Source: Myroides oncorhynchi
GTDB taxonomy: Bacteria; Bacteroidota; Bacteroidia; Flavobacteriales; Flavobacteriaceae
Assembly: GCF_020905415.1 (NCBI RefSeq)
Contig: NZ_JAJJMP010000001.1
Coordinates: 2,119,501 to 2,183,500 of the forward strand
Length of the DNA stretch: 64,000 bases
Reading direction: 5' to 3'
Shown: positions 1 to 64,000 of the stretch, piece by piece
How the letters are laid out: every line of letters begins with the position of its first letter
How positions within the stretch are numbered: position 1 is the stretch's first letter
The notes under the pieces: generated by a model
Told to the model about the DNA's origin: nothing
Seen by the model: the letters and a program-made list of their open reading frames with translations, nothing else
Databases searched by the model: none
Made by a program: the position numbers and the translations under genes

Positions 1-802
1 ATTCGAGAATATCATTATACCTGAGAATATTCCACTAGATATCGTATATGAAGATGATTCGTTATTAGTGGTGAATAAGCCTGCAGGACTAGTAGTTCAT
101 CCAGGTCATGGTAATTATACTGGGACGTTAGTGAATGCGCTGGCATACCACTTCGAGAACTTACCTCTTAACAGTAGTGAAAGACCAGGATTAGTACACC
201 GTATCGATAAAGATACAAGCGGACTATTAGTAGTAGCAAAGACAGAATGGGCGATGACAGAACTTCAAAAGCAATTTGCTGAGAAGACATCAGAGCGTGA
301 GTATGTAGCGATGGTATGGGGTAACGTAGAAGAGGAAGAAGGAACTATAGAAAGTTATATCGGACGTCACGTTAAGGATAGAATGCAGATGGCTGCTTTC
401 GAAGATGAGAATATGGGTAAATGGGCTGTAACGCACTATAAGGTATTAGAGCGTCTAGGATATGTGACATTAGTATCATGTAGATTAGAGACAGGACGTA
501 CACATCAGATACGTGTTCATATGAAATACATCGGACATACCTTATTTAATGATGAACGTTATGGAGGTAACTTAATTTTGAAAGGAACTACATTTACTAA
601 GTATAAGCAGTTTGTAGATAATTGTTTCTCTGTATTACCAAGACAAGCGCTACACGCTAAAACTCTAGGATTTACACATCCTATTACTAAAGAGAGAATG
701 ACATTTAACTCTGAAGTACCTACAGATATGGTAGAGTGTATTGAGAAATGGAGAACGTATGCGCAAGCTTCTAACTTCGGTAATAGAGTAGATAATATGT
801 AA
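1..802 (+). CDS. rluD: RluD-type 23S rRNA pseudouridine synthase, 5' end outside window
   Basis: This is the C-terminal two thirds of a large-subunit rRNA pseudouridine synthase of the RluA/RluD family. The enzyme isomerises uridines in 23S rRNA; in E. coli RluD these lie in helix 69. The open frame is already running at base 2, so the true start lies upstream and the GTG near 68 is internal. The visible part carries the family motif HRIDKDTSG, whose Asp codon (206-208) is the catalytic residue, followed by LETGRTHQIRVH, a conserved RNA-binding and active-site segment. The family is certain. The exact target (RluD rather than RluA or RluC) is inferred from overall resemblance. Confidence 0.9.
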   Translation, partial: FENIIIPENIPLDIVYEDDSLLVVNKPAGLVVHPGHGNYTGTLVNALAYHFENLPLNSSERPGLVHRIDKDTSGLLVVAKTEWAMTELQKQFAEKTSEREYVAMVWGNVEEEEGTIESYIGRHVKDRMQMAAFEDENMGKWAVTHYKVLERLGYVTLVSCRLETGRTHQIRVHMKYIGHTLFNDERYGGNLILKGTTFTKYKQFVDNCFSVLPRQALHAKTLGFTHPITKERMTFNSEVPTDMVECIEKWRTYAQASNFGNRVDNM

Positions 803-844
803 GTTACTGCCTTATGCGCTTTAAGTATATTTAGGATATAAATT

Positions 845-880
845 AAAAATAGCTTCATCAAACGATGAGGCTATTTTTAT
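845..880 (+). terminator. Intrinsic terminator after rluD
   Basis: Inverted repeat AAAAATAGCTTCATC / GATGAGGCTATTTTT with a 4-base loop and a closing T run, about 45 bases after the rluD stop. One G:U pair sits in the stem. Confidence 0.8.
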
Positions 881-1015
881 TTGTATATTATTCAAACTAT
901 TTCATTGCAAAATCTATTACGAAATGTTGTAGACAGTCTTATTTTGGGTTAAAAAAAAATAAAATAGGGAAGAGTAATTAAATTATTTTAGTTACTTTGT
1001 TGACTTTAGGATAAA

Positions 1016-2335
1016 ATGTTTAATCAATTTAAAGAGCACATAGAGAATAACTTCACAGAGTTATTAGATCATCCATTGTTATTAGCTGTCAGTGGGGGAA
1101 TAGATAGTATAGTCTTAGTACATTTATGTCATAGATTAGGACTAGATATAATTATTGCACATTGTAACTTTCATTTGAGAGGAGAAGATAGTAATGGTGA
1201 TCAAAAGTTTGTAGAAGAATTTGGAGCTCAATTAGGTATTCCTGTTTTCGTAGCAGAGTTCGATACAGAACAGTATGCCGAAAAGCATAAAGTATCTATA
1301 CAGATAGCAGCACGTGAACTGCGTTATAACTGGTTTAAGGAGTTAGCAGAGCAGGAGAATAAAACCTATTTACTGACAGCGCATCACTTAGACGATTCGA
1401 TGGAGACATTCTTAATCAACTTATCTAGGGGAACTGGAATAGAAGGATTATTAGGAATACCTGCAAGGAATGGATATATCAGAAGACCGTTATTGCCATT
1501 TACGAGAGAGGATATTGTTAATTACGAAAGTGAACATCAGATAGGCTGGAGAGAAGATATTACCAATAGCCAAACTAAATATTTGCGCAACAAGATTCGC
1601 AAGAATATATTGCCTTTGCTTAAGGATACAAATGCACATTTTAACCAATCGTTTATGCAGACGATGGAGTATTTACAGCAGTCAGTAGATTTAAGTGAAG
1701 ATGCAAGTAAATATTATTATAGTCAAGTAATAACAGAGAAGGGTGATGGAGAGTTAAGTATAAACTTAGAGAAATTAAAAGCACTGTCTAATCCTAAAGC
1801 TTATTTGTATAAGTGGCTGTCGCCAATGGGATTTACAGCATGGCAGGATATAGTAGAGTTAATAGAGGCTACCTCAGGGAAGATGATTTATTCACCTACG
1901 TATGTGTTGTTAAAGAACAGAGTAGAGTTTATAGTGAAACCTCGTTCTATAGAAGAAGAGAATAAAGAACAAATATATTATTTAGAGAACAAACAAACAT
2001 TAACCCAACCACTAACGATCAGTACAACACCTTATGAAGAAAAAGAGTTAATAACAGATACTTCGATTATTTATGTAGATGGAGATCTATTAGAGTTTCC
2101 ATTGATAATACGCAAATATAGAAGTGGCGATAAGTTTATCCCTTTTGGGATGCATGGCACGAAGAAAGTGAGTAAGTTCTTTAAAGACGAAAAGTTTAGT
2201 CAGTTTGACAAAGAGAATACTTGGCTTTTGTGTACTAATGAAAATATTGTATGGGTTATCGGTAGTCGAATGGATGAACGATTTAAGGTAAAAGATACAA
2301 CAACAAACATTATTAAAATTCAAATTAAACTATGA
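1016..2335 (+). CDS. tilS: tRNA(Ile)-lysidine synthase
   Basis: TilS attaches lysine to C34 of the CAU-anticodon tRNA-Ile, changing its codon from AUG to AUA; it is normally essential. The 439-residue protein has the N-type PP-loop ATP-binding motif SGGIDS at residues 26-31. Next come the conserved HCNFHLRGEDS and TAHHLDD segments of the catalytic domain, and then a C-terminal TilS domain with the motif KYRSGDKFIPFGMHGTKKV. The length is normal for the full form with the C-terminal substrate-recognition domain. The ATG at 1016 is preceded by an AT-rich leader without a Shine-Dalgarno site, as is usual in this phylum. The stop overlaps the dsbD start by four bases (ATGA), so the two genes are probably translationally coupled. 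Confidence 0.95.
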   Translation: MFNQFKEHIENNFTELLDHPLLLAVSGGIDSIVLVHLCHRLGLDIIIAHCNFHLRGEDSNGDQKFVEEFGAQLGIPVFVAEFDTEQYAEKHKVSIQIAARELRYNWFKELAEQENKTYLLTAHHLDDSMETFLINLSRGTGIEGLLGIPARNGYIRRPLLPFTREDIVNYESEHQIGWREDITNSQTKYLRNKIRKNILPLLKDTNAHFNQSFMQTMEYLQQSVDLSEDASKYYYSQVITEKGDGELSINLEKLKALSNPKAYLYKWLSPMGFTAWQDIVELIEATSGKMIYSPTYVLLKNRVEFIVKPRSIEEENKEQIYYLENKQTLTQPLTISTTPYEEKELITDTSIIYVDGDLLEFPLIIRKYRSGDKFIPFGMHGTKKVSKFFKDEKFSQFDKENTWLLCTNENIVWVIGSRMDERFKVKDTTTNIIKIQIKL

Positions 2336-4320
2336 GAAAATTAGCTTATTTGCTACTTTTTTTATTGTCATTTATATCGGTTCAAGCGCAATTAGCGAAT
2401 CCCGCAAAGTGGCAATCTAAAATAGAGAAAAAGTCTGACACTGAATACACTATCACATGGGATGCTGTGATAGAGAAGAACTGGCACTTATACTCACAGT
2501 ATAATCCAGAAGGAGGGTCTCTACCTTTAGAGTTTATTTATAATAACCAAGAAGGAAATTATACTTTAGAAGGTAAGGCAAAAGAAAGCGAAACAAAGAC
2601 TTCATTTAATGACGTGTTTGGAGTAGATGAAATTTATTTTGTGGATACTGCTCGACTTGTTCAGAATATTAAGATAACAAATGGAGAAACTGAGAATATT
2701 CAAGTAGAGCTTGCTTATCAGGTATGTGAAGAGATGTGTATTAGTCAGAGTAACTTATTTGTTTATGACTTAAAAACACTGACTACAAGAGAAGTGAAGA
2801 ACTTCGAAGAAATAGCAACTACTGCTGTAGATACTAAGGCTACAGAGGATACTTCAGGAGAAGCAAAAGCAACAACGCCTGTTAATAAAGAAGAGAAGAA
2901 AGGATTATTCACAATATTCTTCTTGGCATTTTTATCTGGATTTGCTGCATTACTTACACCATGTGTATTTCCTATGATTCCTATGACTGTAAGTTTCTTT
3001 ACTAAACAGTCTAAGACTAGAGCGAAGGGAATTAAGAATGCTATTATATACGGACTATCTATTATTCTTATCTATGTTATACTAGGAACAATAGTGACTG
3101 CAGTATTTGGAGCAGATTCATTAAATGCACTTTCTACGAATGTGTATTTTAATATTATCTTCTTCTTATTATTAGTAATCTTCGCTACTTCATTCTTAGG
3201 AGCATTTGAGATTATGTTACCTAACTCGTGGGCTAATAAAGTAGACTCACAGGCAGACAGAGGAGGTATAATAGGTATCTTATTTATGGCATTAGCACTA
3301 GCTATCGTGTCATTCTCATGTACTGGACCTATCGTAGGAACACTATTAGTAGAGGCAGCATCTAAGGGAGGTATAGCACCTATCGTAGGAATGTTAGGAT
3401 TTTCATTAGCATTAGCGTTGCCATTTATGTTATTTGCTATGTTCCCAGGGTGGTTAAATTCTATGCCACGTTCAGGAGGGTGGTTAAACACAGTGAAGGT
3501 ATCTTTAGGTTTCTTAGAGTTAGCTTTAGCATTCAAATTCTTATCTAATGCTGATCTTGTATTACAAGCGCATTGGTTAGAGAGAGAAGTATTCTTAGCG
3601 ATCTGGATAGTAATCTTCGGAGCATGGGCACTATATTTATTAGGTAAAATCAGATTACCCCATGATAGCCCTACAGACAGTATATCAGTAGGTAGATTAT
3701 TTATGGCGTTGTTCGTATCTATATTTACGGTTTATATGATTCCTGGTTTATGGGGAGCACCGCTTAAGATTATCTCAGGTTTCCCACCACCGATGACCTA
3801 TTCTGAAAGTCCGTATGGAGTAGGAGGAAAAGGAGGTAGTGGAGCTTCTGTTGATCTAGGAGCGTTACCTGATGGAGCTAAGTTAGGAGCACATGATATC
3901 GTTGCTTTTACTGATTATGAAAAAGGGATGGCGTATGCAAAGTCAGTGAATAAACCTGTATTACTTGACTTTACTGGATATGCATGTGTGAACTGTCGTA
4001 AGATGGAAGATTATGTGTGGTCAGATCCATCTGTATTATCAATCTTAAAGAATGATATCGTACTTATTTCTCTTTATGTAGATGATAAAAAAGAGTTGCC
4101 AGAGAATGAACAATACATCTCAGAGACTACAGGTAAGAAAGTAAAAACAGTAGGTAATAAATGGAGTGATTTCCAAATGAAACATTACCACGCTAACGCA
4201 CAGCCTTACTATATCGTATTAGATAAAGAGGGTAACCGTCTTAATGAAGCAGTAGGATATACTCCTGATGTAGCAGATTATAAGGCTTGGTTAGAAAGCG
4301 GAATTAATAAAGTAAAATAA
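2332..4320 (+). CDS. dsbD: Thiol:disulfide interchange protein DsbD
   Basis: DsbD carries electrons from cytoplasmic thioredoxin across the inner membrane to periplasmic thiol reductases, including those that serve cytochrome c maturation. The 662-residue protein begins with a signal peptide (residues 1-20, cut after VQAQ). A periplasmic DsbD-alpha domain follows with Cys132 and Cys136 (VCEEMC). The eight-helix membrane domain has the redox pair Cys211 (TPCVFPM) and Cys330 (SCTGPI). The C-terminal thioredoxin-like domain has CVNC at 552-555. All three cysteine pairs are present, so it should be functional. It overlaps tilS by four bases and ends before a strong terminator. The many c-type cytochromes elsewhere in this window make a role in their maturation plausible (inference). 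Confidence 0.93.
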   Translation: MRKLAYLLLFLLSFISVQAQLANPAKWQSKIEKKSDTEYTITWDAVIEKNWHLYSQYNPEGGSLPLEFIYNNQEGNYTLEGKAKESETKTSFNDVFGVDEIYFVDTARLVQNIKITNGETENIQVELAYQVCEEMCISQSNLFVYDLKTLTTREVKNFEEIATTAVDTKATEDTSGEAKATTPVNKEEKKGLFTIFFLAFLSGFAALLTPCVFPMIPMTVSFFTKQSKTRAKGIKNAIIYGLSIILIYVILGTIVTAVFGADSLNALSTNVYFNIIFFLLLVIFATSFLGAFEIMLPNSWANKVDSQADRGGIIGILFMALALAIVSFSCTGPIVGTLLVEAASKGGIAPIVGMLGFSLALALPFMLFAMFPGWLNSMPRSGGWLNTVKVSLGFLELALAFKFLSNADLVLQAHWLEREVFLAIWIVIFGAWALYLLGKIRLPHDSPTDSISVGRLFMALFVSIFTVYMIPGLWGAPLKIISGFPPPMTYSESPYGVGGKGGSGASVDLGALPDGAKLGAHDIVAFTDYEKGMAYAKSVNKPVLLDFTGYACVNCRKMEDYVWSDPSVLSILKNDIVLISLYVDDKKELPENEQYISETTGKKVKTVGNKWSDFQMKHYHANAQPYYIVLDKEGNRLNEAVGYTPDVADYKAWLESGINKVK

Positions 4321-4346
4321 GATTTACTAGTAGTATATTTAAAGAC

Positions 4347-4377
4347 AAGCCACGTGAACTTCACGTGGCTTTTTTTA
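4347..4377 (+). terminator. Intrinsic terminator after dsbD
   Basis: Perfect 11-bp stem AAGCCACGTGA / TCACGTGGCTT with a 3-base loop, followed by seven T. It closes the tilS-dsbD unit. Confidence 0.9.
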
Positions 4378-4569
4378 TTGTTTATAGAGATGTCATTAAG
4401 TAGATAAGATAAAAAAACACAGTCCTTTTGAGAAAATTTTAAGAAGAAAGTTAATACATTTGATAACCTCCTGATATAGGGAAATAAATTAGTATTAATC
4501 ATCATATATTGTTGTCTAATTTAGCATCTCGTTGCAGGCTATTATTAGATTAAAAATAAGCTAAGAAAA

Positions 4570-5415
4570 ATGAAAAGAAGTTTAGTTGCATTATCATTTG
4601 CTATGTTTGCTCTTTGCACACAAGCACAAGTACATACTCCACCGACTAGTACGAAGTCAGAGATACATCAGGTAGTAGGACTTACAGACATGAAGATTGA
4701 TTACTCAAGACCTAATATGAGAGGTCGTTTAGTATTTGGTGATTTGGTTCCTTATGGAAGACTTTGGAGAACTGGAGCGAATATGAATACCATTGTTACT
4801 TTTGGTAATGATGTAGAAATTGGAGGTAAGAAATTAAAGAAAGGTTCTTATGCTTTGTACTCTATTCCTAAAGTAGAGGAATGGGAGATTATCTTCTATG
4901 CAGATACAAATAACTGGGGATTACCAGAGAAATGGGATGAGAGTAAAATAGCATTATCTACTAAGGTAAAACCAATGGGATCTGATCGCAAATTTGAGAC
5001 GCTTACTGTGGCTATAAATAATGTGAATATCGATAGTGCAGATCTAGAGATTATGTGGGAAAAGACAATTGTTCCTATTCGCGTTACTGTTCCTACAGAC
5101 CAGTTGGCGATGCAGAGCATTGATGAGACTTTTGATGGACCTACTATCGTTGATTATTATGGAGCAGCAGAATACTATTATTTAACTTCTAAAGATCTTA
5201 CAAAGGCGTTAAATTGGGTAAATAAAGCAATAGAGAAGTCTGCAGATAAAATACCTTATTATTTCGTACGTCTTAAATCTCAAATACAAGCGAAATCTGG
5301 GGATAAAATAGCTGCTGTAGAGACTGCTAAATGGGCATTAGACTTAGCAGAAAAAGCAAATAACCTTGACTATATCAAGATCAATAAAGATGCTATTAGA
5401 GAGTGGAGCAAATAA
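4570..5415 (+). CDS. Secreted DUF2911 domain protein
   Basis: A 281-residue exported protein with a Sec signal peptide (about residues 1-20, ending TQAQ). The DUF2911 signature follows: RPNMRGRLVFGDLVPYG, WRTGAN, then a conserved GGKKLKKGSYALYSIP stretch, at about residues 38-110. The C-terminal third (about 195-280) is helical, with a pattern like a single tetratricopeptide unit (YYLTSKDLTKALNWVNKAIEK). DUF2911 proteins are common in Bacteroidota and have no established activity. The gene stands alone between terminators. A periplasmic or surface location is inferred from the signal peptide; no lipobox or T9SS C-terminal domain is seen. Confidence 0.85.
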   Translation: MKRSLVALSFAMFALCTQAQVHTPPTSTKSEIHQVVGLTDMKIDYSRPNMRGRLVFGDLVPYGRLWRTGANMNTIVTFGNDVEIGGKKLKKGSYALYSIPKVEEWEIIFYADTNNWGLPEKWDESKIALSTKVKPMGSDRKFETLTVAINNVNIDSADLEIMWEKTIVPIRVTVPTDQLAMQSIDETFDGPTIVDYYGAAEYYYLTSKDLTKALNWVNKAIEKSADKIPYYFVRLKSQIQAKSGDKIAAVETAKWALDLAEKANNLDYIKINKDAIREWSK

Positions 5416-5481
5416 TTAATTAGGAATTTAAAATTGTGAATTAAGTATGTTTTTAAAATACTGATTTGTAAATATATAAAG

Positions 5482-5516
5482 AAAAAAAGATAGTTCTAAT
5501 GGGCTATCTTTTTTGT
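5482..5516 (+). terminator. Intrinsic terminator after the DUF2911 gene
   Basis: Stem AAAAAAGATAG / CTATCTTTTTT with a 10-base loop, ending in a T run. Confidence 0.8.
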
Positions 5517-5676
5517 CTCTGTTAAGTTGTGATATCGTAAGCTGTGAACCGTATACATCCCCAATTCTTGTTATACTATGGCGAAGGCAAACAACAAAAA
5601 ACTCCATCACAGAAAAACAAAAGCACTCTGAGCCATCTTTTTTATTTAAGTTTTTCCGATTCTATTTTGAATACTT

Positions 5677-5684
5677 TATCTTTG
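5677..5684 (+). promoter_or_regulatory. Candidate -7 box of the purB promoter
   Basis: TATCTTTG matches the Bacteroidota -7 consensus TAnnTTTG exactly and lies 25 bases before the purB ATG. No TTG is found at the usual -33 distance (the nearest upstream is only 7 bases away), so only half of the promoter is supported. Confidence 0.45.
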
Positions 5685-5708
5685 TGCCTTAACAACACAA
5701 TCTAAAAT

Positions 5709-7058
5709 ATGCTAACAGAATTAAATGCTATTTCGCCTATCGATGGACGTTATAGAGGTAAGACCAATGCACTAGCTAATTATTTCTCAGAAGAGGCATT
5801 AATTAAATACCGTGTACTAGTAGAAGTAGAATATTTTATCTCTCTATGTGAGTACAATGTACCTCAATTAGCTAATGTACCCGCTTCAGTTTTTCCTGAG
5901 TTGCGTAAGATTTACCAAGAGTTTTCTACAGAAGACGCTCTGTGGATTAAAGAAATGGAAAAAACTACTAATCACGATGTGAAAGCAGTGGAATACTTTC
6001 TGAAAAGCGCATTCGATATTTTAAAATTAGAAGAGTATAAAGAGTTTATCCACTTTGGACTTACTTCTCAAGATATTAATAATACTTCTATTCCTCTATT
6101 GACGAAAGAAGCTTATGATGATGTATATAAGCCATCTTTACTATCTGTTATAGATAGATTAAAAGAACTTAGTCAAGAGTGGAAAGATGTGCCTATGTTA
6201 GCTCGTACACACGGACAACCTGCTTCTCCTACTCGTTTAGGAAAAGAGATATACGTATTCGTGGAGCGTCTAGAACAACAGTTAGCTTTATTAGAGCAAG
6301 TACCTTTCGCAGCTAAGTTTGGTGGAGCAACAGGTAACTTTAATGCACACCACGTAGCATATCCAAAACAAGACTGGAAACAGTTTGGAACTGACTTCGT
6401 AGAATTAACTTTAGGGTTAAAGCATTCATTTCCTACTACGCAGATAGAACATTATGACCACTTTGCAGCTTTCTTTGACGGATTAAAACGTATCAATACT
6501 ATTTTTATTGACCTAGACAGAGATATCTGGACGTATGTGTCAATGGATTATTTCAAACAAAAGATTAAAGCAGGAGAGATAGGTTCTTCAGCCATGCCAC
6601 ACAAGGTTAATCCTATTGACTTTGAGAACTCAGAGGGGAACTTAGGTATCGCTAATGCTATCTTCGAGCACTTAGCAGCTAAGTTGCCATTATCTCGTCT
6701 TCAACGCGACTTGACAGACAGTACTGTATTGCGTAACGTAGGAGTGCCATTTGGACATACACTTATTGCTTTTGAATCTACGTTAAAGGGGTTAAGTAAA
6801 TTATTGCTTAATACAGACAAGTTTACTCAAGACCTTGAGAATAATTGGGCTGTAGTAGCTGAGGCTATTCAGACTATCTTAAGAAGAGAAGCATACCCTA
6901 ATCCGTATGAAGCACTTAAAGATTTGACTAGAACGAATACTGTGATTAATAAAGAAGCAATGCACAACTTCATCGAAACATTAAATGTATCTGATGCGAT
7001 TAAAGCAGAACTTAAAGCAATCACACCTGCTAATTACTTAGGAGTAGATATTCTGTAA
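5709..7058 (+). CDS. purB: Adenylosuccinate lyase
   Basis: PurB catalyses two steps of purine synthesis: conversion of SAICAR to AICAR, and of adenylosuccinate to AMP, each with release of fumarate. The 449-residue protein matches the E. coli-like branch of the fumarase/aspartase superfamily. It has the signature GSSAMPHKVNPIDFENSEGN from about residue 292, containing the flexible loop with the catalytic Ser, and the conserved segments TSQDINNT and ARTHGQPASPT, which hold active-site Thr and His. The start is supported by the conserved N-terminal LNAISPIDGRY. It is a single gene with its own -7 box and a strong terminator. Nothing is missing. Confidence 0.96.
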   Translation: MLTELNAISPIDGRYRGKTNALANYFSEEALIKYRVLVEVEYFISLCEYNVPQLANVPASVFPELRKIYQEFSTEDALWIKEMEKTTNHDVKAVEYFLKSAFDILKLEEYKEFIHFGLTSQDINNTSIPLLTKEAYDDVYKPSLLSVIDRLKELSQEWKDVPMLARTHGQPASPTRLGKEIYVFVERLEQQLALLEQVPFAAKFGGATGNFNAHHVAYPKQDWKQFGTDFVELTLGLKHSFPTTQIEHYDHFAAFFDGLKRINTIFIDLDRDIWTYVSMDYFKQKIKAGEIGSSAMPHKVNPIDFENSEGNLGIANAIFEHLAAKLPLSRLQRDLTDSTVLRNVGVPFGHTLIAFESTLKGLSKLLLNTDKFTQDLENNWAVVAEAIQTILRREAYPNPYEALKDLTRTNTVINKEAMHNFIETLNVSDAIKAELKAITPANYLGVDIL

Positions 7059-7081
7059 TTAGTAATTAGAGTAGAATATAT

Positions 7082-7116
7082 AAGCGAGTCTTTCGAAAGA
7101 AGGGCTCGCTTTTTTA
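7082..7116 (+). terminator. Intrinsic terminator after purB
   Basis: A 13-bp stem containing G:U pairs (AAGCGAGTCTTTC / GAAGGGCTCGCTT) capped by a GAAA loop and followed by six T. Confidence 0.9.
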
Positions 7117-7152
7117 ATTTTAAAGAGGTAGTAAATACAAGTGCTATATATC

Positions 7153-7187
7153 CATAAAAAAAACAGGCTACCAATGGTAGCCTGTTC
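7153..7187 (-). terminator. Intrinsic terminator of lpdA
   Basis: Stem AACAGGCTACC / GGTAGCCTGTT with a 3-base loop. The A run on the plus strand gives an eight-T tail on the minus strand, just after the lpdA stop. Confidence 0.9.
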
Positions 7188-7211
7188 AGTATATTTAAAT
7201 CTGGTGATTTC

Positions 7212-8603
7212 TTATAAGTGGATTACTTCACCATAAGCCATTGCTACAGCTTCCATCACTGCCTCACTCATAGTAGGGTGTGGGTGAACAGCTTTAAGGA
7301 TTTCGTATCCAGTAGTTTCTAACTTACGAGCTACAACTGCCTCAGCAATCATATCTGTAACACCAGCTCCGATCATATGGCATCCTAACCACTCACCGTA
7401 TTTAGCGTCAAAGATAACTTTAACGAATCCATCAGGAGTACCAGCAGCTTTCGCTTTACCAGATGCAGAGAATGGAAATTTACCAACTTTGATTTCGTAT
7501 CCAGCCTCGATTGCTTTTGCTTCAGTCATACCTACAGATGCGATCTCAGGAGTAGCATATGTACATCCAGGGATATTACCATAGTCTAATGGCTCTACGT
7601 GGTGTCCAGCTATTTTCTCAACACATAAGATACCTTCAGCAGAAGCTACGTGAGCTAATGACTGTCCAGGTACTACATCTCCGATAGCGTAGTATCCAGG
7701 TACATTAGTTTGGTAGAAGTCGTTTACTAAGATTTTATCTCTATCCGTAGCGATACCTACTTCTTCTAATCCGATATTCTCGATATTAGTTTTGATACCT
7801 ACAGCAGATAATAAAACATCAGCTTCTAATACTTCTTCACCTTTAGCAGTCTTAACATAAGCTTTTACTCCTTCACCTGTAGTGTCTATACGCTCTACAG
7901 AAGAGTTAGTCATAATGTTGATACCTGTTTTCTTTAAAGAACGCTCAAATTGTTTTGAGATATCCTCATCTTCTACAGGAACGATGTTGGGCATAAACTC
8001 TACGATAGTAACATCAGTACCCATAGATTTATAGAAGTAAGCGAATTCAACTCCAATAGCTCCAGAACCAACAACAATCATTTTCTTAGGTTGTTGAGGT
8101 AATGTTAATGCTTGTCTATATCCGATTACTTTTTTACCATCTTGAGGTAAGTTAGGTAATTCTCTAGAACGAGCACCTGTAGCGATAATAATATGATCAG
8201 CAGAAAGTTCAGTAACTTTACCATCTTTATCAGTAACGTCAACTTTCTTACCTGGTTTTACTTTTCCGAATCCGTCGATAACTTCGATTTTGTTCTTTTT
8301 CATTAAGAATTGAACACCTTTGCTCATTCCATCAGCTACGCTACGAGAACGTGCGATAACAGCATCAAAATCTTTATCTACTTCACCACTAATAGTCAAT
8401 CCGTAGTCAGAAGCGTGTTTAAGGTACTCAAACACCTGTGCCGATTTAAGAAGAGCTTTCGTTGGGATACATCCCCAGTTTAAGCAGATACCTCCTAAAT
8501 TTTCTTTTTCAACAACTGCAACTTTAAAACCTAGCTGAGAAGCTCTAATCGCAGTAACGTAACCTCCAGGGCCACTTCCTAAAACAATAATATCGAATTT
8601 CAT
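7212..8603 (-). CDS. lpdA: Dihydrolipoyl dehydrogenase (E3)
   Basis: E3 re-oxidises dihydrolipoamide in the pyruvate, 2-oxoglutarate and branched-chain 2-oxoacid dehydrogenase complexes and in glycine cleavage, passing electrons through FAD to NAD. The 463-residue protein starts with the FAD-binding GSGPGG motif. The redox disulfide lies in GGICLNWGCIPTKALL (Cys40, Cys45). Then come the NAD-binding GSGAIGVEFAYF, the second FAD contact AIGDV, and the C-terminal dimerisation domain with the catalytic His-Glu pair in HPHPTMSEAVMEA. Length and motifs are complete. No E1 or E2 gene is adjacent, so this E3 is probably shared among complexes (inference). The gene is monocistronic. Confidence 0.96.
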   Translation of the reverse strand: MKFDIIVLGSGPGGYVTAIRASQLGFKVAVVEKENLGGICLNWGCIPTKALLKSAQVFEYLKHASDYGLTISGEVDKDFDAVIARSRSVADGMSKGVQFLMKKNKIEVIDGFGKVKPGKKVDVTDKDGKVTELSADHIIIATGARSRELPNLPQDGKKVIGYRQALTLPQQPKKMIVVGSGAIGVEFAYFYKSMGTDVTIVEFMPNIVPVEDEDISKQFERSLKKTGINIMTNSSVERIDTTGEGVKAYVKTAKGEEVLEADVLLSAVGIKTNIENIGLEEVGIATDRDKILVNDFYQTNVPGYYAIGDVVPGQSLAHVASAEGILCVEKIAGHHVEPLDYGNIPGCTYATPEIASVGMTEAKAIEAGYEIKVGKFPFSASGKAKAAGTPDGFVKVIFDAKYGEWLGCHMIGAGVTDMIAEAVVARKLETTGYEILKAVHPHPTMSEAVMEAVAMAYGEVIHL

Positions 8604-8889
8604 ATATGTATATATTTCTATATTTTATGCTACGAAAATAATCATTTATTTCTGTTATTGAAAGTTTCACTCTGAAAAGTTGATACCTTGTGAGTAAGGG
8701 ATTTGTAAGGTAGGAAGCTTATTTGGCTAATGTATACTTACATTTACTATCAAATAGATATATTTATTGATAATCTTCTAAAAAAGTACGCTCTATATAG
8801 AAAGGAAAAAATATTGAGTATTTTAAAAATTATGAAGTGATATAAAAGAAATGTAAGCGAATAGGACTATAATTATTCATGAGAAAGAG
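8604..8889 (-). other. Intergenic region upstream of lpdA
   Basis: An AT-rich stretch with no credible gene on either strand. It should contain the lpdA promoter: the minus strand has TATTTTCG near 8630-8640, an imperfect -7 box, but no convincing TTG partner. Confidence 0.4.
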
Positions 8890-8924
8890 CACAAAAAAAG
8901 CGATAGGTGAAATGCCTATCGCTT
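8890..8924 (-). terminator. Intrinsic terminator of the truA-ABC transporter unit
   Basis: Stem AAAGCGATAGG / CCTATCGCTTT around a 7-base loop, with a T run on the minus strand, directly after the ABC transporter stop. Confidence 0.88.
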
Positions 8925-8930
8925 TAAGAA

Positions 8931-10688
8931 TTAAATATCTTCAACTTCTTTGCCAAATTGAGAATCATAAAGGTTTTTATAATAACCTCCTTCTAATTCT
9001 AGCAAGTCTTTATGTGTTCCTTTTTCTACTATCTGACCTTTATCCATCACGATGATTTGATCTGCATTAACGATTGTTGCTAATCGGTGTGCAATGATGA
9101 TAGACGTTCTATCCTTTGTTAGATATTCAGTAGCTGTTTGTAACAATTCTTCTGAGTGCGTATCGATAGACGAAGTAGCTTCATCTAAGATTAGGATACT
9201 CGGATTACTAACATAAGCACGTAAGAAAGCGATAAGCTGACGTTGTCCTGAAGAAAGCATCACACCACGCTCTTTTACGTTGTAGTCATATCCACCTGGT
9301 AGCTGTAAGATAAAGTCGTGAATACCTATCTTCTTGGCTGCCTCAATGACAGTCTCTCTTGATATAGCAGGATCGTGTAGAGTAATGTTATTATAGATCG
9401 TATCACTAAATAAGAACACATCTTGAAGTACTACTGCTACTTGCTTGCGCAGTGTAACTAGTTTATATTCATTGATGTCTGTTCCGTCTATACAGATAGA
9501 TCCACTGTCTATATCATAGAATCTATTTAGTAGATTAATGATTGTAGATTTACCAGCACCAGAGCTACCTACTATAGCTATCGTACTACCAGATTCTATA
9601 TTAAGGTTGATTCCCTTTAGTACTTCGTGATCTTCGATATAGCTAAATCTCACATCCTTTAGCTCTATTTTTCCTTTGAACTGAGGCGCTTCTATTGTTC
9701 CGCTATCGTTGATCTGTTCTTCTGTTTCAAGTACATCAAATACGCGTTCTGCAGCGATTATTCCCATCTGCATCACGTTAAACTTATCCGCTATCTGTCT
9801 CAGTGGATTGAATAACATTGTAATCAACATTGTATAAGCAAACAAATCTCCAAAAGAAGTTAGGTTATCTCCTTGTACAATAGACATTCCCCCATACCAT
9901 ATCACAAAACCCAATGTCAGTGATGACACGATATCTGCGATAGGGAAGAAGATAGAGTTATATAAGATATTCTTTAACCAAGCGACATTGTGCTTGTTGT
10001 TTATCTCTTTAAATTTCTCGTATTCTATTTCTTCTCTAGAGAATAACTGTACGATCTTCATTCCAGTCAAACGCTCTTGTACGAAGGTGTTTAAATTAGA
10101 AATCTGTGTACGCACTTCTTGGAATGCGGTTTTCATGTGCATTTGGAATACACGTGTCGCATAAAGTAAGATAGGCATTGCTATTAATACGATGCAACTC
10201 AGTTTCCAGTTCATATAGAACATAATACACAGTACCACGAACATCTTAAGCAAGTCACTGACGATCATAAATAGCCCTTGACTAAAGATACTTGCTATAG
10301 ATTCGATATCTGATACAGCACGAGTTACCAGTTTACCTACAGGTTCGTTATCGAAGTAACGCATTCTGAAGTTAATAATCTTATCGAATAGCTTCTCACG
10401 CATATCCTTTACGATATCTTGTCCTAACCAGTTCGCCCAGTAGGTAAAGAAGAATTGAGATAAAACTTCGAATAATAGGACTAATCCCATTAATCCGATA
10501 TATACTAAGAGCCCTGTTTTATCTTGTTTCTGTACATACTCATCTACTGTTATTTTTAGCATATAAGGCCGTATAGCCGCAAAGATGGAAAGGGATATAG
10601 CAAATGCGACTACCCAATTAAAGCGACTTTTATAGGGCTTTGCGTAGTCTAATATTTTTTGGAGTGATATAGATTTTAATGGTTTCAT
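8931..10688 (-). CDS. ABC exporter, fused membrane and ATPase domains (MsbA/MdlB-like)
   Basis: A 585-residue half-transporter, probably acting as a dimer, of the type that exports lipids, drugs or peptides. The N-terminal membrane domain (about residues 15-325) has six predicted helices. The ATPase domain follows, with Walker A GSSGAGKST (about 372-380), Q-loop VVLQDVFLF, signature LSSGQRQL, Walker B ILILDEATSSID and the H-loop IIAHRLAT. The signature has Ser in place of the first Gly of LSGGQ, a tolerated variant. The start overlaps the truA stop by four bases, so the genes are probably coupled. The substrate cannot be told from sequence; flavobacterial relatives are usually annotated only as ABC transporters. 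Confidence 0.9.
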   Translation of the reverse strand: MKPLKSISLQKILDYAKPYKSRFNWVVAFAISLSIFAAIRPYMLKITVDEYVQKQDKTGLLVYIGLMGLVLLFEVLSQFFFTYWANWLGQDIVKDMREKLFDKIINFRMRYFDNEPVGKLVTRAVSDIESIASIFSQGLFMIVSDLLKMFVVLCIMFYMNWKLSCIVLIAMPILLYATRVFQMHMKTAFQEVRTQISNLNTFVQERLTGMKIVQLFSREEIEYEKFKEINNKHNVAWLKNILYNSIFFPIADIVSSLTLGFVIWYGGMSIVQGDNLTSFGDLFAYTMLITMLFNPLRQIADKFNVMQMGIIAAERVFDVLETEEQINDSGTIEAPQFKGKIELKDVRFSYIEDHEVLKGINLNIESGSTIAIVGSSGAGKSTIINLLNRFYDIDSGSICIDGTDINEYKLVTLRKQVAVVLQDVFLFSDTIYNNITLHDPAISRETVIEAAKKIGIHDFILQLPGGYDYNVKERGVMLSSGQRQLIAFLRAYVSNPSILILDEATSSIDTHSEELLQTATEYLTKDRTSIIIAHRLATIVNADQIIVMDKGQIVEKGTHKDLLELEGGYYKNLYDSQFGKEVEDI

Positions 10689-11422
10689 AAGTAAGGGTAA
10701 CTAACTTGAGTTAAATAAAGACCTTTTCCAGGAACAGAGAAGCCTGCTTGGCCTCTGTCTTTGTTCTCTATTATTGTTCTGAAGTCATCTAATGTTATTT
10801 TTTCTAAGCCTACACTGACTAAAGTACCGACGATAGCTCTAACCATGTTTCGCAAGAATCTGTTAGCAGATACTGTGAAGACAAGTTTATTATCAGGTAG
10901 TACTGTCCAGTAGGCTTTATATATGGTACAGTTAAAAGTAAACACATCAGTATGCGTCTTAGAGAAACACTCGAAATCTTCGTACTCAAATAAGATTTGA
11001 GCAGCCTGATTCATCAGTTCTACATTAAGAGGTCTGAAGTGATAGTAGCTTCCAGCATTGCAGAAAGCATCTTTAAACTGGTGTATGTGATAATCATAAG
11101 TACGTGCTGTAGCATCAAAACGGGCGTGTGCATCATCTGCCACGAGGTGTATATCAAAAACAGCAATGTCTTCAGGTAAATAAGAATTCATTCGTTTGAT
11201 TAAAGAATCCTTATCAAAGGGCATATCGTAATCGAAGTGTGCATACATCTGTCTAGCGTGTACTCCAGCATCAGTTCTACCTGCTCCTACTAGTTCTATA
11301 GGGGTACGCAGTAGAGTGGAAATAGCCTTCGTAAGGACTTCCTGTACTGATATAGCATCTGGTTGTAACTGCCATCCGTGATAATGCGTTCCATTATATG
11401 CAAATTCTAAAAAATATCTCAA
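10685..11422 (-). CDS. truA: tRNA pseudouridine(38-40) synthase
   Basis: TruA isomerises uridines 38, 39 and 40 in the anticodon arm of many tRNAs. The 245-residue protein has the catalytic motif GAGRTDAGVHARQM with the nucleophilic Asp51, and RFLRNMVRAIVGTLV in the second half. The length is standard. The start at 11422 is supported by the conserved N-terminal RYFLEFAYNGTHYHGWQ. It is the first gene of a two-gene unit with the ABC exporter. The region upstream is the long gene-poor stretch that holds a dispersed repeat, and no clear promoter was found next to the gene. Confidence 0.95.
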   Translation of the reverse strand: MRYFLEFAYNGTHYHGWQLQPDAISVQEVLTKAISTLLRTPIELVGAGRTDAGVHARQMYAHFDYDMPFDKDSLIKRMNSYLPEDIAVFDIHLVADDAHARFDATARTYDYHIHQFKDAFCNAGSYYHFRPLNVELMNQAAQILFEYEDFECFSKTHTDVFTFNCTIYKAYWTVLPDNKLVFTVSANRFLRNMVRAIVGTLVSVGLEKITLDDFRTIIENKDRGQAGFSVPGKGLYLTQVSYPYL

Positions 11423-11804
11423 TGTAATTCTCTTTGTTTTGTAAAAGGCAAATATACTTTAAAAACGCCATTAGGCAGATTATGTTATTATAAAATTAGG
11501 AATTAGTAACTAGTAATCGGAGATGAGTTTCCGTTCTTGATAACTCTCCTATATAGTCTCTAGATTTTGAGTAATTAAAAAAAAGCAGTTCACTTTTTTT
11601 GTTTTATCTTCATTATAGCTTTGATTACCTTCAAAATAATCATAGTATATCCAACTTTTTTTTGGAAAAACAACGCATTTTAGCTCTAAATAGTACATTT
11701 TAAAAAACACAGTACATTTTTCTTAAACTACAAGAACACTTAAGTTGTTTTTTTTTGAGTTTGTTAATTTGTTTTTGGTTGATCAAGTTTTTTTTTAGAA
11801 CACG

Positions 11805-11935
11805 TCTCAATCGCAATGGGAATAAGTATCTATCCTGAGTTGCTCGACAGTTTCTCGAGTATTCGCCGTAGTTAGTCTCTCTGAGAAAGATTAGTCGAAC
11901 AGTTGTTCTTGTATTGATGGGTAATCTACGACTAG
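11805..11935 (+). repeat. 131-bp dispersed repeat, copy A
   Basis: This segment and 63461-63591 align end to end without gaps, with 116 of 131 positions identical by my count. Weaker similarity extends about 45 bases upstream (TTGTTAA, a T run, TTG). It is not coding: stops occur in every frame and the differences show no three-base rhythm. Internal symmetry includes the stem TGCTCGA / TCGAGTA with a 7-base loop at positions 37-57 of the unit, kept in both copies. A TAGTCG near position 88 faces CGACTA at positions 125-130. It could be a structured RNA, a MITE-like element or a protein-binding repeat. I do not recognise it. Confidence 0.8.
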
Positions 11936-12036
11936 TTGAGTATTGGAATTAAGCAGAAGGAGAATGATGGGAGGAGAGAGAGGATTGTTTGTGGACATAC
12001 ACGTCACGTCCTGTTGGTACGTAATGTTGGTGTAGA

Positions 12037-12054
12037 GGCGTAAAACTTTACGCC
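12037..12054. repeat. Small palindrome resembling GTAGAG...CTCTAC repeats
   Basis: GGCGTAAA-AC-TTTACGCC is a perfect 8-bp palindrome preceded by TGTAGA. It looks like a decayed member of the GTAGAGRCGY... palindromic repeats scattered through many bacterial genomes. The outer arm on the right has diverged. Confidence 0.4.
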
Positions 12055-12296
12055 CACATAAAATATCTAAAGATGTTTTATTAACAAGCTGCGTTGTGTC
12101 ATATAATGTGATTACAATCAATGTAAGTTAGATACATTCTCTTGTTATGAAATATATAGTTTTAAACATTTTGGTTTCAGTGAGGAGGAGAAATATTTTG
12201 TATTTATCTTTATCAAGGACACAGGGTTGATAATGCTAGTGGGGGCTCGTTCAATTAAAAAAAACTGGTTCTGAAGTAAAAAAAACATTCATTAAA

Positions 12297-12724
12297 ATGG
12301 AAAAAACCAAAGTAAAAAAGATAGTAATATCATTTATTAAAGAGATGAATAAAAGGGAAAAGCAATGTAATATAATAGACGAAAATAATACATTAACATC
12401 TGAAGAACAATTTAGTGAACAAGAAAAACTAATTATAAGTATTTTTGAAAGGTATTGTACGCCTAAAGAAAGAAAATCAAGTCGTCCTAATACTATATCG
12501 TATGGATATGATGATTGTTTTGAATATGATCCAAAGGAAGAGAGTATTGTTAATATTATGGAGGATGAAAAGTCTAAATCAAAAATGGATGTAGAAACTT
12601 TTAAAGAAGATCCTTTAGAAGAAAAGTTTATGTATGTACTTATAAAAAAAAATATCAATGGCTTATAGATGCTAAGAAATATTATAGTAAAACAAAAGAG
12701 AAATGGATGCCTGATTTACTTTAA
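12297..12724 (+). pseudogene. Probable NTF2-like immunity-type protein, frameshifted in an A9 tract
   Basis: The frame opened by the ATG at 12297 gives 123 residues and stops at 12668. Just before the stop is a run of nine A (12644-12652). Shifting to the -1 frame there, equal to one extra A, continues as YQWLIDAKKYYSKTKEKWM and ends naturally at 12724, giving a protein of about 142 residues. The acidic, aromatic layout and the WLID...Y ending suggest the NTF2-fold immunity proteins that accompany Rhs and other polymorphic toxins (RhsIA-like). That assignment is tentative. No toxin gene is adjacent, so it would be an orphan. The break may be a real mutation, phase variation by slippage, or a sequencing error. 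Confidence 0.5.
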
Positions 12725-12855
12725 TCTAAAGAATTCTATGAGGCTGAAGGTAATTATTTAAAGTTAATCTTTCTTTTTAAAATCGCAATAATGTCTATTT
12801 TTACGACTTTGTGATTATAAGCAAAGACTAACCAATAAACCTAACTATATTAAAA

Positions 12856-14124
12856 ATGAAAAAATTACTAGTATTGCTAAGCTTGTGTGTGAGCACATGG
12901 GTACAGGCACAGGATTTTAATCAGTATTTTGAGAATAAGACGTTGCGTCTAGATTATGTGTTCGGTGGAAATAACGACAGACAATTTATTCTGCTAGATG
13001 AGCTAGTCTCTTTACCTACTTGGGCTGGGCGTACGCATAACCTTGGAGAGAATGCTTTAAAAGGAAATGGACAAGTGAAAGTATATGATCAGAAAACGAA
13101 TGCGCTGATTTACACGAATAGCTTTAGTACACTGTTTCAAGAATGGCTGTCAACAGATGAGGCTAAGGAGCATACGAAGAGTTTTGAGAATGTGTTTTTA
13201 GTGCCTTTTCCAAAAGAGAAAGTGCGTATAGAGCTAGTGTTATTTGATGAAAATGGAAAAGAGAAAGATAAATTAGTACATCAGATAGATCCTAAAGATA
13301 TCCTGATACATGCTAAGGGAACTAAGGATGTGACAAAACACTCGTATGTACATAAAGCTAAAGACAATGCTAAAGCAATTAATGTAGTGTTCGTAGCAGA
13401 GGGGTTTAAAGAAGAAGAGATGGGTAAGTTTACAGATGCAGTTAAGGTCTCTATACAAGAGATATTAGCACATAAGCCATTTGATAAATTTGCAGATAAC
13501 TTTAACTTCATTGCAGTGGAGAGTGCTTCTAAAGATTCTGGAGTGAGCGTTCCACGTACTGGAGAATGGAAGAAGACGGCTGTAGAGTCTAACTTCGATA
13601 CGTTCTACTCAGAGCGCTATCTGACTACCAATAGAATTAAGAAACTACACGATGTATTAGCGGGTATTCCTTATGAGCATATTATTATCTTAGCCAATAC
13701 AGATGTATATGGCGGAGGAGGTATTTATAACTCATATACGTTAACTACTACAGGGCATAAAGATTTTAAACCAGTGGTAGTACACGAGTTTGGGCATAGT
13801 TTCGCAGGATTAGCAGATGAGTATTTTTATCCTAATGATGTGTTGAGTGATTTGATATCTAATCAGACTGAGCCGTGGGAACAAAATATCACTACGTTAG
13901 TAGACTTCGATAGCAAGTGGAAAAAAATGTTGAGAAAAGGAACTCCTATTCCAACGTTAGCAAAAGATAGTAAGAAATATCCAGTGGGAGCTTATGAAGG
14001 TTTAGAAGGACGTAAGGTGTATAAAGGAACATTAGATTGTAGAATGAAGACTAATCAATATCCTGAGTTCTGTCCAGTTTGTCAGAATGCAGTAGAAGAG
14101 TTAATTTTGTTCTATACAAAATAA
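12856..14124 (+). CDS. Secreted M64-family metallopeptidase (IgA peptidase M64 family)
   Basis: A 422-residue exported zinc peptidase. A Sec signal peptide (1-19, ending VQAQ) is followed by an N-terminal beta-rich domain (about 20-150) found before the catalytic domain in Bacteroidota M64 proteins. The peptidase domain contains HEFGHSFAGLADEY at about 310-323: His310, Glu311 and His314 form the zinc site, with Asp321 as the probable third ligand. The cysteine-containing CRMKTNQYPEFCPVC near the C-terminus is the conserved Met-bearing segment. The family is named for an IgA-cleaving enzyme of a gut Clostridium, but most members have unknown substrates, so IgA cleavage should not be assumed. 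A terminator follows. Confidence 0.88.
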   Translation: MKKLLVLLSLCVSTWVQAQDFNQYFENKTLRLDYVFGGNNDRQFILLDELVSLPTWAGRTHNLGENALKGNGQVKVYDQKTNALIYTNSFSTLFQEWLSTDEAKEHTKSFENVFLVPFPKEKVRIELVLFDENGKEKDKLVHQIDPKDILIHAKGTKDVTKHSYVHKAKDNAKAINVVFVAEGFKEEEMGKFTDAVKVSIQEILAHKPFDKFADNFNFIAVESASKDSGVSVPRTGEWKKTAVESNFDTFYSERYLTTNRIKKLHDVLAGIPYEHIIILANTDVYGGGGIYNSYTLTTTGHKDFKPVVVHEFGHSFAGLADEYFYPNDVLSDLISNQTEPWEQNITTLVDFDSKWKKMLRKGTPIPTLAKDSKKYPVGAYEGLEGRKVYKGTLDCRMKTNQYPEFCPVCQNAVEELILFYTK

Positions 14125-14132
14125 AGTAAGTT

Positions 14133-14165
14133 AGAGCCTTTCAGTTTTGGGAGGCTCTTCTTTTT
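14133..14165 (+). terminator. Intrinsic terminator after the M64 peptidase
   Basis: Stem AGAGCCT / AGGCTCT with a 12-base loop, followed by TCTTCTTTTT. Confidence 0.7.
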
Positions 14166-14181
14166 AAAGATAGAAAAAGAA

Positions 14182-14691
14182 ATGAAGAAAATATTATTGT
14201 TATCAGATACACATAGTTGTATAGATGAGTCTATCTTGAAGTATGTGCGCCAAGCAGATGAAGTGTGGCACGCTGGAGATATCGGTGATTTAGTGGTGAC
14301 AGATACCATTAAGTCTTTAAAACCATTTAAGGCAGTATATGGCAATATAGATGGGAATGAGGCAAGACTTGAATTTCCTGAAGAGATAGTATTTGAATGT
14401 GAAGGGATGAAGGTGTATATGGTACATATCGGAGGATATCCCGGGAAGTATAGAACGATAGTTAGGGATAGAATTCGCAGAGACAAACCTAATATTTATA
14501 TTTGTGGACACTCACATATCCTTAAAGTACAGTTTGATCAGGAGATGAATGTATTGCATATTAATCCTGGAGCAGCTGGTATCAGTGGATTTCATCAGGT
14601 GCGAACGATGTTGCGCTTTACGATAGATAATGGAAATATAAAAGATATGGAAGTTATAGAATGGTCTAAAAACAAAAAAGCCGAACTATAA
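14182..14691 (+). CDS. YfcE/MJ0936-type metallophosphoesterase
   Basis: A 169-residue calcineurin-like phosphoesterase of the small cytoplasmic YfcE family, which hydrolyses phosphodiesters with a two-metal centre. All metal-binding blocks are visible: D9-x-H11 (SDTHS), GDIGD with Asp33, GNIDGNE with Asn55 and Asp57, and GHSHI near residue 113. Bacteroidota genomes usually carry one copy with an unknown physiological substrate. The last codons and stop lie inside the hairpin of the downstream terminator. The gene converges on the DUF4293 gene. Confidence 0.9.
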   Translation: MKKILLLSDTHSCIDESILKYVRQADEVWHAGDIGDLVVTDTIKSLKPFKAVYGNIDGNEARLEFPEEIVFECEGMKVYMVHIGGYPGKYRTIVRDRIRRDKPNIYICGHSHILKVQFDQEMNVLHINPGAAGISGFHQVRTMLRFTIDNGNIKDMEVIEWSKNKKAEL

Positions 14692-14706
14692 GTTCGGCTT
14701 TTTTAA
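14674..14706. terminator. Bidirectional intrinsic terminator
   Basis: Stem AAGCCGAACT / AGTTCGGCTT with the loop ATA, flanked by A and T runs, so it serves both the phosphoesterase (plus) and DUF4293 (minus) genes. The plus-strand stop codon lies in the loop. Confidence 0.92.
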
Positions 14707-14732
14707 CGCACTAATAAACTAAGATGTTAGGT

Positions 14733-15149
14733 TTATCGCAATCGATCCACTGATTTTACAAGATCTTCATCCTTCTTAATGGCTCTGTTCGCTAATACAA
14801 GGAACAGGATAGAAATAATAGGGAGGAACATCCCAATACCTTTCTCAGAAACAGCTTCCGCAGTTTCTCCAGATACCGCTAGTGTACGATATACAAATAA
14901 TCCTAAAAGTATAAAGTTTGATATTATATTCACTCTATTGAACACAAACTGTCTTTGTCTATTCTTATACCCTAAGATAGTGATTACTGTCAACGCTGTT
15001 GATAGTCCAAAAAGGATCGTAGCAGGAGGGTTCATCATAAAAAAGACTTCTTCATTTAATCCGTTATGCCATAAAGGAAAGATGAAAGGCAATACTCCCA
15101 TCGCTATAAAAACGATAATTAAATAAACTGTTTGAATTCGTTGTATCAT
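14733..15149 (-). CDS. DUF4293 membrane protein
   Basis: A 138-residue protein with four predicted transmembrane helices (about 7-26, 38-58, 68-92 and 108-125). It starts with MIQRIQTVYL, the hallmark of the DUF4293 family, which is confined to Bacteroidota and of unknown function. It lies head-to-head with rho, with about 190 bases between them, the same neighbourhood as in other Flavobacteriaceae as far as I recall. A short charged tail (KKDEDLVKSVDRLR) faces one side of the membrane. Confidence 0.85.
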   Translation of the reverse strand: MIQRIQTVYLIIVFIAMGVLPFIFPLWHNGLNEEVFFMMNPPATILFGLSTALTVITILGYKNRQRQFVFNRVNIISNFILLGLFVYRTLAVSGETAEAVSEKGIGMFLPIISILFLVLANRAIKKDEDLVKSVDRLR

Positions 15150-15203
15150 AATTAGTAATAAATATGAATGACAAAAATAGCGTTTCTTTTTTGTAAAAAC
15201 CTA

Positions 15204-15232
15204 TTGTTTATTAAAATTTATTCGTAATATTG
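15204..15232 (+). promoter_or_regulatory. Predicted rho promoter
   Basis: TTG at 15204-15206, an 18-base spacer and TAATATTG at 15225-15232. This fits the Bacteroidota TTG-N17..20-TAnnTTTG pattern with one mismatch. Transcription would start near 15240, giving a leader of about 100 bases. Confidence 0.55.
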
Positions 15233-15241
15233 CATCAGTAC

Positions 15242-15267
15242 TGCCGTAAGTTCTTCATAATACGGCA
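15242..15267 (+). promoter_or_regulatory. Hairpin at the start of the rho leader
   Basis: TGCCGTA / TACGGCA with a 12-base loop, placed exactly where the predicted rho mRNA begins and followed by a T-rich stretch (TTCTATTTT). It may stabilise the 5' end or take part in rho autoregulation (inference). Confidence 0.4.
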
Positions 15268-15337
15268 ATTCTATTTTAAATTTCCATTCTTATTTAAAAT
15301 ACACACAACTCAATATTTATAATCTATAAACATTTAT

Positions 15338-17290
15338 ATGTTTGAAATTTCCGAACTAAAAAAAATGAAGGTCGCAGATCTTCAGGAGATTGCTAAAACG
15401 GCAAAAATTGCTAAGGTGGCTTCTTTGAAAAAAGATGAACTTATAGGGCAAATCTTAGAACATCAAAAAACGACTAATGCAGAGGATAGAAAAGTACCTG
15501 TAAAAGCTAAAGCTGTAGAGAAAGCTCCTGTAGTGGAAAAGAAAGCTCCTGTAGCAGTAGAAAAGAAAGTAGCTGTAGATAATTCTAAAAATGAAGTAAA
15601 GACACAGGTACAAAATGCTAAGCCAAATAATACTAAGCCTTTAGATAAATCAAGAAGACCTAGATTAGGACAAGCTGATGAAGAGGGGAAAGTAGAAAGT
15701 AAAGTAGAGCAAGCATCTCGTGTGTTAGCAGAAAAGCCTCAGCGTCAATCTGTAGATCAGAATAAGGAGAAAGTTAGAACTCAAGAGTCAAATAAAGAAG
15801 GAACAAGCGAGCAAACTTCAGACACAAGAGCAAACAATAATAACGAGAATAGAAGAGATTTTAAAAATAAAAATCAAGGCGATAATAATAATCGTCGCGA
15901 TGGGCAAAAACGCGATTTTAAAACTCGTCAACTACAACAAGGGCAGTCACAACAACAGCCTCGTACGAATAATAACGCAGCAGAATCAAATACACCTGTG
16001 TTAGATAATGTATCTGAGAAAGTAGAAGTAGTAAATAATAATGAAAATATTGCTGTGCAACAATCTGAGGGAGATAACCCAAAGAGAAATAATAATCAGC
16101 AAAACAATAATAACAATCAACAGAACAAGAATAATAACAACAAAAAGAATAATTTCAGAGAACCTGATTATGAATTTGATGGTATTATAGAGAGTGAAGG
16201 GGTATTAGAGATGATGCCTGATGGATACGGATTCTTGCGTTCTGCAGATTACCACTATTTATCATCACCAGATGATATTTATTTATCTCAGTCTCAAATT
16301 AGATTGTTTGGTTTAAAGACAGGAGATACTGTAAAAGGAGTAGTACGCCCTCCTAAGGAAGGAGAAAAGTTCTTCCCTTTAGTAAAGGTGTTGAAAATTA
16401 ATGGTCACGATCCACAAGATGTGCGTGATAGAAATTCATTTGAACACTTAACACCATTATTTCCAAATGAGAAGTTTAACTTAGATGGTAAGAGTAGTAC
16501 AATTTCTACTCGTTTGATGGATATGTTCGCACCTATCGGTAAGGGACAGCGTGGTATGATCGTCGCTCAACCTAAGACAGGTAAGACTGTGCTTTTAAAA
16601 GAGGTGGCTAATGCTATCGCAGCTAATCACCCTGAGGCATATTTAATCGTGTTACTTATCGATGAGCGCCCAGAAGAGGTTACAGATATGCAGCGTAGTG
16701 TGAATGCGGAAGTTATTGCTTCTACATTTGATGAGCCAGCTGAGAGACACGTTAAAGTGGCTAATATTGTATTAGAAAAAGCAAAGCGCTTAGTAGAGTG
16801 TGGTCACGATGTAGTGATCTTATTAGATTCTATCACTCGTTTAGCTAGAGCATATAACACTGTTCAGCCTGCATCAGGTAAAGTATTAAGTGGAGGTGTG
16901 GATGCAAATGCATTACAAAAACCTAAGCGTTTCTTTGGTGCTGCACGTAATATAGAGAATGGAGGTTCTTTAAGTATAATCGCTACAGCTTTAGTCGATA
17001 CTGGATCTAAAATGGATGAAGTAATCTTCGAAGAGTTTAAAGGAACTGGTAATATGGAATTACAGTTAGATCGTAAGTTAGCAAACAAACGTATCTTCCC
17101 TGCTATCGATATTACATCTTCTAGTACACGTAGAGATGATTTGTTATTAAATGAATGGGAATTAAAACGTTCATTAATGGTAAGACGATATATAGATGAT
17201 ATGAACTCTGTAGAAGCAATGTCATCTATTATTGATAATGTAAAGAATACTGCGAATAATGACGAAGTATTAAAAAACTTAAGTAAATAG
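15338..17290 (+). CDS. rho: Transcription termination factor Rho with long Asn/Gln-rich insert
   Basis: Rho is the hexameric RNA helicase that ends transcription at untranslated RNA. Order of domains in the 650 residues: a Rho_N helix-extended-loop-helix (about 5-45, [17 protein letters not shown]); a low-complexity, lysine-, asparagine- and glutamine-rich segment (about 60-275) with poly-Asn runs; the cold-shock-like RNA-binding domain from about 285 ([15 protein letters not shown]); then the RecA-type ATPase with Walker A QPKTGKT (about 411-418), RPEEVTDM and [13 protein letters not shown]. The insert makes it far longer than the 419-residue E. coli protein. Such inserts are known in Bacteroidota Rho and can drive phase separation in Bacteroides. 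The C-terminal core is complete. Confidence 0.96.
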
Positions 17291-17312
17291 AATAATACCC
17301 TGTATGTATATT

Positions 17313-17354
17313 GAAAAGAGGACATTTATAATTTGTAGATGTTCTCTTTTTTTG
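17313..17354 (+). terminator. Intrinsic terminator after rho
   Basis: Stem AAAGAGGACAT / ATGTTCTCTTT (one G:U) with a 13-base loop and a long T run. Confidence 0.8.
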
Positions 17355-17628
17355 TGTATAATCCAAAATTAGTATTAACCAAATACAACAAATCAATTGT
17401 GCTCCATAGTTCTTTTATTAGTTCTGAAACTATACTATGCTTTACTTGTTAGTCGAAGTCTTTTATGTATAATTACTTTTGTTTGTCTGTCCAATGTTGA
17501 TTAAGGAGGGGGCTTTGGGTAATAAATGTTTTGCAAATAGAGAGAATGTTGTTTCTTTGAAAAGATTATCTTTAGATATATGTAGAGTAGGATTTTACTG
17601 AGATATTGAAAAGAAATAGAGTAAGAAT
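17355..17628. other. Intergenic region, nothing recognised
   Basis: An AT-rich gap before a small membrane-protein gene. I see no gene, repeat or convincing promoter in it. Confidence 0.5.
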
Positions 17629-17958
17629 ATGTATGGAGTAATAGTGTTTATAGTAGTAGCTGTATTGGCTTATATAATAGTAAGAAAGTTTCTTACTGTG
17701 AAGCGGTTTGATAGTAATGAAGAGTATTTAAAGTATAAACAGAAACAAAAAGACTTATTAAAGCAAGAAGAAGAGGAGTGGGATGATGAATTTATTGATA
17801 AAAAGAGCTTTGATTTTCTTTTTTTAGGAGCGGTGGCGACTATTCTTTTTTTGATTTGTGGCTTATTTACGGATAATTCTTTTTATTTTATATTAATTCT
17901 TTTCGTTATTACGGCGATGTTGTACTTGTATTTTTACCCTCCTAAAGGAAATTTTTAA
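17629..17958 (+). CDS. Small membrane protein of unknown function
   Basis: A 109-residue protein that I do not recognise. It has one N-terminal helix (about 2-20), a highly charged cytoplasmic-type segment rich in Lys and Glu (residues 25-60, with a short coiled-coil-like KQKQKDLLKQEEEEW), and two closely spaced helices (about 64-82 and 86-103) ending in YFYPPKGNF. The start is chosen because the first helix follows at once. The gene stands alone between rho and the tRNA genes, has no terminator I can identify, and could be lineage-specific. Coding status is supported by the clean charge and hydrophobicity pattern. Confidence 0.6.
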   Translation: MYGVIVFIVVAVLAYIIVRKFLTVKRFDSNEEYLKYKQKQKDLLKQEEEEWDDEFIDKKSFDFLFLGAVATILFLICGLFTDNSFYFILILFVITAMLYLYFYPPKGNF

Positions 17959-18130
17959 TTATAATAAGGATTAGATATACTATAAAAATATCAGTAAAAT
18001 CAAATAATGAAGATGAAGTGGTAAAAAACAGGTATGTTAAAAAAACAAAATATTTTTCTTTTAAATGATTAGTATTAAGTAGTTTAATTTTTTGAATGAA
18101 AAATAAGGATATTTTTTTCTTTGCTAGAGT

Positions 18131-18160
18131 TTGTATTTACAGAATATCGTTCTATATTTG
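18131..18160 (+). promoter_or_regulatory. Promoter of the tRNA-Arg pair
   Basis: TTG at 18131-18133, a 19-base spacer and TATATTTG at 18153-18160, followed by C: a perfect Bacteroidota promoter. The -7 box ends 19 bases before the first tRNA, so the precursor has a leader of only about 10 bases. Confidence 0.82.
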
Positions 18161-18179
18161 CACTCGCAATAACGCATTA

Positions 18180-18253
18180 GGCTACGTGGCGCAACTGAAT
18201 AGCGCATCTGATTACGGCTCAGAAGGTTGCAGGTTTGAATCCTGCCGTGGTCA
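18180..18253 (+). tRNA. tRNA-Arg (anticodon ACG), copy 1
   Basis: A 74-base cloverleaf: acceptor GGCTACG / CGTGGTC (two G:U pairs), D-arm GCGC / GCGC, anticodon stem TCTGA / TCAGA with loop TTACGGC (anticodon ACG at 18214-18216), and T-arm GCAGG / CCTGC with loop TTTGAAT. CCA is not encoded. ACG should be deaminated to ICG to read CGU, CGC and CGA. Confidence 0.95.
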
Positions 18254-18305
18254 CTAAGTTTTATGAAAGTAAAACTGTGATAATAAAGAATAAATAAGGA
18301 ATTAC

Positions 18306-18379
18306 GGCCGAGTGGCGCAACTGAATAGCGCATCTGATTACGGCTCAGAAGGTTACAGGTTTGAATCCTGTCTCGGTCA
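18306..18379 (+). tRNA. tRNA-Arg (anticodon ACG), copy 2
   Basis: A near-duplicate of copy 1, 52 bases downstream. The core from the D-arm to the anticodon arm is identical. The acceptor is GGCCGAG / CTCGGTC and the T-stem ACAGG / CCTGT. The changes keep pairing, so both copies should be functional. Confidence 0.95.
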
Positions 18380-18380
18380 C

Positions 18381-18412
18381 AAAAAAGCTTCTCATTTGAG
18401 AAGCTTTTTTTA
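18381..18412 (+). terminator. Terminator of the tRNA unit
   Basis: Perfect 14-bp stem AAAAAAGCTTCTCA / TGAGAAGCTTTTTT with a 2-base loop, starting two bases after copy 2. Confidence 0.92.
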
Positions 18413-18445
18413 TTTATACCTATTTTTGCGTAGATCTAACTGATA

Positions 18446-18931
18446 ATGAAAGAAAGTTATTTTAAATTCTGGTGGAAGTCGGGTAATGAACATAGTGTTC
18501 ATTCTCCATTTATATTTAATCTATTGACTAAGGGGCTTTATCCTAAAGACCGTAAATGGCGTGGGCAAGCAAAGAAAGATGCTTTCATATCTCGTTTAGA
18601 AACTTATTATGTGCCAAAGAGTATAGGGGGTGTGGGAAGGGATACATCTTTAGTATCGAATGTGGTTGATTTAAGCGTGATTGTAGATACGGTAGATATG
18701 ATCTTAGTGTCAAAGTGTGATCAGGAAGTAAATGTAACTATGTTGTTTAGTAAAATGCATAATGACAGTGTTCTTGTTGTCGATAGACGCAGTGGTAATG
18801 AGGAAGCTGAATTATTGTGGGCTGAGATTATCAAAGAAGAGAGATTTACTGTCACTATTGATTTTTATTATTTTGGAGTAGCCTATGTTCGTTCAGAACA
18901 ATTAAAACAACATTTCGTGCTTAGAATGTAG
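18446..18931 (+). CDS. Shortened relative of flavobacterial class I methyltransferase, SAM core missing
   Basis: 161 residues. The N-terminus has KFWWKSGNEHSVHSPFIFNL and the C-terminus has HNDSVLVVD...VTIDFYYFGVAYVR...KQHFVLRM. Both ends match a Bacteroidota family of O-methyltransferase-like proteins normally about 230-260 residues long. The part between them, which in full-length members holds the SAM-binding glycine motif (EIGTSLG-like), is absent, and the remaining middle (GGVGRDTSLVSNVVDL) has no such motif. The reading frame is intact, so this looks like an internal deletion that kept the frame: either a decaying gene or a protein with a non-enzymatic role. Methyltransferase activity is unlikely. 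Confidence 0.65.
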   Translation: MKESYFKFWWKSGNEHSVHSPFIFNLLTKGLYPKDRKWRGQAKKDAFISRLETYYVPKSIGGVGRDTSLVSNVVDLSVIVDTVDMILVSKCDQEVNVTMLFSKMHNDSVLVVDRRSGNEEAELLWAEIIKEERFTVTIDFYYFGVAYVRSEQLKQHFVLRM

Positions 18932-19075
18932 TGTCTGTTTATCTAGTTATACATATTTTACTTATCTTAGAAAATAATTTTTTTATTGTATAAAGTGGTA
19001 GTAATAGTTTGTTTTAATAGCTGTTGTGACTTTGTGCATAAAATAATTTGAGTTTTTGATTAAATCAAAGAAGCT

Positions 19076-19765
19076 ATGCCAGAACATATTATAGAAATAA
19101 AGGATATTAAGCGTGATTTTAAATTGGGCTCAGAAATAGTACATGTACTAAAAGGAGTTAATTTGGATATTGCTAAAGGAGATTATGTGGCGCTTATGGG
19201 GCCTTCTGGTAGTGGAAAATCCACATTAATGAATATTTTAGGATGTCTAGATACTCCTACTTCAGGAGAGTATATCTTAGATGGCAACGATGTAAGTGCG
19301 CTTAAAGATGATCAACTGGCAGAGATTCGAAATAAGAGTATTGGTTTTGTTTTTCAAACGTTTAATTTACTGCCGCGTACAACAGCTCTAGATAATGTTG
19401 CTTTGCCTATGGTTTATGCGGGGGACACTAAATCTGAACGCAATGCTAGAGCAAAGGAAGTCTTGGGACAAGTAGGATTAAGTGACCGTATGGATCACCA
19501 TCCTAATCAATTGTCAGGAGGGCAACGCCAGCGGGTAGCTGTCGCTCGAGCTTTAGTTAATAAGCCAGCTATAATCTTAGCAGATGAACCTACTGGAAAT
19601 TTGGACACAAAAACTTCCATAGAAATTATGCATCTATTTGATGAAATCCACGCTAATGGAAATACAGTGATTTTAGTAACCCACGAGGAAGATATAGCGG
19701 CTCATGCGCATCGTATTATCCGTTTGCGCGATGGTGTAATAGAAAGTGATGAACGAATTAAGTAA
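19076..19765 (+). CDS. ABC transporter ATP-binding protein, LolD/MacB type
   Basis: A 229-residue ATPase subunit with Walker [10 protein letters not shown] (42-50), signature LSGGQRQR (about 143-150), Walker [13 protein letters not shown] and the switch His in VTHEEDIA. The sequence groups with LolD, MacB and FtsE-like ATPases, which drive lipoprotein release or extrusion by mechanotransmission. No permease gene is adjacent, so the partner is encoded elsewhere, as is common for this protein in Flavobacteriaceae. The start is supported by [15 protein letters not shown], which leads straight into the first beta strand. A weak promoter (TTTG near 19008, TGACTTTG at 19027-19034) lies upstream. 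Confidence 0.88.
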
Positions 19766-19830
19766 AAGAGGTGTATAGCTTCTTATTTTGTTGTATTTTG
19801 GATGCTTATTAAACCGAGAGATATAGATTT

Positions 19831-20406
19831 ATGAAAGTATATACAAAAACAGGGGATAAAGGGACTACAGCATTATTCGGAGGTACACGCGTACCTAAAC
19901 ATCACATAAGAATAGAAAGCTACGGTACAGTAGATGAATTAAATTCTTATATAGGATTAATTCGAGATCAAGAGATGAATCAGTTGTATAAAAGTGTTTT
20001 AATAGAAATACAAGACAGATTATTTACTGTAGGAGCTATTTTAGCAACTGATCCAGAAAAAGCAATTTTGAAAAATGGCAAGGAGCGATTAAATATTCCA
20101 AAGATAAGCATAGAGGATATTGAATTATTAGAGAATGAAATAGATCGAATGGAGGAATCATTGCCACCAATGACTCATTTTGTTTTGCCAGGAGGGCATA
20201 CTACAGTGTCATATTGTCATATAGCTAGATGTGTCTGCCGTAGAGCAGAACGTTTGTCAGTAAGTTTAAATGAAGTAGAGCCTGTAGATGAGTCAGTTTT
20301 GAAGTATTTAAACCGACTTTCTGACTATTTGTTTGTGTTGGCACGAAAGTTGACTTTTGATTTACAAGCTGAAGAAGTGAAATGGATTCCAAGAAAAGAA
20401 GATTAA
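19831..20406 (+). CDS. Cob(I)yrinic acid a,c-diamide adenosyltransferase, PduO type
   Basis: The enzyme adenosylates cob(I)alamin with ATP to give coenzyme B12. The 191-residue protein has the PduO-type signature near its start (KVYTKTGDKGTTALFGG, ATP binding), then RIESYGTVDELNSYIG, and the C-terminal helix motif RCVCRRAER that contributes the corrinoid/ATP interface. The length is normal for the single-domain form. It sits 65 bases after the LolD-type ATPase but is functionally unrelated. The B12-binding radical SAM enzyme encoded near 52 kb uses a cobamide, though not necessarily the adenosyl form, so a link is only suggestive. Confidence 0.9.
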   Translation: MKVYTKTGDKGTTALFGGTRVPKHHIRIESYGTVDELNSYIGLIRDQEMNQLYKSVLIEIQDRLFTVGAILATDPEKAILKNGKERLNIPKISIEDIELLENEIDRMEESLPPMTHFVLPGGHTTVSYCHIARCVCRRAERLSVSLNEVEPVDESVLKYLNRLSDYLFVLARKLTFDLQAEEVKWIPRKED

Positions 20407-20483
20407 AAAGTGTTATTTTTCTTAAAATCTATTGATTTAAAAAGCGACGTTCTTTAAAACAGCTGAAATAATTAAAAAAAAGC

Positions 20484-20513
20484 TTGATAATTTCATAATA
20501 AAAATTATTTTTG
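20484..20513 (+). promoter_or_regulatory. Promoter of the DUF2795 gene
   Basis: TTG at 20484-20486, a 19-base spacer and TATTTTTG at 20506-20513: an exact Bacteroidota promoter, 25 bases before the ATG. Confidence 0.75.
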
Positions 20514-20538
20514 CATTTAAAATTTAAAAACAATAGAG

Positions 20539-20760
20539 ATGTATTGGACATTAGAATTAGCATCTTATCTAAGTGATGCTCCATGGCCTGCGACGAAAGA
20601 TGAACTTATTGATTATGCAATTAGAACAGGTGCTCCTCTAGAGGTAGTAGAGAACCTTCAATCTATAGAAGATGAGGGGGAAATCTATGAATCAATGGAA
20701 GAGATTTGGCCAGACTATCCAACAGACGAAGATTATCTTTGGAACGAGGATGAGTATTAA
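20539..20760 (+). CDS. DUF2795 protein
   Basis: A 73-residue, strongly acidic protein of the DUF2795 family (MYWTLELASYLSDAPWPATKDELIDYAIRTGAP is the typical opening, here at residues 1-33). Family members are small cytoplasmic proteins of unknown function found across Bacteroidota and some other phyla. The C-terminal half is very rich in Glu and Asp (EIYESMEEIWPDYPTDEDYLWNEDEY region). It has a textbook promoter and its own terminator just upstream of secA, so it is an independent, probably well-expressed transcript. Confidence 0.88.
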   Translation: MYWTLELASYLSDAPWPATKDELIDYAIRTGAPLEVVENLQSIEDEGEIYESMEEIWPDYPTDEDYLWNEDEY

Positions 20761-20772
20761 GATATAAATTAG

Positions 20773-20803
20773 AAAAAAAGCCTCTAAACAGGCTTTTTTT
20801 TTA
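20773..20803 (+). terminator. Intrinsic terminator after the DUF2795 gene
   Basis: Stem AAAAAAAGCCT / AGGCTTTTTTT with a 6-base loop and a further T run. Confidence 0.88.
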
Positions 20804-20851
20804 TTTAACTTTACGATTTGACAGTAATAAAAAAATAAACCATATAAATTT

Positions 20852-23800
20852 ATGAGTATCATAAACAGCATATTAAAGGTTTTTGTCGGAGATAAATCAG
20901 AAAGAGATATCAAAGCAATCAAACCTTTAATTGAGAAAATAAAAACGTACGAAGGAGCTTTATCTAGCCTTTCTAACGATGAATTAAGAGCGAAGACAAT
21001 TTACTTTAAAGAAAAAATCCAGCAGTCTAGAGCAGATCAAGATGCTAAAATAGCTTCTTACAAAGAGGAAATTGAAAAAACGCAAGATATCGATAAGAGA
21101 GAGTCAATGTATGCAAGCATTGATAGCTTAGAGAAAGAAGCTTATACTAACTCGGAGAAATTGTTGATGGATATTTTACCAGAAGCATTCGCTGTAGTAA
21201 AAGAAACTGCTCGTCGATTTAAAGAGAATGAAACTGTAGTTGTAACTGCGACAGAACAAGATAGAGCGTTTTCAGAAAGTAAATCTTATGTTTCTATTGA
21301 AGGAGATAAGGCGCTTTGGGCTAATACATGGTCAGCAGCGGGTAAACAAGTTACATGGGATATGATTCACTATGACGTACAGTTAATAGGTGGTATTGTA
21401 TTGCACCAAGGTAAAATCGCTGAGATGCATACAGGGGAAGGAAAAACATTAGTAGCTACTTCTGCTTTATACTTAAATGCTTTAACAGGAAATGGAGTTC
21501 ACTTAGTAACTGTGAATGATTATTTGGCAAAACGTGATAGTCAGTGGAAAGCACCATTGTTCGAGTTCCATGGTATGACAGTTGATTGTATCGATAATCA
21601 CCAACCAAACTCTCCAGGAAGAAGAGCAGCTTATGCTTCTGATATTACTTATGGTACGAATAATGAATTTGGTTTTGACTACCTACGTGATAATATGGCT
21701 CATACTCCAGAAGAATTAGTACAGAGAAAACACAACTTCGCAATCGTAGATGAGGTGGATTCAGTATTAATTGATGATGCAAGAACGCCATTGATTATTT
21801 CTGGACCAGTTCCACAAGGAGATCGTCATGAATTTAACGAGCTAAAACCAGAAGTGGCTGAGTTAGTTGAAATGCAAAGAAAACTTGCAAATGGATTTTT
21901 AGCAGATGCTAAAAAGCTTATTCGTGAAGGAAATACAAAAGAAGGTGGATTCTTGTTGTTTAGAGCATATAGAAGTTTACCTAAGAATAAGGCGTTAATC
22001 AAATTCTTAAGTGAAGAAGGAGTAAAGCAATTACTTCAAAAAACAGAGAATTACTATATGCAGGACAACAATAGAGAAATGCATAAAGTAGATGAGGCGT
22101 TATATTTCGTTATTGAAGAGAAAAATAACCAAGTACAATTAACAGATCTTGGTATTCAATATTTATCAAAAGATACTGATCAAAGCTTCTTCGTGCTTCC
22201 AGATATTGGAGTGGAGATAGCAAAGATAGAAGCTAAGAACTTGTCAATCGATGAAGAAGCTGAAGCTAAAGAACTATTATTCCAAGATTTCGGTGTAAAA
22301 AGTGAGCGTATCCATACATTAAGTCAGTTATTAAAAGCATATACATTATTTGAAAAAGATACTGAATATGTGGTAATGGATAACAAGATTATGATCGTAG
22401 ATGAGCAAACTGGACGTATCATGGATGGTCGTCGTTACTCAGATGGATTGCACCAAGCAATTGAGGCAAAAGAGAACGTGAAAATTGAGGCTGCTACTCA
22501 AACGTTCGCTACAATTACACTTCAGAATTACTTCCGTATGTATAATAAATTAGGAGGTATGACTGGTACTGCTATCACAGAAGCAGGTGAGTTCTTACAG
22601 ATTTACAAATTAGATGTAGTAGAAATACCTACTAATAGAGGGATCGCTCGTGATGATAGGGAAGATAAGATTTATCGTTCAGTACGTGAGAAATACAAAG
22701 CTGTTATCGAAGATGTTGTAGAATTATCAAATGCAGGACGCCCTGTGTTGATTGGTACAACATCGGTTGAGATTTCTGAATTATTAAGTAGATCTTTAAA
22801 AATGCGTGGTATTAGACACAATGTGTTAAATGCTAAGTTACATAAACAAGAGGCTCAAATCGTAGAAGAGGCTGGTCAATCAGGTATTGTAACTATCGCT
22901 ACAAATATGGCAGGACGTGGTACGGATATTAAATTATCTCAAGAGGTTAAAGACTTAGGAGGTTTAGCAATTATCGGTACAGAGCGCCATGATTCACGTC
23001 GTGTTGACCGTCAGTTAAGAGGTCGTGCAGGACGTCAAGGAGATCCAGGTAGTTCGCAGTTTTATGTGTCTTTAGAGGATAATTTAATGCGTTTGTTTGG
23101 TTCTGATAGAGTAGCAAAATTGATGGATAGAATGGGATTAGAAGATGGAGAAGTGATCCAACACTCTATGATGACTAAATCTATTGAGAGAGCTCAGAAA
23201 AAAGTAGAAGAGAATAACTATGGTATCCGTAAGCGTTTATTGGAGTATGATGACGTAATGAATGCTCAACGTGAAGTAATTTATAAACGTAGAAAGCACG
23301 CTTTATTCGGAGAACGTCTTAAGGTGGATATTGCAAATATGATGTTTGATTTATGTGAGCGTATCATCGAAACTAATAAATTAGCAAGTGATTATAAAAA
23401 CTATGAGTTTGATGTTATTCGTAATTTCGGTACTAATATAGTTGTGAGTGAAGATGAATTTGCTAAAGGAGATGTTGTTGCGTTAGCTAATAAACAATAT
23501 GATATCGTATTTAAAGCGTATTCTGAAAAATGTGAACGCAGTGCAGCTGAAGCTTTTAAAGTAATCAAGAATGTTTATGAAAATAATTCAGGACAATTTG
23601 AGCGTATTGTAGTTCCTTTTACTGATGGTGTTAAAACGATTAATATCGTTACGAATTTAGAAGAAGCTTATGCTACAAATGGTATGTCATTGATCAATGA
23701 TTTTGAGAAAAACATTACATTGACTATTTTAGATGAAGCTTGGAAGAAGCATTTGAGAAAAATGGATGAGTTAAAGCAGTCAGTACAGTTAGCTGTTCAT

Positions 23801-23953
23801 GAGCAAAAAGATCCATTATTGATCTATAAGTTTGAAGCATTCGAGTTGTTTAGAAAAACAATTTTTGAAATAGATTCAGAAGTTATGACTTTCTTGACAA
23901 GAGCAGATTTGCCTCAACAAGAACAACAAGTAGAAGAGATTTCTGAAGCTTAG
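20852..23953 (+). CDS. secA: Preprotein translocase ATPase SecA
   Basis: SecA pushes unfolded preproteins through SecYEG using ATP. In the 1033 residues the order is: nucleotide-binding domain 1 with Walker A MHTGEGKT (about 190-197) and [20 protein letters not shown]; the preprotein cross-linking domain; nucleotide-binding domain 2 with [12 protein letters not shown] and [14 protein letters not shown]; and the helical scaffold and wing. Between the ATPase blocks lies an insertion (about 330-440) typical of Bacteroidota. The protein ends in [13 protein letters not shown] without the zinc-binding CxC...CH tail that binds SecB in proteobacteria. The start at 20852 gives the conserved [18 protein letters not shown]. 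Confidence 0.96.
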
Positions 23954-23984
23954 GAAGTATAAAAAATATCTAATAGATATAAAG

Positions 23985-24017
23985 GAAAAAGACGTGTTTT
24001 AAGCACGTCTTTTTTTG
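23985..24017 (+). terminator. Intrinsic terminator after secA
   Basis: Stem AAAGACGTG / CACGTCTTT with a 7-base loop and seven T. Confidence 0.88.
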
Positions 24018-24251
24018 TAGGTATAAGTAGGAAGGTGTTTTGCAAAGAATATCCTTAGAATAGCTGTATATGGTTGTGTGCTGGTGAGTATACTTTAATA
24101 AGTAATTATAAGATGTATTGCTTGTGGAGAGTATGTATAGATTAGTTGAGGTTGAAGTTATTCCTGTAAAGTATTTGAGTATATATTGTTTTAGTTGTTA
24201 AAGGTGTATAAGTGATTATTCCTTAAGTATTTTGGGGTAAGTAATGGATAT
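24018..24251. other. Intergenic region between convergent genes
   Basis: Between the secA terminator and the terminator of the minus-strand immunophilin gene. It has no credible open frame, and I recognise no repeat or RNA gene. Confidence 0.5.
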
Positions 24252-24287
24252 AAAAAAAGGATTGATATATGTATCAATCCTTTTTTA
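24252..24287. terminator. Terminator of the immunophilin operon, symmetrical
   Basis: Stem of about 14 bp (AAAAAAAGGATTGATA / TATCAATCCTTTTTT) with a short loop. A and T runs on both sides allow action in either direction; its main client is the minus-strand operon. Confidence 0.9.
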
Positions 24288-24301
24288 TATTTTAAAACGG
24301 T

Positions 24302-25381
24302 TTAGTTAGCAACCATTTCTAATTCAAAAACTAAATCTGTATTAGGAGGAATAACTCCACCAGCTCCAGCTTCTCCATAAGCTAAATGAGAAGGGATAAA
24401 GATAACTGCTTTATCTCCAATTTTCATTTGCTCTATTCCTTCGATGAAACCAGGTATTAAACCTGTTTTAGTACCATATTTAAAGGGAATTGGAGTGTAT
24501 TGTTGTGCATTAGCTCTTCGTTGGTCAAATGTTCCAAAGGCTTTAGATAGCTCTGCGTTGCTTGAATCAAACATTAATCCATTCTCAAAGAAACCCGCGT
24601 AGTCAATCATTACTTCTTGTCCTACATTTGGTTTTTTACCTTGTGCATCTTTTATGATAACATAAGCAAGACCAGAGTGAGTTTTAGTAGCCTTAGCTTT
24701 TAATTCCATAAATTTAGTAGCGTATTCTTTTTGAGCATTTGCTACTTTGTCTTTTAATTCTTTTTTAGACTTATCTTCTTGTTCAAAATATTGTTTAAAT
24801 ACTTTAACAGCATTGAAAGCTTTAGCATCTTTACCAATTCTGATAATCTTTACAGATTCCATTTTGTCTCCTGGCGTAATCGAATTAACGATATCAAGAC
24901 CTTTTACAGTATATCCAAACACAGAGTGCATTCCGTCTAAATGTGGAGTTGCTTTATGTGTGATAAAGAATTGACTTCCGTTTGTAAAAGGGCCACTGTT
25001 AGCCATAGATAATGTACCTGCTTTATCATGTTTTAAACTAGGGTCAAATTCATCTTTAAATACATAACCAGGACCACCTGAACCTGTTCCGCTAGGATCG
25101 CCTCCTTGAATAACAAAATTAGGTTCTACTCTGTGAAATGTAATTCCATCATAGTAAGGTTTGTCTTTGTATTGTTTGTCAACGAAAGGATTATTTCCTT
25201 CAGCAAGAGAAACAAAGTTTGCTACTGTTACAGGTGCCTTAGTGTATTCTAGTTCTACGATGATATTACCTTTATTCGTTTTGATATCAGCATATAAGCC
25301 ATCAGGTAGATCTGATTTAGGTGAAGCGCAAGAAGTCACTAACGCTACTACACTTAGTATTAGAGTTGTCATTTTTTTCAT
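24302..25381 (-). CDS. Cyclophilin-FKBP dual immunophilin lipoprotein
   Basis: A 359-residue peptidyl-prolyl cis-trans isomerase with two unrelated catalytic folds in one chain. A lipoprotein signal peptide ends in LVTSC (Cys18). A cyclophilin domain follows (about 28-180: ITFHRVEPNFVIQGGDPSGTG, GSQFFITHKATPHLDGMHSVFG). A lysine-rich helical linker (about 195-230) leads to an FKBP domain (about 235-357: VGQEVMIDYAGFFENGLMFDSS, GFIEGIEQMKIGDKAVIFIPSHLAYG). Dual-family immunophilins of this cyclophilin-first order are known from Flavobacterium. Location should be the periplasmic face of a membrane. It lies one base after gldI, which encodes a second FKBP-like lipoprotein, so the operon supplies prolyl isomerases for exported proteins. 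Confidence 0.93.
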   Translation of the reverse strand: MKKMTTLILSVVALVTSCASPKSDLPDGLYADIKTNKGNIIVELEYTKAPVTVANFVSLAEGNNPFVDKQYKDKPYYDGITFHRVEPNFVIQGGDPSGTGSGGPGYVFKDEFDPSLKHDKAGTLSMANSGPFTNGSQFFITHKATPHLDGMHSVFGYTVKGLDIVNSITPGDKMESVKIIRIGKDAKAFNAVKVFKQYFEQEDKSKKELKDKVANAQKEYATKFMELKAKATKTHSGLAYVIIKDAQGKKPNVGQEVMIDYAGFFENGLMFDSSNAELSKAFGTFDQRRANAQQYTPIPFKYGTKTGLIPGFIEGIEQMKIGDKAVIFIPSHLAYGEAGAGGVIPPNTDLVFELEMVAN

Positions 25382-25382
25382 A

Positions 25383-25937
25383 TTAATTGGTTATTTTTTC
25401 TATTGATTTAAGATCAAGTGTAATTATTAGAGGTTGATTCTTATTTATTTTATTTTTATCTCCTAGATAGCTAAATGCTAAAGATGATGGTGTGAGTAAT
25501 TTTATAGACTCATTGTTTTTCATTAATTTGATAGCATGTCTAAGTATTGGTAAGATATCTTCTTTGTCTACTACATAAGATAATACACCAACATCACTTT
25601 TAGAGTATAATAAGCTATCTTGTAAAGTACTGATTTGGTAAGTATACATGACTGTGTTTCCTTCTGTAGGCCTTATAGAATCATGAATTTTACGTTCTTC
25701 ATAAGTATACCAAAAACCGTTTTTAGAATTTATATATGTATTTGTCTTATCAGTTTCGATGTATTTAGATATCAATTCTTCTTCACTCTTTACTATATCC
25801 ATGTTTCTCATTGCAGAGCTTTGTATAACACTTTCTTTGGATTTAGAAATTGGTTTTCTGGTTTCTGCATTGTTATTACAACTAGATATAAAGATTGCCA
25901 AAAAGGCTAAATTTAGAAACTGAATAAATTTAGACAT
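25383..25937 (-). CDS. gldI: Gliding motility lipoprotein GldI, FKBP-like
   Basis: GldI is an FKBP-type peptidyl-prolyl isomerase lipoprotein, needed in Flavobacterium johnsoniae for gliding. The 184-residue protein has a lipobox at FISSC (Cys20) and then a single FKBP-like domain (about 85-184) with the pattern GNTVMYTYQIS and LLTPSSLAFSYLGD. The usual FKBP catalytic residues are only partly conserved, as in other GldI proteins. The gene overlaps the upstream DHH phosphoesterase gene by eight bases and precedes the dual immunophilin by one base, so all three form an operon. It marks the gliding/T9SS lineage, but does not itself prove that the organism glides. Confidence 0.88.
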   Translation of the reverse strand: MSKFIQFLNLAFLAIFISSCNNNAETRKPISKSKESVIQSSAMRNMDIVKSEEELISKYIETDKTNTYINSKNGFWYTYEERKIHDSIRPTEGNTVMYTYQISTLQDSLLYSKSDVGVLSYVVDKEDILPILRHAIKLMKNNESIKLLTPSSLAFSYLGDKNKINKNQPLIITLDLKSIEKITN

Positions 25938-26967
25938 AGAATTCGTTTTTATGTTTTTTTATAATTTCAATAAATCTTGTAATAGTTTCATTAAGTGGTA
26001 TTGTAGATTTTCCACCTGCAGCGTTTACATGTCCTCCACCTTCAAAATATTTACGAGCTAGTAAATTTACATCCATATTTCCTTGAGACCTTAGAGAGAT
26101 TTTCACGATTCCTTCGTCTTTTCTTTCAATAAAAAAGAATGTTAAGTCAATCCCTTTAATAGATAGTCCATAATTTACAAAACCATCTGTATCTCCTTTT
26201 TGATGTTGGAACTCATTAAGCTCTTCATCCTTTAAGAATATGTAAGAAGTATTATATTCAGGTATTAATACCATGTTCTGTAACGCTCTACCCAATAGTT
26301 GTAATCTGTTGTAATTACTGTTGTCAAATAATGCGTTATGGATCGTAGGATTGTCAATTCCTTTGTCTATTAGATCTGCAACAACTCTATGAGTACTTGC
26401 ATTTGTTTTAGGGAATCTAAATGAACCAGAATCAGTAACTATACCTGTGTAGATACAAGTAGCTGCTTCTTTACTGATTTTATTAGTTAAGTTTAGCTTT
26501 TGAAATATAGTATAAAGTAGTTCACAAGTGGAACCGAATTCAGGATGAGAGAATGTTAATTTCGCATAGTTTCCAGGCATTTGATGATGGTCAATCATTA
26601 CAAAGGGAGCTTTCATTTTTTCAAGGACTTTTTCCATATCATCTCCCGTTCTTAGTAGAATATTGAAATCTAACGTAAAAATGTAATCACTATTAGTTAA
26701 TAATTGAGTAGAGTAGTCTCTTTTACGATCAAATATAACTATGTCTTGAGTGCCTGGCATCCAAGTTAAAAAATGAGGGAAATCATTAGGAGATATCACA
26801 TAAGGCTCATGACCTAATGCTTTTAATACATGATACAGTCCTAATGTAGAACCTATAGCGTCTCCATCAGGATTTCTATGGGGTATAATACTTATCTTTT
26901 TAGGAGCGCTTAAAATAGATTGTAGCTGCTCTATGTTTTTTTCATTCATCATATTGCGAAAATACAT
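25930..26967 (-). CDS. DHH-family phosphoesterase, NrnA-like
   Basis: A bifunctional oligoribonuclease/pAp phosphatase type protein of the DHH-DHHA1 family. These enzymes degrade nanoRNA, pAp or cyclic-dinucleotide products with Mn. The DHH motif block comprises HRNPDGDAIGS (about 30-40), TLDFN with the metal Asp, DHHQMPG (about 126-132) and TDSGSFRFP. The DHHA1 RNA-binding GGGHVNAAGG follows near the C-terminus (about 312-321). The longest frame gives 345 residues, but the start may be one of the Met codons six or seven residues in (MMNEKNIEQL). It is the first gene of the gldI-immunophilin operon, which it overlaps. Confidence 0.9.
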   Translation of the reverse strand: MYFRNMMNEKNIEQLQSILSAPKKISIIPHRNPDGDAIGSTLGLYHVLKALGHEPYVISPNDFPHFLTWMPGTQDIVIFDRKRDYSTQLLTNSDYIFTLDFNILLRTGDDMEKVLEKMKAPFVMIDHHQMPGNYAKLTFSHPEFGSTCELLYTIFQKLNLTNKISKEAATCIYTGIVTDSGSFRFPKTNASTHRVVADLIDKGIDNPTIHNALFDNSNYNRLQLLGRALQNMVLIPEYNTSYIFLKDEELNEFQHQKGDTDGFVNYGLSIKGIDLTFFFIERKDEGIVKISLRSQGNMDVNLLARKYFEGGGHVNAAGGKSTIPLNETITRFIEIIKKHKNEFYV

Positions 26968-27035
26968 TATTTTAGAATATTAAATAATGATACTTAGGTT
27001 AAAATGATAAAAAGATACTTTAGTTTGTTTTGTAT

Positions 27036-27719
27036 TTATTGAGCTAAAGCTTTTAATTCACTTTTATCTTTTAGAATGATTTTTTTACCAGCTAGTTCTA
27101 TAACACCATCTTTTTTAAGTTCAGAAAGTAATCGTATACAGCTTTCGGTAGCAGTACCTACCATGTTAGCCAAGTCTTCTCTAGATAGTTGGATATTTAA
27201 AGCGTTGTTTTCTTTATTTATGCCTCCAATTTCTTCTAGTTTCAATAAGATGATAGCGAGTCTTTCTTTTACAGTCTTATGTGTATGATCAGCAAGCCCC
27301 TTATCAGCATCCTTTAAGTGATTGCAAATATCTCTGGTAACAAGTAATGAGAATTTATTGTTATCAGTAAAGTAATCCATCATCTCTTTTTTAGGAATAA
27401 AACAAATTTGCATATCCTCAATAGCAGTAGCGGTAAGGTTTGAAGTCTCTTCGTTGATAATTGATCGTTGACCTAGTAAATCACCATTTTTAGCAAGTTT
27501 TACAATAGTGTCTTTTCCATTAGAGTTAAGTTTGGTTAATTTACAAAAACCATCTTTTATACAATAAACACCATTAAGATTATCTCCTTCTGTAAAGAGT
27601 ATTTCACCTTTTTTTACGATAAAGTGAGTTTTAGTTTCAGAGATTGTCAAAAGTTCCTCTCTTGTTAAGGCTTTTAAAGAACTAAATTCTCTAATTATAC
27701 ACTGTTCACATCTGCCCAT
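27036..27719 (-). CDS. Crp/Fnr-family transcriptional regulator next to the cbb3 locus
   Basis: About 227 residues: a cyclic-nucleotide-binding-like sensor domain (about 20-130), a dimerisation helix and a winged helix-turn-helix (about 160-205) with LSREDLANMVGTATESCIRLLSELKKDGVI. The recognition helix reads E-S-x-x-R, close to the FNR E-x-x-S-R pattern. The N-terminus has CEQC but not the full four-cysteine Fe-S arrangement of FNR, so oxygen sensing by a cluster is not established. I prefer the ATG at 27719; a GTG two codons upstream is possible. It is transcribed away from ccoI, with a shared regulatory gap holding a TGAT-N4-GTCA site, and probably controls the cbb3 oxidase and itself (inference). 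Confidence 0.88.
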   Translation of the reverse strand: MGRCEQCIIREFSSLKALTREELLTISETKTHFIVKKGEILFTEGDNLNGVYCIKDGFCKLTKLNSNGKDTIVKLAKNGDLLGQRSIINEETSNLTATAIEDMQICFIPKKEMMDYFTDNNKFSLLVTRDICNHLKDADKGLADHTHKTVKERLAIILLKLEEIGGINKENNALNIQLSREDLANMVGTATESCIRLLSELKKDGVIELAGKKIILKDKSELKALAQ

Positions 27720-27748
27720 GACCACGTAGATTTGTTAAAATAACTTGA

Positions 27749-27756
27749 CAAAGATA
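27749..27756 (-). promoter_or_regulatory. -7 box for the Crp/Fnr gene
   Basis: On the minus strand TATCTTTG matches TAnnTTTG exactly, about 30 bases before the ATG. Its -33 region coincides with the palindrome at 27767-27780. Confidence 0.55.
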
Positions 27757-27766
27757 GTGTTTTTTT

Positions 27767-27780
27767 ATGATAAATGTCAT
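27767..27780. promoter_or_regulatory. Candidate Crp/Fnr operator
   Basis: ATGATAAATGTCAT contains TGAT-N4-GTCA, one base from the FNR-type TGAT-N4-ATCA half-site pair. Its centre (27773.5) lies about 43 bases before the transcription start I predict for ccoI, the class II activator position. It also overlaps the -33 region of the divergent regulator gene. Confidence 0.5.
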
Positions 27781-27835
27781 ATATTCTGCATTATAAAACT
27801 TAGACCTTTGATATAGGTAAAATGAGCAAATATTT

Positions 27836-30226
27836 ATGAGTAATAATACATGTTATCACTGTGGTAATGAGGTTACTACATTTAATCGTATTAGTTTTGA
27901 TAGTAAGGAGTTCTGTTGTAATGGATGTAAGACAGTTTATGAGATTTTCAGTGAAAATGATCTAAGTTGTTATTATGATATGGAAATTACACCAGGAGCT
28001 ACTCCTGAGGAGGCATATGGGAAGTATGATTTTTTAAGTAAAACAGATATAATTAGTAAGTTATTAGAGTTTAACGAAGGGAGTACGTGTATTGTATCTC
28101 TTTATATACCACATATTCATTGTAGTTCGTGTATCTGGATTTTAGAAAATCTCCATCGACTTAATAAAGGAGTGATAAGAGTTTTGGTGAATTTTCCAGA
28201 GAAAAAAGCTACCATTACATTTAATTCTGAAAAAGTAACTTTAAAAGAGCTTGTACTATTACTTGCTAAGATTGGATATGAACCTTACATTAGTTTGAAG
28301 AATTATGAGGATAAACCACAATCTGTTGATAGAAGTTTGATTTATAAAATTGGTATTGCTTTCTTTAGTTTTGGTAATGTTATGATGTTATCATTTCCTG
28401 AATATTTTAATATTGATGATATTTGGATGAGAGAGTACAAAGACTTTTTTAGGTGGATGATTTTAATTATTTCATTGCCTGTGTTTTTTTACTCTGCATC
28501 ACCTTACCATTTAGCAGCCTGGAAGGGAATTAAAACTAAGAATTATACTATTGATATTCCTATGTCTTTGGGAATTATTGTCATGTTTATACGCAGTACA
28601 ATTGATATTGTGTTTGATTTAGGACCAGGTTTTTTTGATAGTATGACAATGTTGGTTTTCTTTATGTTATTAGGGAAGTTATTTCAACAACGCACATATA
28701 ACTTTTTGTCATTTGAAAGAGATTATAAATCATATTTTCCTATTGCAATTACTAAATTAGGTGTTGATGGCCTCGAGGAACCTATTCAAGTTTATGAAGT
28801 TGTTAAAGGAGATCGTTTGTTAATCAGAAATCAAGAACTTGTACCTGTTGATTCTATTTTGATTTCTGATTCAGCTTTTATCGATTATAGTTTTGTGACA
28901 GGTGAAGCTGTTCCTGTGGAGAAAAAATCTGGTGATAAAGTTTATGCTGGAGGGAAGCAAGTAGGAGATGTTGTCGAAGTTGAAGCGGTTAATACAGTTT
29001 CTCAAAGTTACTTGACGCAATTATGGAGTAATGACGTCTTTCAGAAAAAAGTTGAAATGAAGTATAAGACGATTACGGATACTGTTAGCCATTATTTCAC
29101 TCCAGTTCTTTTATTGATTTCTTTTTTAGCTTTTGTAGGTTGGGCCTTTGTAGATTTAAATGCTGCTTTTAATGTATTTACGGCAATTTTAATTGTTGCT
29201 TGTCCTTGTGCATTAGCTTTGACAGCTCCTTTTACATTAGGTAATGCTATCCGTATATATGGAAGGAACAGGTTTTACTTGAAAAATGTTACCGTTGTTG
29301 AGCAGATGGCTAAAGTGAATACAATAGTATTTGATAAAACGGGAACCATTACAACAAATGTAAATTCTACTATTTCGTATATCGGAGAAGAATTATCTAA
29401 AGAGCAACAAAGTGATATTAGAAATATTATTCGTGCGTCAAATCACCCTTTAAGCCGTAAATTATATAATTTTTTGTCAACGAAAATAATTGCAAAACCT
29501 GATTTTTTTGAAGAGATACCTGGACAAGGCTTGGTTGGGGTTATGAATGGAGTTAAATATTTGATAGGTTCTCCTAAGTTATTGGGAATTGAAAAAGAGA
29601 GTGTTTTAAATGAAACTTCTGTACATATTCAAATAGATAATTTGTATAAGGGGAAATTTGTATTTGCTAATCATTATAGAGAGGGACTTACAGAATTATT
29701 TGAAAACTTAACAGATTTGGAGTATAAGTTGGTGATTTTATCTGGTGATAATGATGGAGAGCAGGCCATTTTAAAAGCTATGCTTCCTTCTTCTAGTATG
29801 TTGGTATTTAATCAAAAACCAGAAGAGAAGCTGGAATATATTAAGCGGCTGCAGGCTAATGGTAGCAATGTGATGATGGTTGGTGATGGTTTAAATGATG
29901 CAGGTGCTTTAGCACAAAGTAATGTAGGAGTTTCTGTTTCTGAAAATGTTAATGTGTTTACACCTGCAAGTGATGCAATTTTGGATGCTAAAATGTTTGT
30001 ATATCTAAAGTCATTCTTAAATTATTCAAAGAAATCTGTTAAAATTATTAAATTAAGTTATATCTTAGCTTTGAGCTATAACGTAATAGGAATTACTGTT
30101 TCTATAATGAATAAGATGTCTCCTTTAGTTGCAGCTATTTTAATGCCAATAAGTACGATATCTATTATAAGTTTTGTAACAATATTGAGTAATTACTTTG
30201 CTAGGAAGATAATAAAGAAAGATTAA
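27836..30226 (+). CDS. ccoI: Copper-translocating P-type ATPase for cbb3 oxidase assembly
   Basis: CcoI (FixI) exports copper for insertion in the binuclear centre of cbb3 oxidase. The 796 residues begin with a Cys-rich zinc-finger-like segment typical of CcoI (CYHCGN and FCCNGC, about 6-32). A heavy-metal-associated domain with HCSSC (about 95-99) and P1B membrane helices follow, with the ion-binding CPCAL. The cytoplasmic machinery has TGEAVPVEK, the phosphorylation motif DKTGTIT, the SNHPLSR nucleotide-binding motif and GDGLNDAGAL. All key residues are present. A five-codon frame (ATG 27822 to TGA 27839) overlaps the start ATG. Next comes ccoS, 77 bases downstream. Confidence 0.95.
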   Translation: MSNNTCYHCGNEVTTFNRISFDSKEFCCNGCKTVYEIFSENDLSCYYDMEITPGATPEEAYGKYDFLSKTDIISKLLEFNEGSTCIVSLYIPHIHCSSCIWILENLHRLNKGVIRVLVNFPEKKATITFNSEKVTLKELVLLLAKIGYEPYISLKNYEDKPQSVDRSLIYKIGIAFFSFGNVMMLSFPEYFNIDDIWMREYKDFFRWMILIISLPVFFYSASPYHLAAWKGIKTKNYTIDIPMSLGIIVMFIRSTIDIVFDLGPGFFDSMTMLVFFMLLGKLFQQRTYNFLSFERDYKSYFPIAITKLGVDGLEEPIQVYEVVKGDRLLIRNQELVPVDSILISDSAFIDYSFVTGEAVPVEKKSGDKVYAGGKQVGDVVEVEAVNTVSQSYLTQLWSNDVFQKKVEMKYKTITDTVSHYFTPVLLLISFLAFVGWAFVDLNAAFNVFTAILIVACPCALALTAPFTLGNAIRIYGRNRFYLKNVTVVEQMAKVNTIVFDKTGTITTNVNSTISYIGEELSKEQQSDIRNIIRASNHPLSRKLYNFLSTKIIAKPDFFEEIPGQGLVGVMNGVKYLIGSPKLLGIEKESVLNETSVHIQIDNLYKGKFVFANHYREGLTELFENLTDLEYKLVILSGDNDGEQAILKAMLPSSSMLVFNQKPEEKLEYIKRLQANGSNVMMVGDGLNDAGALAQSNVGVSVSENVNVFTPASDAILDAKMFVYLKSFLNYSKKSVKIIKLSYILALSYNVIGITVSIMNKMSPLVAAILMPISTISIISFVTILSNYFARKIIKKD

Positions 30227-30303
30227 AACAAAAAGCATAAATATGATAGTTATCATGTTTTTAGGCGTAATAGAATGTTAATTTTGACAAGTAAATATAA
30301 GGT

Positions 30304-30510
30304 ATGAGTGTTATATATTTCTTAATAAGTATCAGTGTAGTAGTAGCTGGTATTTTTCTGTACTTATTTATTAGGTCAGTTAAAAGTGGGCAATTTGATG
30401 ATGCTTACACACCATCAGTACGTATGCTGTTCGATGACGAAGTTAAAGTTAGTCCTAGACAATCAGAAGACAAAAAAAACAATAATAAACAAAAAGAAAA
30501 TCAAATATAA
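30304..30510 (+). CDS. ccoS: cbb3 oxidase assembly protein CcoS
   Basis: A 68-residue single-helix membrane protein: helix at about 3-23, then the conserved FIRSVKSGQFDD (about 23-34), the CcoS signature, and a charged Lys/Asn-rich tail. CcoS is required for incorporation of haem and copper cofactors into the CcoN subunit. It lies between ccoI and ccoNO with only six bases before the latter, the standard order in Bacteroidota. Confidence 0.93.
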   Translation: MSVIYFLISISVVVAGIFLYLFIRSVKSGQFDDAYTPSVRMLFDDEVKVSPRQSEDKKNNNKQKENQI

Positions 30511-30516
30511 ACAACT

Positions 30517-32697
30517 ATGGAAGTGCAACAATTTTATTATGACAACAAAATTGTAAAGAAATTTCTTTATGCTTCAATCTTCTTTGGAGCTGTCGGAATG
30601 CTAGTAGGATTACTTTTAGCAGTGATGTTTATATTTCCCAATTTGACAGATGGAATATCTTGGTTGAGTTTTGGGAGATTACGTCCATTGCATACAAATG
30701 CCGTGATTTTTGCGTTCGTTGGTAACGCAATCTTTGGTGGTATTTACTATTCTTTACAAAGGTTATGTAAAGCCAGAATGTATAGCGACTTTTTAAGTAA
30801 GCTTCACTTTTACGGATGGCAATTAATTTTAATCGGTGCTGTTATTACCTTACCATTAGGGTATACAACATCAAAAGAGTATGCTGAATTAGAATGGCCT
30901 ATCGATATCGCTATCGCGTTAATCTGGGTGACATTTGGTGTAAATATGATTATGACAATCATCAAAAGAAGAGAACGTCATATTTATGTTGCCATTTGGT
31001 TCTACTTAGCAACTTTCGTTACTGTAGCTGTGCTACATATCTTTAACTCATTAGAGTTGCCTGTAAATGCTCTTAAATCTTACTCTGTATACGCTGGGGT
31101 ACAAGATGCATTAGTGCAGTGGTGGTATGGTCACAATGCTGTAGCATTCTTCTTAACAACACCTTTCTTAGGTTTAATGTATTATTATTTACCAAAAGCA
31201 GCTAATAGACCTGTTTATTCATATAGACTTTCTATTATTCACTTCTGGTCATTAATTTTCTTATATATCTGGGCAGGACCTCACCACCTATTGTATTCAG
31301 CATTACCAGAATGGGCTCAAAACTTAGGAGTTGTATTCTCAGTTATGTTAATTGCTCCATCTTGGGGAGGTATGATCAACGGTCTTTTAACTCTTCGTGG
31401 AGTTTGGGATAAAGTTAGAGTTGATCCTGTGTTAAAATTCTTCGTAGTAGGTATTACTGGTTATGGTATGGCTACATTCGAAGGACCAATGTTATCGTTA
31501 AAGAACGTGAACGCTATTGCTCACTATACTGACTGGATCGTAGCTCACGTACACGTTGGTGCATTAGCATGGAACGGATTCATGACATTCGGTATGGTAT
31601 ATTGGTTAATACCTAGAATGGTAAAAACAGAATTATACTCTAAGGCGGCAGCTAACTTCCACTTCTGGATTGGTACTTTAGGTATTATTTTATATACTAT
31701 TCCTTTATACGTTGCTGGTTTCTCTCAACACTTAATGTGGAAAGATTTTAACCCAGACGGTACTTTAAAGTATGGTAACTTCTTAGAAACTGTAACTGCT
31801 ATTATGCCGATGTATGCAATGCGTGCTATCGGAGGTACATTATATTTAGCTGGAGTATTAGTGTTAATTTATAACATTTATAAAACAGTAAGAGCTGGTC
31901 AACCAGTTGAAGATGAATTAGCTGAAGCTCCTGCATTACAAAGAATTTCTGCTGGTAGATTAAAAGGTGAAGGATGGCATACTCATTTGGAGAGAAGACC
32001 TATCCAGTTTACTATCTTAACTACAGTAGCTATTTTAATAGGTGGTTTAGTTCAAATCGTTCCTACAATATTTGTGAAATCAAATATACCTACTATTACA
32101 AGTGTGAAACCATATACTCCATTAGAGTTAGAAGGTAGAGATCTTTATATTAGAGAAGGATGTGTTGGGTGTCACTCACAAATGATTCGTCCATTCCGTT
32201 CTGAAGTAGAGAGATATGGAGAGTATTCTAAATCTGGAGAATATGTATATGATCATCCATTCCTATGGGGATCTAAGAGAACAGGTCCAGATTTATTTAG
32301 AGTTGGTGGAAAGTATTCAGACAGTTGGCATTATAACCATATGTATGATCCACAATCAACGTCTCCGAATTCAATTATGCCAGGTTATAAATGGTTATTT
32401 GCAAATAAAAATGCTAACTACACTGAGATTGAAACTAAAATGAGTGTAATGAGAACTTTAGGTGTTCCATATACTGATGAGGATATTGCTGGTGCACAAG
32501 CTTCTATTAAGAAACAATCTGAAGAAATTGCTAAGAACCTAGAAGGTGATCCTGACTACGTTAAATCTTATGAAGATAGCAAAAAGCGTTCTGCAGAGAG
32601 AGGTGAAGAGTTTGTACCAATGAGTAATCGTGAGATTGTAGCTGTAATTGCATATCTACAACGTTTAGGTACTGACATAAAAAAAGTAGAAGAATAA
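30517..32697 (+). CDS. ccoNO: Fused cbb3 cytochrome oxidase subunits I and II (CcoN-CcoO)
   Basis: This is the catalytic core of the high-affinity cbb3 oxidase, with subunits I and II in one 726-residue chain, as is usual for Bacteroidota. The CcoN part (about 1-480) has twelve helices. It shows RPLHTNAVIFAFVGN (low-spin haem ligand), WWYGHNAVAF with the copper-binding His, GPHHLLYS (the His pair of the copper site) and VAHVHVGALAWNGF (haem ligands). A short linker leads to one further helix and the CcoO domain with a single haem-c site, CVGCH at about 549-553 (GCVGCHSQMIRPF). The C-terminus ends with VAVIAYLQRLGTDI, a typical CcoO ending. Confidence 0.96.
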   Translation: MEVQQFYYDNKIVKKFLYASIFFGAVGMLVGLLLAVMFIFPNLTDGISWLSFGRLRPLHTNAVIFAFVGNAIFGGIYYSLQRLCKARMYSDFLSKLHFYGWQLILIGAVITLPLGYTTSKEYAELEWPIDIAIALIWVTFGVNMIMTIIKRRERHIYVAIWFYLATFVTVAVLHIFNSLELPVNALKSYSVYAGVQDALVQWWYGHNAVAFFLTTPFLGLMYYYLPKAANRPVYSYRLSIIHFWSLIFLYIWAGPHHLLYSALPEWAQNLGVVFSVMLIAPSWGGMINGLLTLRGVWDKVRVDPVLKFFVVGITGYGMATFEGPMLSLKNVNAIAHYTDWIVAHVHVGALAWNGFMTFGMVYWLIPRMVKTELYSKAAANFHFWIGTLGIILYTIPLYVAGFSQHLMWKDFNPDGTLKYGNFLETVTAIMPMYAMRAIGGTLYLAGVLVLIYNIYKTVRAGQPVEDELAEAPALQRISAGRLKGEGWHTHLERRPIQFTILTTVAILIGGLVQIVPTIFVKSNIPTITSVKPYTPLELEGRDLYIREGCVGCHSQMIRPFRSEVERYGEYSKSGEYVYDHPFLWGSKRTGPDLFRVGGKYSDSWHYNHMYDPQSTSPNSIMPGYKWLFANKNANYTEIETKMSVMRTLGVPYTDEDIAGAQASIKKQSEEIAKNLEGDPDYVKSYEDSKKRSAERGEEFVPMSNREIVAVIAYLQRLGTDIKKVEE

Positions 32698-32716
32698 TAT
32701 TTTAAAATGAATCAAT

Positions 32717-32923
32717 ATGCTAAAATTCATTAAACATAATATGGAAACGATAGGTGGAGTGGAGATATTTCCTATTATATCACTTATCATTTTCTTTACA
32801 TTCTTTATGGGTCTGTTTATTTGGGTAGCTACTTATAAGAAAGAGACGATTGAAGAATTGAGCAATATGCCATTCATGGATGATGAAGCGCACAATGTTG
32901 ATAGTAATTCAGAAAAATTATGA
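32717..32923 (+). CDS. ccoQ: cbb3 oxidase subunit IV (CcoQ-like)
   Basis: A 68-residue protein with one transmembrane helix (about 18-40) followed by a short acidic tail. Position between ccoNO and ccoP, and the pattern FFMGLFIWVATYKKE, identify it as the CcoQ-like small subunit, thought to stabilise the complex. Its TGA overlaps the ccoP ATG (ATGA). Confidence 0.85.
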   Translation: MLKFIKHNMETIGGVEIFPIISLIIFFTFFMGLFIWVATYKKETIEELSNMPFMDDEAHNVDSNSEKL

Positions 32924-33891
32924 AAAAGTTTTTTCCAGTATATGTAAGAGTTCCTCTGCTATTTGCCATATTCTTTTTTGCGATCGAATGGTTAGTTAGA
33001 GGAGACAGTGATAAGCCTGCCTTTATGGAGCATCCTGTTGTGCTTATTTTATTAGGTTTGTTTTTATTCGCATTGATCGCTGTAGAAATTGTAGCGTCGG
33101 CAACGAGTAAAATTATGGATCGTTTAATGACTCCTGAAGAAAGAGCTCAGAAAGCTACAGAAGCTAGTCTTCCTTTTTCTGAAACTCCTTGGGTGAAACG
33201 TTTAATGCAAAAATTAACTAGCACTAAAACGATAGCGCAAGAATCAGATATTATGATGGATCATGATTATGATGGTATTAAAGAGTTAGATAATGAATTA
33301 CCACCATGGTGGGTTGGGCTATTCTATGTAACTGCAATATTTGCTGTTATTTATCTGCTTCGTTACCATGTGTTTGAAGGAGATAACCAAATAGCTGAGT
33401 TTGAGAAAGAAATGATAGCTGCTAAAGAACAAGTCGAAGAGTATAAGAAAAATGCTCCAGATATGTTGACAGCAGATCAAGCTGTATTCTCTGATGAGGC
33501 AGCTGTATTATCAGCAGGTAAAGCACTATTTGATACAAACTGTGCTGTATGTCATAAAACTGATGGAGGTGGTTCTATCGGACCGAACCTAACTGATGAT
33601 CACTGGATTTTAGGAGGAGGTATGAAAAATATTTTTAATACTATTTCTGAAGGTGGACGTCCAGGTAAAGGAATGGTACCTTGGAAAACTAATTTCAAAC
33701 CTGCAGAGATTGAGAAATTAGCTTCATATATCATTTCATTAAATGGTACTACACCTGCTGAACCAAAAGCAGCAGAAGGTGATATCATTTGGTCTAAAGC
33801 AGAATTAAGTGGTGATAAGGCTGTTGAAGTGGCTCCTGCGACTGAAGTAGCACCTGTAACTGAGGAAGTAGCTCCAGAAGAAGCAAAATAA
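32920..33891 (+). CDS. ccoP: cbb3 oxidase subunit III (CcoP), one haem c
   Basis: CcoP brings electrons to the oxidase. The 323 residues contain two N-terminal helices (about 8-23 and 40-60), a linker, another helix (about 127-147, preceded by the conserved ELDNELPPWWVGLFY) and one cytochrome c domain with CAVCH at about 208-212 and a Met-containing loop (GRPGKGMVPWK). Proteobacterial CcoP has two CxxCH motifs; only one is present here, so this is a monohaem form with a longer N-terminal membrane part. The C-terminus is a Pro/Ala/Glu-rich tail (about 285-323) that looks disordered. It is the last gene of the first cbb3 transcript. Confidence 0.94.
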   Translation: MKKFFPVYVRVPLLFAIFFFAIEWLVRGDSDKPAFMEHPVVLILLGLFLFALIAVEIVASATSKIMDRLMTPEERAQKATEASLPFSETPWVKRLMQKLTSTKTIAQESDIMMDHDYDGIKELDNELPPWWVGLFYVTAIFAVIYLLRYHVFEGDNQIAEFEKEMIAAKEQVEEYKKNAPDMLTADQAVFSDEAAVLSAGKALFDTNCAVCHKTDGGGSIGPNLTDDHWILGGGMKNIFNTISEGGRPGKGMVPWKTNFKPAEIEKLASYIISLNGTTPAEPKAAEGDIIWSKAELSGDKAVEVAPATEVAPVTEEVAPEEAK

Positions 33892-33960
33892 TAATAGACT
33901 AGTATAGTGCTATAGTTAATAAAAGTACTTTTATTAGGTACACACATACTGGTTCAAAAG

Positions 33961-34000
33961 ATAAGAGGGCTAATATTATATATTTTAGCCCTCTTTTATA
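33961..34000 (+). terminator. Intrinsic terminator after ccoP
   Basis: Stem AAGAGGGCTAA / TTAGCCCTCTT with an 11-base loop and a short T run. Confidence 0.8.
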
Positions 34001-34607
34001 CAATTATTTTAAAATAGCTTTTTTAGACTAAAGATTGTAAAATTCGTTAGATTCTTTCTTTAGTTTGAATCTTTAGCTTTATAAGTTGCAAGATTTGACT
34101 TATTTAGTTTGTTTGTGTTAATAAAACGTTGTAGTGATGTTTTTTTAAGGTTTTAAATGTCTTTTTTAGTTGTGATTTTCGTAACTTTATAGTGTTGTTA
34201 TTTAGGTCTTGCAAAACTATTTTCTCTAAAAAGAAAACAGTTTTGATAGAATCAAAATAATTGATGATATTATAATTTACAAGGTAAGTTACTTTAATAG
34301 GTATGAGTAAAATCCTTTTTTAAAACGTTTACTTTCAGTTGTTAATTGACATATTTATTTAGTCAATTTAATAGGTATTGAAAGGATAATTATTTACTTG
34401 TTTTATGATTTTATATTTAAACTTTAACTAGGTAGATATTGAAGTTAGAAAGTATAAGAAATCTAGTAAGCGACAATATTATTGGGTTTCTTTAGTAGCA
34501 TTTTAATGCTAAATTTTTTGTGCTAATCAGCACTGTAATAAACTAACATAATAAGAATTGAATTATAGGGAATATAGTCCTATAATTCACATGAAAAAAC
34601 ATTTACT
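34001..34607. other. Long non-coding gap between ccoP and ccoG with four palindromes
   Basis: About 600 bases without a supported gene inside a locus that is otherwise tight. It holds four inverted repeats. The first, 34212-34245 (CAAAACT...AGTTTTG with inner TTTTCT/AGAAAA), has 13 pairs in all. The others are 34496-34511 (TAGCATTTTAATGCTA, then a T run), 34520-34533 (GTGCT-AATC-AGCAC) and 34560-34588 (GAATTATAGG, 9 bases, CCTATAATTC), which ends 19 bases before the ccoG ATG. A separate promoter for ccoG must lie here. The palindromes could be operators, leader hairpins or a small RNA. Confidence 0.6.
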
Positions 34608-36041
34608 ATGGCTACAATACATGATGAGAGTTTTCGTGACTCCATAGGTACAATTGACAAAGATGGTAAGAGAGCTTGGATTTATCCAAAGAAACCTTCT
34701 GGGCCTTTTTATAATAAACGTAAAATCGTTAGTTACGTTTTAATCTTCTTTCTTTTCGTGGCACCATTTATTAAATTAAATGGAAATCAGTTTTTACTGT
34801 TTAATGTTATCGACAGAAAGTTTAATATTTTTGGGTTTCCTTTTTGGCCTCAGGATTTTTATCTTATCGTTATATCTATTATTATAGGTGTTGTATTCGT
34901 TACTTTATTTACGGTTTCCTTTGGACGTATTTTCTGTGGATGGATTTGTCCTCAGACTATCTTTATGGAAATGGTGTTTAGACGTATAGAGTACTGGATA
35001 GATGGTGATAGAGGAGCCCAAGTGCGCTTAGATAAACAAGCTTGGAACTCAGAGAAAATTAGAAAGAGATTATTAAAGTGGTTTATTTTCTTTTTTATCT
35101 CGTTCTTGATTGCTAATGTTTTCTTAGCTTATATTATTGGAGGTGATGTTGTTATTCAGATGATGGTCGATGGTCCTGCTAATCATATGGGACGTTTTGT
35201 AGGGCTAATTATTTTTACAGCAGTATTCTACTTTGTGTTTACTTGGTTTAGAGAACAGGTGTGTATTATAGCTTGTCCTTATGGTCGACTACAAGGAGTT
35301 CTTTTAGATAATAAATCTATTATTGTTGCTTATGACCACGTACGAGGTGAGGCAGAAAATGGTAGAGCTAAATTTAAAAAAGGAATTGATAGAGCAGCTG
35401 AGGGAATAGGTGATTGTATTGACTGTAAGCAATGTGTGAACGTTTGTCCAACAGGTATAGATATTCGTAATGGTACTCAGTTAGAGTGTGTGAACTGTAC
35501 TGCTTGTATAGATGAATGTGATCATATGATGGATAGTGTAGGAATGCCTAGAGGGTTAATTCGCTATGCTTCTGAATCTGAAATATCTGAGGGTACTAAG
35601 TTTAAGTTTAGTCTACGTCAGAAGGGATACGTTGTTGTATTATGTATTTTAAGTACTATTTTAGTAGGATTACTATTCTTAAGAACAGATATTGAAGCAA
35701 CTGTATTGCGTGTAGCTGGACAAACATATTCTCATATTACTATAGACGATAAAGAAAATATCAGAAACGTTTATACTTTCAAAGTTGTTAATAAAACAAT
35801 GAAAGATTTTGATGATATTACTTTTAAATTAAGTGCTCCTGAAAGCGGTGTGATTACTATGATTGGAAAACCTATTATTAAAGTAGAGAAAGAAGGTTAT
35901 GCTGAAGGTACCATGTTTATTGACGTTCCTAAATATGTTTTAGAAAGTCATAGAACTAAAGTTAAGATAGAGGTCTATAATAGTGGTAAGTTGATTCAAA
36001 CTACATCTACTAATTTCTTAGGCCCTAGAACATTGGATTAA
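34608..36041 (+). CDS. ccoG: cbb3 oxidase accessory protein CcoG, polyferredoxin
   Basis: CcoG (RdxA/FixG) is a membrane protein with two [4Fe-4S] clusters; in Rhodobacter it has been linked to reducing Cu(II) for oxidase assembly. The 477 residues show several helices, the conserved CGWICPQTIFMEMVFRR (about 105-121) and CIIACPYGRLQG. Two ferredoxin motifs follow, CIDCKQCVNVCP (about 270-281) and CVNCTACIDECD (about 296-307). The C-terminal soluble domain (about 370-477) is of the immunoglobulin-like FixG type. The start at 34608 gives MATIHDESFRDSIGTID, well conserved in the family. The gene is followed closely by ccoH. Confidence 0.95.
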   Translation: MATIHDESFRDSIGTIDKDGKRAWIYPKKPSGPFYNKRKIVSYVLIFFLFVAPFIKLNGNQFLLFNVIDRKFNIFGFPFWPQDFYLIVISIIIGVVFVTLFTVSFGRIFCGWICPQTIFMEMVFRRIEYWIDGDRGAQVRLDKQAWNSEKIRKRLLKWFIFFFISFLIANVFLAYIIGGDVVIQMMVDGPANHMGRFVGLIIFTAVFYFVFTWFREQVCIIACPYGRLQGVLLDNKSIIVAYDHVRGEAENGRAKFKKGIDRAAEGIGDCIDCKQCVNVCPTGIDIRNGTQLECVNCTACIDECDHMMDSVGMPRGLIRYASESEISEGTKFKFSLRQKGYVVVLCILSTILVGLLFLRTDIEATVLRVAGQTYSHITIDDKENIRNVYTFKVVNKTMKDFDDITFKLSAPESGVITMIGKPIIKVEKEGYAEGTMFIDVPKYVLESHRTKVKIEVYNSGKLIQTTSTNFLGPRTLD

Positions 36042-36059
36042 TATTAAAATTTGTTAGGT

Positions 36060-36518
36060 ATGAAATTTAATTTTGGAACAGGAATCGTTATTGCAATGGG
36101 ATTGTTTATGATCTTTATTTTGCAGTATGTGATTAGAGTGCAGGTAGATAGTAAGTTTGATAATGAGTTAGTTACTGAAAATTACTATCAACAAGAAATA
36201 GAGGTGGATGGTAAGCATGATAGAGAAGTAGCTGCTTTAAAACTTAATGAGAAGTTATCTATTGAAAGTAATAGAAATGGTGATATTACTATTGCTTTTC
36301 CTACTAATTTCGATGTGAAAAATATTACAGGTAAAATATTCCTATATAGACCGTCTAACCAGAAATTAGACTTTGATATGCCTATATCACTGTCTTCTTC
36401 CAATTTGCTCATACCTAACAATACGCTGGTAGACGGTCGTTGGGATATTGCTGTGGAATGGTCTTATGAAGGGACTGATTACAGAAATAAACAAAGTTTA
36501 ACTGTAAAAAAAGATTAA
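36060..36518 (+). CDS. ccoH: cbb3 oxidase assembly protein CcoH/FixH
   Basis: A 152-residue protein with one N-terminal helix (about 5-24, GIVIAMGLFMIFILQYVI) and a periplasmic beta-rich domain, matching the FixH family. FixH works with the copper ATPase and is needed for assembly of cbb3 oxidase. I take the ATG at 36060; a TTG nine bases upstream would add three residues but is less likely. It starts 19 bases after ccoG and ends three bases before the next gene. Confidence 0.88.
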   Translation: MKFNFGTGIVIAMGLFMIFILQYVIRVQVDSKFDNELVTENYYQQEIEVDGKHDREVAALKLNEKLSIESNRNGDITIAFPTNFDVKNITGKIFLYRPSNQKLDFDMPISLSSSNLLIPNNTLVDGRWDIAVEWSYEGTDYRNKQSLTVKKD

Positions 36519-36521
36519 ACA

Positions 36522-37217
36522 GTGATCACGGCTCTTATTTTTGGACTGATTAGTAGTCTTCACTGTATCGGTATGTGTGGACCTATTGCTATGATGTTAC
36601 CTGTATCTAAGAGTAATGGTACTAAAAAAGCTATGCAGATATTTTCCTATCATTTAGGGAGAATATCTGCATATTCTATTTTAGGACTTGTTTTTGGTCT
36701 ATTTGGAAAAGGCTTGTTCTTAGCCGGATTACAACAACAGATGTCAATTGTAGTTGGTGTACTTATGATTGTATTTGTATTAGTGCCACAAAACAAACTT
36801 GGAAGTTTTGGTTTCTTAAAACCTTTTTATTTTGTTGTTAGTAAAGTTAAAAACAAATTAGGAAGTCAGTTTAAGAAACAAAATAAAGGTACTTTATTTA
36901 CAATAGGTTTCTTTAATGGTTTTTTACCATGTGGAATGGTATATGTAGCATTGTTTGGTGCATTAGCTACACAAAATGTTTATCTAGGTATGATGTATAT
37001 GATGTTGTTTGGAGTAGGGACTATTCCTTTGATGAGCACTATTGTCTATGTTAGAGATATGTTCTCTGTTAAGGTTAGAAACAATATTATGAAGTATTAT
37101 CCCTATGTGATTGTACTGTTTGGAATGTTGTTTATAGTTAGAGGACTTGGTCTAGATATTCCTTTTTTATCTCCTGATAATCTAAATCTTTTTGTTAGAG
37201 GAGAGGCTGATTGTTAG
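36522..37217 (+). CDS. TauE/SafE-family (UreH-like) membrane protein of the cbb3 locus
   Basis: A 231-residue protein of six or more helices belonging to the sulfite exporter TauE/SafE and UreH-like family, with MITALIFGLISSLHCIGMCGPIAM at the start (about 1-24), whose HCxxMC motif suggests metal binding, and a second conserved half-motif GFLPCGMVY (about 132-140). Members encoded after ccoGH are thought to take part in copper or metal delivery for cbb3 oxidase (inference from location and cysteines). The start codon is GTG, three bases after the ccoH stop. It is the last gene of the cbb3 locus and faces the wbqC-lepB-dapB operon. Confidence 0.85.
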   Translation: MITALIFGLISSLHCIGMCGPIAMMLPVSKSNGTKKAMQIFSYHLGRISAYSILGLVFGLFGKGLFLAGLQQQMSIVVGVLMIVFVLVPQNKLGSFGFLKPFYFVVSKVKNKLGSQFKKQNKGTLFTIGFFNGFLPCGMVYVALFGALATQNVYLGMMYMMLFGVGTIPLMSTIVYVRDMFSVKVRNNIMKYYPYVIVLFGMLFIVRGLGLDIPFLSPDNLNLFVRGEADC

Positions 37218-37418
37218 TGAGTTATCTTTTTTTAGTGATTTTAATCAAAATAATATGTGACTTTTTGTACTAATGTTGTCTAAAGTATATAACAGTAGAA
37301 ATATCAACGTTTATCATGCTATGAAAAAGAATAATATAATGTTGATTGTTTGTAACTTATAATCTATTGTTATTTGTTACTTATAAAGGATTAAGTAAAA
37401 AAAAGAGCTATGAGAAAT

Positions 37419-37452
37419 GAAAAAAGCTGACTGTAAAGTCAGCTTTTTTTAT
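37419..37452. terminator. Bidirectional terminator between the cbb3 locus and wbqC
   Basis: Stem AAAAAGCTGACT / AGTCAGCTTTTT with the loop GTAA and A/T runs on both sides. The wbqC stop codon lies in its right flank. Confidence 0.9.
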
Positions 37453-38072
37453 ATATGTATGTTTTGTTTTTTTAAATAATCGATCGCATGTCTTCCTTCA
37501 TTAAATAATAAATCTAGTATGCTTAGATTGTTTAAATAACCGTGCCTGTCGTCAAAAACTTGAACATAAGGCTCGAATGTGTGTGAATCTTTTTTACCAT
37601 TTGCTAAAGGTCTTAAATCAATCAAATCAGAACCAACTTCGTGTAAATATTCTGTTGTTTGAGTGTATCCAATGTTTATTCCTAAACAAGAACACAGTAC
37701 TTCGTGTATTTGTAAATTCAAATCTAACATAAACTCTGCTTTTCCTTCAAATAGAGGTCGTATGTCATCTTCAAAATACTCAAAGTAAGGAGAAGTCCTA
37801 TAAGCAGCTTCTAAGCTCTTAAAGTGTTGTTTTTGCCATCCAAAAGCATGTTCTATCCTTACATCTTTAAACTTTTGCTTTGATTCTTCTGAATGCTTTA
37901 TTGGTATATTAAGCATTTGCTTACCATTAGCACTATAAATAAAAGTTCTATTCCTATTCGTTTGTTTCTGAAAGTTATCTTCCATTTCGAAAGTTACTTG
38001 TTCAGCTTGCAACATTGAAGCGAAGTGACTAATCGATGGAAAATAAGTTGGATGAATAAGTATGTTATTCAT
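37449..38072 (-). CDS. WbqC-like family protein
   Basis: A 207-residue protein of the WbqC-like family. It shows HPTYFPSISHFA near the start, the conserved NRTFIYSANGKQMLNIPI (about 40-57), and EAAYRTSPYFEYFEDDI (about 88-104). The family is named after a gene in a lipopolysaccharide cluster, but its biochemical role is unknown; in Bacteroidota it is commonly encoded next to signal peptidase I, as here. It starts eight bases after the lepB stop and is the last gene of the parA-to-wbqC group. Confidence 0.85.
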   Translation of the reverse strand: MNNILIHPTYFPSISHFASMLQAEQVTFEMEDNFQKQTNRNRTFIYSANGKQMLNIPIKHSEESKQKFKDVRIEHAFGWQKQHFKSLEAAYRTSPYFEYFEDDIRPLFEGKAEFMLDLNLQIHEVLCSCLGINIGYTQTTEYLHEVGSDLIDLRPLANGKKDSHTFEPYVQVFDDRHGYLNNLSILDLLFNEGRHAIDYLKKQNIHI

Positions 38073-38080
38073 GGTTTAGT

Positions 38081-39673
38081 TTAATATTTTGAATTCTTTT
38101 TATCTCTTCTTTTTTTGTAGGTATTGTATCCAAATAAACCAATCATCGCAACTAAGAAATATGGGAAATATGAAGTTTGTTTACCATTTCCATTAACTGT
38201 AGTAAACATTCTATCCCATCTTATCTTATCTATAGCTTTAGACCATGGTAAATTTTGATCTAAACTTAACCAAACAAATACAGGTTTTCCTACAATGTGA
38301 TCTTCAGGTACAAATCCCCAGTATCTACTATCTTCAGATCTATTTCTATTATCTCCCATCATAAAGTAATAGTCTTGCATGAAAGTATATTTATCTGTTG
38401 CAATAGTATTGATATAGATCTGTCCGTTTTTAATCTCTACTTTGTTTCCTTCATATACTTGAATAGCTCTTTGGTACATTGGAAGATTATCTAATGTCAA
38501 AGTAACAGTCTCTCCTTTAGCAGGAATGTGTAGTGGACCTAAGTTATCCTCATTCCATGTTGGTTGATTATGAGGGAAGATCATTGTAGAAGTCATAGAC
38601 TGAATGTATTCTTTTGCTTCTTCAGGGTATCCTTTAGTAATACTTAAGATTTGAGACATTGATTTTAAAACCTCTACATTTTCATCAGTTAAGGCAAAAA
38701 ATATTAATGTTTTTGGATCATTATTATAATAAGTAGCACCCTCTCTAGTATCAAAGCGTTGAATTAATGAATTTACATCTAATGGTGTTCCATCAGTTCT
38801 TACAGTGTAAGTAAACTGTAGTTTTGCACGGTCATTAAGCTTAAATAATTCATTGTTGATATAGACGTCTCCATCTTTTATTGTAAGATTCTCTCCAGGA
38901 AGTCCTATTGCTCTTTTTACATAGTTCGTTTTCTTGTCAATTGGTTTATCCACTGCTGGACGCCTTAATGGATCATTAAATTGATATACAGTATCAGTTG
39001 GCCAGTTAAAAACGACTATATCATTGTGCTGTACTTTTTGAAAACCAGGTAATCTAAAGTATGGCAAATGTGGCTTTTTTAGGTATGAGTTTTTCTTCGT
39101 AAAAGGTAGTGTATCATGTACCATTGGTAAAGCGACTGTTGTTATCGGTGTTCTAGCTCCATAATGGAACTTACTCACGAATAAGAAGTCTCCTACTAAT
39201 AAAGTTTTTTCTAATGATGAAGTAGGAATAGTGTATGGCTGTATTACATAAGTATGTATGACAGTTGCTACTACTACAGCAAATAATACAGAGCTTACTG
39301 TTTCTCCTGAGTTTGTAACGGCCTTTGTACTTCTGTTTTCTACATATTTTACATCAGTTGCATAGTTGATATAGTATATATATAATCCAAGTGTAATAAC
39401 GCCTAATATTGTATCTACTGTTTTATTTTTTCCAAAACTTCTAAGTGTTTCTACCCAGACTACAGGAAACATAATTAAATTCACGATAGGGACAAATAGC
39501 AGTATAACCCACCATTTAGGACGGTTGATTATTTGCATTAATACCACTGCATTATATACAGGTACTATTGCTTCCCAGCTTTTCTTTCCAGCTTTTACAT
39601 ATAATTTCCAAGTTCCAAGAAAGTGAATTACTTGTACTAGTAGAAAAAACAAAAACCATTGAGACATTGTCAT
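38081..39673 (-). CDS. lepB: Signal peptidase I, large Bacteroidota form
   Basis: LepB removes signal peptides from exported proteins on the outer face of the inner membrane. The 530-residue protein has an N-terminal region with about four helices (about 5-110), then the anchor helix (about 126-142) and the catalytic domain. The Ser nucleophile is probably Ser153 in IPTSSLEKTLLVGDF, with Leu where Met is usual after the Ser. The general base is Lys253 in YVKRAIGLPGE, and FMMGDNRNRSEDSR is the final conserved box. The domain is enlarged by about 150 residues between boxes. A further helix lies near the C-terminus. It sits between dapB and wbqC. Confidence 0.94.
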   Translation of the reverse strand: MTMSQWFLFFLLVQVIHFLGTWKLYVKAGKKSWEAIVPVYNAVVLMQIINRPKWWVILLFVPIVNLIMFPVVWVETLRSFGKNKTVDTILGVITLGLYIYYINYATDVKYVENRSTKAVTNSGETVSSVLFAVVVATVIHTYVIQPYTIPTSSLEKTLLVGDFLFVSKFHYGARTPITTVALPMVHDTLPFTKKNSYLKKPHLPYFRLPGFQKVQHNDIVVFNWPTDTVYQFNDPLRRPAVDKPIDKKTNYVKRAIGLPGENLTIKDGDVYINNELFKLNDRAKLQFTYTVRTDGTPLDVNSLIQRFDTREGATYYNNDPKTLIFFALTDENVEVLKSMSQILSITKGYPEEAKEYIQSMTSTMIFPHNQPTWNEDNLGPLHIPAKGETVTLTLDNLPMYQRAIQVYEGNKVEIKNGQIYINTIATDKYTFMQDYYFMMGDNRNRSEDSRYWGFVPEDHIVGKPVFVWLSLDQNLPWSKAIDKIRWDRMFTTVNGNGKQTSYFPYFLVAMIGLFGYNTYKKRRDKKNSKY

Positions 39674-39712
39674 AGTTTAATATTGTTTAATGATTGTTAG
39701 TGAAGGTAATTA

Positions 39713-40414
39713 TTATTTTAGATTTAGGACATCCTTCATTGAGAATATTCCTTTTTTATTTTGTATCCATTCTGCAGCGACTACCGCACCTAGCGCAAAA
39801 CCTTCTCTATTATGAGCTGTATGTTTTATTTCTATTTGATCGATAGCCGAGTCATAGAACACACTATGCGTACCTGGTACACTGTCTATGCGCTTAGCAT
39901 CTATATGGATTTGATTATTCTCTGCTTGATCTAGTGTCCATTCTGTATATTCGGTGTTTCCTATGATATCATTGGCTAAAGATATAGCTGTACCACTAGG
40001 AGCATCTAGTTTTTGAGTGTGATGTATTTCTTCCATAGATACCTTGTATTCTTTAAGATTACTCATCATCTTAGCAAGATAACTATTTAACTCAAAGAAT
40101 AAGTTTACACCAAGGCTGAAGTTAGATCCATATAAGAAAGCACCATCGTTTTTAGTAGATAATTCGACTATGTTATCATAGTGCTCTAACCATCCAGTTG
40201 TACCAGATATAACAGGGATACCTAATTCGATGCAAGTTGTAATATTGTGTACAGCTGCATCTGGTATACTAAAGTCTATTGCTACATCAGCATTTTTTAA
40301 TCCATCATAAGTATCTGTACTTTTTTTGCGTAGTACTATTTCATGACCTCTTTCTATGGCTATTCTTTCAATGATTTGACCCATCTTGCCATATCCTAAT
40401 AATGCAATTTTCAT
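39713..40414 (-). CDS. dapB: 4-hydroxy-tetrahydrodipicolinate reductase
   Basis: DapB makes tetrahydrodipicolinate in the lysine and meso-diaminopimelate pathway, so it feeds peptidoglycan synthesis. The 233-residue protein has the NAD(P)-binding GYGKMG (about 7-12), DFSIPDA, SGTTGW, and the substrate-binding EEIHHTQKLDAPSGTA (about 133-148) with the catalytic His pair and Lys. The length is on the short side but complete. It lies between DUF5683 and lepB on the same strand with short gaps, the conserved order parA-parB-DUF5683-dapB-lepB of Flavobacteriaceae. Confidence 0.95.
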   Translation of the reverse strand: MKIALLGYGKMGQIIERIAIERGHEIVLRKKSTDTYDGLKNADVAIDFSIPDAAVHNITTCIELGIPVISGTTGWLEHYDNIVELSTKNDGAFLYGSNFSLGVNLFFELNSYLAKMMSNLKEYKVSMEEIHHTQKLDAPSGTAISLANDIIGNTEYTEWTLDQAENNQIHIDAKRIDSVPGTHSVFYDSAIDQIEIKHTAHNREGFALGAVVAAEWIQNKKGIFSMKDVLNLK

Positions 40415-40426
40415 TGAATATAATGT

Positions 40427-41011
40427 TTAAAAGCGATACTCTACATTAATCGCGTATTGAAATTGGTTTTGGTTCTGAAGATTCATTTGATCCAACTCAA
40501 ATGCAGGTTTAATAGTTAAGTTTTCATTGACGTTAAACTGCATTAAGTGAGCATCTACGTTAGCATCTATAATACTTAGTACATAGAAACCAACTGTAAT
40601 TACAACAGATAAATCTCTATTGCGTCTATAGAATTTTTGGGCTTCTAGGATACGATCATTATCTAATCCTCCAAATGTTGGATCAGTAGGATCATTGATA
40701 CCTTGAAGGCGTTTTTTATACTCACTGCGATATCTATTGTATTGTCTCTGGTTATCCGCCCAGAAGTACGCAGGTATACCAATACCAGCATAAACTAGAG
40801 GGACTTTCCAATATTTTTTATTATAAATTTGTCCTACACCAGGTATAACTGACGCATAGAATGCTGCTCGAGATGGAGCCAATGGATCTAAAGGCTTTTC
40901 ATCTGACGAGTATTCAGCAGTAGTTTTTTTATCTCCATCTGCAGACTGTGCATATGTGGGGTGACAGACCGCTCCTATGAAGAACAATAGGATTAATAAT
41001 ACGTGTTTCAC
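40427..41011 (-). CDS. DUF5683 membrane-associated protein
   Basis: A 194-residue protein with a signal peptide (about 1-21) and the DUF5683 core PSRAAFYASVIPGVGQIYNKKYWKVPLVYAGIGIP, in two hydrophobic segments (about 45-85 and 128-150). The C-terminus (NENLTIKPAFELDQMN...YRF) ends in aromatic Phe as outer-membrane beta strands often do, but that is only a hint. The function of the family is unknown; it is nearly always encoded between parB and dapB in this group. The start codon is GTG, overlapping the parB stop by one base (TAGTG), so translation is probably coupled. Confidence 0.85.
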   Translation of the reverse strand: MKHVLLILLFFIGAVCHPTYAQSADGDKKTTAEYSSDEKPLDPLAPSRAAFYASVIPGVGQIYNKKYWKVPLVYAGIGIPAYFWADNQRQYNRYRSEYKKRLQGINDPTDPTFGGLDNDRILEAQKFYRRNRDLSVVITVGFYVLSIIDANVDAHLMQFNVNENLTIKPAFELDQMNLQNQNQFQYAINVEYRF

Positions 41012-41916
41012 TAATTCTCTAATAGTTTGATAATTCGATTTAAGTCTTCTTCTGAATGGAATGGGATAGAAATTTTTCCTTTGCCATTATTAGCTACTTT
41101 AATATCTACTTTTGTTCCAAAGAATTGACCAAATGATCTTGTATAGTTTTCAGGGATACTAAATTCTTTATTTTTCTTAGGCAAAGCAGGTGATGCGATA
41201 CCTCTTAGTTGTTCTTGATATTTCTTTACGATAGCTTCAGTGTCTCTCACAGATAAATTTTCTGTGATAATCTGATGATAAATATCTGTCTGAACATCAA
41301 GATCTTCAATGTTAATAATCGCACGACCGTGTCCCATCGATATAAATCCGTCTCTTATACCAGTTTGAATAATAGGGTCTAAACGTAGTAATCTCAAGTA
41401 ATTAGCTATGGTAGAGCGTTTTTTACCTACTCTATCACTTACTTGTTCTTGTGTAAGATTGATTTCTTCCATAAGACGTTGGTAAGATAGTGCTATCTCT
41501 ATCGGATCTAAGTCATGACGCTGAATATTTTCTACTAAAGCCATTGTTAGCGATTCGTTGTCGTTCGCTATACGGATATAAGCAGGTACAGAGTCTAGAC
41601 CAACTATCTTAGAAGCTCTTAAACGGCGCTCTCCAGAGATAAGTTGATACTTGTTAAATTCGATTTTTCTAACAGTAATAGGCTGTATTACACCTAATTC
41701 TCGAATACTTGTTGCTAATTCTTGTAAAGACTCTTCGTTAAAGTTCGTTCTAGGTTGGAATGGATTTATCTCAATAGAATCAATATCTAATTCTATAATG
41801 TTGCCAATTACTTTGTCAGCATTATTGTCTTCGATTGATCTTATATCATTATCAGGATCTTTTAAAAGAGCCGATAGTCCACGTCCTAAAGCTTGTTTTT
41901 TAATTGCCTTTGCCAT
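41011..41916 (-). CDS. parB: Chromosome partitioning protein ParB
   Basis: ParB binds parS sites near the origin and spreads as a CTP-dependent clamp to segregate the chromosome and load SMC. The 301-residue protein has the N-terminal CTP-binding domain (about 35-125: INPFQPR, YQLISGERRLRASK, ALVENIQRHDLDPIEIA) and a helix-turn-helix (about 140-190: LTQEQVSDRVGKKRSTIANYLRLL). A C-terminal dimerisation segment follows. It lies 20 bases after parA. I found no complete parS in the window, so the locus need not be at the origin itself. Confidence 0.95.
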   Translation of the reverse strand: MAKAIKKQALGRGLSALLKDPDNDIRSIEDNNADKVIGNIIELDIDSIEINPFQPRTNFNEESLQELATSIRELGVIQPITVRKIEFNKYQLISGERRLRASKIVGLDSVPAYIRIANDNESLTMALVENIQRHDLDPIEIALSYQRLMEEINLTQEQVSDRVGKKRSTIANYLRLLRLDPIIQTGIRDGFISMGHGRAIINIEDLDVQTDIYHQIITENLSVRDTEAIVKKYQEQLRGIASPALPKKNKEFSIPENYTRSFGQFFGTKVDIKVANNGKGKISIPFHSEEDLNRIIKLLEN

Positions 41917-41936
41917 AATATTCTAAATAATAATCT

Positions 41937-42701
41937 CTAGCTATTTTTTCGAATAATCTCCTCTGCTAGATTGATGTAATTAGTAGCCCCTTTACTTGTT
42001 GCATCATAGTTAATGATACTTTCTCCAAAGCTAGGTGCTTCACTTAATTTTACATTTCTCTGAATAATAGTATCGAATACCATATCGTTAAAATGTTTCT
42101 GTACTTCTTCTACAACTTGGTTTGATAGACGTAGACGAGAATCGTACATTGTTAATAATAACCCTTCTATATCTAGATTTGGGTTGTGTATTTTTTGAAC
42201 ACTTTTAATTGTGTTTAATAATTTACCCAGACCTTCTAGTGCGAAGTATTCACACTGAATAGGAATAGCCACCGAGTCAGCAGCGGTTAATGCATTTAAT
42301 GTTAGTAATCCTAGAGAAGGAGCACAGTCTATGATGATATAGTCATACTTATCTTTGATAGACTTAAGTGCCTCTTTTAGCATGTACTCGCGATTTGGTT
42401 TGTCTACCAATTCGATTTCAATAGCCACCAAGTCAATGTGTGCTGGGATTAGATAAACATTAGGTGCAGTACATTCCACTATAGCTTCTTCTGGTGTACA
42501 GCTGTGCTCTAATACTTCATAAGTTCCTATTTCAATAGAATCTACATCTATACCTAAGCCTGATGATGCATTAGCCTGAGGATCTGCGTCTATTAATAAG
42601 ACTTTTTTCTCAAGTGCTCCTAATGAAGCCGCTAGGTTGACAGATGTTGTTGTTTTTCCAACCCCACCTTTTTGATTAGCAATAGCAATGATTTTACCCA
42701 T
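41937..42701 (-). CDS. parA: Chromosome partitioning ATPase ParA (Soj)
   Basis: ParA is the deviant-Walker ATPase that partners ParB. The 254-residue protein starts with the Walker motif KGGVGKTTTS (11-20, signature Lys11). It also has DADPQANAS, the Walker B DCAPSLGLLTLNAL and the C-terminal EAPSFG that contacts the partner. The short length without an N-terminal helix-turn-helix fits the chromosomal Soj type. It heads the six-gene minus-strand group ending with wbqC. Upstream, GTCGTAAA...TTTGCGAC (about 42723-42748) forms an imperfect palindrome of unknown meaning. Confidence 0.96.
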   Translation of the reverse strand: MGKIIAIANQKGGVGKTTTSVNLAASLGALEKKVLLIDADPQANASSGLGIDVDSIEIGTYEVLEHSCTPEEAIVECTAPNVYLIPAHIDLVAIEIELVDKPNREYMLKEALKSIKDKYDYIIIDCAPSLGLLTLNALTAADSVAIPIQCEYFALEGLGKLLNTIKSVQKIHNPNLDIEGLLLTMYDSRLRLSNQVVEEVQKHFNDMVFDTIIQRNVKLSEAPSFGESIINYDATSKGATNYINLAEEIIRKNS

Positions 42702-42938
42702 TATACCAAAAGAATATTTTTATAAGTCGTAAAAATACGATTATTTGCGACTCTACGAAATCTTATTTATCAACATTTTCCTAAAAACATTAAAATTCAA
42801 TATCTTATAACAATAAATGCCATTTAATAGATAATATCATTGATGTAATCCGAAATTATAATTTCTTCTTCTAAATTCTGACTTGGTAAGTAGTACTCTT
42901 TCTGAATACTTTGTTATTTATTTATAGCTATGTTCTTG

Positions 42939-44528
42939 TTATAATACCACAATGTCAAACTCGTGACTTAATGGTTCTAATTGTTTAAATAATGCTGCAA
43001 TCATATCATTGCCAAATTCTTTGTAATAAACAGAAAAGTTAATGATTCGCTCTTGAAGACTATTATTAGGAAATAACTCATTTTGTAATAAAATTATTCT
43101 TTCTAGTTTTTCACTGTGGTTTCTTTTTTCTGCTTTTTGCAATCTTTTTTCAAGATTTTCTAATCCATTGATTTGTTTTACTTTTTGTGCATTAACGGCT
43201 CCTATGAATGATTTGTCCGTCTGAGTAGCGATTGTCTCTAATGTTCTAAACTGTTCTTCTAGAAGGGTTCGTTGTGCATTAAAGTCAAATTGTATTGAAG
43301 AATATTCCTTTGTTTTAGTATTGATTAATTGACCTTGTTTAGTGAACATATCTTTCCAAGTCAAGTCAAGTTTATCCATCTTCTTTACTTGTTTGGAAGT
43401 CGCTAGTAGGACAGAATTTCTCAGTAATAACATCGGGAAAGTGATATTGTGTAATTCAAATACCTTCTTCAGTTCTAACCAATATGCCAACTCTCCACCT
43501 CCACCTGTATAACACAGATTAGGTAGTATCACTTCTTGATATAAAGGGCGCAATATCACATTAGGACTAAAGTTCTCTGGATGAGCTTCCAGTTCTACTA
43601 ATATCGCTTCTTTAGTAAATGTGATAGCAGTGTTATTGACTTTATAAACCTCATCTTCATAGATGATACGCTCTCTCAGATTATCTTGGATGTAGAATAA
43701 GTTAATCTCACGTGGATTCACTTGTATGAAATACTCTGATAAAGTGGCGTAGCTTTTCTCGACTTCTGTGATAGCACTTTGGTTGATTAATTCCTCTTTG
43801 ACGTGCGGAGTGAATAATCGCTTCAGTTCAGTATCATCCCCATCTAGGATAACTAATCCATACTCAGCAAATAGCTCATTGGCCAAGTAACGTGTAGCAT
43901 CAGTTAGATTATCGTGTTTTAGGTAAGCATTTTCGAATAGCTCCTTGATATAAGTAGCATTACTACCTACTCCGATATGAGATTGAAATACTTCGTATAC
44001 TTTATCCAGACCTTCTGTACTTAATCGTCCTACAGGTCCTTTGCTCTCTCTGTTCCAGCAAATCACTTTTTCTTCAAATACGAAGTGATTAATTTCTTCG
44101 AAGTCGTGATCTTCTGTTGCCATCCAGTACACTGGGACAAAGTTTTCGTTGGGATACTTAGCTTTCAGTTCTTTGGCTAAGTTGATCACAGAGATGATTT
44201 TGTATAAGAAGTATAGCGGACCCGTAAATAAGTTTAACTGGTGTCCAGTCGTAACTGTAAATGTATTTTCTTTCGCTAATGCGTTTATATGCTCTAAAGT
44301 CTTCTCAGAAGTCTTCGTGTTTTTATATTGACTTAACAACGTCTGACAGAGTACAGTTCTGTGTTCTATCGGATAGTTAGCACGCTTCTCGTCTAACTGT
44401 TGTTTAAAGTTTTCTATAGTAGGAAAGTGATTATATAAGTGTTTTAGATTAGCCTCTTGATTAAGGTAATCTACCATTAGTTTTGAAAAATAGCCTGACT
44501 CTTGAAACGTAATTTTATCTAAAGGCAT
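42939..44528 (-). CDS. bshC: Bacillithiol synthase BshC
   Basis: BshC adds cysteine to glucosaminyl-malate in the last step of bacillithiol synthesis, the low-molecular-weight thiol used by many Firmicutes and Bacteroidota in place of glutathione. The 529-residue protein shows the family start (ITFQESGYFSKLMVDYL) and the conserved active-site segment TVTTGHQLNLFTGPLYFLYKI (about 95-115). VYWMATEDHDFEEINHF lies at about 142-158, and a central coiled coil (about 390-470) is rich in Lys, Glu and Gln. The length is standard. Neighbouring genes are unrelated, and bshA and bshB are not in the window. Confidence 0.93.
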   Translation of the reverse strand: MPLDKITFQESGYFSKLMVDYLNQEANLKHLYNHFPTIENFKQQLDEKRANYPIEHRTVLCQTLLSQYKNTKTSEKTLEHINALAKENTFTVTTGHQLNLFTGPLYFLYKIISVINLAKELKAKYPNENFVPVYWMATEDHDFEEINHFVFEEKVICWNRESKGPVGRLSTEGLDKVYEVFQSHIGVGSNATYIKELFENAYLKHDNLTDATRYLANELFAEYGLVILDGDDTELKRLFTPHVKEELINQSAITEVEKSYATLSEYFIQVNPREINLFYIQDNLRERIIYEDEVYKVNNTAITFTKEAILVELEAHPENFSPNVILRPLYQEVILPNLCYTGGGGELAYWLELKKVFELHNITFPMLLLRNSVLLATSKQVKKMDKLDLTWKDMFTKQGQLINTKTKEYSSIQFDFNAQRTLLEEQFRTLETIATQTDKSFIGAVNAQKVKQINGLENLEKRLQKAEKRNHSEKLERIILLQNELFPNNSLQERIINFSVYYKEFGNDMIAALFKQLEPLSHEFDIVVL

Positions 44529-44682
44529 AATGTTTATTTTTTGCTAATTTAAACAATAATGGCTTTTTAAAAGAAGGTTTAACGTTGTTTAAAGATTAAA
44601 GTTTAATTTAAAAAAAGAAACAGAGTAGAAGACTATTAAGACTAATCTATCAATAAATGAATCGAGAATAAGATATAAAACA

Positions 44683-44970
44683 TTATTCTTTCCTTACAAA
44701 GAACCATCCTTTATAACAATTAAGTTCTCTAATAGGAGCTGTGTGCTGGACAATCTCTATATGCTGATATAGGAGCTGAGGCAGAGAAGCCATTATCTCT
44801 GTGACAGCGATATCTATAGTCTCATAATCCTCTTCTGTAGGGACGGTACTTGTGTAAACATGTAGAGAGATTGTATCTTCTGTATAGTCATAAGCGATAG
44901 CTCTGATATGATGATCTATGACACCTAAGAAAGCGGGTATCATAGCTAATAGTATATCTTGTTTTTGCAT
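44683..44970 (-). CDS. Small immunity-like protein, 95 residues
   Basis: I do not recognise this as a named family with certainty. The pattern FLGVIDHHIRAIAYDYTED, then YTSTVPTEEDYETID, IAVTEIMASLP and a closing WFFVRKE resembles a group of small cytoplasmic proteins that accompany polymorphic toxins in other bacteria as putative immunity proteins. No toxin gene is near, so it would be an orphan. It is acidic, has no signal peptide or helix-turn-helix, and is the second gene of a two-gene unit (nine bases after the next one upstream). Confidence 0.55.
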   Translation of the reverse strand: MQKQDILLAMIPAFLGVIDHHIRAIAYDYTEDTISLHVYTSTVPTEEDYETIDIAVTEIMASLPQLLYQHIEIVQHTAPIRELNCYKGWFFVRKE

Positions 44971-44979
44971 AGTGTATAT

Positions 44980-45282
44980 TTAGAAACAGTATTGAAGGGC
45001 ATGAAGCACAATATCTTCTAAAGAGGTAAATGATTTACAGTTCTCTTTATATAAGGGAGCTTCCCAGTCATAATTAGAAATAACTTGTGCACAGAAATGC
45101 CCATCGACATCAAATTCAGGATACCAACCAATATCAAGTAAGGTATGGTTACCAAACTCTGCTTGAAACAAATCTTCTTTTAACTCATCTATTACCTCAG
45201 CTGGAGAATCATTAAAATTTAAATGAGATAAGGAGTCATACGTGATGATACCTTTATGTTTTTCTATAAGTAACTTTATCAT
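44980..45282 (-). CDS. Small acidic hypothetical protein, possible immunity protein
   Basis: A 100-residue cytoplasmic-type protein without a known domain that I can name. Notable segments are SLSHLNFNDSPAEVIDELKEDLFQ, the aromatic-rich IGWYPEFDVDGHF (about 52-64), and a C-terminal helix rich in hydrophobic residues. Compact, acidic and Trp/Asp-rich proteins of this size in two-gene units with an immunity-like partner are often immunity proteins, but this is inference from layout. It is the first gene of the pair and lies downstream of a non-coding region with an iteron-like repeat cluster. Confidence 0.5.
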   Translation of the reverse strand: MIKLLIEKHKGIITYDSLSHLNFNDSPAEVIDELKEDLFQAEFGNHTLLDIGWYPEFDVDGHFCAQVISNYDWEAPLYKENCKSFTSLEDIVLHALQYCF

Positions 45283-45839
45283 TTAGAAGATGTATTTGTT
45301 GTTGAACTCGATTTCGTACGTTGTCTATTATAATGCTTGATATGGTGTTAGAAAATTCATTTTAGTAATTGAATTACTCTGGTTAAAAGTACTTTATTTT
45401 AAAAGAACTATATCAGTTAAAAAATCAATTCATCTTTTGAAGAATAAAAAGCATAAATAAGTGTACAGTTAGAACAGTTATGGTAGGACGAGACATAGTG
45501 GTCGGCTAGTGATCGCATAGTGGTCGCATAATTTTAGCCTATTTTAATACGACCACTATGGTATCACTATCCCATAATATTACTATCATGCTGTACCTTC
45601 TTAGTAAGTGAATAGTTGGAGAAAGAAGTTTAAGGTTATTGAGAGCCTGTATTTAGAGATTTTGTTAGAGAGCGATATCTTATTTGAACGTAATTATTAG
45701 CGGTATAGTAGGTGTTGTCTTATCCCTGATTATAGCTAATTATGCTCTATAGCTTCTAGTTTGTTATGGTTTATGACTATAGGATTTGATATATAGAGGT
45801 TAAAATCTTTTCTTTGGAACAACTAAACTCTTTAACTAG
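45283..45839. other. Intergenic region with iteron-like cluster
   Basis: About 560 bases without a supported gene between divergent genes. The only clear structure is the repeat cluster at 45494-45570. I found no convincing promoter, though one is needed on each side. Confidence 0.55.
45494..45570. repeat. Cluster of direct and inverted TAGTGRTCG repeats
   Basis: CATAGTGGTCG occurs at 45494-45504 and 45516-45526, with the variant TAGTGATCG between them (45507-45515). After a 23-base AT-rich spacer the exact inverse CGACCACTATG follows (45550-45560), then TATCACTA (45562-45569), the inverse of TAGTGATA. The block therefore has three direct units facing two inverted ones, and can also fold as an 11-bp hairpin. 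Confidence 0.75.
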
Positions 45840-46277
45840 ATGATTGAACAAGAAAAGAGATTGTCCTATCAGTATTCATTAGGACATCTGATACTAAATA
45901 TATTGTTGACTATCCTGTTTTGTAGTATTGCTACAATCAGTCATGATGTTGGTGATTATTGGTTTGTGATTATAAAGTATGTAATTACAGTGTTAGTTAC
46001 TGTTATAACAGTAAGTCAAGTTTTATATCTCTGTACTGCTTATATAAGGGAAGATAAGCTGATACTCAAAAAGTATTTTAGAAGGGAGAAACATTATATA
46101 ACTAAGCAATTAGTCAACGTAAAGAAGTATAATCTTGGGCGTATTCATCTCATCATGGTATCTCTGAAGGGGGTAGATGGAAGCATAGAAAGATATATGA
46201 TTATGAATATCTATGCATGGTATGCACAGTCTGTATATGATGCCGAAGAGGAATTGAGTAAATGGTCTGATAAGTAA
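45840..46277 (+). CDS. Membrane protein with PH-like tail, unknown function
   Basis: A 145-residue protein that I do not recognise. It has two predicted helices (about 15-33 and 41-66) joined by a short loop, then a cytoplasmic-type domain of beta strands (REDKLILKKYF, ITKQLVNVKKYNLG, IHLIMVSLKGVDGSIERYMI) that looks like the bacterial PH-like fold often found after two helices. A C-terminal helix follows. The Lys and Arg distribution places the tail inside the cell. It is a single gene that converges on the oxidase operon; a 143-bp palindrome lies immediately downstream. Confidence 0.6.
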   Translation: MIEQEKRLSYQYSLGHLILNILLTILFCSIATISHDVGDYWFVIIKYVITVLVTVITVSQVLYLCTAYIREDKLILKKYFRREKHYITKQLVNVKKYNLGRIHLIMVSLKGVDGSIERYMIMNIYAWYAQSVYDAEEELSKWSDK

Positions 46278-46313
46278 AGAACAGCGTTATAACCTGAAAT
46301 AGGGGAATAAAAA

Positions 46314-46456
46314 TATCCCCCATTAGAATAGATAAGATATTGGGAACAGTGATGTAAGTAATCTATAAAAAAGAGAGTTTTGGGAGCGTTCTCTTGATAT
46401 GACAATATATAGATTACCTTACAGGAAATACAATACTTATCTACTAATGAGGGATA
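46314..46456. repeat. 143-bp imperfect inverted repeat (MITE-like or long hairpin)
   Basis: The left end TATCCCCCATTAG (46314-46326) matches the inverse of the right end (46444-46456) at 12 of 13 positions. Inside, TAGATAAG and GTAAGTAATCTATA (46354-46367) pair with matching right-arm segments (TATAGATTACCTTAC, 46409-46423). An inner stem AAGAGA / TCTCTT closes the centre. It fills the gap between two convergent genes. No target-site duplication is obvious. Confidence 0.65.
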
Positions 46457-46487
46457 CAATGTGCGCAGTGTTGGGGAGAACACTGAG

Positions 46488-46655
46488 TTAGTAAAGACCT
46501 TTTATAAACTGATAGTCTTTTTCTTCTTTAATTTCTTTTTTCCACATCTCCTTATTCTTAGAAGAGTAGAGATAGATTTTAATCACCTTAGAAATGATAA
46601 CACCTGAGATAATCAGTATGGCTAAGATGAGAAATAGTGATATCATAATAATCAT
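46488..46655 (-). CDS. 55-residue single-helix membrane protein of the oxidase operon
   Basis: A short gene starting seven bases after the stop of the cytochrome subunit gene at 46663. The protein has one transmembrane helix (about 3-23, ISLFLILAILIISGVIIS) and a basic then mixed-charge tail (SSKNKEMWKKEIKEEKDY). By size, topology and place at the end of a bd-type oxidase operon it recalls CydX or CcoS-like accessory subunits, but there is no sequence signature to prove this. The frame is clean with ATG start and TAA stop. Confidence 0.6.
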   Translation of the reverse strand: MIIMISLFLILAILIISGVIISKVIKIYLYSSKNKEMWKKEIKEEKDYQFIKGLY

Positions 46656-46662
46656 AGTCTTC

Positions 46663-48000
46663 TTATTTAATGTTTAAGATATATTGAGTCAGATCTTCCA
46701 TATCCGTATCATTGATCTGAGGGAAAGGAGGCATCTGTGGTGCATCAGGACGTTTCTTACCTGGAGACTTAATCCACTTGATTAGATCCGTTTTATTATC
46801 GGTATATATTTCTTGCATTTCTGTCACAGGAGGCCCTACTAGTGGTGTCTTCTCTTTATGACAGGCAGCACAGTAGCTATTAAATACTGCCTTACCCTTA
46901 GCTGTATTATCACCAGAAGCCTCGGCAGTAGCTATAGCTTGTTTTTCTTCTTCTTGTTGGTTAGCTGCTTGTTCTCTAGCTTCTTTTGAAGCTTGTTCAA
47001 ATTCTGCCGTTTTTTGAGCCATAAGTTCTCGGTGTGGATTGATGGCATTGGCTCTATATACATGTCGCCCACTTCCCATGAATACAACTACAACCCCCAT
47101 AGAGACCACTATTCTTCTGAAGTATCTGTCCAGTTGGTCATCTGTACCTCTTAGTGTTATGACCATATAGTACACTGCATATACTGCTACTGCCACACCT
47201 GATAAGATCACTCCCATCATTCCCCAACTAAATCCTTTGGCAGGTAAGGTAGCCATCACGATAGGACCAAATAAGAACTGGGCTACTGATGCACCTAACG
47301 CTAACTGATATCCAAGACGCTTAACCTTCGCTCTAGTGAATACTTTAAAGTATTCTTCAAAAGGATAGTTCTTACGCCCCATATACCAAGTGATAAATAG
47401 ACCTGTCAAGGCTAGTGATGCACAGATAAAATGGAAGTATCTAGGGAATACATTTGGCAGGGCTAAAGCAGATAAGAATCCTCTTACACTCATCCATTTC
47501 TCAGGGAATAACATCAAATTAATATTTACTAAGAAGATTAGGGGAATGAATAAGAACATAACCACTGCTAGAGCATTGATAGAAATGTGTAACAACTTCA
47601 TATTTGCCATTACTTCCCAAGTGTACTTGTGTAAGTAGGTCAATAGGAAAACAATCGCTACCATAGGGATAATCAATATCCACATAATTCCTGTCAAAGA
47701 GTTAGCTGTGTAAAAATAAATGGTGTATAGTGCATTAATACTCAGTAGGGGAGCTACCCCTAGTACTACAGCTAATGATTTGTTTACTGTTATTGTCGCA
47801 GCTATTTCTTGTGCTAGTGTATCGTATTCTTTGTTTTTAAGTCCTTTTATTTCTGCCCATAGCGTTGCTATAGAACCTCCTACCATTAAGTTTACAAACA
47901 CAATATGTGCTAAGAATGAAACTACTAATAGAATAACTAGTAACCACTCTGGTAATGGTAAGTCTAAGGGGATATCTTTAGGTAATGGAGTATTATTCAT
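46663..48000 (-). CDS. Cytochrome bd superfamily-like subunit with C-terminal haem c (second subunit)
   Basis: 445 residues with about eight predicted helices followed by a cytochrome c domain with CAACH (about 375-379) and PQMPPFPQINDTDMEDL. The N-terminal FLAHIVFVNLMVGGSIATLW and the later GSGRHVYRANAINPH correspond in place to the haem-ligand helices and the R-x-P loop of CydA-like proteins. It is therefore probably a diverged bd-type subunit that receives electrons from a soluble or membrane cytochrome c. An Ala/Glu/Gln-rich linker (about 320-355) joins the two parts. Its start overlaps the end of the gene upstream by eight bases. Substrate and oxygen-reducing ability are not known. Confidence 0.7.
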   Translation of the reverse strand: MNNTPLPKDIPLDLPLPEWLLVILLVVSFLAHIVFVNLMVGGSIATLWAEIKGLKNKEYDTLAQEIAATITVNKSLAVVLGVAPLLSINALYTIYFYTANSLTGIMWILIIPMVAIVFLLTYLHKYTWEVMANMKLLHISINALAVVMFLFIPLIFLVNINLMLFPEKWMSVRGFLSALALPNVFPRYFHFICASLALTGLFITWYMGRKNYPFEEYFKVFTRAKVKRLGYQLALGASVAQFLFGPIVMATLPAKGFSWGMMGVILSGVAVAVYAVYYMVITLRGTDDQLDRYFRRIVVSMGVVVVFMGSGRHVYRANAINPHRELMAQKTAEFEQASKEAREQAANQQEEEKQAIATAEASGDNTAKGKAVFNSYCAACHKEKTPLVGPPVTEMQEIYTDNKTDLIKWIKSPGKKRPDAPQMPPFPQINDTDMEDLTQYILNIK

Positions 48001-49453
48001 CTTTGTTATTGTTTAATTTTTGTTCTATAAAATGTTCTACAGAGTGAGTAGGGTTAAGATGTGCTCCAGCACTCTGCGCTCCTTCTAGTGTCGCCCCACT
48101 CTGTTGTAAATAGAAAATATAATGGGCTAGTGCATCTAGTTCTTCTTCGTTACCTGGATAAGGAGGCATATAGGTTCTACCGTTGTGCATATTAGGTATA
48201 TACGCTTTCATAGAGTTGATATCTAAAGGTTTTCCTATTCCATACATTTTTTCGAATACGAATATGATAGAGTTTATCCCCTGACTAGTATGACATCGAG
48301 AACACGCTATCATAAACACATCTTTACCTGCCTCTAGTTTATTCTCTTCTGTAATCTCTGTGATAGAGGTATAAGTAGAGTGCTTCAGTATACCGTCTCG
48401 CTGTAGCAGAGGGTAGTCTTCTTCTCTGATCAGGTTAGAGTACATATAGTTGCCGATGACATAAGGCTTGCGGATAAATTCTCGTACACGTTCGAATATT
48501 CCTAAGAAACCAAGCGATAGTACAAAAGGAATAATCACAATGATAAGGCTGACTTTTTTAGGCTTCCACAGTGTCCAGATTGCCAACAGAGCTAGTGAAC
48601 TAGTCGCTATTAGGATAATGTATTTTAATAAATCATAGTATTTAGCAAAGTCCATAGTACCTACCGCGGTACTCATATTCGCTGTCATCGCATCAGGTAT
48701 CACGTTATAGTAATAAATAGAAGCTAGAATAGATAGAGGTAACCATAGTAATACCCATATAGCTGTAGTCTTAAGAGCTGTAGGTCTGATCGCACTAGAC
48801 TTTTTAGTGAACAACATAATCAGTAAGAACCCAAAGGCTCCTGCTACGACCATAGCTGTAGGTGTTCTAAATAATAGCTGAGGTAAGTAAATAGGGTTAG
48901 TCAATGCACTTACTAAAGATTGTTGTTGTATCCAGTTACCAGGATCCATCATAAATCCTAATATCGCTACGATAATAGCCATGGTAAGCCACGAGAACCC
49001 AGAAAGGAACCAACCGAATCGGATATGACGTTGTTTAGCACGTAGAGATTTATTAGAGTTCTTCCAGGTTAAGAAATAGATCATGATAAAGACTACTTCT
49101 AATACAAATACAATCCATTCTGTAAACCATCCCCAGTAGAAAACACGGATTAAACTACCAATAGAGTTAGGGCTAATTAGTGCTGCTGAGAACCATATAC
49201 CGACTCCTGTCATCGCTCCCATTGTGGTTGTGATCACAAAGCCGACCATCATCATACGGTGTACCATCTTATCCCAGGCAAGATCAGTGATATCTTCTGG
49301 TCCGCTTTTGACTACTCCTTGTTGTTCTAATAATGTAATATAAGGCAAGAACCCAACGGCTAGCCCATGGTTTATAAATACGTGAATAATCGCTATCATC
49401 GCAATGAGGAAACGATCGTTCAACCAGTCTAAATGAAATAGAGGGAAATCCAT
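47993..49453 (-). CDS. Cytochrome bd superfamily CydA-like subunit with C-terminal haem c
   Basis: 486 residues. About eight helices are present, with His24 and His29 in IIHVFINHG near the start, where CydA has its first haem ligand. FYWGWFTEWIVFVLEVVFIMIYF lies in the third or fourth helix, and FERVREFIRKPYVIGNYMY near the end of the membrane part is analogous to the GRQPW loop of CydA. A C-terminal cytochrome c domain has CSRCH (about 385-389) and GRTYMPPYPG. Fusion of a CydA-like core to haem c fits the non-quinol (OR-C-like) branches of the bd superfamily; assignment to a named branch needs a tree. It is preceded by AraC-type direct repeats and the AraC-family gene. Confidence 0.75.
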   Translation of the reverse strand: MDFPLFHLDWLNDRFLIAMIAIIHVFINHGLAVGFLPYITLLEQQGVVKSGPEDITDLAWDKMVHRMMMVGFVITTTMGAMTGVGIWFSAALISPNSIGSLIRVFYWGWFTEWIVFVLEVVFIMIYFLTWKNSNKSLRAKQRHIRFGWFLSGFSWLTMAIIVAILGFMMDPGNWIQQQSLVSALTNPIYLPQLLFRTPTAMVVAGAFGFLLIMLFTKKSSAIRPTALKTTAIWVLLWLPLSILASIYYYNVIPDAMTANMSTAVGTMDFAKYYDLLKYIILIATSSLALLAIWTLWKPKKVSLIIVIIPFVLSLGFLGIFERVREFIRKPYVIGNYMYSNLIREEDYPLLQRDGILKHSTYTSITEITEENKLEAGKDVFMIACSRCHTSQGINSIIFVFEKMYGIGKPLDINSMKAYIPNMHNGRTYMPPYPGNEEELDALAHYIFYLQQSGATLEGAQSAGAHLNPTHSVEHFIEQKLNNNKDE

Positions 49454-49470
49454 AATGTATTATTTTTCAG

Positions 49471-49478
49471 CAAAGTTA
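49471..49478 (-). promoter_or_regulatory. -7 box of the haem-c bd-type oxidase operon
   Basis: The minus strand reads TAACTTTG followed by C, an exact TAnnTTTG match. The predicted start of transcription is near 49465, about 12 bases before the ATG. The -33 region has TTTC instead of TTG, which fits dependence on an activator. Confidence 0.6.
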
Positions 49479-49500
49479 GAACCCTATCTACTGAAACATA

Positions 49501-49530
49501 TTACACTAAACGTGGTGATATTTACACTAA
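49501..49530 (-). promoter_or_regulatory. AraC-type direct-repeat operator
   Basis: TTACACTAA occurs at 49501-49509 and again at 49522-49530: the same orientation, 21 bases apart (two helical turns), as in classical AraC-family operators. The near copy ends about 36 bases upstream of the predicted transcription start. Confidence 0.6.
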
Positions 49531-49580
49531 TCAATTTAGAACAGTGTGATAAAAGCGAATTGTATTTAAGTAATCAATTC

Positions 49581-50468
49581 TTAGTTCTGTTTTCTGAATT
49601 CTTCAGGGGATAGCCCTGTATTCTTTTTAAAGAATCTAGAGAAGTAAGCATTGTTCTTAAAGTCGAGTTCATAAGAGATCTCTGTAATCGATAAATCGGC
49701 ATTGACCAATAATCGTTTACATTCTAAGATAACTCTGTTACGGATAACTTCACCTGCTGTTGTACCTACTACCTTTTTGCATAAAGAGTTGAGGTGATTA
49801 GGAGTGATGTGTAGCATATCAGCGTATTCTCCAGGCAATCTCTTCTCTATAAAATGATCTTCTACGAGCTTCTCAAAATTCTTGATAATGAAGTGCGCCC
49901 CCTTAGTCTCATTAGGTTCTTCTGGCTCGAATACTTTTTTGACTAAGAATAGCTGTGTCTCTAGGAATAGTTCTAGCATTAAGACTTTGATATAGTCTTT
50001 CTGTAAAGGTTGGTTTGCTGTATAGGCATAATACATCTTCTCAAACTTAGTGTGTAGTGTCTCATAGCACTTCTCACAAGAGAATTTAGAGTACTGCGCA
50101 TTTCCTCCGAAGAAGGTAAACTCCTTTAGATAGTTCGGATTGACTAAGAATGTACGCAGAAAATTATCATTGAAATTGATGAGAAACCCTTTGGTTCCAG
50201 GTTCGAATTCCCATTTGTGTACTTGCGAAGGGTTGAGATAAAATAAGCATTTCTCCTCAATAGAGAATTTCTCGAAGTCAATAGAGTGTATTCCTTTTCC
50301 TTCTGCTACGAAGAGGATTTGATAGAATGCATGTCTATGAGGAGCAGATACCATATTCGGTCTATTAGAAATAAACTCTTCAAGTCGATATACTACACAG
50401 TCTTGTGATATATTGTTATTGTCGAGTAGGTTACAGATGTTGTAAATTGGAATACTATTGTTCTCCAT
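49581..50468 (-). CDS. AraC-family transcriptional regulator
   Basis: 295 residues: an N-terminal cupin-type sensor (about 25-115; PHRHAFYQILFVAEGKGIHSIDFE), a linker and a C-terminal double helix-turn-helix (about 195-292; LPGEYADMLHITPNHLNSLCKKVVG and NNAYFSRFFKKNTGLSPEEFRKQN). It is encoded directly upstream of, and on the same strand as, the haem-c bd-type oxidase genes, with a tandem 21-bp-spaced operator in the gap, so it probably activates them (inference). The ligand is unknown; the cupin fold often binds small organic molecules. Confidence 0.9.
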   Translation of the reverse strand: MENNSIPIYNICNLLDNNNISQDCVVYRLEEFISNRPNMVSAPHRHAFYQILFVAEGKGIHSIDFEKFSIEEKCLFYLNPSQVHKWEFEPGTKGFLINFNDNFLRTFLVNPNYLKEFTFFGGNAQYSKFSCEKCYETLHTKFEKMYYAYTANQPLQKDYIKVLMLELFLETQLFLVKKVFEPEEPNETKGAHFIIKNFEKLVEDHFIEKRLPGEYADMLHITPNHLNSLCKKVVGTTAGEVIRNRVILECKRLLVNADLSITEISYELDFKNNAYFSRFFKKNTGLSPEEFRKQN

Positions 50469-50620
50469 ATTTCTAATATTTTAGGCAAAGATAGGAATAT
50501 GTTAAATTCTTTAAATGGTGATTGAATAGAAATAAGTTATGGTGTGATTAAGATTTAGTACTTTAGGAGTGATATTGTCGTTTATATATAAACATATTTA
50601 AAGCTTATAATCCATATCAA

Positions 50621-51340
50621 ATGAGTCAGAATAATTATAATCCAGAGTATATAAAAAGTCTGTTTAATCAGATGAGTGGTTCTTATGAACGGATAAATTA
50701 TATTACTTCATTTGGATTTTCTATTCGTTGGCGAAGACAGTTGATTAAAGAGCTACAACCTTCACCTGAAAAAGTTGAAGTAATAGATCTTATGACGGGT
50801 ATAGGGGAAATGTGGGGTGTTATAAAGAGAAATTTTCCACAAGCTAAGTTATCTGCTTTAGACTATAGCAATGAGATGATTAAAAGAGCAGAGCAGAGAA
50901 ATCAAACAGAGTATACAGGAGAGGTAGATTTACTTCATCAGAATGTACTAGTGAGTAGCTTGCCTTCAGGGCACTATGACTATGTTACTTGTGCTTTTGG
51001 TTTAAAGACATTTAATGAAGAGCAAATACAAATATTGGCTAAAGAAGTAGAAAGAATACTCAAACCTAATGGACAATTTGCTTTTATAGAAGTTTCTGAA
51101 CCTAAAAATAGTATTCTCAAGTTGTTATATGGTTTTTATTTAGGAAGTATTGTCCCTGTATTAGGAGCTTTATTGTTTGGAGGAATTAATGAATATAAGA
51201 TGCTGTGGAGATATACGAATAAGTTTAAAGATGTGACTAAGAGTGCACAATGTTTTGAGGCAGTAGGACTAGACGTTAAAAAGCATTCTTATTTCTTTGG
51301 TTGTGCTACAGGATTTAGTGGATATAAGAAATTAATATAA
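50621..51340 (+). CDS. UbiE/MenG-like class I methyltransferase
   Basis: 239 residues with YERINYITSFGFSIRWRRQLIKEL at the start (about 18-41), the typical UbiE/MenG opening, then the SAM motif IDLMTGIGEMWG (about 56-67), ALDYSNEMIKRA and VTCAFGLKTFN. The glycine motif reads D-L-M-T-G-I-G-E rather than the usual D-x-A-x-G-T-G-D, and the C-terminal part contains hydrophobic segments (LLYGFYLGSIVPVLGALLFGG). It is a paralogue of the quinone methyltransferases rather than certainly the menaquinone enzyme itself. The next gene, GNAT, starts 36 bases downstream, so the two may be cotranscribed. Confidence 0.8.
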   Translation: MSQNNYNPEYIKSLFNQMSGSYERINYITSFGFSIRWRRQLIKELQPSPEKVEVIDLMTGIGEMWGVIKRNFPQAKLSALDYSNEMIKRAEQRNQTEYTGEVDLLHQNVLVSSLPSGHYDYVTCAFGLKTFNEEQIQILAKEVERILKPNGQFAFIEVSEPKNSILKLLYGFYLGSIVPVLGALLFGGINEYKMLWRYTNKFKDVTKSAQCFEAVGLDVKKHSYFFGCATGFSGYKKLI

Positions 51341-51375
51341 AGGGAATAACAAGTAGATTTTAGAAGTAATAAGTT

Positions 51376-51798
51376 ATGGAAATAAAGACAACTACAGAGA
51401 TAGATGATCATAATGCGATGGCGATTAAGGAGATATTATCTTCTTATAATGTAAGTCATACGACACATTTATCAGATTGTATCAATGAATCACTAGAGAT
51501 TACTTTAGTAGAAGAAGGAGAGGTAATAGGCGGGATATTAGGTCGTTCATTATGGGGAACACTAGAGATACAGAACCTCGCTGTGAAAGAGAGTCATAGA
51601 GGACAAGGCCTTGGTAAGAAACTTATGTTAGCAGCAGAACAGGTAGCTATAGAACGCAACTGTAAGTATATATCATTGAATACTTTTTCGTTTCAAGCTT
51701 CTGACTTTTATCAATCTTTAGGCTATGATATTTTTGCAGAAGAGAAGGATTATCCTTTAGGATATTCTAAGGTGTATCTGCGTAAGGTGTTGAGGTAG
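51376..51798 (+). CDS. GNAT-family N-acetyltransferase
   Basis: 140 residues with the GNAT core: LAVKESHRGQGLGKKLMLAAE (about 72-92) contains the acetyl-CoA pyrophosphate-binding R-G-x-G-x-G motif. The C-terminal NTFSFQASDFYQSLGYDIFAE is the last conserved strand-helix unit. The substrate is unknown; it could be a small molecule or a protein N-terminus. It is probably cotranscribed with the methyltransferase upstream. The DNA after it is a short AT-rich gap before the radical SAM gene. Confidence 0.88.
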   Translation: MEIKTTTEIDDHNAMAIKEILSSYNVSHTTHLSDCINESLEITLVEEGEVIGGILGRSLWGTLEIQNLAVKESHRGQGLGKKLMLAAEQVAIERNCKYISLNTFSFQASDFYQSLGYDIFAEEKDYPLGYSKVYLRKVLR

Positions 51799-51922
51799 TG
51801 TTTTCTGAAAAAAGGATGAGGTTTTTTTAGTTATGTAAAACGCTGTTTATTTGTTTGTTAAATGTTGATTAAATAAGAAATATTGTATGTCATATACAGT
51901 TTTTTACTCGGTTGAATAGTAG

Positions 51923-51930
51923 TATCTTTG
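51923..51930 (+). promoter_or_regulatory. -7 box of the radical SAM gene
   Basis: TATCTTTG followed by C, an exact -7 match, 19 bases before the GTG start. No TTG lies at the expected distance upstream. Confidence 0.5.
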
Positions 51931-51949
51931 CACTCCAAAATTAGATACA

Positions 51950-54148
51950 GTGAATACAACAATAGCATTTATAACTCCTCCGTTTACCCAGTTAAACACA
52001 CCTTATCCAGCGACAGCATATATTAAGGGGTTTTTGAATACCCTAAATATCGATAGCTATCAAGCAGATTTGGGAATAGAGGTTATATTGAAATTGTTTA
52101 GTAAACAAGGTTTGATAGATTTGTTCGACTATGTGCATGAACACATAGAAGAGGTATCTCCTAATATACATCGTATTCTTGCTTTAGAAGAGGATTATAT
52201 CTCTACTATTGACGCTGTAATTGCTTTCTTGCAAGGAAAGAACGCTACATTAGCACATGCTATCGTACAAGAAGATTACCTTCCACGAGCATCTCGCTTT
52301 GAACAACTAGAAGAATTAGAATGGGCATTCGGTACGATGGGAATACAAGATAAGGCGAAGCACTTATCTACACTGTATTTAGAGGACTTGTCTGATCTCA
52401 TTGTCGAGACAGTAGATACCAACTTTGGGTTTAGTAGATATGCTGAGCGATTAGGTCGCTCTGCTCATACCTTTGATGAGATGTATGATGCATTACATCA
52501 ACCTTTGACTTATATCGATGAGATTACGCTTGATCTATTGCAACAGCTAATAGACAAGACTAATCCTAAGATAATGGGATTCTCAGTACCCTTCCCTGGT
52601 AATTTATACAGCAGTTTTAGATGTGCTCAGTATATTAAGAAGAATTATCCTCATATCAAGATCACGATGGGAGGAGGATTTCCGAATACTGAGTTACGCT
52701 CATTAAAAGATGTGCGTGTATTTGAGTTCTTTGACTTTATCACTTTAGATGATGGAGAAGCTCCATTAGAGAACTTAATTCTCTATGTAGAAGGAAAGAT
52801 AGCACAAGAGGAGTTAAAGCGTACGCTTATTGCTAAGGACAATGAGGTAGTTTATATCAATAATCCGCTGAAGCGTGATTATAAACAGGCAGAGGTAGGT
52901 ACTCCTGATTATTCAGACTTGCCGCTTACCTCATATATTTCAGTAATAGAAGTAGTGAATCCGATGCACCGTATGTGGAGTGATGGACGATGGAATAAAC
53001 TAACGATGGCACATGGATGTTATTGGGGTAAGTGTACTTTCTGTGATATTAGTTTAGACTATATCAAGGTATATGAACCAATAGCTGCAAAGCAGATTGT
53101 AGACCGTATGCAGACGTTAATTGAGCAGACGGGAGAGACAGGCTTTCACTTTGTCGATGAGGCAGCACCACCAGCACTAATGCGCGAGGTAGCGTTAGAA
53201 ATCATCAGACGTAAACTAACGGTATCGTGGTGGACAAATATCCGCTTTGAGAAGAGCTTTACGAAAGACTTGTGCTTACTATTGAAAGCTTCAGGATGTG
53301 TAGCTGTATCAGGAGGATTAGAGGTAGCCTCAGATAGATTATTAAAACTAATAGACAAAGGAGTTACTGTAGAACAGGTAGCTCGTGTGAATAGAAACTT
53401 TACGGAGGCTGGTATCTTAGTACATGCTTATCTAATGTATGGTTTCCCAACACAGACTGCTCAAGAGACAATAGACAGTCTAGAGATGGTACGTCAGTTG
53501 TTTGAAGCAGGAGTAATGCAATCGGGCTTTTGGCATCAGTTTGCGATGACGGCTCACTCACCAGTAGGGATGAACCCAGAGGAATACAAGGTAGAACGTG
53601 TACATGCGGAGATGGGGACATTCGCTAATAACGATGTGCCTCACGTAGAGATGAATGGTGCGATACACGATAAGTTCTCCTTCGGGCTGAAGAAGTCATT
53701 GTTTAACTTTATGCATGGGATGTGCTTTGATATGCCATTACATGAATGGTTTGATTTTAAAGTACCTCGTACAAGCATTCCTTCAGATTATATATATACT
53801 TGTCTAAATGATGAGCCTTTAACGGTATGTAAGCCAAATCAAAAGGTAGTATGGTTAGGGACATTTCCTTATATTGAGTACTTCGAAAAGAAGAAAAAGA
53901 ACAGAGTGTTTGAAATGGCTCAGTTAGTGTTTTATACGAAGCGAGAGACGATAGCAGTAGACGTGGATAGAGTGGTAGGGGATTGGTTTGTACATTTTAT
54001 AGAGACTTTGAAAGAGATGGCTTCTCAAACGATTACTTATCAAGAAATGAAAAAGAGTTTTGAGGAATACACCCATGAAGACTTTGAACCATTCTGGTAT
54101 TCTAAACCAGCACAAGCATTAAAGGATATGGCACTACTAGTGCTTTAA
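51950..54148 (+). CDS. B12-binding domain radical SAM protein
   Basis: 732 residues. The N-terminal part (about 1-330) includes a cobalamin-binding-like Rossmann domain (KIMGFSVPFPGNLYSSFRCAQYIKK, GGGFPNTELRSL, FDFITLDDGEAPL). The radical SAM domain (about 350-560) binds the cluster through HGCYWGKCTFCD, with Cys357, Cys362 and Cys365. This is C-x4-C-x2-C rather than C-x3-C-x2-C, a spacing shared with some B12-dependent relatives. GGLEVASDRLLKLIDKG follows. The C-terminal 170 residues are unassigned. Such enzymes methylate or rearrange unactivated carbon, but the substrate is unknown. The start codon appears to be GTG; no in-frame ATG lies nearby upstream. Confidence 0.85.
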   Translation: MNTTIAFITPPFTQLNTPYPATAYIKGFLNTLNIDSYQADLGIEVILKLFSKQGLIDLFDYVHEHIEEVSPNIHRILALEEDYISTIDAVIAFLQGKNATLAHAIVQEDYLPRASRFEQLEELEWAFGTMGIQDKAKHLSTLYLEDLSDLIVETVDTNFGFSRYAERLGRSAHTFDEMYDALHQPLTYIDEITLDLLQQLIDKTNPKIMGFSVPFPGNLYSSFRCAQYIKKNYPHIKITMGGGFPNTELRSLKDVRVFEFFDFITLDDGEAPLENLILYVEGKIAQEELKRTLIAKDNEVVYINNPLKRDYKQAEVGTPDYSDLPLTSYISVIEVVNPMHRMWSDGRWNKLTMAHGCYWGKCTFCDISLDYIKVYEPIAAKQIVDRMQTLIEQTGETGFHFVDEAAPPALMREVALEIIRRKLTVSWWTNIRFEKSFTKDLCLLLKASGCVAVSGGLEVASDRLLKLIDKGVTVEQVARVNRNFTEAGILVHAYLMYGFPTQTAQETIDSLEMVRQLFEAGVMQSGFWHQFAMTAHSPVGMNPEEYKVERVHAEMGTFANNDVPHVEMNGAIHDKFSFGLKKSLFNFMHGMCFDMPLHEWFDFKVPRTSIPSDYIYTCLNDEPLTVCKPNQKVVWLGTFPYIEYFEKKKKNRVFEMAQLVFYTKRETIAVDVDRVVGDWFVHFIETLKEMASQTITYQEMKKSFEEYTHEDFEPFWYSKPAQALKDMALLVL

Positions 54149-54154
54149 AGATAT

Positions 54155-54182
54155 ATAGCCTCATATTTATGAGGCTTTTTTG
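54155..54182 (+). terminator. Intrinsic terminator after the radical SAM gene
   Basis: Stem AGCCTCATA / TATGAGGCT with a 2-base loop and six T. Confidence 0.88.
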
Positions 54183-54225
54183 TTGGTTGTATATCAGTAG
54201 CTTACCTTCTTTATTTTTTATTTGT

Positions 54226-54233
54226 TAACTTTG
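54226..54233 (+). promoter_or_regulatory. -7 box of the lipoprotein gene
   Basis: TAACTTTG matches TAnnTTTG exactly, 18 bases before the ATG. No TTG at -33 is visible. Confidence 0.45.
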
Positions 54234-54251
54234 GATTAGAAAAAGGAAAGC

Positions 54252-54893
54252 ATGAAAAAATTGGTATTAGGTATTAGTATTGGAATATTGGCATTGATAA
54301 TCGGTGGATGTAATGGTCAAAAAGGGAGTTATACGAGTAGTTTAGATGAAGAAAAAGAACCTGGTATTCCTCAAGAAAGTAGTGTGATGTATAAAGCGCC
54401 ATTGGCTCAACCTTTGTTAGATATTAATAATTCTATCTCAAGACTACCTGATCCTATAGATGGTGTTAGTCCTTTAGATTTTAAATATACAAGTGAAATA
54501 CGAGCTGAGTTGTGTTTGTTTATTCAAAATCTTAGTTTGACACAAACTAACAATAGAATTGTTATTGTAGAAAGAATCAATAAATCTAAGGTGTATAAAT
54601 TTGGATATTACGCAGCAGTACTTAGTGAAAACTCTCCTATTTATTATTTAAAGATTGATGATTATAGAAATAGCGTTTTAAAAGCAGGAAGTAGATTAGT
54701 AGATGATCCAGCTAATGTAGCTAAAGCAGATATAGAATTGTTCTATAAAATAGCCCAGACATCTGATTTAGAAATGTACAATATAAATAAGGAATTAGTA
54801 GCTAGAAAAGAAGCTGTTAATTCACGTGTTTATTTACATATTATGGATAGAGCAGGAAGAGGGTTTAGAGTAGAGACTTATCGACTTAAATAG
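54252..54893 (+). CDS. Lipoprotein of unknown function
   Basis: 213 residues with a lipobox (IIGGC, Cys20) after a hydrophobic helix. I do not recognise the mature part: a disordered, Ser/Glu-rich start (about 21-45) and then a mixed alpha/beta domain with RIVIVERINKSKVYKFGYYAAVLSENSPIYYLKID (about 97-131) and LFYKIAQTSDLEMYNINKELVA. The sorting residues after the Cys (NGQKG) lack an obvious acidic surface-export signal. It has its own -7 box and converges on the DUF1697 gene, overlapping it by eight bases at the 3' ends. Confidence 0.65.
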   Translation: MKKLVLGISIGILALIIGGCNGQKGSYTSSLDEEKEPGIPQESSVMYKAPLAQPLLDINNSISRLPDPIDGVSPLDFKYTSEIRAELCLFIQNLSLTQTNNRIVIVERINKSKVYKFGYYAAVLSENSPIYYLKIDDYRNSVLKAGSRLVDDPANVAKADIELFYKIAQTSDLEMYNINKELVARKEAVNSRVYLHIMDRAGRGFRVETYRLK

Positions 54894-55425
54894 GTTCTGC
54901 GAGTTTTATCAGTTTTAGACAAGTTCTGTAGTTACGTGTAGTAGCTGTTACCTTTAGTTTGTTTTCAATTAGGGTATTTGTTATTTTAGTTTTCATATAG
55001 CCGTTATTAGCTACTAAGTATACGGCATGAGTAGTAATATTTAAAAGTTCTGATTCTGCCTTTTTTTCTTGAATGGTATTGCTTTCTGCTTGATGAGGTG
55101 TTCTGCTAAGAAAAGTAATATATAGCTGTGCTAGTTCCTCTTCTTTAGTAAAAGGATGTTGTGAAAGGATGTCTTTAAACTGCTCAATCGTTATGGTAAT
55201 GACAGGTACCTCTATAGTTAGTGTGCTTAGTATTGCATCTTGTACTTTGTTTGACAAGATTGAAGGGACTTGCTCTAAGGACTGATACACTATATTTCCA
55301 CTTTGAATGTAAGTCTTTACGTTAAGTAAACCTATATCGGAACAAATCTTTTTTAAAGTATCCATTTTAATGATATTCTTACCACCGACATTAATACCTC
55401 TAAGAAGGGATATGTAAGTTTTCAT
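54886..55425 (-). CDS. DUF1697 protein
   Basis: 179 residues of the DUF1697 family, recognised by the start MKTYISLLRGINVGGKNIIKMDTLKKIC and KTYIQSGNIVYQS (about 37-49). The fold is alpha/beta and cytoplasmic; the function is unknown. The last residues (NYRTCLKLIKLA) match the usual family ending RNWRTVLKL. Last gene of the DUF2089-regulator operon; its start overlaps the end of the SdpI-like gene by four bases. Confidence 0.88.
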   Translation of the reverse strand: MKTYISLLRGINVGGKNIIKMDTLKKICSDIGLLNVKTYIQSGNIVYQSLEQVPSILSNKVQDAILSTLTIEVPVITITIEQFKDILSQHPFTKEEELAQLYITFLSRTPHQAESNTIQEKKAESELLNITTHAVYLVANNGYMKTKITNTLIENKLKVTATTRNYRTCLKLIKLAEPI

Positions 55426-55751
55426 GATTGTTGTTCTAGTTTCTTTAATCCTTGTTCTGTTTTATAAATAATAATTCCTAATACTATAATCATAGGTAGA
55501 AAGTATAGTTTGTTTAGCAAATGTGAATAAGTAGGGAGAAGATAAGAAATACCACTGTATATACCTGTACCAATGCCTAAGTATACAAAGCCTTTACCAC
55601 TAAACTTTTGTGCAAACTCCCAGTTGCGTTGATTCTTCATCGCACGGTGTGTGCGATATCCTAGTATGCTATTTATTGTTTTGACATGAGGAATTATTAA
55701 TCCTAAGACAATAAATAGACACATAAATATTAATAGTTCTGTTACTATCAT
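55422..55751 (-). CDS. SdpI/YhfL-family membrane protein
   Basis: 109 residues with three predicted helices (about 3-21, 53-71 and 80-98) and the SdpI-family motif LGYRTHRAMKNQRNWEFAQKFSG (about 30-52). SdpI of Bacillus subtilis is the immunity protein for the SdpC killing peptide and also a signal transducer; the wider family occurs in many bacteria without the toxin. No SdpC-like toxin is visible here. It overlaps the DUF1697 gene and lies seven bases after the DUF3784 gene. Confidence 0.82.
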   Translation of the reverse strand: MIVTELLIFMCLFIVLGLIIPHVKTINSILGYRTHRAMKNQRNWEFAQKFSGKGFVYLGIGTGIYSGISYLLPTYSHLLNKLYFLPMIIVLGIIIYKTEQGLKKLEQQS

Positions 55752-55758
55752 AGTGTGA

Positions 55759-56151
55759 TTAATTAGTAATGGATAAATAAGTTAATAAAATACTGCCTAT
55801 GCTTATCCCAATAGGAATTATCCAATCATACCAGTGCATAGGGTCTTTAGAATATTTTAATCGTGTGTAAATACTGGCAATCATTAAAGGAACAATAGTC
55901 ACACATAATAAAATAGTTTGGGCTATGATAGGCCATTTTAGATATATTGCGATTACTCCTCCTATACCTATAATAACCCCTAACCAACGAAAAGTTTGTT
56001 TTATTATTTTTACAATGGAGGTGATGTTATATAGTTTTTTACGTTCATCAGACATAGTGTTGTAACCAGCTAACATCCCATCAGCGTTTTCAGCAGTTAG
56101 CAAGTAACTTATACCGATGTATATTAAGCCAACAATAATAAAAGGCTCCAT
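55759..56151 (-). CDS. DUF3784 membrane protein
   Basis: 130 residues with four predicted helices and the DUF3784 signature LAGYNTMSDERKKLYN (about 27-42). Small integral membrane proteins of this family are of unknown function and, like SdpI-family proteins, are often found in operons with small regulators. The gene ends seven bases before the SdpI-like gene and starts just after the hydrolase. Confidence 0.8.
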   Translation of the reverse strand: MEPFIIVGLIYIGISYLLTAENADGMLAGYNTMSDERKKLYNITSIVKIIKQTFRWLGVIIGIGGVIAIYLKWPIIAQTILLCVTIVPLMIASIYTRLKYSKDPMHWYDWIIPIGISIGSILLTYLSITN

Positions 56152-56152
56152 A

Positions 56153-57064
56153 TTATTTCTTTATAAAGTTAACAATAGTAGGTACTAGTTCAGTGTGAAG
56201 AGGTACATCAGGTTTAGTGTATAGTGCTAAGTTCTCCTCCTCTTTTACAACTGTTTTTAGTATATGATTCATTCCTTTTAGTGTGATAAGAGTTGCAGTA
56301 GGAACAGCTTGTTTTAAGTTGTCTCCCTGGTCTGTCTTGACCTGTAAGTCTTTATCTCCTTGTAAGATTAAGATAGGTTGTTTTACTTTTTTAAGTTCTA
56401 CAGTAGGATCATACTTTATCCAAGAGATAAGATAAGGTTGAGCAGAAGTAAGATAGAAGCTTTGTAGCATAGGAGGGATGTTGTCTACTATTTCTCCTTT
56501 TCTAAGCTTAGCGTGAATATCTTCTATTGATTTAGCAAAGAAGGGTGCTTGTGCTGTTAACTGTTTATATAATGTTTTATCTATTGATTCTCCAGGTCCT
56601 TGCAGTGAGATAAGTTTCGTTACAGCACTATTGCTTTGACTAGCTAGAGTAGCTACTAATGCTCCTTCGCTATGACCAATCAGTATAATATTAGGATAGT
56701 CCTTTTTGAAATAATCAATAACTATATTTAAGTCACTTACATTGTCTTCAAACTTAATTTCTGACTCATTGATAGTCTGATTCTTCATCTGAGCAAACAT
56801 CCTTTTATTGTAAGTAAATGTATTGATACCATTTTCTTTTAGATCTTGAGCAAGGTATTTATATGAGTTGGCATTTACTCCAGCAGGGCTATTTCCATTC
56901 TTGTTAGTTGGACCTGAACCTGCTATTATAATAGCTAGTTGTTTACTGTCTTTATTTGCTAGGTATAAGTCTCCATCAATTTCATTGTCAATCTGAACAG
57001 CAGTCTGTGCAAAGCTAAATGAAGTTGTAAGACATAAGATAAGAGCAGTCAATAATTTTTTCAT
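56153..57064 (-). CDS. Exported alpha/beta hydrolase
   Basis: 303 residues with a Sec signal peptide (about 1-19, ending SFAQ). The catalytic elements are the nucleophile elbow GHSEG (Ser near 132), the acid Asp in LQGDKDLQVKTDQG (about 248-261) and the His in GMNHIL (about 272-277). The opening IIAGSGPTNKNGNSP carries the oxyanion-hole segment. It resembles a periplasmic esterase or a dienelactone-hydrolase/peptidase-like protein; the substrate is unknown. It lies in the middle of a six-gene minus-strand operon of small membrane proteins. Confidence 0.87.
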   Translation of the reverse strand: MKKLLTALILCLTTSFSFAQTAVQIDNEIDGDLYLANKDSKQLAIIIAGSGPTNKNGNSPAGVNANSYKYLAQDLKENGINTFTYNKRMFAQMKNQTINESEIKFEDNVSDLNIVIDYFKKDYPNIILIGHSEGALVATLASQSNSAVTKLISLQGPGESIDKTLYKQLTAQAPFFAKSIEDIHAKLRKGEIVDNIPPMLQSFYLTSAQPYLISWIKYDPTVELKKVKQPILILQGDKDLQVKTDQGDNLKQAVPTATLITLKGMNHILKTVVKEEENLALYTKPDVPLHTELVPTIVNFIKK

Positions 57065-57084
57065 AATGTAGTTGAGTAGGTTAA

Positions 57085-57663
57085 TTAGTAAAGAGAAGTT
57101 ATAGGTCTAGTTAGTATATCTACAAATAGTATAATTACAACCAAAGCTATTATAGGGGGTTTAGTCTTTAAATGTGTAGCTGTCTTAAAGCCTTGATACA
57201 TATAATATCCAAATACTATAAGTAAACATAAAGTAAGTATACTGAAAATAGTAAGGTTGAATACTGAATCCATATTTAAAGCATTAGGATTATTGATGTT
57301 TTTCATTAATGTATCAGCTATATCAGTTAAAAAACCATTAATGTCAAACAATACAGTTATGTTCATCGCTATACGGGCAATTAAGACTGTATTTAAGATA
57401 TCTATAAATCTTGTTTTTTTATTAATTGTTTTACCTAGTATGAATACAGCAATAGTCATAAGAAAAGTTGTAATTACATAATCACTTATTGTCTCAATAG
57501 CAGTAGGCGATTTATAAATAGAAACTTGCTTCAGTAACGCTATAGATCTAGAATGTGTAAATGTTTGTACAATACATGTGACTAGTCCTGTAAAAACACC
57601 TATCCATAACAAAGTCCTTTCTTGAAGAGTTTCGAAGGGTTTTAGAATATAGTTTTTTATCAT
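57085..57663 (-). CDS. Multi-helix membrane protein of unknown function
   Basis: 192 residues with five or six predicted helices (about 17-34, 55-75, 90-106, 130-152 and 168-184). The shape and the N-terminal motif (ILKPFETLQERT) recall Yip1-like or YIP1/DUF1282 membrane proteins, but I cannot confirm this. It starts 25 bases after the regulator gene and ends 21 bases before the hydrolase, so it is the second gene of the operon. Confidence 0.6.
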   Translation of the reverse strand: MIKNYILKPFETLQERTLLWIGVFTGLVTCIVQTFTHSRSIALLKQVSIYKSPTAIETISDYVITTFLMTIAVFILGKTINKKTRFIDILNTVLIARIAMNITVLFDINGFLTDIADTLMKNINNPNALNMDSVFNLTIFSILTLCLLIVFGYYMYQGFKTATHLKTKPPIIALVVIILFVDILTRPITSLY

Positions 57664-57688
57664 AATGTTATTGGTTATAAGTTGGTTG

Positions 57689-57970
57689 TTATTTATTTTG
57701 TAGTTGTTGAATGTGCGTGATTATATCATCTAGTTTATTTCTAACAGTAGGGTAACTAATATTCATCTGTAGTGCCATCTGTTTAAGGCTCCCACTACTT
57801 AGAAAGAATGCTAGGATAAACTCTTGTTCCTCTTTACCCAGTTGTAACAGAAGAGGCAAAGAGAAGTTTCCATTGACCACAGTCTGACAATGTTCACATG
57901 ATAGCTGCGTTACCTTTAGTAGGTTTTCACAACTAGGACAATGTATAGGAAGTTTAGATTTAATTGACAT
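57689..57970 (-). CDS. DUF2089-type regulator, zinc ribbon plus helix-turn-helix
   Basis: 93 residues. The N-terminal zinc ribbon has CPSC and CEHC (about 11-30), and a helix-turn-helix follows (about 60-88; SGSLKQMALQMNISYPTVRNKLDDII). This is the DUF2089 architecture, small presumed DNA-binding regulators. It is the first gene of an operon that continues with two membrane proteins, an exported hydrolase, an SdpI-like protein and DUF1697. A perfect 13-bp inverted repeat 17 bases upstream is a natural candidate for its binding site (inference). Confidence 0.82.
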   Translation of the reverse strand: MSIKSKLPIHCPSCENLLKVTQLSCEHCQTVVNGNFSLPLLLQLGKEEQEFILAFFLSSGSLKQMALQMNISYPTVRNKLDDIITHIQQLQNK

Positions 57971-57986
57971 AAAACAGGTTGCTTGT

Positions 57987-58020
57987 TTAATTTTATTAAA
58001 GTCTAAATTAATAAAATTAA
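57987..58020. promoter_or_regulatory. 13-bp perfect inverted repeat before the DUF2089 gene
   Basis: TTAATTTTATTAA and TTAATAAAATTAA, separated by eight bases, form a perfect palindrome ending 17 bases upstream of the start codon. It may be an operator or an mRNA hairpin. High AT content makes long matches easier by chance, but 13 of 13 is still notable. Confidence 0.5.
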
Positions 58021-58056
58021 TATTTATATCAAAATAGTTAATGTATTTTTATTTGG

Positions 58057-58084
58057 CAAAAATATTTATATAAAAAAATCCCAA
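58057..58084 (-). promoter_or_regulatory. Promoter of the DUF2089 operon
   Basis: On the minus strand TTG (58084-58082), a 17-base spacer and TATTTTTG (58064-58057): a full Bacteroidota promoter. Its -33 element lies inside the terminator of the gene upstream. Confidence 0.5.
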
Positions 58085-58103
58085 GTATTATACTTGAGAT
58101 TTA
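58072..58103 (-). terminator. Terminator of the 913-residue repeat-protein gene
   Basis: A 12-position stem (AAATCCCAAGTA / TACTTGAGATTT) with one wobble and a 3-base loop. Seven T follow on the minus strand. Confidence 0.78.
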
Positions 58104-58126
58104 GGTATTATATTTTAAGATTATTT

Positions 58127-60868
58127 CTATTCATAATAAGTACTAGCAGATGCTTCTACTGCGGCTGCACTAGCTGCACTGACAGCATCAGCAGCTGCGT
58201 CTACAGGATATTCATAAGATTGACCATAATAGTCAGTCACATTGTACTCATTTGCTGGGAATAAGTTGTCTATAGAAATTTTCTTATTTGCTAATGGATT
58301 TAAATTCGGATCACCTTTTTTAATCTTAGCTTCCATTTTGAATATTTCCTTATTGTCCTTATCTATTATAGATACGATATATATACCTTTTTTATTGGTT
58401 ACTATAGAATGATTACTTGTGCCAGAAGAATATTCTGTATAGTAATCATAAGGATTATAGTTTAAATCATTAATAGCTACTGTTCCATCGATTAGGTTAC
58501 CTTCTTTGAAAGTTGATTGATATTTAACTTTGTTATTCTCAAAATACTGATATAGACCATCTAGGTTACTATTCGCAACTCCGTATTTATAAATTGGTGC
58601 GCCAGTCTCTTTGTCAAATATACTTCTTCTAAACGCACTAGTATCTGTATAGATCTCTTCCATCATTAAGATATTAGGAGTACGTCCATCTTCATTTAAG
58701 GTATAGAATTTTCGTTCTTTAATACTGCCATTAGTATATTCTGTAGTCGAATAATTATCATAACCAATAGCTGTCAGTATTCCTTCAGAAGCATATCCTT
58801 GATCAAATATTAAAGTGGATAATATCTCTCCATCTGCATTATAATAGGTAGTAGTACCGTGTTGTACATCATTTTGATATTCTGCAGAAGTTGTCAATAT
58901 ATTATTGTCATAAGACTCCATTTTAGTAAGTTCACCTTCATTGCTATAGTAATTAATAGAGATTATCTCGTCGCTACTAGAGTATTTCGTTGTTTCTTTA
59001 CCTACTTTTAGACCTTTTTTATAGAAAGTTTCTGTATTATAATATGAATCTATAATATTAACAGTTCCTTCATAAGGAGCACCATCTTTATAGGAAGCAG
59101 TCGCAATAATTTGTCCTTTTTCATTATAGAATTTACCTTGTTTGTTATAGTCTATATCTGACTGCAAAAAGTATGCGCCTGTACTAGACTCAACTTTTAA
59201 GGTATAACCTTTTTTAGACAGAGGTTTACCTTCGTTAAATCTCTCTATCGAAACAATCTGTTTGTCATAAGAGAACTCAACTTTAGTACCTGTTTGGGTT
59301 ACATAGTCAAAAGTTCCTAATTCTTTTCCAGTGTTGTCAAAATAGGTTTCTTTAGAAGCGCTATAAGCATAAGAATTAGGATTATATATAGCTATTTTAG
59401 CTTTTTTACCATTATTGTAATATTCAATATCTTTTGCTAAAAAACTGTTACTATAGAATGACTCTGTCGAAATAATAGAACCACCATTCGCATTGTCATA
59501 TGTAGCTTGATACACTAAATTCTCTTTTTCATATTTACTGATATCTGAGATTAAGTCATTGTATATCGTATACTTAGTTCCTGTAATATAAGTTAGTGAT
59601 CCATAAGTAGGGTCTTCTTTAAAAGTAATTCGTCCTAATTCTTTTCCCTTTGTATCGTAGTATACGGAAACATTGTTTTTAGTTATTTCAAAAGGCTTAT
59701 TATTAGAGTATACTTCCGTTCTTTCTACTAGCTTACTGTTTTTATAAGTACTAGCTGTATTGCCTTCATATATTGTACCTTCTTTAGGAGTGTATCCATC
59801 TTCAGCATAGATAATTTGACCTTTAGAAGTTCCATCAGGATTAAAGTACTCTATCTTTTGTGTAGTATTATCTTCTTTGTTATAAGTGATAGATTTTACA
59901 GTGTTTTTTTCTGGTGCTACATGATAAACTTCTACTTTATGAGCTACATTATCTTTATAATGATAGATAGCATTTAACTCATCAGTGTTATCTCCATATA
60001 TATTGAAGTAGTAATTTGTACCATCTTGATAAGTAGTATATCCGTCATCTTCTAATTTAAGGGTATATGTACCTAATTGTTTTCCATTTTGGTCATAGTA
60101 TACTTCTTTAGTAGTGTTTCCATTTACTACAGCAGTACCTTTTATTTTTCCATTTTTGTAGTAAGAGGTTGTATTAGTAAGTACTCCTTCTTTATACTGA
60201 GAAACAGATAAAACAGAGAAGTCTTTATAATTAGGTGATACAGATTCTCCATTATGTATAAGCCCTTCATTATATGTTCCCTGATGTGTAAGTTGACCTT
60301 GCTCATTATAGTATTTTTCTCCTATAAGTACATTATTATCGTCAAACTCATATATTAGTTCATTCTTATCATTCTTAGGATTGATGATTTTATATGATTT
60401 GTACACACCCTCTTCAGATTCTACATAGACATATACCCCTTGCCAATCATAGAATGCAATACCATTATTTAGGTTATTATCTTCAGAATATGTACATGTA
60501 TATACTTCTCCATTACGCGGATCTATAGTCACTGCTTTAGTGATCATATTGTTTTCATCATAAGTATAAGTAGCATTAACTTTACCTTCTTTATTGAAGT
60601 ACTGCACATCACCAGAGTATAGTACTGTTCCAGTACCTTCTTGAAATTTACCATTCCCTTTGCTCTCTAATTTATTAGTATTAGACTTATAGACTTCTAT
60701 AGACTTTAACGCATTATTTCCTTTTATAGCTTTAGCAATTTTAAAAGATTCAGCGTCTTTCTTAGGGACTATATAGTCATAACTATCTACCCAGATAGTG
60801 TCTTTCACCACTTGGCTAAACATTGGTGTAGAGAATAATATAGCTAATGAAAAAATATTTTTAATCAT
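58127..60868 (-). CDS. Large secreted protein of MORN/YwqK-like repeats
   Basis: 913 residues with a signal peptide (about 1-19, ending MFSQ), then dozens of short beta-strand units of the type YY-N-x-G-K/Q-x-x-x-x-x-x-Y-x-x-G, as in MORN_2 and YwqK-like proteins (for example YYNEQGQLTHQGTYNEGLIH at about 186-205). The unit recurs to about residue 850. The tail has a striking Ala-rich stretch (AADAVSAASAAAVEASAS) before the end. No T9SS sorting domain or lipobox was found. Such repeats form extended beta sheets and may bind peptides, lipids or a surface; the function is unknown. Single gene with its own terminator. Confidence 0.75.
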   Translation of the reverse strand: MIKNIFSLAILFSTPMFSQVVKDTIWVDSYDYIVPKKDAESFKIAKAIKGNNALKSIEVYKSNTNKLESKGNGKFQEGTGTVLYSGDVQYFNKEGKVNATYTYDENNMITKAVTIDPRNGEVYTCTYSEDNNLNNGIAFYDWQGVYVYVESEEGVYKSYKIINPKNDKNELIYEFDDNNVLIGEKYYNEQGQLTHQGTYNEGLIHNGESVSPNYKDFSVLSVSQYKEGVLTNTTSYYKNGKIKGTAVVNGNTTKEVYYDQNGKQLGTYTLKLEDDGYTTYQDGTNYYFNIYGDNTDELNAIYHYKDNVAHKVEVYHVAPEKNTVKSITYNKEDNTTQKIEYFNPDGTSKGQIIYAEDGYTPKEGTIYEGNTASTYKNSKLVERTEVYSNNKPFEITKNNVSVYYDTKGKELGRITFKEDPTYGSLTYITGTKYTIYNDLISDISKYEKENLVYQATYDNANGGSIISTESFYSNSFLAKDIEYYNNGKKAKIAIYNPNSYAYSASKETYFDNTGKELGTFDYVTQTGTKVEFSYDKQIVSIERFNEGKPLSKKGYTLKVESSTGAYFLQSDIDYNKQGKFYNEKGQIIATASYKDGAPYEGTVNIIDSYYNTETFYKKGLKVGKETTKYSSSDEIISINYYSNEGELTKMESYDNNILTTSAEYQNDVQHGTTTYYNADGEILSTLIFDQGYASEGILTAIGYDNYSTTEYTNGSIKERKFYTLNEDGRTPNILMMEEIYTDTSAFRRSIFDKETGAPIYKYGVANSNLDGLYQYFENNKVKYQSTFKEGNLIDGTVAINDLNYNPYDYYTEYSSGTSNHSIVTNKKGIYIVSIIDKDNKEIFKMEAKIKKGDPNLNPLANKKISIDNLFPANEYNVTDYYGQSYEYPVDAAADAVSAASAAAVEASASTYYE

Positions 60869-61053
60869 AGTGTTTTTTTTATTTTGTTTTAAGACAGTAA
60901 AAATAGAGAAGTATCGAGTAATATTTTCTCAAATTGGCATTAATTTATAGATTGTCTAGTAAAATCACTGTAAACAGTGATTTGCATATTTAGTTTTAAC
61001 TGGACTAGTCTATATTATTAAATCTGTGCTATACTATTGATATAGTGTATCAT
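60869..61053. other. Divergent intergenic region before the yggS leader
   Basis: AT-rich DNA between the 913-residue protein gene and the yggS leader. It should contain the promoter of the minus-strand gene; I could not identify one with confidence. Confidence 0.45.
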
Positions 61054-61061
61054 TATATTTG
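61054..61061 (+). promoter_or_regulatory. -7 box for the yggS leader transcript
   Basis: TATATTTG is an exact -7 match. A TTG at 61037-61039 is only 14 bases upstream, which is short. Transcription from here would give a leader of about 140 bases that contains the attenuator. Confidence 0.4.
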
Positions 61062-61121
61062 TAGTACAGTTTTGAGATTATAGAATTTAATCATACTGTT
61101 GTTTAGTTTAACCTAGAATTG

Positions 61122-61153
61122 CTTTGTAGTCTTTGGCTAACGCTGATTCTTGG
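61122..61153. repeat. 32-bp repeat flanking yggS, upstream copy
   Basis: Matches 61944-61975 at 27 of 32 positions in direct orientation. Read on the minus strand both copies encode S-A-L-A-K-x-Y-K, with differences mostly at third codon positions, so they may be remnants of a coding sequence. Confidence 0.55.
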
Positions 61154-61198
61154 GGATAATGATATCCCTTAACCGCAATCTTAGGGGTATCATTTTTT
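61153..61198 (+). promoter_or_regulatory. Terminator/antiterminator pair (attenuator) before yggS
   Basis: AATGATATCCCT (61158-61169) and AGGGGTATCATT (61183-61194) form a 12-bp stem with a T6 tail ending 12 bases before the yggS ATG, with no gene upstream to terminate. The same 5' arm can instead pair as GGGATA-ATGA-TATCCC (61153-61168). The two folds exclude each other, the layout of transcription attenuation. Confidence 0.6.
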
Positions 61199-61210
61199 AA
61201 ATAAAATAAG

Positions 61211-61936
61211 ATGGAAAATACGATAATACAGAATCTAAAAGTAATAGAACAGCGGATAGCCCGTGCCTGTCAGCGCACTAATCGCTCACGTGATGAGGTA
61301 AAACTATTACTAGCAACCAAAACTGTAGATGCTGATAAAATAAAGGTAGCAATAGCGCAAGGTTATCCTTTAATCGGAGAGAATAAAGTACAGGAGCTGA
61401 GAGATAAGTATGAAAGAATAGGTACGGAGAACTGTACTCGTCATTTCATAGGGCATCTACAGACCAATAAGATAAAAGACATTCTAAAGTATGGTACTAG
61501 CTGTATACAGTCTATCGATCGCATGAGTGTAGTAGAGAAATTACAACAGTTGTTAGAGAGAGATGAGAGAGCAATGGAAATATTAATCCAAGTCAATACT
61601 TCTGCTGAAGACAGTAAGTTTGGAGTAGCTCCAGAGGAGGCAATTGCTTTTATAAAAGAAGTGGCTACTTACGATAGACTACATATTAAAGGACTAATGA
61701 CTATAGGACTGTTCAGTGCTGAAGAACGTTTAGTACGCCCGTGTTTTCAGTTGTTAAAACGCATCCAGCAAGAGGCAATAGCTTTAAAACTTCCTAATGT
61801 AGAGATGAATGAATTATCTATGGGAATGAGCCACGACCTCGAGATAGCAATAGAGGAGGGAGCAACGATTATTAGAGTAGGTACTGCTATCTTCGGTGAA
61901 CGCATTTATCCTGATAGTTATTATTGGAAGGAGTAG
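61211..61936 (+). CDS. yggS: YggS/PLPBP-family pyridoxal-phosphate homeostasis protein
   Basis: 241 residues. The protein is a single TIM barrel resembling the N-terminal domain of alanine racemase, which holds PLP but has no known catalysis; it buffers free PLP and affects amino-acid metabolism. The PLP-binding Lys is Lys37 in LLLATKTVDADKI. Other conserved blocks are GENKVQELRDKY (about 58-69), HFIGHLQTNKIKDI, VNTSAEDSKFG and LSMGMSHDLEIAIEEGATIIRVGTAIFG near the end. Length and motifs are normal. A terminator-like hairpin overlaps its leader, suggesting control of transcription into the gene. Confidence 0.95.
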   Translation: MENTIIQNLKVIEQRIARACQRTNRSRDEVKLLLATKTVDADKIKVAIAQGYPLIGENKVQELRDKYERIGTENCTRHFIGHLQTNKIKDILKYGTSCIQSIDRMSVVEKLQQLLERDERAMEILIQVNTSAEDSKFGVAPEEAIAFIKEVATYDRLHIKGLMTIGLFSAEERLVRPCFQLLKRIQQEAIALKLPNVEMNELSMGMSHDLEIAIEEGATIIRVGTAIFGERIYPDSYYWKE

Positions 61937-61943
61937 ATCACTA

Positions 61944-61975
61944 CTTTGTAGTATTTGGCTAATGCAGAATCTGGG
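61944..61975. repeat. 32-bp repeat flanking yggS, downstream copy
   Basis: The partner of 61122-61153, starting eight bases after the yggS stop. The pair brackets the whole gene, which could reflect an old insertion or duplication. Confidence 0.55.
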
Positions 61976-61982
61976 TTAAAAC

Positions 61983-62015
61983 AAAAAAAGTCCTTTCTCA
62001 TAACAAGAAAGGACT
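61983..62015 (-). terminator. Terminator of the EamA transporter gene
   Basis: Stem AGTCCTTTCT / AGAAAGGACT with a 7-base loop. Seven T follow on the minus strand, 27 bases after the stop. Confidence 0.88.
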
Positions 62016-62042
62016 GCATATAATATAAACAACATAAGGAGG

Positions 62043-63029
62043 TTACTCCATTATTTCTTTATTTTTCTTTTTAAAGATCAATGAGCTATTCATTAGCACG
62101 ATAGCACTTAGAATAAGTAAGATACCCATCCATTGGATAAAGATTACTTTCTCATTTAATACGAAGAATGCTACTGTCACAGAAGCAGGTAGTTCTAATG
62201 AAGAGATGATACTTCCTAATCCTACTCCTGTCAATGGGAATCCCATATTAAGGAAGATAGGAGGTAATACTGTACCAAATAATGCTAATACAATCCCCCA
62301 ACCGTAGAATATACTCCAGTCAAAGTTTCTTATCCCTGTTGTATTATCAGAGAATTGTTGGTAGAAACTCATCATTACTTCTGAGTTATTAGGTCCTATT
62401 TGAGTAACAAACACAAATATAGATACAATAGTCGCTGCTCCACATAACATGAACATACTTCGCTTTGGTGCTGCCAAATGATTGGCAATACGCCCTGAAG
62501 AGAATAGTGTAGTAGCAAAAGAACAGGCTGCTAAGAATCCAAATATAATTCCTCTAATATCTAGTTCTATTTCGCTGGCTAATATATTAGTAGCTAATAC
62601 TGTTCCAGTCAAAATCAATACAACAGATACTATTTTTAAAAGATTAGGGAAGGTCTTCGTAGCAATACTATCTAGTACAATACCGATCCAAACAGATTGC
62701 ATTAACAAGACTACTGCGATAGAGGCATTGATATAGCTTACTGCCATATAGTATAGCACAGAAGTGAATCCCATAGAAGTACCTGCTATGATTAACTGTC
62801 TGATGTCTTTAGATGATGCCTTAGCTTCATCTATTGATTTTTTGCGTAGCATATTGATTAATGTCACACAGAATAGACCGATTAATACCTGAGATAAAGT
62901 TACTTCTGCTGTAGTGTATCCCTGTGCGTACGCCAGTTTTACGAACGACGCCAACATCCCGAAGCTTGAAGCCCCAATAGCAACTAGGAAGACACCCTTT
63001 GCTGTATTTTGTTCTTTCATTTTTATCAC
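62043..63029 (-). CDS. EamA-family (DMT superfamily) transporter
   Basis: 328 residues with ten predicted helices arranged as two EamA repeats (about 10-140 and 155-310), for example GVFLVAIGASSFGMLASFVKLAY at the start of the first and PLTGVGLGSIISSLELPASVTVAFFVLNEKV in the second. Members export metabolites such as amino acids or drugs; the substrate is unknown. A second Met three residues in (MKEQNTAKG) could be the true start. The minus-strand sequence before it has TACCTTTG (63048-63041), an exact -7 box about 12 bases from the ATG, and a GGACA...TGTCC palindrome further up. Confidence 0.88.
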   Translation of the reverse strand: MIKMKEQNTAKGVFLVAIGASSFGMLASFVKLAYAQGYTTAEVTLSQVLIGLFCVTLINMLRKKSIDEAKASSKDIRQLIIAGTSMGFTSVLYYMAVSYINASIAVVLLMQSVWIGIVLDSIATKTFPNLLKIVSVVLILTGTVLATNILASEIELDIRGIIFGFLAACSFATTLFSSGRIANHLAAPKRSMFMLCGAATIVSIFVFVTQIGPNNSEVMMSFYQQFSDNTTGIRNFDWSIFYGWGIVLALFGTVLPPIFLNMGFPLTGVGLGSIISSLELPASVTVAFFVLNEKVIFIQWMGILLILSAIVLMNSSLIFKKKNKEIME

Positions 63030-63040
63030 TTTTTACGTGG

Positions 63041-63048
63041 CAAAGGTA
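63041..63048 (-). promoter_or_regulatory. -7 box of the EamA transporter gene
   Basis: The minus strand reads TACCTTTG followed by C, an exact match. The nearest upstream TTG is 26 bases away, too far for the usual spacing. Confidence 0.5.
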
Positions 63049-63460
63049 GCCATTATTTTTAACGCTGTCTAGGACAAATGTCTGTCCATTATCAGTAAAC
63101 AATACTCTTAAAGAAATTGAATCCTACTCATTTACTCTCTTGCTCTAAGATATAATAAAGTTCACTTAAAATACACTATCGCTATTACGACTTTACTTAC
63201 ACTTGAGTCATATTGATATGTCAAATACCATCTTATCAAAAACACACACCTCTTTTTTTAATTTATAGCTTTTTGAGCTGTTTTAAAGCGTATAACGACC
63301 TTTTATTTCCTCTTTTTTTAAAAACATGATCTGTTTTGGATGTTTTTGACTAAAAAACTAAAAAATAGAAGGTTCTTTTTTTGACTTGTTAAAATATTAA
63401 TATCTTCATTTTTAGATTGTTAAGTTGTTTTGTGTCTATTGTGCTTTTTTCTTGTACCCC
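63049..63460. other. T-rich region before the second dispersed repeat
   Basis: About 410 bases without a supported gene. It contains GGACA-AATGTC-TGTCC (about 63072-63087), close behind the EamA -7 box. From about 63245 there are many T runs, which resemble the tract before repeat copy A. Confidence 0.55.
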
Positions 63461-63591
63461 TCTCAATCCCAGTGGGAATAAGTATCTATGCTAAGTTGCT
63501 CGACAGTTGCTCGAGTATTCGCCGTAAATAGTCGCTCTGAGAAATATTAGTCGAACAATGCTTCTCGTATTGATACGTAATCTACGACTAG
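63461..63591 (+). repeat. 131-bp dispersed repeat, copy B
   Basis: The partner of 11805-11935, same length and orientation, 15 differences. It lies about 430 bases upstream of, and divergent from, the EamA gene, much as copy A lies about 380 bases upstream of and divergent from truA. The TGCTCGA / TCGAGTA stem and the TAGTCG...CGACTA pairing are conserved. A T-rich leader precedes both copies. Confidence 0.8.
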
Positions 63592-63822
63592 CTTATAATT
63601 GAGAGTAATATATGATAGATAATTGCCTGTTAATGTATGTTGGAGTTGTGGTCTTGGTTCGTATTGTGATTTATAGAAAAAGATATACCAGTACTTTATT
63701 CTACTATTTAGAAAGAGGCATGAGCTTATAGTAGCTGTTTGTGTTGTTAATAGTAGTATTTTGCTTTAGTGAGAAATGGTATGTTGAGGTAATCTAGATG
63801 GATATTCTATTTAAGAAAAAAT
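63592..63822. other. Intergenic region after repeat copy B
   Basis: About 230 bases with no supported gene. I see nothing recognisable apart from a partial repeat of the GTTGAGGT element (63782-63790) that recurs in the following hairpin. Confidence 0.45.
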
Positions 63823-63849
63823 GACCTCAACATTTATCGTGTTGAGGTC
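63823..63849. terminator. Hairpin, probable additional terminator
   Basis: Perfect 10-bp stem GACCTCAACA / TGTTGAGGTC with a 7-base loop. The minus strand continues with ATTTTTT, so it may back up the terminator next to it. Confidence 0.55.
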
Positions 63850-63862
63850 TTTAGGCTTTAAT

Positions 63863-63900
63863 AAAAAAAAACGCCCATAACAGTGATGTTATGGGCGTTT
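63863..63900 (-). terminator. Terminator of the gene at the window end
   Basis: A 13-bp stem (AACGCCCATAACA / TGTTATGGGCGTT) with loop GTGA and a run of eight T on the minus strand, 18 bases after the stop codon. Confidence 0.9.
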
Positions 63901-63916
63901 TAGTATTAGTATATTC

Positions 63917-64000
63917 TTATTTCAAGTTGTTGAAATTTCTTTTAACGAAGGCAGTAAGCTCTTCACCTTTTAATAAACCTTGAGATAATTTAGCAAGGTC
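63917..64000 (-). CDS. C-terminal end of an unidentified protein
   Basis: Only the last 27 codons and the stop (TAA at 63919-63917) are in the window. They read ...GEELTAFVKRNFNNLK at the end, preceded by DLAKLSQGLLK. The frame is continuous to the window edge, and a strong terminator follows the stop, so it is a real gene end. I do not recognise the protein from this fragment. Confidence 0.6.
   Translation of the reverse strand, partial: DLAKLSQGLLKGEELTAFVKRNFNNLK

What the first reader, a model, noticed from the sequence alone, without database searches (positions are those of the whole stretch)
11805..11935. Unrecognised 131-bp dispersed element, two copies 51.6 kb apart
Seen directly: 11805-11935 and 63461-63591 align over 131 bases without a single gap, with 15 substitutions by my count. 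It is not coding, since stops interrupt all frames and changes do not favour third positions. Absence of insertions over the whole length suggests that overall length or structure is under selection. Two copies in 64 kb suggests many in the genome. Candidates are a structured RNA, a non-autonomous mobile element or a chromosome-organising protein site. The conserved stem TGCTCGA/TCGAGTA with a 7-base loop that varies at one base favours an RNA or DNA hairpin.
Basis: seen in the sequence. Interest (0 to 1): 0.75.

Follow-up and report, generated by a model that had tools for sequence, protein, structure and literature searches.

The report
Myroides 11-base-repeat hairpin repeat family
The 131-base match belongs to an old family of roughly 430-base non-coding elements scattered between the genes of Myroides-type bacteria; older copies are built as a hairpin of 11-base repeats, and the two copies here are worn-down members of one branch of the family.

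Summary
In detail: 11805-11935 and 63461-63591 align over 131 bases without a gap, with exactly 15 substitutions.

The 131 bases are the core of a unit of about 430 bp with a T/A-tract arm on the left. The genome belongs to the Myroides lineage (inferred). Search tools of increasing reach list 9, 18 and 51 rows in it. A hairpin model matches 8 of 398 genomes of the genus sample and 1 of 395 (the own one) of an order sample with 108 genera.

Older copies carry inverted arrays of an 11-bp unit, and some copies differ by 11 bp. In 26 of 34 DUF6266 loci an element lies upstream on the same strand.

The window's copies fold no better than shuffled sequence; covariation is slight; Rfam has no match. 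At two sites N17-2 holds a different hairpin cassette in place of this element.

Best reading: a REP/MITE-like, mostly vertically kept interspersed repeat. It is not a proven structured RNA, and mobility is inferred only.

The parts
11805..11935 (+). Copy c1: conserved core (the finding), a degenerate member of the 11-bp dyad family
   Evidence: 15 of 131 differ from c2; R2 match 11783-11966, E 1e-36; R3 match 11838-11936, E 0.00028
11583..11804 (+). Copy c1: T/A-tract arm. Left edge at about 11583, where 89% identity to the N17-2 flank ends
   Evidence: alignment to other copies from about 11573; N17-2 flank matches window 11369-11582
11936..11980 (+). Copy c1: right extension shared with other copies; most pairs end at 11952-11980, two reach about 12008-12025
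63461..63591 (+). Copy c2: conserved core
   Evidence: R2 match 63438-63620, E 1.8e-43; R3 match 63494-63592, E 2.8e-8
63238..63460 (+). Copy c2: T/A-tract arm (left limit from pairwise alignments; one pair reaches about 63166)
45490..45589 (.). Separate hairpin in the window made of another 11-bp unit (TAGTGGTCGCA-like). Similar build, not shown to be homologous
   Evidence: 26-nt arms, 85% complementary; highest 11-bp autocorrelation found in the window's non-coding DNA, 0.57

Best explanation
The finding is the core of an old interspersed, non-coding repeat of about 430 bp found only in the Myroides-type lineage among the genomes searched. Shown: a T/A-tract arm, a short conserved block, and a dyad that in older copies consists of inverted arrays of an 11-bp unit; copies that differ by 11 bp; tens of copies per genome; many copies at the same place in two species; a branch, to which both window copies belong, whose hairpin has largely decayed. 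Inferred: it works like a REP- or MITE-type non-autonomous element. In progenitor copies the long hairpin, as DNA or RNA, is what an unknown trans-acting factor recognises or what replication slippage and template switching act on; copies are now and then spread or exchanged between intergenic sites, are then inherited in place and decay. The solo copies of the window need have no present function.
For: Copy number and spread. Same places in two species: 11 of 18 copies share at least one flank, a twelfth by flank search. Unit of about 430 bp. 11-bp period is the highest of shifts 5-23 in older (0.44), derived (0.37) and other-species copies (0.48); 11-bp differences between copies. Dyad in 51 older copies: 84.0% standard pairs against 42-58% when slid. 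Strong hairpins in other species: median z -3.7, 11 copies. Derived copies are about as close to paralogs as to orthologs, older ones are not. Not plasmid- or phage-borne as far as searched.
Against: No clean empty site with a target duplication and no terminal repeat was found; at c1 and c3 the other species hold different DNA, not an empty site. No enzyme is linked: DUF6266 does not look like a transposase. Shuffling within columns keeps 82.1% pairing, so most of the dyad signal is conserved sequence, and RNAalifold finds no pair in the 51 older copies. The link to DUF6266 genes (26 of 34) suggests that some copies are part of a gene's 5' region.
Confidence: 0.55

Rival explanations
1. The element is the 5' control region (promoter, or leader with hairpin) of a dispersed DUF6266 gene family; solo copies are relics left after the gene was lost.
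For: An R2 element row lies 118-483 bp upstream on the same strand in 7 of 9 DUF6266 loci of G000, 15 of 19 of N17-2 and 4 of 6 of G171 (compared by hand; three of the seven in G000 have E between 0.002 and 0.007). DUF6266 units align from about 600-650 bp before the start codon to about the gene's end. L197 keeps only residues 285-352 of the gene.
Against: Only 13 of 83 element loci have DUF6266 in the DNA held, and several of these loci are only about 1.4 kb long. Element rows far outnumber the genes. Other DUF6266 genes lack the element (for example L234, L237 and L241 align over the gene only). The best conserved branch, which includes the window's copies, has no gene in the flanks searched except in L113 and L114.
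Confidence: 0.2
2. A multicopy structured RNA (trans-acting or processed) made from the dyad; period 11 fits one turn of an A-form helix.
For: In older copies G-T pairs outnumber A-C pairs (167 to 79) when read on the strand of DUF6266. RNAalifold on 40 mixed copies gives -10.0 (+) and -9.5 (-) against -0.7 +/- 1.0 and -0.4 +/- 0.5 for shuffled columns. Other species: median z -3.7. Changes on both sides of pairs exceed all 500 column shuffles (20 cells against 9.8).
Against: No consensus fold in the nine-copy alignment beyond -5.6 or in 51 older copies. Pairing is 84.0% against 82.1% after shuffling. Window copies fold like shuffled sequence. No Rfam match at E <= 1 in five loci with copies. 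The strand preference disappears in other species (+ lower than - in 4 of 11).
Confidence: 0.15
3. An array of protein-binding sites spaced by one helical turn (chromosome organisation, partition or nucleoid binding).
For: In older copies a motif like GGAnAATA recurs at 11-bp spacing in both orientations. In G000 no row at E <= 0.001 lies between 2.75 and 4.01 Mb, the terminus side by GC skew; in G171 a gap from 1.79 to 2.61 Mb spans the skew turn.
Against: The unit sequence differs between species. Origin half: 29 of 41 and 20 of 32; Rayleigh p about 0.011 and 0.098, with gaps noticed before testing. Two rows at E 0.04 (3.55 and 4.07 Mb) are outside that threshold. No consistent strand bias once diverged copies are included.
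Confidence: 0.08
4. The element is the end of, or a derivative of, the IS1595-family insertion sequence found beside copy c9.
For: The weakest of the nine DNA matches (c9) runs into an IS1595-family transposase gene.
Against: Comparison of the IS copies shows an IS of about 950 bp with inverted ends and 8-bp target repeats whose flanks are unrelated; at c9 it sits inside an element, with element sequence on both sides.
Confidence: 0.02

Closest known systems
REP / BIME palindromic repeats and their RAYT transposases (PMC2817692: start of abstract seen in a search listing; PMC12306157: listing and one passage seen)
   Same: Short palindromic, extragenic, many copies, kept in place for long times.
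   Different: This unit is about 430 bp with a T-tract arm and an 11-bp modular dyad of about 100 bp. No RAYT was looked for. The word Myroides does not occur in PMC12306157.
Enterobacterial RU-1/2/3 and MITE-like small mobile sequences (PMC2759123, PMC2229807: start of abstracts seen in listings)
   Same: Size of 100-450 bp, intergenic, non-coding, no transposase of their own.
   Different: No terminal inverted repeat or target duplication was shown here, and no parent transposon was found.
Stem-loop sequence families of bacterial genomes (PMC2267715: start of abstract seen in a listing)
   Same: Families of repeated non-coding sequences able to fold.
   Different: Whether any of their families matches this one was not checked.
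11-bp iterons of type II plasmid centromeres, parC/ParR (recalled; PMC9426499 and PMC3387028 seen only in a listing)
   Same: Array of units spaced by about 11 bp.
   Different: Here arrays are inverted, chromosomal and in tens of copies; parM and parR genes were not looked for.

Membership tests
Known structured RNA family (Rfam 15) | Match to a covariance model | tested here: not met
   Gathering threshold on the window: only two tRNAs; E <= 1 on five loci with copies: none; E <= 5 on 16 older loci: no convincing family match at the element (hits are one tRNA gene and sub-threshold miRNA-type or leader models on hairpins).
Structured RNA in general | Compensatory base changes beyond column composition | tested here: inconclusive
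   84.0% against 82.1% shuffled, covariation score 0.183 against 0.154, no shuffle reaches it; yet RNAalifold finds no pairs.
MITE / non-autonomous transposon | Terminal inverted repeats and target-site duplication at an empty site | tested here: inconclusive
   Sites c1, c3, L053 and L054 compared with N17-2 and in part G171: different or decayed DNA, no clean empty site.
MITE / non-autonomous transposon | A parent element with a transposase and the same ends | tested here: not met
   The IS1595-family IS beside c9 is an insertion into the element. DUF6266 is not transposase-like. Other transposases were not tested.
REP / BIME | Extragenic palindrome in many copies | tested here: met
   51 rows in G000 at E <= 0.05, both strands counted, several elements hit on both strands; dyad in older copies.
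REP / BIME | RAYT gene in the genome | not tested
   No search for tyrosine (Y1) transposases was made.
Chromosome-organising or partition site | Bias in position or strand along the origin-terminus axis | tested here: inconclusive
   29 of 41 and 20 of 32 in the origin half; Rayleigh p about 0.011 and 0.098; origins set by sampled GC skew.
Chromosome-organising or partition site | A binding protein | not testable with these tools
   Needs a pull-down or ChIP experiment.

The most novel reading that the evidence does not exclude
Myroides keeps a class of intergenic cassettes whose build (T-tract arm plus inverted arrays of an 11-bp unit) is preserved while the unit sequence turns over between species, both arms changing together, and cassettes of different families replace one another at intergenic sites. 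At c3, and directly upstream of truA at c1, N17-2 has a different hairpin cassette where G000 has this element. In G171 the same truA-to-peptidase interval holds a third hairpin of 11-bp units (GCATAGTGGTC), but a 271-aa gene lies between it and truA. This would mean selection on, or a copying mechanism acting on, hairpin shape rather than sequence, perhaps connected with the DUF6266 genes.
Probability: 0.2. Interest if true: 0.75.

Novelty: new variant of a known kind. Interest (0 to 1): 0.5.

Why it matters
It adds an interspersed repeat family, not found in print in the searches made here, to a genus of medical interest (tet(X)-positive Myroides, PMC12195491: listing and passages seen). It links that family to an uncharacterised gene family, DUF6266. 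If cassette exchange is real, the family gives a natural series of hairpins with the same period and different sequence, in which selection on shape and on sequence could be told apart.

Tried and rejected
IS1595 parent: rejected; the IS is an insertion in c9. Short conserved peptide on the minus strand (MDILKV-like): rejected by eye; the frame is not kept in c2, c6, c7 and c8. Known RNA family: no convincing match. Plasmid or phage origin: no match with one copy as query; five viral contigs with an exact 23-base pattern were not followed up. Weak single R1 rows in G070 and G043 were taken as chance because the sequence looks coding by eye; no gene finding was done. DUF6266 as a transposase: the model (mean pLDDT 84.1, pTM 0.74) gives fibronectin-III-like matches, none at E <= 0.001; PHROGs only E 0.066 or worse; no NCBIfam hit at E <= 0.1; no solved structure at E <= 1 by sequence, one protein tried. 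General excess of 11-bp periodicity in non-coding DNA: not seen in the window or in random stretches of G000, and not clear in G171, so the period is a property of the family and of a few other hairpins.

Rows dropped or misplaced: second hits of one locus (90 to 84 rows). In one search, 36 copies picked by eye. Alignment A7 uses 51 of the 61 older stretches; the ten left out are five that are shorter by about a unit (L188, L190, L193, L195, L197), three intermediate ones (L050, L051, L054) and two very diverged ones (L198, L213). The 'derived' group of 21 was set by the motif TCGAGTATT and so includes L058, which is otherwise of the older type. The middle of the output was cut.

Papers: no paper of the held library contains DUF6266. 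Among the 20 listed one has the word Myroides (PMC12195491); there 'repetitive' and 'intergenic' occur only with ERIC-PCR and a reference title. Searches list no Myroides repeat family.

Full report
CHECK. The two stretches align over 131 bases with no gap and exactly 15 substitutions. Of twelve frame readings of the two copies, eleven hold stops. The genome (G000, 4.16 Mb, 2 contigs) holds nine DNA matches, seven besides the two of the window. They lie between different genes. A DNA search of 59 relatives found none.

ORGANISM. A pattern scan of named genomes gave 39 loci, seven of them from Myroides sp. N17-2; the rest come from unrelated organisms and were not followed up. The linked DUF6266 protein of G000 is 86% identical to one of Myroides sp. 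N17-2. I therefore place the window in the Myroides lineage (inference).

EXTENT. Oriented alignment shows similarity running about 220-300 bp to the left, through runs of T and A, and 17-86 bp to the right of the 131 bases. Alignment of 36 older copies picked by eye shows the same kind of arm in front of them (the middle of that output was cut). In the window the left edge is at about 11583, where 89% identity to the N17-2 flank ends.

COPIES AND SPREAD. A sequence-only model of nine copies (R1) lists 18 rows in G000 and 17 in N17-2. In a genus sample it matches 4 of 398 genomes: G000, N17-2, G171 and one weak single row in G070. A model of 40 copies (R2) lists 51, 58 and 38 rows in G000, N17-2 and G171 at E <= 0.05, both strands counted. 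A hairpin model of 51 older copies (R3) matches 8 of 398 genomes of the genus sample at E <= 1e-4 and 1 of 395, the own genome, of an order sample with 108 genera. The larger searches use stricter filters and score few candidates per genome, so weak copies may be missed. Of the 18 R1 copies of G000, 11 share at least one flank with a copy in N17-2, and a twelfth (L058) does by flank search. At c1 and c3 no R2 match exists in the N17-2 and G171 DNA held. The family is therefore old and in large part inherited in place.

ANATOMY. Older copies show tandem units such as TGGACAATA(NN) on the left and TATTCTCC(NNN) on the right of a centre. Autocorrelation over shifts 5 to 23 is highest at 11 in older copies (0.44), in the derived group that includes the window's copies (0.37) and in eleven copies from five other genomes (0.48). 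Copies with 11-bp gaps include c6 and c8 and L188 and L195. A 19-pair dyad in 51 older copies has 84.0% standard cells against 42-58% when slid; shuffling within columns still gives 82.1%, though none of 500 shuffles reaches 84.0%, so pairing rests mostly on conserved sequence with a slight excess of covariation. RNAalifold gives no pair on these 51, but gave -10.0 (+) and -9.5 (-) against -0.7 +/- 1.0 and -0.4 +/- 0.5 for shuffled columns on 40 mixed copies. Fold z-scores on the + strand: older median -1.4 (n = 51), derived -0.7 (n = 21), other species -3.7 (n = 11); the window copies 0.5 and -0.3, and -1.8 and -1.5 on the other strand. In other species the unit differs, and both arms fit each other, for example CCTTGGACATT against AATGTCGAAGG and AATCTCCAAGG in G124. 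A block like CCY-AGTAAATA-nRGG before the array is visible by eye in 4 of the 11.

LINKED GENE. DUF6266 (PF19781) follows an R2 row on the same strand at 118-483 bp in 7 of 9 loci of G000, 15 of 19 of N17-2 (one miss is cut by a contig end) and 4 of 6 of G171 (compared by hand). In L230, counted as a miss, alignment to other units still begins about 650 bp before the gene. Thirteen of 83 element loci show the gene in the DNA held; in L197 only its C-terminal part remains. The predicted structure resembles fibronectin III domains, with no match at E <= 0.001.

SITE TURNOVER. At c3 the flanks are conserved with sharp edges; G000 has this element, N17-2 a different hairpin cassette of about 1.1 kb, and G171 an unrelated spacer about 200 bp shorter than that of G000. 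At c1 N17-2 carries a relative of the same second cassette (74% over 495 bp between the two). In G171 the interval between truA and the peptidase gene holds a hairpin of 11-bp units GCATAGTGGTC, beyond a 271-aa gene. The window has a similar hairpin at 45490-45589. At the L107 locus, matched by one flank, N17-2 has a derived copy while G000 and G171 have older copies within a different spacer. Site L054 has a homologous but decayed or different spacer in the other two genomes. Derived copies are about as close to orthologs (0.77-0.86, six pairs) as to the best paralogs in the same genome (0.72-0.85); five older G000/N17-2 pairs and c9 against G171 are closer to orthologs (0.71-0.93) than to paralogs (0.57-0.62). 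Three comparisons with G171 go the other way: c6 0.56 against 0.82, N113 0.50 against 0.81, N116 0.53 against 0.57. This fits copying of the derived form between sites; duplication before the species split would fit most of it as well.

POSITION. Sampled GC skew puts the origin of G000 near 1.1-1.2 Mb and the terminus near 3.3-3.5 Mb. No row at E <= 0.001 lies from 2.75 to 4.01 Mb; one at E 0.037 does (3.55 Mb). In G171 the skew turns near 2.0 Mb and a gap from 1.79 to 2.61 Mb spans it. Rayleigh p is about 0.011 and 0.098 on lists taken by hand. I do not build on this.

CONTROL. A crude scan for periodic non-coding stretches shows no general excess at 11 bp in the window or in 160 kb of random G000 stretches; in the window the hairpin at 45490 stands out (0.57) and the two finding copies do not reach the threshold of 0.42.

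VERDICT. Real; ordinary in kind (an interspersed palindromic repeat family), unusual in build (an 11-bp modular dyad with a T-tract arm, often upstream of DUF6266). Function and mobility are not shown.

Noticed in passing
L010:2928-3821 (G000:C1:1412313-1413203) and other places in G000: IS1595-family insertion sequence of about 950 bp with 14 full-length copies at 96-100% protein identity, inverted ends and 8-bp target repeats; one copy sits inside element c9. A more distant IS1595-type group (28-29% identity) has six further places, one beside copy c4.
   Followed up: partly
L260 (N17-2, c1 site) and L267 (N17-2, c3 site): A second dispersed hairpin cassette with T-tracts, 74% identical between the two sites, occupies the places where G000 has this element.
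   Followed up: partly
window 45490-45589: Hairpin of another 11-bp unit (TAGTGGTCGCA-like) between genes; a similar hairpin lies in G171 (L255, about position 2960).
   Followed up: partly
L106, L110, L119, L157, L183 and others: A further dispersed repeat of about 100 bp (GAGCTAATGGAAG..., 70-92% identical) lies near many of the fetched loci.
   Followed up: no
G171 samples L329 about 7020 and L331 about 5389: Two stretches that look like 11-bp arrays with other units (ACGGACTCATA-like and GTTGAAGAAGT-like).
   Followed up: no
L113 and L125 left flanks: Tandem repeat arrays with many offset self-matches beside DUF6266 loci, and repetitive C-terminal tails in DUF6266 proteins.
   Followed up: no
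window 18180-18379: Two tRNA genes on the + strand.
   Followed up: no
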